In this document: positions 1 to 13,879 of the stretch, one piece after another
How the letters are laid out: each line of letters opens with the position of its first letter
Numbering within the stretch: the stretch's first letter is position 1
Assembly (NCBI GenBank): GCA_902766185.1
Contig: CACXCQ010000160.1
Location: forward strand, 1 to 13,879
Direction: 5' to 3'
DNA length: 13,879 nt
From: an uncultured Eubacteriales bacterium
GTDB lineage: Bacteria; Bacillota; Clostridia; Peptostreptococcales; Anaerovoracaceae
Position numbers and translations under genes: made by a program
Notes under the pieces: model-generated
Told to the model about the DNA's origin: nothing
The model's input: only the letters and a program-made list of their open reading frames with translations
Database searches by the model: none

Positions 1-1853
1 TCACCACCTGCCGCAGGTTCGCCGCCCTCGTTCTCAGCAGGGTCCTCTCCTGCGCCCTTACCTTCGCCTGCAGCCTCATCTTCACTGCCAGCGGGCTCCT
101 CGCTCGTTCCGCTCTCGCCGGTTCCGCTCTCGCCGGCCTCGTTATCTGCGCCTTCTTCCGGGCTGCCATCTCCAGTACCGTCCCGGCTTTCATCACCGCT
201 GGCCTCGCCGCCTTCGTCTGCGCTTCCGTCAGCGCCGTCTCCTGACGCTTGGTCCCCGCTCGGAGACACACCTTCTGAAGAGCCGCTGTCTTCGGCGTTT
301 CCAAAGCCCGGACCGTTGTCTTCGCCGTTTTCGTCCGCCGGATCATCGGATGCTGGAGCGGGGACGACTTTCGGCAGCTCCGCAGACAGATGCACGATGT
401 GCACCCCCATTTTCCCGGGCTCCGCAGCAGCTCTGTTCAGCGCGGCCACATCCTCCTCCGAAACCGTCCAGGATACTTCCTCCTGCTCCTCTGCGCCCTC
501 CCGGCTCACCGCCGGTGAAGCTGCATCCAGTATTTTTTCTTTCGTAATGGTCCCCTGATTCTCCTGAAGCCTGCCGGTGACCCGGAACGCAAAGTCCTTT
601 AGGGAACCTCCGTCGGTCTTCTTGGTTACATACAGATTTCTGTGATCCGGCCTGCTGTTTTCCCAAACGATCGGCCCTGCGGGCGTCGTTTCGTTGGGCA
701 TGACCGTGAACTCCTGGGGGCCGGTCACAGAATCGTAGGGACTGTCCTCCGGCAGATCCTCCGTCAGCCGGTAATTGCCCGCCGGTATCTCCTCCGTCGT
801 GACCACTGTTCCGTCTCCGGGCACCTGGATCTCAAGCGGAGAAAAACTGCTGACGTCCAGGTTGGTCAGCACGAAATGGAATGTATCCGGCGTAGTCTTT
901 CCATCGGTGATCACTTTTTTGACGGACACCCGTCCTCCAATGGGATCATCCTCCATCTGGACGGTCACATCCGATTTCTTCACTTTTACCTCCCGGACCT
1001 TCTCATCCTTCCTGAAATAGCTGTTGACTTTTGTTTCCGCGATGTAGTAGGTGCCCGGATGGACCTTGATGGCGTTGGACACCCCGTTCTTTTTGCACTG
1101 CAACACCCCCACCTTTCCCGTCTTGTTCTGGTTTTCGTATACCGTGTATTCGATGCCGCTCTTGTCGTTGTATCCGGGGTAGTCGTTCCACTTCCCTCCA
1201 GTACTCACCTTCCTGAGATTAAGCGGGACCGGCACATCCTCCCAGACCATAAAGTTCTGGTTGCCGCTTCCGGTGGTGCAGAAGTAGATGACGAAGGACG
1301 GCGGAATGATCAGATCCGCCGGTATGGCGTTGATCCGTTCCTGCGCCTCATCTGCCATTCTGGTGGCGTATGACTTGCTGTCATACTGGGAGTGTCCCGT
1401 GATGAATTTCGATCGTCCCACAGTGGCAAGCTGGATCATGTGGCTCAGCTTCTGCGTGTTTTCCACATTCGACGGATCCAGCCAGCCTTTCCGCACGCCG
1501 AAATAATACGCAATCTTCTTCACCTTCCCGGTAATATGCTCCGACTTTGGCCGCATATCACATGTCCCGCTGTCCCTTGCCGGGTTGTTGGGATCGCAGC
1601 AGACGCCCCGCATACCGTCTGCCGTGAAGATGCGGACGGCCTTCACTCCGCTCTTTTTCGTCACGGAGGTGTACTTCACCTTGTCCTTGTTGGCGACTGC
1701 TCCCGCATATACCGCATCAATAGGCAGAAACTGCGTCAGCAGGATCAATCCCGCCGCAAATAACAAGATCGCGGTATACGACCACGATCTCCTCATTCTT
1801 CCTCTTCCTGTTCTCATCCTTCTCCTCTCCTTCTTCCTCTCTGACTTCCTCAT
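1..1853 (-). CDS. Secreted surface adhesin with thioester-like and SpaA/Cna-B-like domains, C-terminus beyond window
   Basis: Partial at the left edge; 617 codons are visible. The start at 1853 is chosen because AGGAG (1861-1865) sits 7 nt upstream and an in-frame TGA lies 6 nt before it; ATGs at 1817 and 1796 are alternatives. Residues 1-50 form an Arg/Lys-rich n-region, a hydrophobic core (about 28-43) and an AVYA/G cleavage site, so it should be exported. Residues 55-210 resemble a Gram-positive thioester domain: a Cys in GVCCDP (85/86), a KIAYYFG stretch, a Gln in HMIQL (141) and a closing GSGNQNFMVW. Residues 210-300 and 307-400 look like SpaA/Cna-B folds with candidate isopeptide Lys (215; 312/313) and Glu (273; 365). 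A third, more divergent domain spans about 405-495. From about 498 the protein is an acidic Gly/Ser/Asp/Glu stalk. Such proteins normally end in a sortase signal, which would lie outside the window. The thioester and isopeptide bonds are inferred from motif placement. Confidence 0.85.
   Translation of the reverse strand, partial: MRKSERKKERRRMRTGRGRMRRSWSYTAILLFAAGLILLTQFLPIDAVYAGAVANKDKVKYTSVTKKSGVKAVRIFTADGMRGVCCDPNNPARDSGTCDMRPKSEHITGKVKKIAYYFGVRKGWLDPSNVENTQKLSHMIQLATVGRSKFITGHSQYDSKSYATRMADEAQERINAIPADLIIPPSFVIYFCTTGSGNQNFMVWEDVPVPLNLRKVSTGGKWNDYPGYNDKSGIEYTVYENQNKTGKVGVLQCKKNGVSNAIKVHPGTYYIAETKVNSYFRKDEKVREVKVKKSDVTVQMEDDPIGGRVSVKKVITDGKTTPDTFHFVLTNLDVSSFSPLEIQVPGDGTVVTTEEIPAGNYRLTEDLPEDSPYDSVTGPQEFTVMPNETTPAGPIVWENSRPDHRNLYVTKKTDGGSLKDFAFRVTGRLQENQGTITKEKILDAASPAVSREGAEEQEEVSWTVSEEDVAALNRAAAEPGKMGVHIVHLSAELPKVVPAPASDDPADENGEDNGPGFGNAEDSGSSEGVSPSGDQASGDGADGSADEGGEASGDESRDGTGDGSPEEGADNEAGESGTGESGTSEEPAGSEDEAAGEGKGAGEDPAENEGGEPAAGG
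106..135. repeat. Tandem 15-nt direct repeat (two copies) in the adhesin stalk
   Basis: Two exact copies of gttccgctctcgccg lie head to tail at 106-120 and 121-135. On the minus strand they encode repeated Ser-Gly-Thr-Gly-Glu-type residues within the acidic stalk. Repeats like this can lengthen or shorten by slippage. Confidence 0.85.
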
Positions 1854-1890
1854 ATCTCATCTCCTGTTCCTCATCCAGGACACGGGGATG

Positions 1891-1921
1891 AAAAAAGCCG
1901 CTGCCATAGGCAACAGCTTTT
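1891..1921 (-). terminator. Terminator-like hairpin in the adhesin leader (possible attenuator)
   Basis: On the minus strand, arms 1909-1921 and 1893-1905 form a 13-bp stem with a 3-nt loop. It includes two G-U wobbles and is followed by six U residues (1896-1891). On the plus strand the wobbles become C-A mismatches, so the structure is built for minus-strand RNA. It lies about 145 nt after the stop of the 177-residue gene, but downstream of a good promoter (1968-1976) and only about 40 nt before the adhesin start. It is therefore either that gene's terminator or an attenuator inside the adhesin leader. Confidence 0.75.
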
Positions 1922-1967
1922 CTCCTGCGGGGATCTCCCGTCTTCTTCTCTTTCTCCCGTGGATTCT

Positions 1968-1976
1968 ATTATAACA
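1968..1976 (-). promoter_or_regulatory. Extended -10 promoter for the adhesin
   Basis: The minus strand reads TGTTATAAT, a perfect sigma-A -10 hexamer (1968-1973) with the TGn extension. No convincing -35 sits at 16-18 nt. Transcription would begin near 1961, giving a leader of about 107 nt before the start at 1853. A 6-bp inverted repeat (1977-1993) abuts it directly upstream. Confidence 0.6.
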
Positions 1977-1993
1977 GCAGGATCCCTTCCTGC
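1977..1993. promoter_or_regulatory. Inverted repeat abutting the adhesin -10, candidate operator
   Basis: GCAGGA and TCCTGC form perfect 6-nt arms around a 5-nt spacer, immediately upstream of the extended -10 where the -35/-10 spacer would lie. A bound protein there would block or assist polymerase. The regulator is unknown, and 6-bp arms could arise by chance. Confidence 0.35.
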
Positions 1994-2067
1994 CTTTTCA
2001 AACGAAACTTTGTTTTCCTCCATTTCCCGGCCTTCCCGGATCTCCTGTGATCCGATCTTCATCCCTC

Positions 2068-2601
2068 TTACTCCTGCTGAACGGTATCCACAGCATGATC
2101 GTAGATCACCGAGCGCACTGACTCATAGATCGATTCGATCCCTTCCCGGATCATCCGGTCGATCTTTTCCTGACCGAAGCAGAATTCCCTTTTGAGCAGG
2201 TAGGATTTCGTCTTGTCAAAATACACGCGGGAGATCATCTGTCTCGTCCTGAGGTCCAAAAGCAGGAAGGACGTATCGATCTTCTGGTACAGGACAAGGA
2301 TGAGCGCGAAGCAGTTGATGAGATCGTTTCTCTTCTCCACTTCCTCCTGGATCTGCGCGCTCACCTGATCCAGATCCATGACGGCGGAGAAAACCGGATC
2401 GGATGGATTTCCCACCATTCCTCCCGGAAACAGACTGGCTTCAAAGTTCCGACGCAGGACCACCGTATCCACGTTCTCCGGGATCTCCTCTCTGCCTTTC
2501 ACCAGCACGCGGATCGCCTCCCCGATATGCTTTTTCGACCCCTCCCGGTCCTCCAGATAGGATTCGATCAGCCGGATGTATTTCCTCTTATAGTCTTCCA
2601 T
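2068..2601 (-). CDS. Unrecognised 177-residue protein, possible sigma-region-4-like C-terminus
   Basis: I do not recognise this family. The frame stays open upstream to 2742, but the start at 2601 (MEDYKRKYIR) is preferred: GGGAG lies 9 nt upstream, while the upstream extension reads as an unlikely Arg/Gly-rich peptide. The protein is soluble, charged and has no signal peptide or membrane segment. Residues 75-110 are predominantly helical. Residues about 112-165 (LLLDLRTRQMI..VYF, then FCFGQEKIDRMIREGIESIY) loosely resemble the hydrophobic spacing of sigma-70 region 4 or ArpU-like regulators, with the last helix in the recognition-helix position. That resemblance is an inference from pattern only; a structural or sporulation-related role cannot be excluded. 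It is transcribed alone, between the adhesin and the divergent small-peptide unit, and I see no consensus sigma-A promoter in front of it. Confidence 0.75.
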   Translation of the reverse strand: MEDYKRKYIRLIESYLEDREGSKKHIGEAIRVLVKGREEIPENVDTVVLRRNFEASLFPGGMVGNPSDPVFSAVMDLDQVSAQIQEEVEKRNDLINCFALILVLYQKIDTSFLLLDLRTRQMISRVYFDKTKSYLLKREFCFGQEKIDRMIREGIESIYESVRSVIYDHAVDTVQQE

Positions 2602-2840
2602 CTCAATAAACTCCCTTCCCCCCGCGTAAAGCGGCAACAAACAAATACCCTCCTGTCGGCGCTGTCCTTTCCTTCTTCCTATCCCTGTTGCTGTCATGGA
2701 CCGTCCTTGGAATTCCAACGTTTCCCGCCGCCTGATCACCAAATGCCGGGCAAAGGCAGGCCCGCTTCGTTGTCGTAATTTTCAGACATCATCCGTCACT
2801 TCTTCCCCGCAATGACAGCAAACTGATACCGTTTTACCGG
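2602..2840. other. Intergenic stretch upstream of the 177-residue gene
   Basis: No supported gene lies here. It contains a perfect 12-nt palindrome (TTGGAATTCCAA, 2707-2718) and a small CCGC/GCGG hairpin (2622-2634) close to the RBS of the 177-residue gene. A short minus-strand ORF (MMSENYDNEAGLPLPGIW, start about 2791, stop about 2737) has a poor RBS and is not called. No clear sigma-A promoter pointing left was found, so the 177-residue gene may use an alternative sigma factor or a weak promoter. Confidence 0.5.
2707..2718. promoter_or_regulatory. Perfect 12-nt palindrome, candidate operator
   Basis: TTGGAATTCCAA is fully self-complementary and lies about 106 nt upstream of the start of the 177-residue gene, in an otherwise noncoding stretch. 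It could be a regulator site. No second copy was noticed in the window, and no regulator is assigned. Confidence 0.3.
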
Positions 2841-2869
2841 TTGAACCGCCGCAAACAAAACGCTATACT
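2841..2869 (+). promoter_or_regulatory. Consensus sigma-A promoter of the 28-residue peptide unit
   Basis: TTGAAC (2841-2846) and TATACT (2864-2869) are separated by exactly 17 nt, the optimal sigma-A spacing, and each hexamer is close to consensus. The predicted transcription start near 2876 leaves a 5-prime leader of about 60 nt before the ORF at 2938. It is among the best-matching promoters in the window. Confidence 0.8.
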
Positions 2870-2937
2870 ATTCATGTAAGATAAAACTAACGAAGTGCTT
2901 CAAGCATGAAATGAAGATCAGGAAAAGAGGGATATAC

Positions 2938-3024
2938 ATGATGAGCTTCGTCAAAAACATCATCACGGACCTGAACGAATGTGCCAGGCTGATCGATGTG
3001 ATCGTAGCTAAGGGTAACCTGTAA
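2938..3024 (+). CDS. 28-residue peptide of unknown function, amphipathic helix
   Basis: The ORF reads MMSFVKNIITDLNECARLID and ends VIVAKGNL. It is preceded by AGAGGG (2926-2931), 6 nt before ATG 2938 and 9 nt before ATG 2941. A third in-frame ATG at 2911 would add MKIRKRGIY but has no RBS. Upstream lies a consensus promoter with a 17-nt spacer; 23 nt after the stop begins a perfect terminator. The unit therefore has every part of a monocistronic gene. Hydrophobic residues recur every 3-4 positions (F4, I8, L12, I19, I22), so a helix would be amphipathic rather than a plain membrane span; there is one Cys (15) and no signal peptide. Candidates are a phenol-soluble-modulin-like peptide, a type I toxin, a signalling peptide or a small regulatory binder. 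No family is recognised. Alternatively, the transcript is an sRNA whose ORF is incidental. Confidence 0.7.
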   Translation: MMSFVKNIITDLNECARLIDVIVAKGNL

Positions 3025-3047
3025 ACAAAGCCTGAATTGCTTTTTTC

Positions 3048-3076
3048 AACGGATGAGATCGCTCATCCGTTTTTTT
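3048..3076 (+). terminator. Strong intrinsic terminator of the small-peptide unit
   Basis: A perfect 10-bp stem (AACGGATGAG with CTCATCCGTT), a 4-nt ATCG loop and a run of seven T (3070-3076) form a textbook terminator on the plus strand. Its 3-prime arm and T run overlap the last codons and TGA of the converging DUF5688 gene. On the minus strand the stem is not followed by a U tract, so it is directional. Confidence 0.9.
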
Positions 3077-3947
3077 CTTCCCGGAAGCCAGCAAGTCTCG
3101 GCACGATGCTGATCTTTCCCTCCTTCGCCCGGTAACGGTAGATGGTGTAGGAAAGCAGCTCCTCCGGCCGGGTGATGGTATGATTGCCCTCCGCCAGCAT
3201 GAGAAACAGATTGTACGGATCGGTCTTGTCCGCCGATACGGCGAAGAACTCGTGGATCGATGTGGGCATGATGAAGTAGTCTCCGCCCATGTGCTCGGCC
3301 AGCCTTTGCATATCGTTGGAATACAGCATGGTGGTAGCGCCGCACAGACCCGATTCATTCGTCATCACGCAGACTTCCTTATCGCTGCCTTCGATGAGCT
3401 TCGCCGGGAACAGCCTGGGGGTGTTCTCCATGGCCAGGCGGTGGATCTCTTTCGCGTCCAGCCCGGTGCCATCGATCATATCGTTGGTGATGATCGCCGA
3501 ATTGATCCCATCCTCGGTCACGCTGTGGACGAGCCGGTAGATGACCGTCATATCCAGAAAATCGGTATGGGGAACGTTTTCCTTCAGCTCGTGATTCATC
3601 CCGGCATTCACCAGGTTCGCCACGATCCTGTCCGTATGGCCCTGCACGTCGAATTCCGCAAGCCCCGGCATCCGGGTACCGGACCAGGTCACCATGATGC
3701 GGGCGATGAGTTCGAGGATCCCGTCCAGATCTTCATCCTCCTGAAACTCCAGGTACAGATCGTCCAGATAAAGTGTTGGGATGGCCACCTCCGGATCCCT
3801 CTCCGGGGGGATCAGGCAGAAGGCGTCCTTCGGGCCGTTGACCTTCATTACCGTGTTCACCCTGGGCTCGTAGGAGTGAAATACCGGCGGGAGAAATTCC
3901 TTGATCCGCTGCGGGATCAGTGTTTTGAATAAGGCATAATCCATCAT
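3063..3947 (-). CDS. DUF5688 family protein
   Basis: At 294 residues this matches my memory of the DUF5688 family of gut Clostridia, whose function is unknown. The most telling stretch is the C-terminal half (about 190-240): a VMTNESGLCGAT motif, then TMLYSNDMQRLAEHMG, then DYFIMPTSIHEFFAVSAD, corresponding to the family pattern of a mini-domain ending in a P-S/T-S-I-H-E element. The N-terminal half is acidic and predicted mixed alpha/beta, with no signal peptide or membrane helix, so it should be cytosolic. AAAGGAG (3954-3960) lies 6 nt before ATG 3947; the second Met at 3944 is an alternative start. It has its own promoter and is monocistronic. The stop codon falls inside the terminator of the converging small-peptide gene. 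Recognition is from memory of the family pattern. Confidence 0.85.
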   Translation of the reverse strand: MMDYALFKTLIPQRIKEFLPPVFHSYEPRVNTVMKVNGPKDAFCLIPPERDPEVAIPTLYLDDLYLEFQEDEDLDGILELIARIMVTWSGTRMPGLAEFDVQGHTDRIVANLVNAGMNHELKENVPHTDFLDMTVIYRLVHSVTEDGINSAIITNDMIDGTGLDAKEIHRLAMENTPRLFPAKLIEGSDKEVCVMTNESGLCGATTMLYSNDMQRLAEHMGGDYFIMPTSIHEFFAVSADKTDPYNLFLMLAEGNHTITRPEELLSYTIYRYRAKEGKISIVPRLAGFREEKNG

Positions 3948-3960
3948 GACCTTCTCCTTT

Positions 3961-3978
3961 CAATTATTACAATTATTA
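3961..3978. repeat. Two tandem copies of a 9-nt AT-rich repeat in the DUF5688 5-prime UTR
   Basis: CAATTATTA is repeated twice head to tail just upstream of the DUF5688 RBS and within its predicted leader. It keeps the leader unstructured; a binding role is possible but unsupported. Confidence 0.6.
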
Positions 3979-3989
3979 CCATTTATTGG

Positions 3990-4018
3990 ATTTTAACACC
4001 GATGCCGCTAACTGTCAA
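3990..4018 (-). promoter_or_regulatory. Sigma-A promoter of the DUF5688 gene
   Basis: On the minus strand a perfect TTGACA (4013-4018) is followed after exactly 17 nt by TAAAAT (3990-3995). Transcription would start near 3983, giving an AT-rich leader of about 36 nt containing the tandem CAATTATTA repeat. Confidence 0.8.
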
Positions 4019-4069
4019 TATATGTAATTCATAATAATATCTGCCAGTCTTTCTTTTTTCCCGGCGGTT

Positions 4070-4078
4070 TGCTATAAT
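4070..4078 (+). promoter_or_regulatory. Extended -10 promoter of the alarmone synthetase gene
   Basis: TGCTATAAT gives a perfect -10 hexamer (4073-4078) with the TGn extension; the -35 region (TTTCTT at 4050-4055) is weak. The transcription start near 4085 falls after the possible ATG at 4083, which supports 4116 as the translation start. Confidence 0.7.
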
Positions 4079-4115
4079 GTAGATGATTCAACGATCAAAA
4101 AGGGGGTATACGCCA

Positions 4116-4838
4116 ATGCTTGAACGAAACGGACTCAATATCCGCGATTATATCAACGAAAAAAAGAATGAGCTGCTCCTGGGCAGACTCACCACAAAAG
4201 ATTTTATCCGTTTTTTCCGGGAAAACAGCGACCCGATCCAGTCCCTGTTCACCTATTCCGAATGCGCCATGATGGAGGTGGAGACGAAATTCCGCGTGCT
4301 GAACGAGGAGTTTCTGCTGATCTACGATCACAGCCCTATTGAAACCATAAAATCCAGGGTCAAGACCCTGGACTCTCTCATCGAGAAGATGAATCGCTAC
4401 AACGTTCCGCTGAACCTTCAGGCCATCGAAGAAAACATCAACGATATCGCCGGCGTCCGGGTGATCTGCTCCTTCCAGGACGACATCTACGAGCTGGCAG
4501 ACTGCCTTCTGGAGCAGGACGACGTGACTCTGGTGGACCGCAAGGACTACATCCGCAGCCCCAAGAACAACGGCTACCGGAGCCTGCATCTCATCGTCTC
4601 CGTGCCCATCTTCCTGGAGCACAAAAAACGCGACATGAAGGTCGAGGTCCAGCTGCGGACCATCGCCATGGACTTCTGGGCCAGCCTGGAGCACAAGATC
4701 CGCTACAAGCAGGACCTGCCTGAAGACATCGCCGAGTCCCTATACGATGAACTGCTGGAATGCGCCATCCTCAGCACGGACCTGGACAAGCGCATGCAGA
4801 ACATCCGCAATCAGCTGGATCACTCCCAGAGGAAATAA
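4116..4838 (+). CDS. Small alarmone synthetase (RelQ-type GTP pyrophosphokinase)
   Basis: A 240-residue protein with a lone RelA/SpoT synthetase domain and no hydrolase, TGS or ACT domain, so it should make (p)ppGpp from ATP and GTP/GDP in the cytosol. Key parts: D110 in INDIAGVRVIC (metal-binding Asp), KDYI at 143-146, the NGYRSLH signature at 152-158, and E177 in VEVQLRT, the catalytic Glu; a DFWASLEHKIRYK segment (186-198) follows. The C-terminal helix (about 200-235) suits the oligomerisation helix of RelQ proteins. The start at 4116 is chosen because AGGGGG lies about 9 nt upstream and the alternative ATG at 4083 precedes the predicted transcription start. It is single-gene, divergent from DUF5688, and overlaps the barstar gene tail to tail by 19 nt. 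RelQ versus RelP type is not certain. Confidence 0.93.
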   Translation: MLERNGLNIRDYINEKKNELLLGRLTTKDFIRFFRENSDPIQSLFTYSECAMMEVETKFRVLNEEFLLIYDHSPIETIKSRVKTLDSLIEKMNRYNVPLNLQAIEENINDIAGVRVICSFQDDIYELADCLLEQDDVTLVDRKDYIRSPKNNGYRSLHLIVSVPIFLEHKKRDMKVEVQLRTIAMDFWASLEHKIRYKQDLPEDIAESLYDELLECAILSTDLDKRMQNIRNQLDHSQRK

Positions 4839-5143
4839 TCTTCCTCCTCATACGTTTCCGGCTCCGGCTCCCGGAAAGTGACCTTCAGCCGGGGGTTCTC
4901 CTCCGCAGCGTCCATGCACACCGCCCGGAAGGCCCGGGCGTAATCGGTGAGGACCCCTTCCATTTCTTCATATCCGGCAAAGGTGATCCCGCCCTGCATT
5001 TCGCTGAAGACATCGTATAAAGCGTCCAGATTCCCACCGTACCATTCCGGCAGGCTGAGCTCCTCGGCCAGTTTTTCGTGCAGCTCTTCCCTGCTGCGTA
5101 TTTCCGTCAGGTCGACCCTGTATTCATCCGTATATTCCATCAT
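4820..5143 (-). CDS. Barstar family ribonuclease inhibitor (immunity protein)
   Basis: A 107-residue protein that should bind and neutralise the barnase-like enzyme encoded just upstream. The barstar signature is clear at 31-46 (LPEWYGGNLDALYDVF), matching LPEYYGENLDALWDCL of Bacillus barstar. The Asp residues that contact the barnase active site are kept as D40 and D44, and aromatic residues W34, Y35 and Y43 occupy the positions of Y29, Y30 and W38. It is about 18 residues longer than barstar, with a Glu-rich tail (92-107). It has no signal peptide and is cytosolic. Its ATG overlaps the ribonuclease stop (ATGA, 5140-5143), so the two are translationally coupled; a second Met follows at once. 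It is the last gene of the operon and overlaps the end of the alarmone synthetase gene by 19 nt. Confidence 0.93.
   Translation of the reverse strand: MMEYTDEYRVDLTEIRSREELHEKLAEELSLPEWYGGNLDALYDVFSEMQGGITFAGYEEMEGVLTDYARAFRAVCMDAAEENPRLKVTFREPEPETYEEEDYFLWE
4855..4877. repeat. Inverted repeat just past the alarmone synthetase stop
   Basis: TTTCCGG and CCGGAAA are perfect 7-nt arms around a 9-nt GC-rich spacer, lying 16 nt after the plus-strand stop and inside the barstar coding sequence. There is no T run on either side, so it is at best a weak pause or an RNA-stabilising hairpin. The strength of the case is limited to the symmetry. Confidence 0.4.
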
Positions 5144-5700
5144 CGTTTCCCGTCCCTGTCATAAAGCAGCTCAAACGTCTTGTAGTGGTCATCCGTATAA
5201 TAGATCTCATCGTTGGAGAAGACCAGCCTTTTCGCGCCTCTGTTCCTGGCGTTCAGCGTGTCGATGTCGCATTCGCGGTATTTCCCGTCCGGAAGCTTCC
5301 TCTCGTAGTTGCCGAAGCGGTCCCCGCCGATGCACTTGCCCGGGGCGTAGCGCTCCAGAGATCCGCCGTCCCAGCCCAGCTCACGGGCCTCCTGCTTGGT
5401 GATGTAGTTTGACGGAAGTTCTCCGTAAACATGCAGATAGAGGGCCACCTCGTCCTTTCCGTCATAGACGCCGTACCGATCCGGCACCTCCCCGCCGCTT
5501 CGGTCTGTGGAGGTCTCCTCCTGCGTCGTGGCTTCGGTCTGCGCTGTCGCTTCCGTCTGGGTCTGCGTCTGGGTGACGGTCTCCTCCGTGCCGTTCTGCC
5601 CGGACGCGTCCTTTTTTCCGCAGCCCGCCCAAAGGCAGGCCAGAACCAGCACCAGCAGCAGCGCGGCGATGCGTTTGCCGTATAGTTTCCTTCTTTTCAC
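5140..5700 (-). CDS. Barnase-like secreted ribonuclease, predicted lipoprotein
   Basis: A 186-residue guanyl-specific endoribonuclease of the barnase (N1/T1 microbial) family. Residues 1-27 are a lipoprotein signal peptide (basic start, LLLVLVLACLWAGC) with lipobox Cys27, so it should be exported and membrane-anchored. Residues 30-75 are a Thr/Gln/Glu-rich tether. Residues 80-186 align well with barnase: NYITKQEARELGW (K102 equals barnase K27), APGKCIGGDRFGN, RECDID (E143 equals catalytic E73), R154 and R158 (R83, R87), and TDDHYKTF (H172 equals catalytic H102). All catalytic residues are present, so it should be active. The start is GTG at 5700, with GGAGG 11 nt upstream. It lies 21 nt after addA and overlaps the barstar gene by 4 nt, the usual toxin/immunity pairing. 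Its role could be phosphate or nucleotide scavenging, defence or competition. Confidence 0.93.
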   Translation of the reverse strand: MKRRKLYGKRIAALLLVLVLACLWAGCGKKDASGQNGTEETVTQTQTQTEATAQTEATTQEETSTDRSGGEVPDRYGVYDGKDEVALYLHVYGELPSNYITKQEARELGWDGGSLERYAPGKCIGGDRFGNYERKLPDGKYRECDIDTLNARNRGAKRLVFSNDEIYYTDDHYKTFELLYDRDGKR

Positions 5701-5721
5701 GTCTTTTCTTTCCTCCCGTCT

Positions 5722-8700
5722 TTATTCTCCGTCCACCCGCAGCAGCCGCTTGGAGCGGAACAGATAGAGCCAGCACTCGTCAACCTTGCGGCCAAGGGCA
5801 AGCTCCAGCGCTTCCCGGTAGAGCATCAGCTGCCCCCGGTAGCGGCTTAAAATGACTTCCTCCTCTTCATCGGTGGCAGCCCAGCTGTTCTTGTAATCCA
5901 CCAGGACGATCCCCGCATCGTCTTCGAAATAGCAGTCGATGATGCCCTGAACGATGGCAGGAACGTCTTCGATCTCCTTCTGCAGCAGGAACTCCTTCTC
6001 CCGCAGAAGACTGGGCGCGGCCGCAGCCCGTTTGCCCACAGGCGTCTGGAAGAAAGCGAGGATGTTTTCCGCGTTCACCACCTCGTGCTCCGCCTCGGTG
6101 AGGAATCCCTCATCCTTCAGGGAATCGATAAAGCTGCGGATATAAGGCAGGCCCTCTTCTGAAGCCTTTCCGAAATCGATCTTTTCCATCACCGTATGCA
6201 TGGCCGTTCCGATCTGGGGGGCGCTGAGACGACCTTCCTCCATTGCCCTGCCGATATCTTCGGCCGGACGCAGCTCCGGAACACGGATCTGGAGTTCCTC
6301 CTGCTCCTCCGCCATGTGGGAAAGCGCCGTAACGGAATACTTCGTGCGGATATCCCGCTGATCGCCGTATGGATAGATGAATCCGAGGCGCCGGGAAAGC
6401 TCCTCCGCGGGAGCATGCTCCGGCTGGGTCCCTGATCCGATCACAGGATCAGCCTCCTGACCGGGCTCCTGCTCAGGTTCATGTTCTCGTTCGTGTTCAG
6501 TTTCGGGTTCAGGCTCGGCTCCGGCCTCGTCCCACGTATGTCTGCCGGAGACCAGGATGACCTCCGCCGTCTCCGGATCCTTCTCCGCCATTTCGCAGAG
6601 CGTGCCGTAGATCATCTGCAGGAACGATCCCTTCGTCGGGAAGCTCTGCAGTTTGGATGCATCCTTGATGGTTCCCACGATGGCCAGCTTTTCCATGGGT
6701 CTGGTGAGGGCAACGTACAGGATGCGGATCTCCTCCTCGAGGCTTTCCCGCGTCTTTTTTCCGGCAATGGCAAGCTGCAGGATGGTCTTTCTGGACCAGT
6801 GCTGCTCCTTATCCACCTCCGGAAGCCCTATCGTGAACTCCTTGTGCATGGCCGGCTCCCGCCCTTCGGAGGAACCGGTGATCTGCTTTCCGGCCCCGGC
6901 AAGGATCACCATGGGGAATTCGAGTCCCTTGCTCTTGTGGACCGTCATGACCTGCACCGTGTTGCTGTCCTCCGCCGTCACCGCTGCCTCGCTCACCTGC
7001 TGGCTGGAGCTGCGCATGGCTTCCACATAGGAAAGGAATCCGTAGAGTCCCAGGTGGCTGCGCTCCTCATAAGCTGCCGCCCTCTCCAGCAGAAGCCGCA
7101 GATTGGACGTCCTCTGCTTCCCCACAGGCAGTCCGCTGCAGTAGTCATAATATCCTGTATCGTATAGCAGCCTTCTCATCAGCTCATCCAGAGGGACCGT
7201 CCGTTCGATCTCCTTCCAGAGGTCGATCTGGGCCAGCATGGCGCCGATCTTCTCCTTTATGGCCTCGTTTTTCCCCTCTGTGACATAGCTGCGCACCGCG
7301 GAGGCGAAGCTCCCCCTTCTGCAGGCGATGCGGATCTGCGCCAGTTCCCGTACGGTAAAGCCGAAGACCACGCTGCTCATGGCCGAGATCAGGGGAACAT
7401 CCTGCATCGGGTTGCTGATCACCTTCAGCAGGCTCAGGAACACCTGGATCTCAACGGTCTCATAGTATCCGCCTTCCGTGCTCCCAAAGGCAGGAATGCC
7501 CTCGTTGTTCAGGTAGCGCTCGATGCCCGGGATCGCCGATCCTCCTCTGGACAGAACGGCAATATCGCCGTACTCCATGGGCCTTATGCTCCCGTCCCTG
7601 TCCGCGATGGGCTTTCCGATGTTCTCCCGGATGATCCGGGCGATCAGCTCCGGCTCCGTCAGCTCATCGTCTTTATCGCCGGGCTCCTCCATGGCGGCAG
7701 GGTCTTCCTGACCGGCGCCGATGCTATCCGCCTCCTCCTCATCCTGATCTTTCCCTCCGCCAAGGATGTACAGGCTCACCGGATATCCCGGTCTCGGTTC
7801 TTCCTCCGGCCCCTTCAGACTGGCGTCCTCGTCATAGCCCTCCATGATCCGCTCGAATATCCGGTTGACTGCGTCGCGGATCGTCCTGCGGCTTCGGAAG
7901 TTGCTGTTCAGATCGATGCAGACGGACCGTTCGTCCTCGCCCCGCCGGTATTCGTCATACCTGCGGCGGAAGATCTCCGGCTCTGCCAGACGGAACTTGT
8001 AGATGCTCTGCTTCACATCGCCCACCATGAACAGATTGTCCTCCCTGCAGATCCGGGCGACGATGGCCTCCTGCAGATGGTTGCTGTCCTGGTATTCATC
8101 GATGAAGATGTACTGGAATCTCTGCCGGTATTCCTCCGCGGCAGCTTCGTCCTCCAATATGGCGAGCGCGTAGTGCATGCAGTCATCGAAGTCCACGATG
8201 TTCTGCGCCCTTTTCTTCTCCTGGTAGACCTGGTCCATCTCCCGGATGAGGCCGGCGAAATACCGGGTATCCGCGGCGCTTTCCCGCAGGATCCCGTCCC
8301 ACATGTCCAGGTCATACCGGAAATAATTCTTTTTCATCCGGTCGAGACAGCTCTTGCCCTGCTGCCTCAGCCAGGTGATCTCTTCCTTCACCTCGGCAAA
8401 GGCTTCCTTCTCATCCTTTTTCGCGCGCATCTGGTTCGCGCTGAATTCCGCAAGGTCTGCCTGGATCCTGCCCAGAGCCTGGTATGCGGCATCCTGTCTC
8501 TCCGCGTCCGTATCCATGGCCGCGCACTCCTCCATGGCCTTTTTCGCCTGCTTGCTCGCCGCTTCCAGGTACTCCGTGTCCTGACGCGCCTTCAGAAAGA
8601 GGCTTCCGGTCTCCGGCCTGTCCAGCCTTTGGGCGGCCGTATCGTACCAGCGGGCCGCCTCCTGAAGGGACTCCGCCGACTCCTGCAGCAAAAACAGGCT

Positions 8701-9339
8701 GATCCCCAGCGTGCGCAAAGGATGCTCCGTCTCCATGCGGCCGATGCTGTTCTCCGCCCAGTCCAGATAGTTTGGGATGCTCCGCATCTCCTCGTGGACC
8801 TTCAGCAGCCGATGCTTCAGCCGATTGTCGTGACGGTCCGCGCTGTATCTGCGCAGGAACGCGGTGAAGTTCTCCTGATCATCGTCAAAGCGCGCCGAAA
8901 AGACCTCGTCCAGGGCTTCGTTTCGCATGATGGACATCTGGGTCTCATCGCCGATCTGGAACCCCGGCTGAAGGTCCGTGAGGAAAAAGAAGTCCCTCAT
9001 GATGCCGAGGGAAAAAGTATGAAAGGTGCTTATGCTTGCCTGGGGAAGGAGCTGCAGCTGTTTCTGCAGGAAGGCGATGCGCTCTGGGTCCCCGCCCGAT
9101 CCACGAAGGGCGTCGAGCTCCTTCTGGATCGCACGCTCCATCTTCTCCTTCATCTCCGCGGCGGCTGCGTTGGTAAAGGTGGTGATGAGGAACCGATCGA
9201 TGTCCGTACGCTCCCCCAGCACCAGCTGCTTGATCCGCTCGATCAGCACGGTGGTCTTTCCCGAACCGGCTGCGGCGGACACCAGAATATTATGGTCTTT
9301 TGTTTCTATCGTTCTCTTCTGTGCGTCTGTCCAGTTCAT
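5722..9339 (-). CDS. addA: AddA, helicase-nuclease subunit of the AddAB recombination complex
   Basis: A 1205-residue, full-length AddA: an ATP-dependent 3-prime to 5-prime helicase plus RecB-type nuclease that, with AddB, resects double-strand breaks. Visible motifs in order: a Q-motif (WTDAQ, 3-7), Walker A AAGSGKTT with K28, Walker B FIDEYQDSN (about 410-418), MVGDVKQSIYKFR, NSNFRSR, VHKSKGLEF (near 800) and YVALTRP (near 875). The C-terminal nuclease has GTAMH (about 1045), QGIID and LVDYK (about 1145), so both activities look intact. Two acidic low-complexity insertions occur: around 565-595 and a Glu/Pro-rich linker around 940-980 between helicase and nuclease. The ATG overlaps the stop of folPK (ATGA, 9336-9339), implying coupling. 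Unusually, addB is not adjacent on either side. Confidence 0.97.
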   Translation of the reverse strand: MNWTDAQKRTIETKDHNILVSAAAGSGKTTVLIERIKQLVLGERTDIDRFLITTFTNAAAAEMKEKMERAIQKELDALRGSGGDPERIAFLQKQLQLLPQASISTFHTFSLGIMRDFFFLTDLQPGFQIGDETQMSIMRNEALDEVFSARFDDDQENFTAFLRRYSADRHDNRLKHRLLKVHEEMRSIPNYLDWAENSIGRMETEHPLRTLGISLFLLQESAESLQEAARWYDTAAQRLDRPETGSLFLKARQDTEYLEAASKQAKKAMEECAAMDTDAERQDAAYQALGRIQADLAEFSANQMRAKKDEKEAFAEVKEEITWLRQQGKSCLDRMKKNYFRYDLDMWDGILRESAADTRYFAGLIREMDQVYQEKKRAQNIVDFDDCMHYALAILEDEAAAEEYRQRFQYIFIDEYQDSNHLQEAIVARICREDNLFMVGDVKQSIYKFRLAEPEIFRRRYDEYRRGEDERSVCIDLNSNFRSRRTIRDAVNRIFERIMEGYDEDASLKGPEEEPRPGYPVSLYILGGGKDQDEEEADSIGAGQEDPAAMEEPGDKDDELTEPELIARIIRENIGKPIADRDGSIRPMEYGDIAVLSRGGSAIPGIERYLNNEGIPAFGSTEGGYYETVEIQVFLSLLKVISNPMQDVPLISAMSSVVFGFTVRELAQIRIACRRGSFASAVRSYVTEGKNEAIKEKIGAMLAQIDLWKEIERTVPLDELMRRLLYDTGYYDYCSGLPVGKQRTSNLRLLLERAAAYEERSHLGLYGFLSYVEAMRSSSQQVSEAAVTAEDSNTVQVMTVHKSKGLEFPMVILAGAGKQITGSSEGREPAMHKEFTIGLPEVDKEQHWSRKTILQLAIAGKKTRESLEEEIRILYVALTRPMEKLAIVGTIKDASKLQSFPTKGSFLQMIYGTLCEMAEKDPETAEVILVSGRHTWDEAGAEPEPETEHEREHEPEQEPGQEADPVIGSGTQPEHAPAEELSRRLGFIYPYGDQRDIRTKYSVTALSHMAEEQEELQIRVPELRPAEDIGRAMEEGRLSAPQIGTAMHTVMEKIDFGKASEEGLPYIRSFIDSLKDEGFLTEAEHEVVNAENILAFFQTPVGKRAAAAPSLLREKEFLLQKEIEDVPAIVQGIIDCYFEDDAGIVLVDYKNSWAATDEEEEVILSRYRGQLMLYREALELALGRKVDECWLYLFRSKRLLRVDGE

Positions 9340-10745
9340 TCTCGTTTACCCGTTTCCTCCACGCCGGCATCAGGTCCCTCTTCTTCGGTCCCGCTCATCT
9401 GCTGAAGCTCCTGCAGCAGGTCGCAGATCTTTCTTCCGGACCTTGGGTCGACCAGGTCCGGAGCGATCTGGGCGATCGGTCCCATCACGAAGAGCCGGTT
9501 GCGGAAATCGATGTGCGGAATATGAAGATCCTCCTCATCGATGATCTGGTCCTCGAAGAAGATGATGTCCAGATCGATGGTCCTGGGACCCCAGCGGATC
9601 AGTCTCACCCGGTCCAGTTCAGCCTCGATCTCGTGGAGGACATCCAGCAGCTGTCTGGGCGTATATTTCGTGTCGATCATCACCGCGCCGTTCAGGAAGT
9701 CATCCTGATCCGTGTAGCCGTATGCCTTGGTCTCGATGATGTCGGAGACCGCCAGGAGTCTTCCGGCCTTCCTCTCCATCAGCTCCAGGGCCCGGTGGAT
9801 ATACCTCAGCCGGTCCCCCATGTTGGTGCCGAAGGCGACCACGGCTTTGCTGCCCCTTTTGGCGGGATCCTCCATCAGGGCCTCCGTCATTCTCGCCGCG
9901 TCCAGGTTTTCCTTCACGTCGTGGACTCTGGCGGCGGCAACGCCGCGTTCGGCGGCAAAGGCAGTCACTGCCAGGGTTCCGCTGAGCCGTTCCTTCGCCT
10001 CCTCCCGTCCCAGCGTGCTCCCGATGAAAGACTTGCGGGATACCGCCAGAAGATGGGGGCAGCCCAGATCATCGAAAGTACCGATGTTTCTCAGCAGAGC
10101 CAGATTGTGCTCCCGGGTCTTGCCGAATCCTATGCCCATGTCGATCATGATCTGGTCCCTGCCGATCCCCCGGGAAAGAGCGAATTCGATCTGTCTGTCC
10201 AGAAAAGCGTATACCTCCTCCACCACGTTATCGTAATGAGGATCCTGCTGCATGTCTTTTGGTCTTCCTCCGGTGTGCATCAGAACGATGGCCGCTCCCT
10301 CACGGGCCACCACGTCCGCAAGCTCCGGCTCGAAGGTCAGCCCGGAAATATCGTTGATCATATCCGCGCCGGCCTCGATGGCCGCCGCCGCAGTCTCCGC
10401 GCGGTAGGTGTCGGCAGAGATGATCACCTCGGGATGGGCCTTCCGCAGCTGCCCGATCACCGGACAGATCCGGGCGATCTCTTCCTCCTGGCTCACCGGA
10501 GACGATCCGGGCCGGGTGGACTCCCCGCCGATATCGATCATCCGCGCGCCCTCCAGGATATGCCGCTGCGCCAGGGACAGAGCGTTCTGAACGGCTTTCG
10601 CGTGGGACCCGTCCTCTTCGGCAGATCCGCTCATGGTGCGGGAGTCCGCATAAAAAGAATCCGGGGTCACGTTAATGATCCCCATCATCTCCATCCTCGA
10701 AAAAGTCATGATCCGATTGTCCTTCAGCCGAAGAATGCTTCTCAT
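9336..10745 (-). CDS. Bifunctional dihydropteroate synthase / HPPK fusion (FolP-FolK)
   Basis: A 469-residue fusion catalysing two consecutive folate steps. Residues 18-295 are dihydropteroate synthase: INVTPDSF (24-31), DIGGESTRPG (71-80), ND at 131-132, the MGIGFGKT loop (203-210), SRKSF (236-240) and RVHDV (273-277); this is the sulfonamide target. Residues 299-445 are 6-hydroxymethyl-7,8-dihydropterin pyrophosphokinase: AFGTNMGDR, DDFLNGAV (348-355) and RWGPRTIDLDIIFF (384-397) with the paired metal-binding Asp residues. The last 20 residues form an acidic tail. Both halves look complete. The domain order is the reverse of the pathway order and of the HPPK-DHPS fusions of plants and apicomplexans. 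AAGGAGG lies 7 nt before the ATG at 10745. It follows the 74-residue gene by 42 nt and overlaps addA by 4 nt. No folE, folB or folC is seen nearby. Confidence 0.95.
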   Translation of the reverse strand: MRSILRLKDNRIMTFSRMEMMGIINVTPDSFYADSRTMSGSAEEDGSHAKAVQNALSLAQRHILEGARMIDIGGESTRPGSSPVSQEEEIARICPVIGQLRKAHPEVIISADTYRAETAAAAIEAGADMINDISGLTFEPELADVVAREGAAIVLMHTGGRPKDMQQDPHYDNVVEEVYAFLDRQIEFALSRGIGRDQIMIDMGIGFGKTREHNLALLRNIGTFDDLGCPHLLAVSRKSFIGSTLGREEAKERLSGTLAVTAFAAERGVAAARVHDVKENLDAARMTEALMEDPAKRGSKAVVAFGTNMGDRLRYIHRALELMERKAGRLLAVSDIIETKAYGYTDQDDFLNGAVMIDTKYTPRQLLDVLHEIEAELDRVRLIRWGPRTIDLDIIFFEDQIIDEEDLHIPHIDFRNRLFVMGPIAQIAPDLVDPRSGRKICDLLQELQQMSGTEEEGPDAGVEETGKRE

Positions 10746-10759
10746 CCCAGATCCTCCTT

Positions 10760-10773
10760 CGCCCCGGAGGGCG
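10760..10773 (-). other. Small RNA hairpin with UCCG loop just before the folPK RBS
   Basis: On the minus strand CGCCC and GGGCG form a 5-bp GC stem capped by UCCG, which fits the stable UNCG tetraloop class. It ends two nucleotides before the AAGGAGG ribosome binding site. It could modulate folPK translation relative to the upstream 74-residue gene, or stabilise a processed end. No U run follows, so it is not a terminator. Confidence 0.4.
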
Positions 10774-10787
10774 TGCTCTTCATCTTG

Positions 10788-11012
10788 CTATTTCAGGCTT
10801 TTGAACATGTCCAGCATTTCCATGTCGTCGTGATTGACACGTATGCCGGCCTTGTGCTCCTCGCCGTCGGGATAGCGTACAGCGATGGCGATCTCCATGC
10901 CCTCGCAGTATCCCCGGTCCTGCACGGCGTCGATGAACGCGGGAACCTTCGGGTGATTTCTTTTAAAAACGCTCCAGGCCTGCCTGGCGCGAAACATGGA
11001 TTCCAAATTCAT
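10788..11012 (-). CDS. Uncharacterised 74-residue protein, first gene of the folPK-addA operon
   Basis: A small cytosolic protein with no family I can name. The N-terminal half is helical and basic (residues 1-30, SMFRARQAWSVFKRNHPKVP). The C-terminal half (38-65) alternates as beta strands (MEIAIAVRYPDGEEHKAGIRV) and ends in a short helix (MEMLDMFKSLK). The basic helix plus small beta sheet would suit a nucleic-acid or protein adaptor, but that is speculation. The start at 11012 is well supported: GGAGGAG (11016-11022) lies just upstream, and a TATAAT-containing promoter is in place. It is separated from folPK by 42 nt without a terminator, so it probably leads the operon. Codon composition matches its neighbours, which supports it being a real gene. 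Confidence 0.82.
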   Translation of the reverse strand: MNLESMFRARQAWSVFKRNHPKVPAFIDAVQDRGYCEGMEIAIAVRYPDGEEHKAGIRVNHDDMEMLDMFKSLK

Positions 11013-11027
11013 ATTCTCCTCCGGATA

Positions 11028-11036
11028 TGGTATAAT
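11028..11036 (+). promoter_or_regulatory. Extended -10 promoter of gpmI
   Basis: TGGTATAAT provides a perfect -10 (11031-11036) with TGn extension; TTCATA at 11008-11013 sits 17 nt upstream as a partial -35 and overlaps the start codon of the divergent 74-residue gene. Transcription would start near 11043. The RBS is GGAGG at 11069-11073, shortly before ATG 11083. Confidence 0.7.
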
Positions 11037-11048
11037 CTTGACGAAAAC

Positions 11049-11077
11049 ATTATATATGACATTCTCACGGAGGTAAA
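11049..11077 (-). promoter_or_regulatory. Sigma-A promoter of the 74-residue gene / folPK / addA operon
   Basis: On the minus strand TTTACC (11072-11077) is followed after 17 nt by a perfect TATAAT (11049-11054), predicting a start near 11042. This promoter lies wholly downstream of the gpmI transcription start, so the two promoters interlock, and the -35 overlaps the gpmI RBS. Confidence 0.6.
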
Positions 11078-11082
11078 TATCA

Positions 11083-12609
11083 ATGAATCATTTTCATCGT
11101 CCTACCATGCTGATGATACTGGATGGATTCGGCCAGCGCGCAGAGACCTACGGCAACGCCATCGCGGCGGCAGAAACTCCCGCGCTTGACCGGATCTTCG
11201 CATCCTATCCACATACAACGCTGAAGGCCTGCGGGCTGGATGTTGGCCTGCCCCAGGGGCAGATGGGCAACTCCGAGGTCGGCCACCTGAACATCGGCGC
11301 CGGCCGCATCGTCTACCAGGATCTGACCCTGATCACCAAGGAGATCGAGGACGGGGCCTTCTTCAAGAACGAGGCCCTGCTGAAGGCGATGAGTCACGCG
11401 AAGAAGAACGGCTCCACCCTGCACCTTCTGGGTCTGCTCTCCGACGGCGGTGTCCACAGCCACATCACTCACCTGTTCGCCCTCATCGATATGGCGAAAA
11501 AGGAAGGTGTGGAGAAGCTCTGCGTCCATTGCTTCCTGGACGGCCGGGACGTGCCGCCCAAGTGCGCCGTCACCTACATCGACCAGCTCTGCGCCCACAT
11601 GGATGAAGTGGGACTGGGAACCATCGGCATCGTCTCCGGACGTTACTACGCCATGGACCGGGATAAGCGCTGGGAGCGCCTGGTGAAAGCCTATGACGCC
11701 ATGATCGGCATCGATGGTCTTCACGCAAAGACAGGTCAGGACGCAGTCAACGAAGCCTACGACCGGGGCGAGACGGACGAGTTCGTCCTCCCCACCATCG
11801 TGGACGGAGCTTTCCCGGTGGACGATGGCGATGCTATGATCATGTTCAACTTCCGTCCGGACCGGGCCAGAGAGATCACCCGGGCCTTCGTGGATCCCGA
11901 CTTCGACGGATTCCCGCGCAAAAAGACCGTCGACGATCTCTGCTACATCTGCATGACCCAGTACGATGCCACCATGCCCAACGTGACGCTGGCCTATCCT
12001 CCGGAGACCCCGGCCAACACCCTGGGCGTCTATCTGTCCTCCCTGGGGCTGAAGCAGCTTCGGATCGCGGAAACCGAAAAATACGCCCACGTCACCTTCT
12101 TCTTCAACGGCGGCGTGGAGGCTCCCAGCGAAGGCGAAGACCGGATCCTGGTCCCCTCTCCTTCGGTAGCCACCTACGATATGCAGCCGGAGATGAGCGC
12201 TCCTCAGGTCACCGAGAAGGTGCTGGAGGCCATCGCTTCGGATAAGTACGATGTGATCATCCTGAATTTCGCCAATGCGGATATGGTGGGCCACACCGGC
12301 GTCATGGAGGCAGCGGTGAAGGCCATCGAAACTCTGGATAAGTGCGTTCCGCAGATCGCCGATGCTATTCTGGCGAAGGACGGCCAGATCCTGCTTACGG
12401 CAGACCATGGCAACGCGGATGAGATGCTGACGGCGGAAGGAAACGTCATGACGGCCCACTCCCTGTCTGACGTGCCGCTGGTGCACATCTGCAGGGAACC
12501 CAGACAACTGGATGAGGGCGGTCGCCTCTGCGATCTGGCTCCCACCCTGCTGGCTCTCATGGGGCTGGATATCCCGGAAGAGATGACCGGACGCTCACTG
12601 CTCGTGTAG
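11083..12609 (+). CDS. gpmI: 2,3-bisphosphoglycerate-independent phosphoglycerate mutase
   Basis: A 508-residue GpmI of normal family length (about 510), an Mn-dependent alkaline-phosphatase-superfamily enzyme interconverting 3- and 2-phosphoglycerate in glycolysis and gluconeogenesis. Residues visible: metal Asp14 in MLMILDGFG, the phosphoserine nucleophile S64 in PQGQMGNSEVGH, SDGGVHSHITH, DGRDVPP, SGRYYAMDRDKRW, FNFRPDRAREIT, and the C-terminal metal site TADHGNADEM (near 440) with TAHS soon after. All catalytic elements are intact. The start ATG follows a GGAGG RBS. It is transcribed alone from an extended -10 promoter and diverges from the folate/addA operon. Its end overlaps the convergent MFS gene by 15 nt, and no intrinsic terminator is visible between them. 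Confidence 0.98.
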   Translation: MNHFHRPTMLMILDGFGQRAETYGNAIAAAETPALDRIFASYPHTTLKACGLDVGLPQGQMGNSEVGHLNIGAGRIVYQDLTLITKEIEDGAFFKNEALLKAMSHAKKNGSTLHLLGLLSDGGVHSHITHLFALIDMAKKEGVEKLCVHCFLDGRDVPPKCAVTYIDQLCAHMDEVGLGTIGIVSGRYYAMDRDKRWERLVKAYDAMIGIDGLHAKTGQDAVNEAYDRGETDEFVLPTIVDGAFPVDDGDAMIMFNFRPDRAREITRAFVDPDFDGFPRKKTVDDLCYICMTQYDATMPNVTLAYPPETPANTLGVYLSSLGLKQLRIAETEKYAHVTFFFNGGVEAPSEGEDRILVPSPSVATYDMQPEMSAPQVTEKVLEAIASDKYDVIILNFANADMVGHTGVMEAAVKAIETLDKCVPQIADAILAKDGQILLTADHGNADEMLTAEGNVMTAHSLSDVPLVHICREPRQLDEGGRLCDLAPTLLALMGLDIPEEMTGRSLLV

Positions 12610-13800
12610 CCGAGACAGGAGAAAGATCGCCACGCCGGCCACGTTGAAAAGGGCGAAGAACAGATATACGCTCTGGGGGCCGGTCATGGCGAACACCCCA
12701 TGATCCAGCAGAACTCCCCCGATCAGCTGGCACAGGATCGTGCTCAGGCTGTTGCATATGGCGTAATAGAGAGCAATGGCCGTTCCCCGGGTCTCCTCCG
12801 GGACCACCCGGGAAATGTACTTCACGTATTCCACCAGCGTAATACCATTCACCAGGCCCTGCAGAGGAAACAGGGCGATCAGGATCTGCGCCGGAAGCCC
12901 CAGGGCGAACAGGCCGAAACGCACCACGGAAAAGACCATGGCGATAAGCAGGATCCTGCCCTGGCCGAACCTCTCGCAGAGCCGGTCTGAAGCGGCCATA
13001 AAGGGGGCTTCGCTTCCTGCCATCAACAGAAACGCGACCCCCACGCCGGCCAGTCTTCCTCCCCCTTCGAGATAAAGAAAACTGAAATAGGTGTTGTTGG
13101 CGATATCCGTTCCGTTGATGAAGAACGCGCAGAGGATGATCAGCGCGTAGGAACGGTTGGACGCCAGCTTTCGCGCTGTGCGCAGAAGATTCCTTCCTCC
13201 TGAGGTCCTGCGGAGCATCTCTCTGGCGCTGTTTCTGAACTCTTCTCCCGACTTCGGGCCCATTTCCCGGTCCACTCTGCTGCGGATCAGCAGAACGAGC
13301 GCTCCAGCCGCGAGAAAACACGACGCATAAATTGGGAAGATCACGCTGATCCCAGCCAGATCCGCCGCCCGGGCCGCGCCGAAGCAGGCCAGAGCGAACC
13401 CCAGGGCGCCGAAGGTCCGGATGAACCCGAACTGATGGCCATCGTCGATGGTCATGGCGTCCAGCAGCGCTGTGGATGGCGACTGAAAAAAGTACAGCCC
13501 CATGTAAAGGATCAGAAATACCGCGAAAACGGTGACCTGAGACAGCGTCAGGGCGATCACCGCCGCGCAGGCGAGAACGCAGGCCACCATCAGATACCGC
13601 CTGCTTCTCCTTTGGATCAGGGAATAGTTCTGTCCCCAGAAGGGGGATGCGAAAATGGTGGTAAGGGTCCCTGCCGCAGTGATGATGCCGATCTGCCGGC
13701 CGCTGAACCCCAGCTCTTCAAGATACGGCCCGATCAGAGGAGACAGGACACCAATCCCCATGAACACGATGGCGTAGAGTGAGCAGTAGTACTTTTTCAT
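12595..13800 (-). CDS. Major facilitator superfamily transporter
   Basis: A 401-residue integral membrane protein with a predicted 12-helix MFS fold: two six-helix halves joined by a basic cytoplasmic loop (about residues 175-225). The first half has PLIGPYLEELGFSGRQIGII and a loop 2-3 element, SPFWGQNYSLIQRRSRR, degenerate relative to the classical GxxxDrxGrr motif. The second half repeats a loop with MAASDRLCERFGQGR. Overall it resembles the LacY-like MFS group, but the substrate cannot be read from the sequence. The start at 13800 (MKKYYCSLYA) is preferred over an upstream in-frame ATG at 13863: GGAGG precedes it, and the extension overlaps another gene in a second frame. Its ATG overlaps that upstream gene's TGA (ATGA, 13797-13800), so it belongs to a minus-strand operon entering from the right. 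Confidence 0.93.
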   Translation of the reverse strand: MKKYYCSLYAIVFMGIGVLSPLIGPYLEELGFSGRQIGIITAAGTLTTIFASPFWGQNYSLIQRRSRRYLMVACVLACAAVIALTLSQVTVFAVFLILYMGLYFFQSPSTALLDAMTIDDGHQFGFIRTFGALGFALACFGAARAADLAGISVIFPIYASCFLAAGALVLLIRSRVDREMGPKSGEEFRNSAREMLRRTSGGRNLLRTARKLASNRSYALIILCAFFINGTDIANNTYFSFLYLEGGGRLAGVGVAFLLMAGSEAPFMAASDRLCERFGQGRILLIAMVFSVVRFGLFALGLPAQILIALFPLQGLVNGITLVEYVKYISRVVPEETRGTAIALYYAICNSLSTILCQLIGGVLLDHGVFAMTGPQSVYLFFALFNVAGVAIFLLSRLHEQ

Positions 13801-13879
13801 CGCTCCTCCCCGCTGTCTTTGCGGTACATCCTGTGGACCACCCATGCGCTGAGTATCCCGCATACCAGTTTGGAAACGA
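13797..13879 (-). CDS. C-terminal 26 residues of an upstream gene, partial
   Basis: Reading in from the right edge, a frame ends VSKLVCGILSAWVVHRMYRK then DSGEER and TGA (13797-13799). The ATGA overlap with the MFS start, the basic residues after a hydrophobic segment, and the MFS RBS lying inside its last codons all point to a real translationally coupled gene. The hydrophobic stretch followed by HRMYRK looks like a final membrane helix with a cytoplasmic end, so the product may be a membrane protein. Too little is present to name it. Confidence 0.6.
   Translation of the reverse strand, partial: VSKLVCGILSAWVVHRMYRKDSGEER

Follow-up and report, generated by a model that had tools for sequence, protein, structure and literature searches.

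We analysed a stretch of 13,879 nucleotides (the window) in which a short gene unit lies on the forward strand. A first-pass annotation had placed a promoter, a leader, a ribosome-binding site, a 28-codon ORF and a terminator there, and all of these were found at the positions claimed. The elements of the unit and the gene that converges on it are as follows.

2815..2829, + strand: box 1, ACAGCAAACTGATAC (consensus ACAGCAAACTARTAC), conserved 5' of the -35 hexamer in an alignment of 27 promoters
2841..2846, + strand: -35 hexamer TTGAAC, of which TTGA is invariant in 27/27 aligned promoters
2851..2861, + strand: box 2, GCAAACAAAAC (consensus GCAAAYTAAGC), within the -35/-10 spacer
2864..2869, + strand: -10 hexamer TATACT, with a spacer of 17 nt to the -35 hexamer
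2921..2934, + strand: ribosome-binding site GGAAAAGAGGGATA, preceded by a leader of ~60 nt
2938..3024, + strand: 28-codon ORF MMSFVKNIITDLNECARLIDVIVAKGNL, with the ATG at 2938 and the stop codon TAA (3022-3024) included
3041..3046, + strand: U-tract of six T, immediately 5' of the terminator hairpin
3048..3076, + strand: intrinsic terminator with a 10-pair stem (3048-3071), a 4-nt loop and a T-run to 3076
3063..3947, - strand: convergent neighbour encoding a DUF5688 protein (Pfam PF18941, E 2.2e-54), outside the unit

The hairpin that terminates the peptide gene contains the stop codon of the DUF5688 gene. The view that the elements form a complete monocistronic unit was supported. The further judgement that the unit is too complete to be chance did not follow from the window alone, where the promoter was unremarkable (seven sites with 9/12 matches versus 5.1, sd 2.3, in shuffles), but it was borne out by conservation, with homologous units in 31/49 genomes of the genus and a pN/pS of 0.29. 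We therefore regard the unit as a gene because its relatives conserve it, the window promoter by itself being within chance expectation. Terminator-like sites numbered 21 in the window versus 9.8 (sd 3.4) expected, and the terminator of the unit had the longest stem listed on the + strand (10 pairs).

The 28-residue peptide had a single match in the window's own genome. When it was searched against 61 genomes (its own and 60 relatives), matches were obtained in 18 at E<=1, of which some are due to chance, and the good matches had the same architecture when their loci were read. The pattern AAAAGAGGGATA-N0-4-ATG brought in more divergent members, ending YGR and similar, and a 66-position promoter model was built and run on the genomes of the genus, which we take to be UBA1191 of GTDB in the Anaerovoracaceae, with each unit read by eye. 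The 31 genomes counted above come from this promoter model and the reading of loci; 30 of them carry one copy and G021 carries two. Among the 18 best genomes (>=90% complete, <=5% contaminated) the unit was present in 10 and absent in 8, all of which were re-searched, and since these 8/18 show none, the genus does not depend on the unit. Twelve of the 18 unit-less genus genomes were re-searched with laxer filters, and those of their loci that were read (not all) hold other genes.

Outside the genus, the only distinct member among the loci read was a 38-aa form in a genome of another genus (G398). A protein profile matched 71/297 genomes of the order at E<=0.5, those outside the genus being partial with a best E of 0.032, and the promoter model matched 52/296 genomes of the taxonomic family at E<=0.01, including 34 from other genera. 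Nine of these 34 were read (including G398, G454 and G317), the other 25 being weaker matches, and gave a unit of the family only in G398 and G454. A single scan of a named genome collection yielded 14 loci, in MAGs labelled Clostridia, Clostridiales, Firmicutes or Bacillota, with goat or roe deer intestine named in five of their titles and UBA1191 in one. Matches in the PDB were at chance level (best E 0.59), a likeness to Spo0E that we considered found no support in Pfam, and literature searches with words rather than sequences did not find this family. Judged from these genomes, the unit is a genuine small-protein gene, so far almost only in one genus of gut Clostridia.

The coding character of the ORF was assessed from substitutions. 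In ten close pairs, hand-picked by us, pN/pS was 0.29, and with synonymous sites making up 22% of the total, 45/93 changes were synonymous (P 1e-8), so that the synonymous versus nonsynonymous check proposed earlier came out biased to synonymous changes. All pairs of the 17 sequences of the 28-aa type gave a pN/pS of 0.41; in these 28-mers codon position 3 varied most and position 2 least, and in two close pairs the peptides were identical and the DNA changes silent only. By these patterns the ORF is evolving like a translated gene under purifying selection, from which we infer translation. We also looked among the relatives for the case named at the outset as a refutation, a promoter and terminator kept around a broken ORF, and the outcome favoured coding: strong promoter-model matches in the genus (35 places, E below 1e-6) all precede an intact short ORF of either this family or the second one described below. 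The 30 tabulated units were chosen for an intact ORF and give no independent test of its integrity, for which the test rests on units first found by the promoter model (those of G009, G066 and G398, and the second family).

Across 28 peptides of 23-37 aa, Ala16 and Asp20 never vary and Ile19 hardly ever does. The KGNL tail of the window peptide turned out not to be constant, as relatives end KGQL, NGNL, YSGNL, YSGSLK, YGR, YGK, KGR and otherwise, and three relatives have Ala or Thr in place of the single Cys. The amphipathic character that had been read from the window peptide held for the larger part of the family: the helical moment at 100 degrees exceeded that of shuffles (p<0.05) in 20/33 peptides (second-family members account for three), but not in the other 13, namely two long forms and 11 short ones of the YGR/YGK/KGR types. 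By hydropathy none of the 33 peptides has a membrane-spanning stretch (maximal 15-residue mean 1.48), and no signal peptide was apparent by eye. Charge ranges from -2 to +5 over the 33 peptides and is near-neutral in most 28-mers. The peptide had been called one of no recognised family, and this stood, with 0/28 members matching Pfam or NCBIfam at E<=10; these collections hold PSM/delta-lysin models, and HMMER filters drop most weak matches.

Staphylococcal phenol-soluble modulins are short leaderless amphipathic helices, and by description the present peptides resemble them in this respect. A leaderless secreted or membrane-active peptide that behaves like a PSM would fit the size, the amphipathic periodicity and the near-neutral charge of most 28-mers, and in 8/30 loci an ABC permease of the FtsX/MacB-like kind (Pfam on L055) is encoded 1.2-3.8 kb upstream, three of these loci also having an ABC ATPase. 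However, this ABC pair occurs only in part of the 28-aa subclade and at a distance from the unit, and neither the window nor the loci of the other types showed it. The family also differs from the modulins in its two-box promoter, its U-tract terminator, its variable charge and the lack of any family match. The PSM-like proposal of the first-pass annotation was left unsupported, and we consider such an activity unlikely.

In the alignment of 27 promoters, two GCAAAYTA boxes overlie the promoter as a direct repeat, at a distance of 33 bp in the window and 31-33 bp across the alignment. A factor sitting on box 2, between -35 and -10, would be expected to interfere with or reshape polymerase binding. 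The box 1 pattern occurred, with <=1 mismatch, at 52 places in the 49 genus genomes versus 5 for a reversed control pattern, and these comprised 15 units of the first family, 3 of the second and 34 other places. Some of the boxes outside the families may be chance, because several sit in stretches that are open in another frame. Among the 34, box 1 (ACAGCAAACTARTAC) was seen before ATP-synthase-I-like genes in nine genomes (L071, L074, L091, L092, L190, L196, L198, L200 and L206), and five others (L076, L192, L195, L199 and L202) precede AlaX-like genes, labels given by eye except for L071 (ATP-synt_I, E 2.2e-4, below the curated cut-off) and L195 (tRNA-synt_2c and tRNA_SAD), which were assigned with Pfam. 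Box 1 also precedes aldehyde dehydrogenase, cation efflux and other genes. A promoter resembling the -35/box-2/-10 part stands before a gene for a NifU-domain (Fe-S scaffold) protein in six genomes (L183, L184, L186, L187, L209 and L210; Pfam on L187 only), and a weak promoter-model match (E 0.28) lies before a gene that by eye looks like an Rrf2-type regulator (L216, G019:C51). Naming the factor that reads the boxes was attempted and given up, as the genes behind them gave no theme firm enough. Further downstream, the 13-nt leader element GAAAAGAGGGATA was invariant in 13/13 aligned leaders, with L005 and L077 departing from it (2 of 30 units), and the ribosome-site pattern followed by ATG marked family units only in the genus genomes searched, except for L044, where it precedes a 424-aa ORF.

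The 3' end of the unit carries a signature of its own. At least five T within 12 nt before the hairpin were present in 20/21 of the unit terminators that the scan recognised (21 out of 30 units) versus 6/90 other terminator-like sites from the same loci, and the 6 exceptions proved to be family units themselves, four belonging to the second family and two being long forms of the first. After regrouping, the figures were 26/27 for the family versus 0/84 for others (Fisher test), a post hoc comparison in which the 6 were moved after reading. An internal U-rich sequence, a terminator hairpin and a poly(U) tail constitute the simplest Hfq module described in PMC5558911, and the family's 3' layout matches it. 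This layout, its restriction to family terminators and the invariant leader element speak for a dual-function RNA, one that encodes the peptide and also regulates, its U-tract/hairpin/poly-U end being bound by a protein other than Hfq; SR1/SR1P (PMC7430163) and VcdRP (PMC8672173) would be analogues. Against it, Hfq (PF17209) was found in 0/49 genus genomes at E<=0.001, in a search whose control was positive in 5/14 known genomes, Rfam returned nothing in the window at gathering scores, the window transcript had an ordinary fold (z -1.39), and the consensus structure of 13 transcripts consisted of the terminator pairs only. The dual-function sRNA listed in the first-pass annotation drew some support from the 3' end, but no Hfq was found in the genus, and we hold it to be a possibility of less than even standing.

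The fold of the window transcript had also suggested that the U-tract sequesters the ribosome site. This was rejected for the family, as the mean fraction of the site paired with the tract was 0.07 over 30 units, where another T-run was taken if none had been recognised ahead of the hairpin (e.g. L002, L005 and L065). Overall the ribosome site was paired to 0.48 with the tract and to 0.34 with the tract replaced (30 units); pairing of the site with the U-tract does occur in a few units, including that of the window (0.57), but is not a family-wide feature. The lack of sequestration bears on the proposal of a type I toxin held in check by an antisense RNA antitoxin. A short ORF with its own promoter and terminator, in one copy in 30/31 unit-bearing genus genomes, could be such a toxin, but antisense promoter-like sites were without excess (10 in 30 units versus 8.5 expected from shuffles), the peptides lack a membrane-spanning stretch, and viral, phage or plasmid relatives were not found in one search with an alignment and two with one peptide. 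A phage or plasmid origin was also set aside after PHROGs gave only weak unnamed matches, for 2/28 members with a best E of 0.0026. A toxin of this type is disfavoured, and we regard it as very unlikely.

We then considered the neighbours of the unit in 30 loci, taken as longest, uncurated ORFs and with many loci ending at contig ends. Neighbours vary between subclades, and the commonest, a diaminopimelate dehydrogenase gene (Pfam on L055), is nearby in 12/30 loci. The DUF5688 gene is convergent at the same place in the window and in three relatives (L064, L065 and L066). Also in the window, at 4820-5700 on the - strand, a nuclease/inhibitor pair lies near the unit: a barstar-family gene shares 4 nt with the end of a ribonuclease (PF00545) gene whose start is lipoprotein-like. 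Relatives of both adjoin the unit in L064 and L066. A lipoprotein-like gene (by eye, no Pfam match) lies downstream on the same strand in 9/30 loci, beginning 117-222 nt past the peptide start codon when longest-ORF starts are used. This spacing would suit the leader peptide of an attenuator controlling the downstream gene, a role that is made highly improbable by a convergent next gene in the window and L064-L066, by downstream genes that vary by subclade, and by conservation that falls on C-terminal residues with no run of one codon. Because the neighbours vary and the next downstream gene converges on the unit in some loci but shares its strand elsewhere, an action in trans is probable. No gene cluster is common to all loci, which makes a dedicated receptor, exporter or enzyme alongside it unlikely.

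The same promoter model also matched a 28-aa ORF of different sequence (the MTNTIRNLKNELKQYAELYSKYSKRMYW type) in G030, G027, G016 and G454, with 26-aa members of this second family in G072 and G005. Its loci (L157 in G030:C23, L180, L181, L207 and L236) show a similar promoter and a U-tract terminator. Six good matches were obtained in a search of 349 genomes of the taxonomic family, 5 of them in the genus. The unit in G454 is identical to that of G030 over the stretch compared, so that contamination of one of these genomes is possible. When profiles were compared with hhalign, residues 1-19 of both families were collinear (E 4e-4, probability 34%), and the second family is probably a paralogue of the first. 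This second family under the same promoter, the two promoter boxes and the U-tract before the hairpin all go beyond what had been described for the window.

Among the functions listed at the outset, a small protein regulator fits best. The specific form that we propose, and to which we give about an even chance, is a regulated monocistronic gene for a cytosolic, trans-acting amphipathic-helix protein that docks on a partner. A transcription factor binding both boxes would switch the gene, and ribosomes would use the conserved GAAAAGAGGGATA site on its transcript. The resulting peptide would then dock as a single amphipathic helix, through a face formed by positions 15/16, 19 and 23, on a partner protein or a membrane surface, and would modulate that partner much as SR1P does GapA and VcdP citrate synthase (PMC7430163 and PMC8672173, respectively). 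The second-family peptide would be paralogous and have either a different partner or a related one. In favour of docking we count the 31/49 distribution, the pN/pS, the helical moment, the two-box promoter, the second family and the varied neighbours, and against it the 13/33 peptides that fail the moment test, the 8/18 best genomes without the unit and the Cys replaced in three relatives.

The known systems closest to the unit, compared by description, include two regulators. SR1P of Bacillus subtilis docks on the metabolic enzyme GapA, and SR1/SR1P (PMC7430163) shares with the present unit a short independent transcript, a small ORF and a regulated promoter; it differs in that SR1P has 39 aa. 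VcdRP of Vibrio cholerae is a short regulated transcript whose 29-aa protein VcdP, similar in size to ours, acts on citrate synthase (PMC8672173), but its base-pairing part and its partner were established by experiment, and no Hfq was found in the present genus. TimP, a membrane toxin under sRNA control (TimP/TimR, PMC7667032), is likewise a conserved small protein that had gone unnoticed and is encoded by a short gene, and is set apart by the lack, in our family, of a membrane-spanning stretch and of any sRNA partner found. Rather doubtfully, the docking proposal could be widened to a peptide regulon in an Hfq-less clade, in which one factor would control two paralogous genes with a shared 3' module, peptide and RNA would both act in trans, and the U-tract/hairpin/poly-U module would be read by an RNA-binding protein other than Hfq.

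Proteins of fewer than 30 residues are easily missed in annotation, and for the present one there is evolutionary evidence of translation. The family raises two testable questions, one on the identity of the factor that recognises the boxes, the other on whatever may recognise the U-tract where no Hfq is detectable. The promoter signature can be defined, and the 3' signature separates the family from other terminators in the loci read; with both signatures in hand, the family can be found in uncultured gut bacteria.
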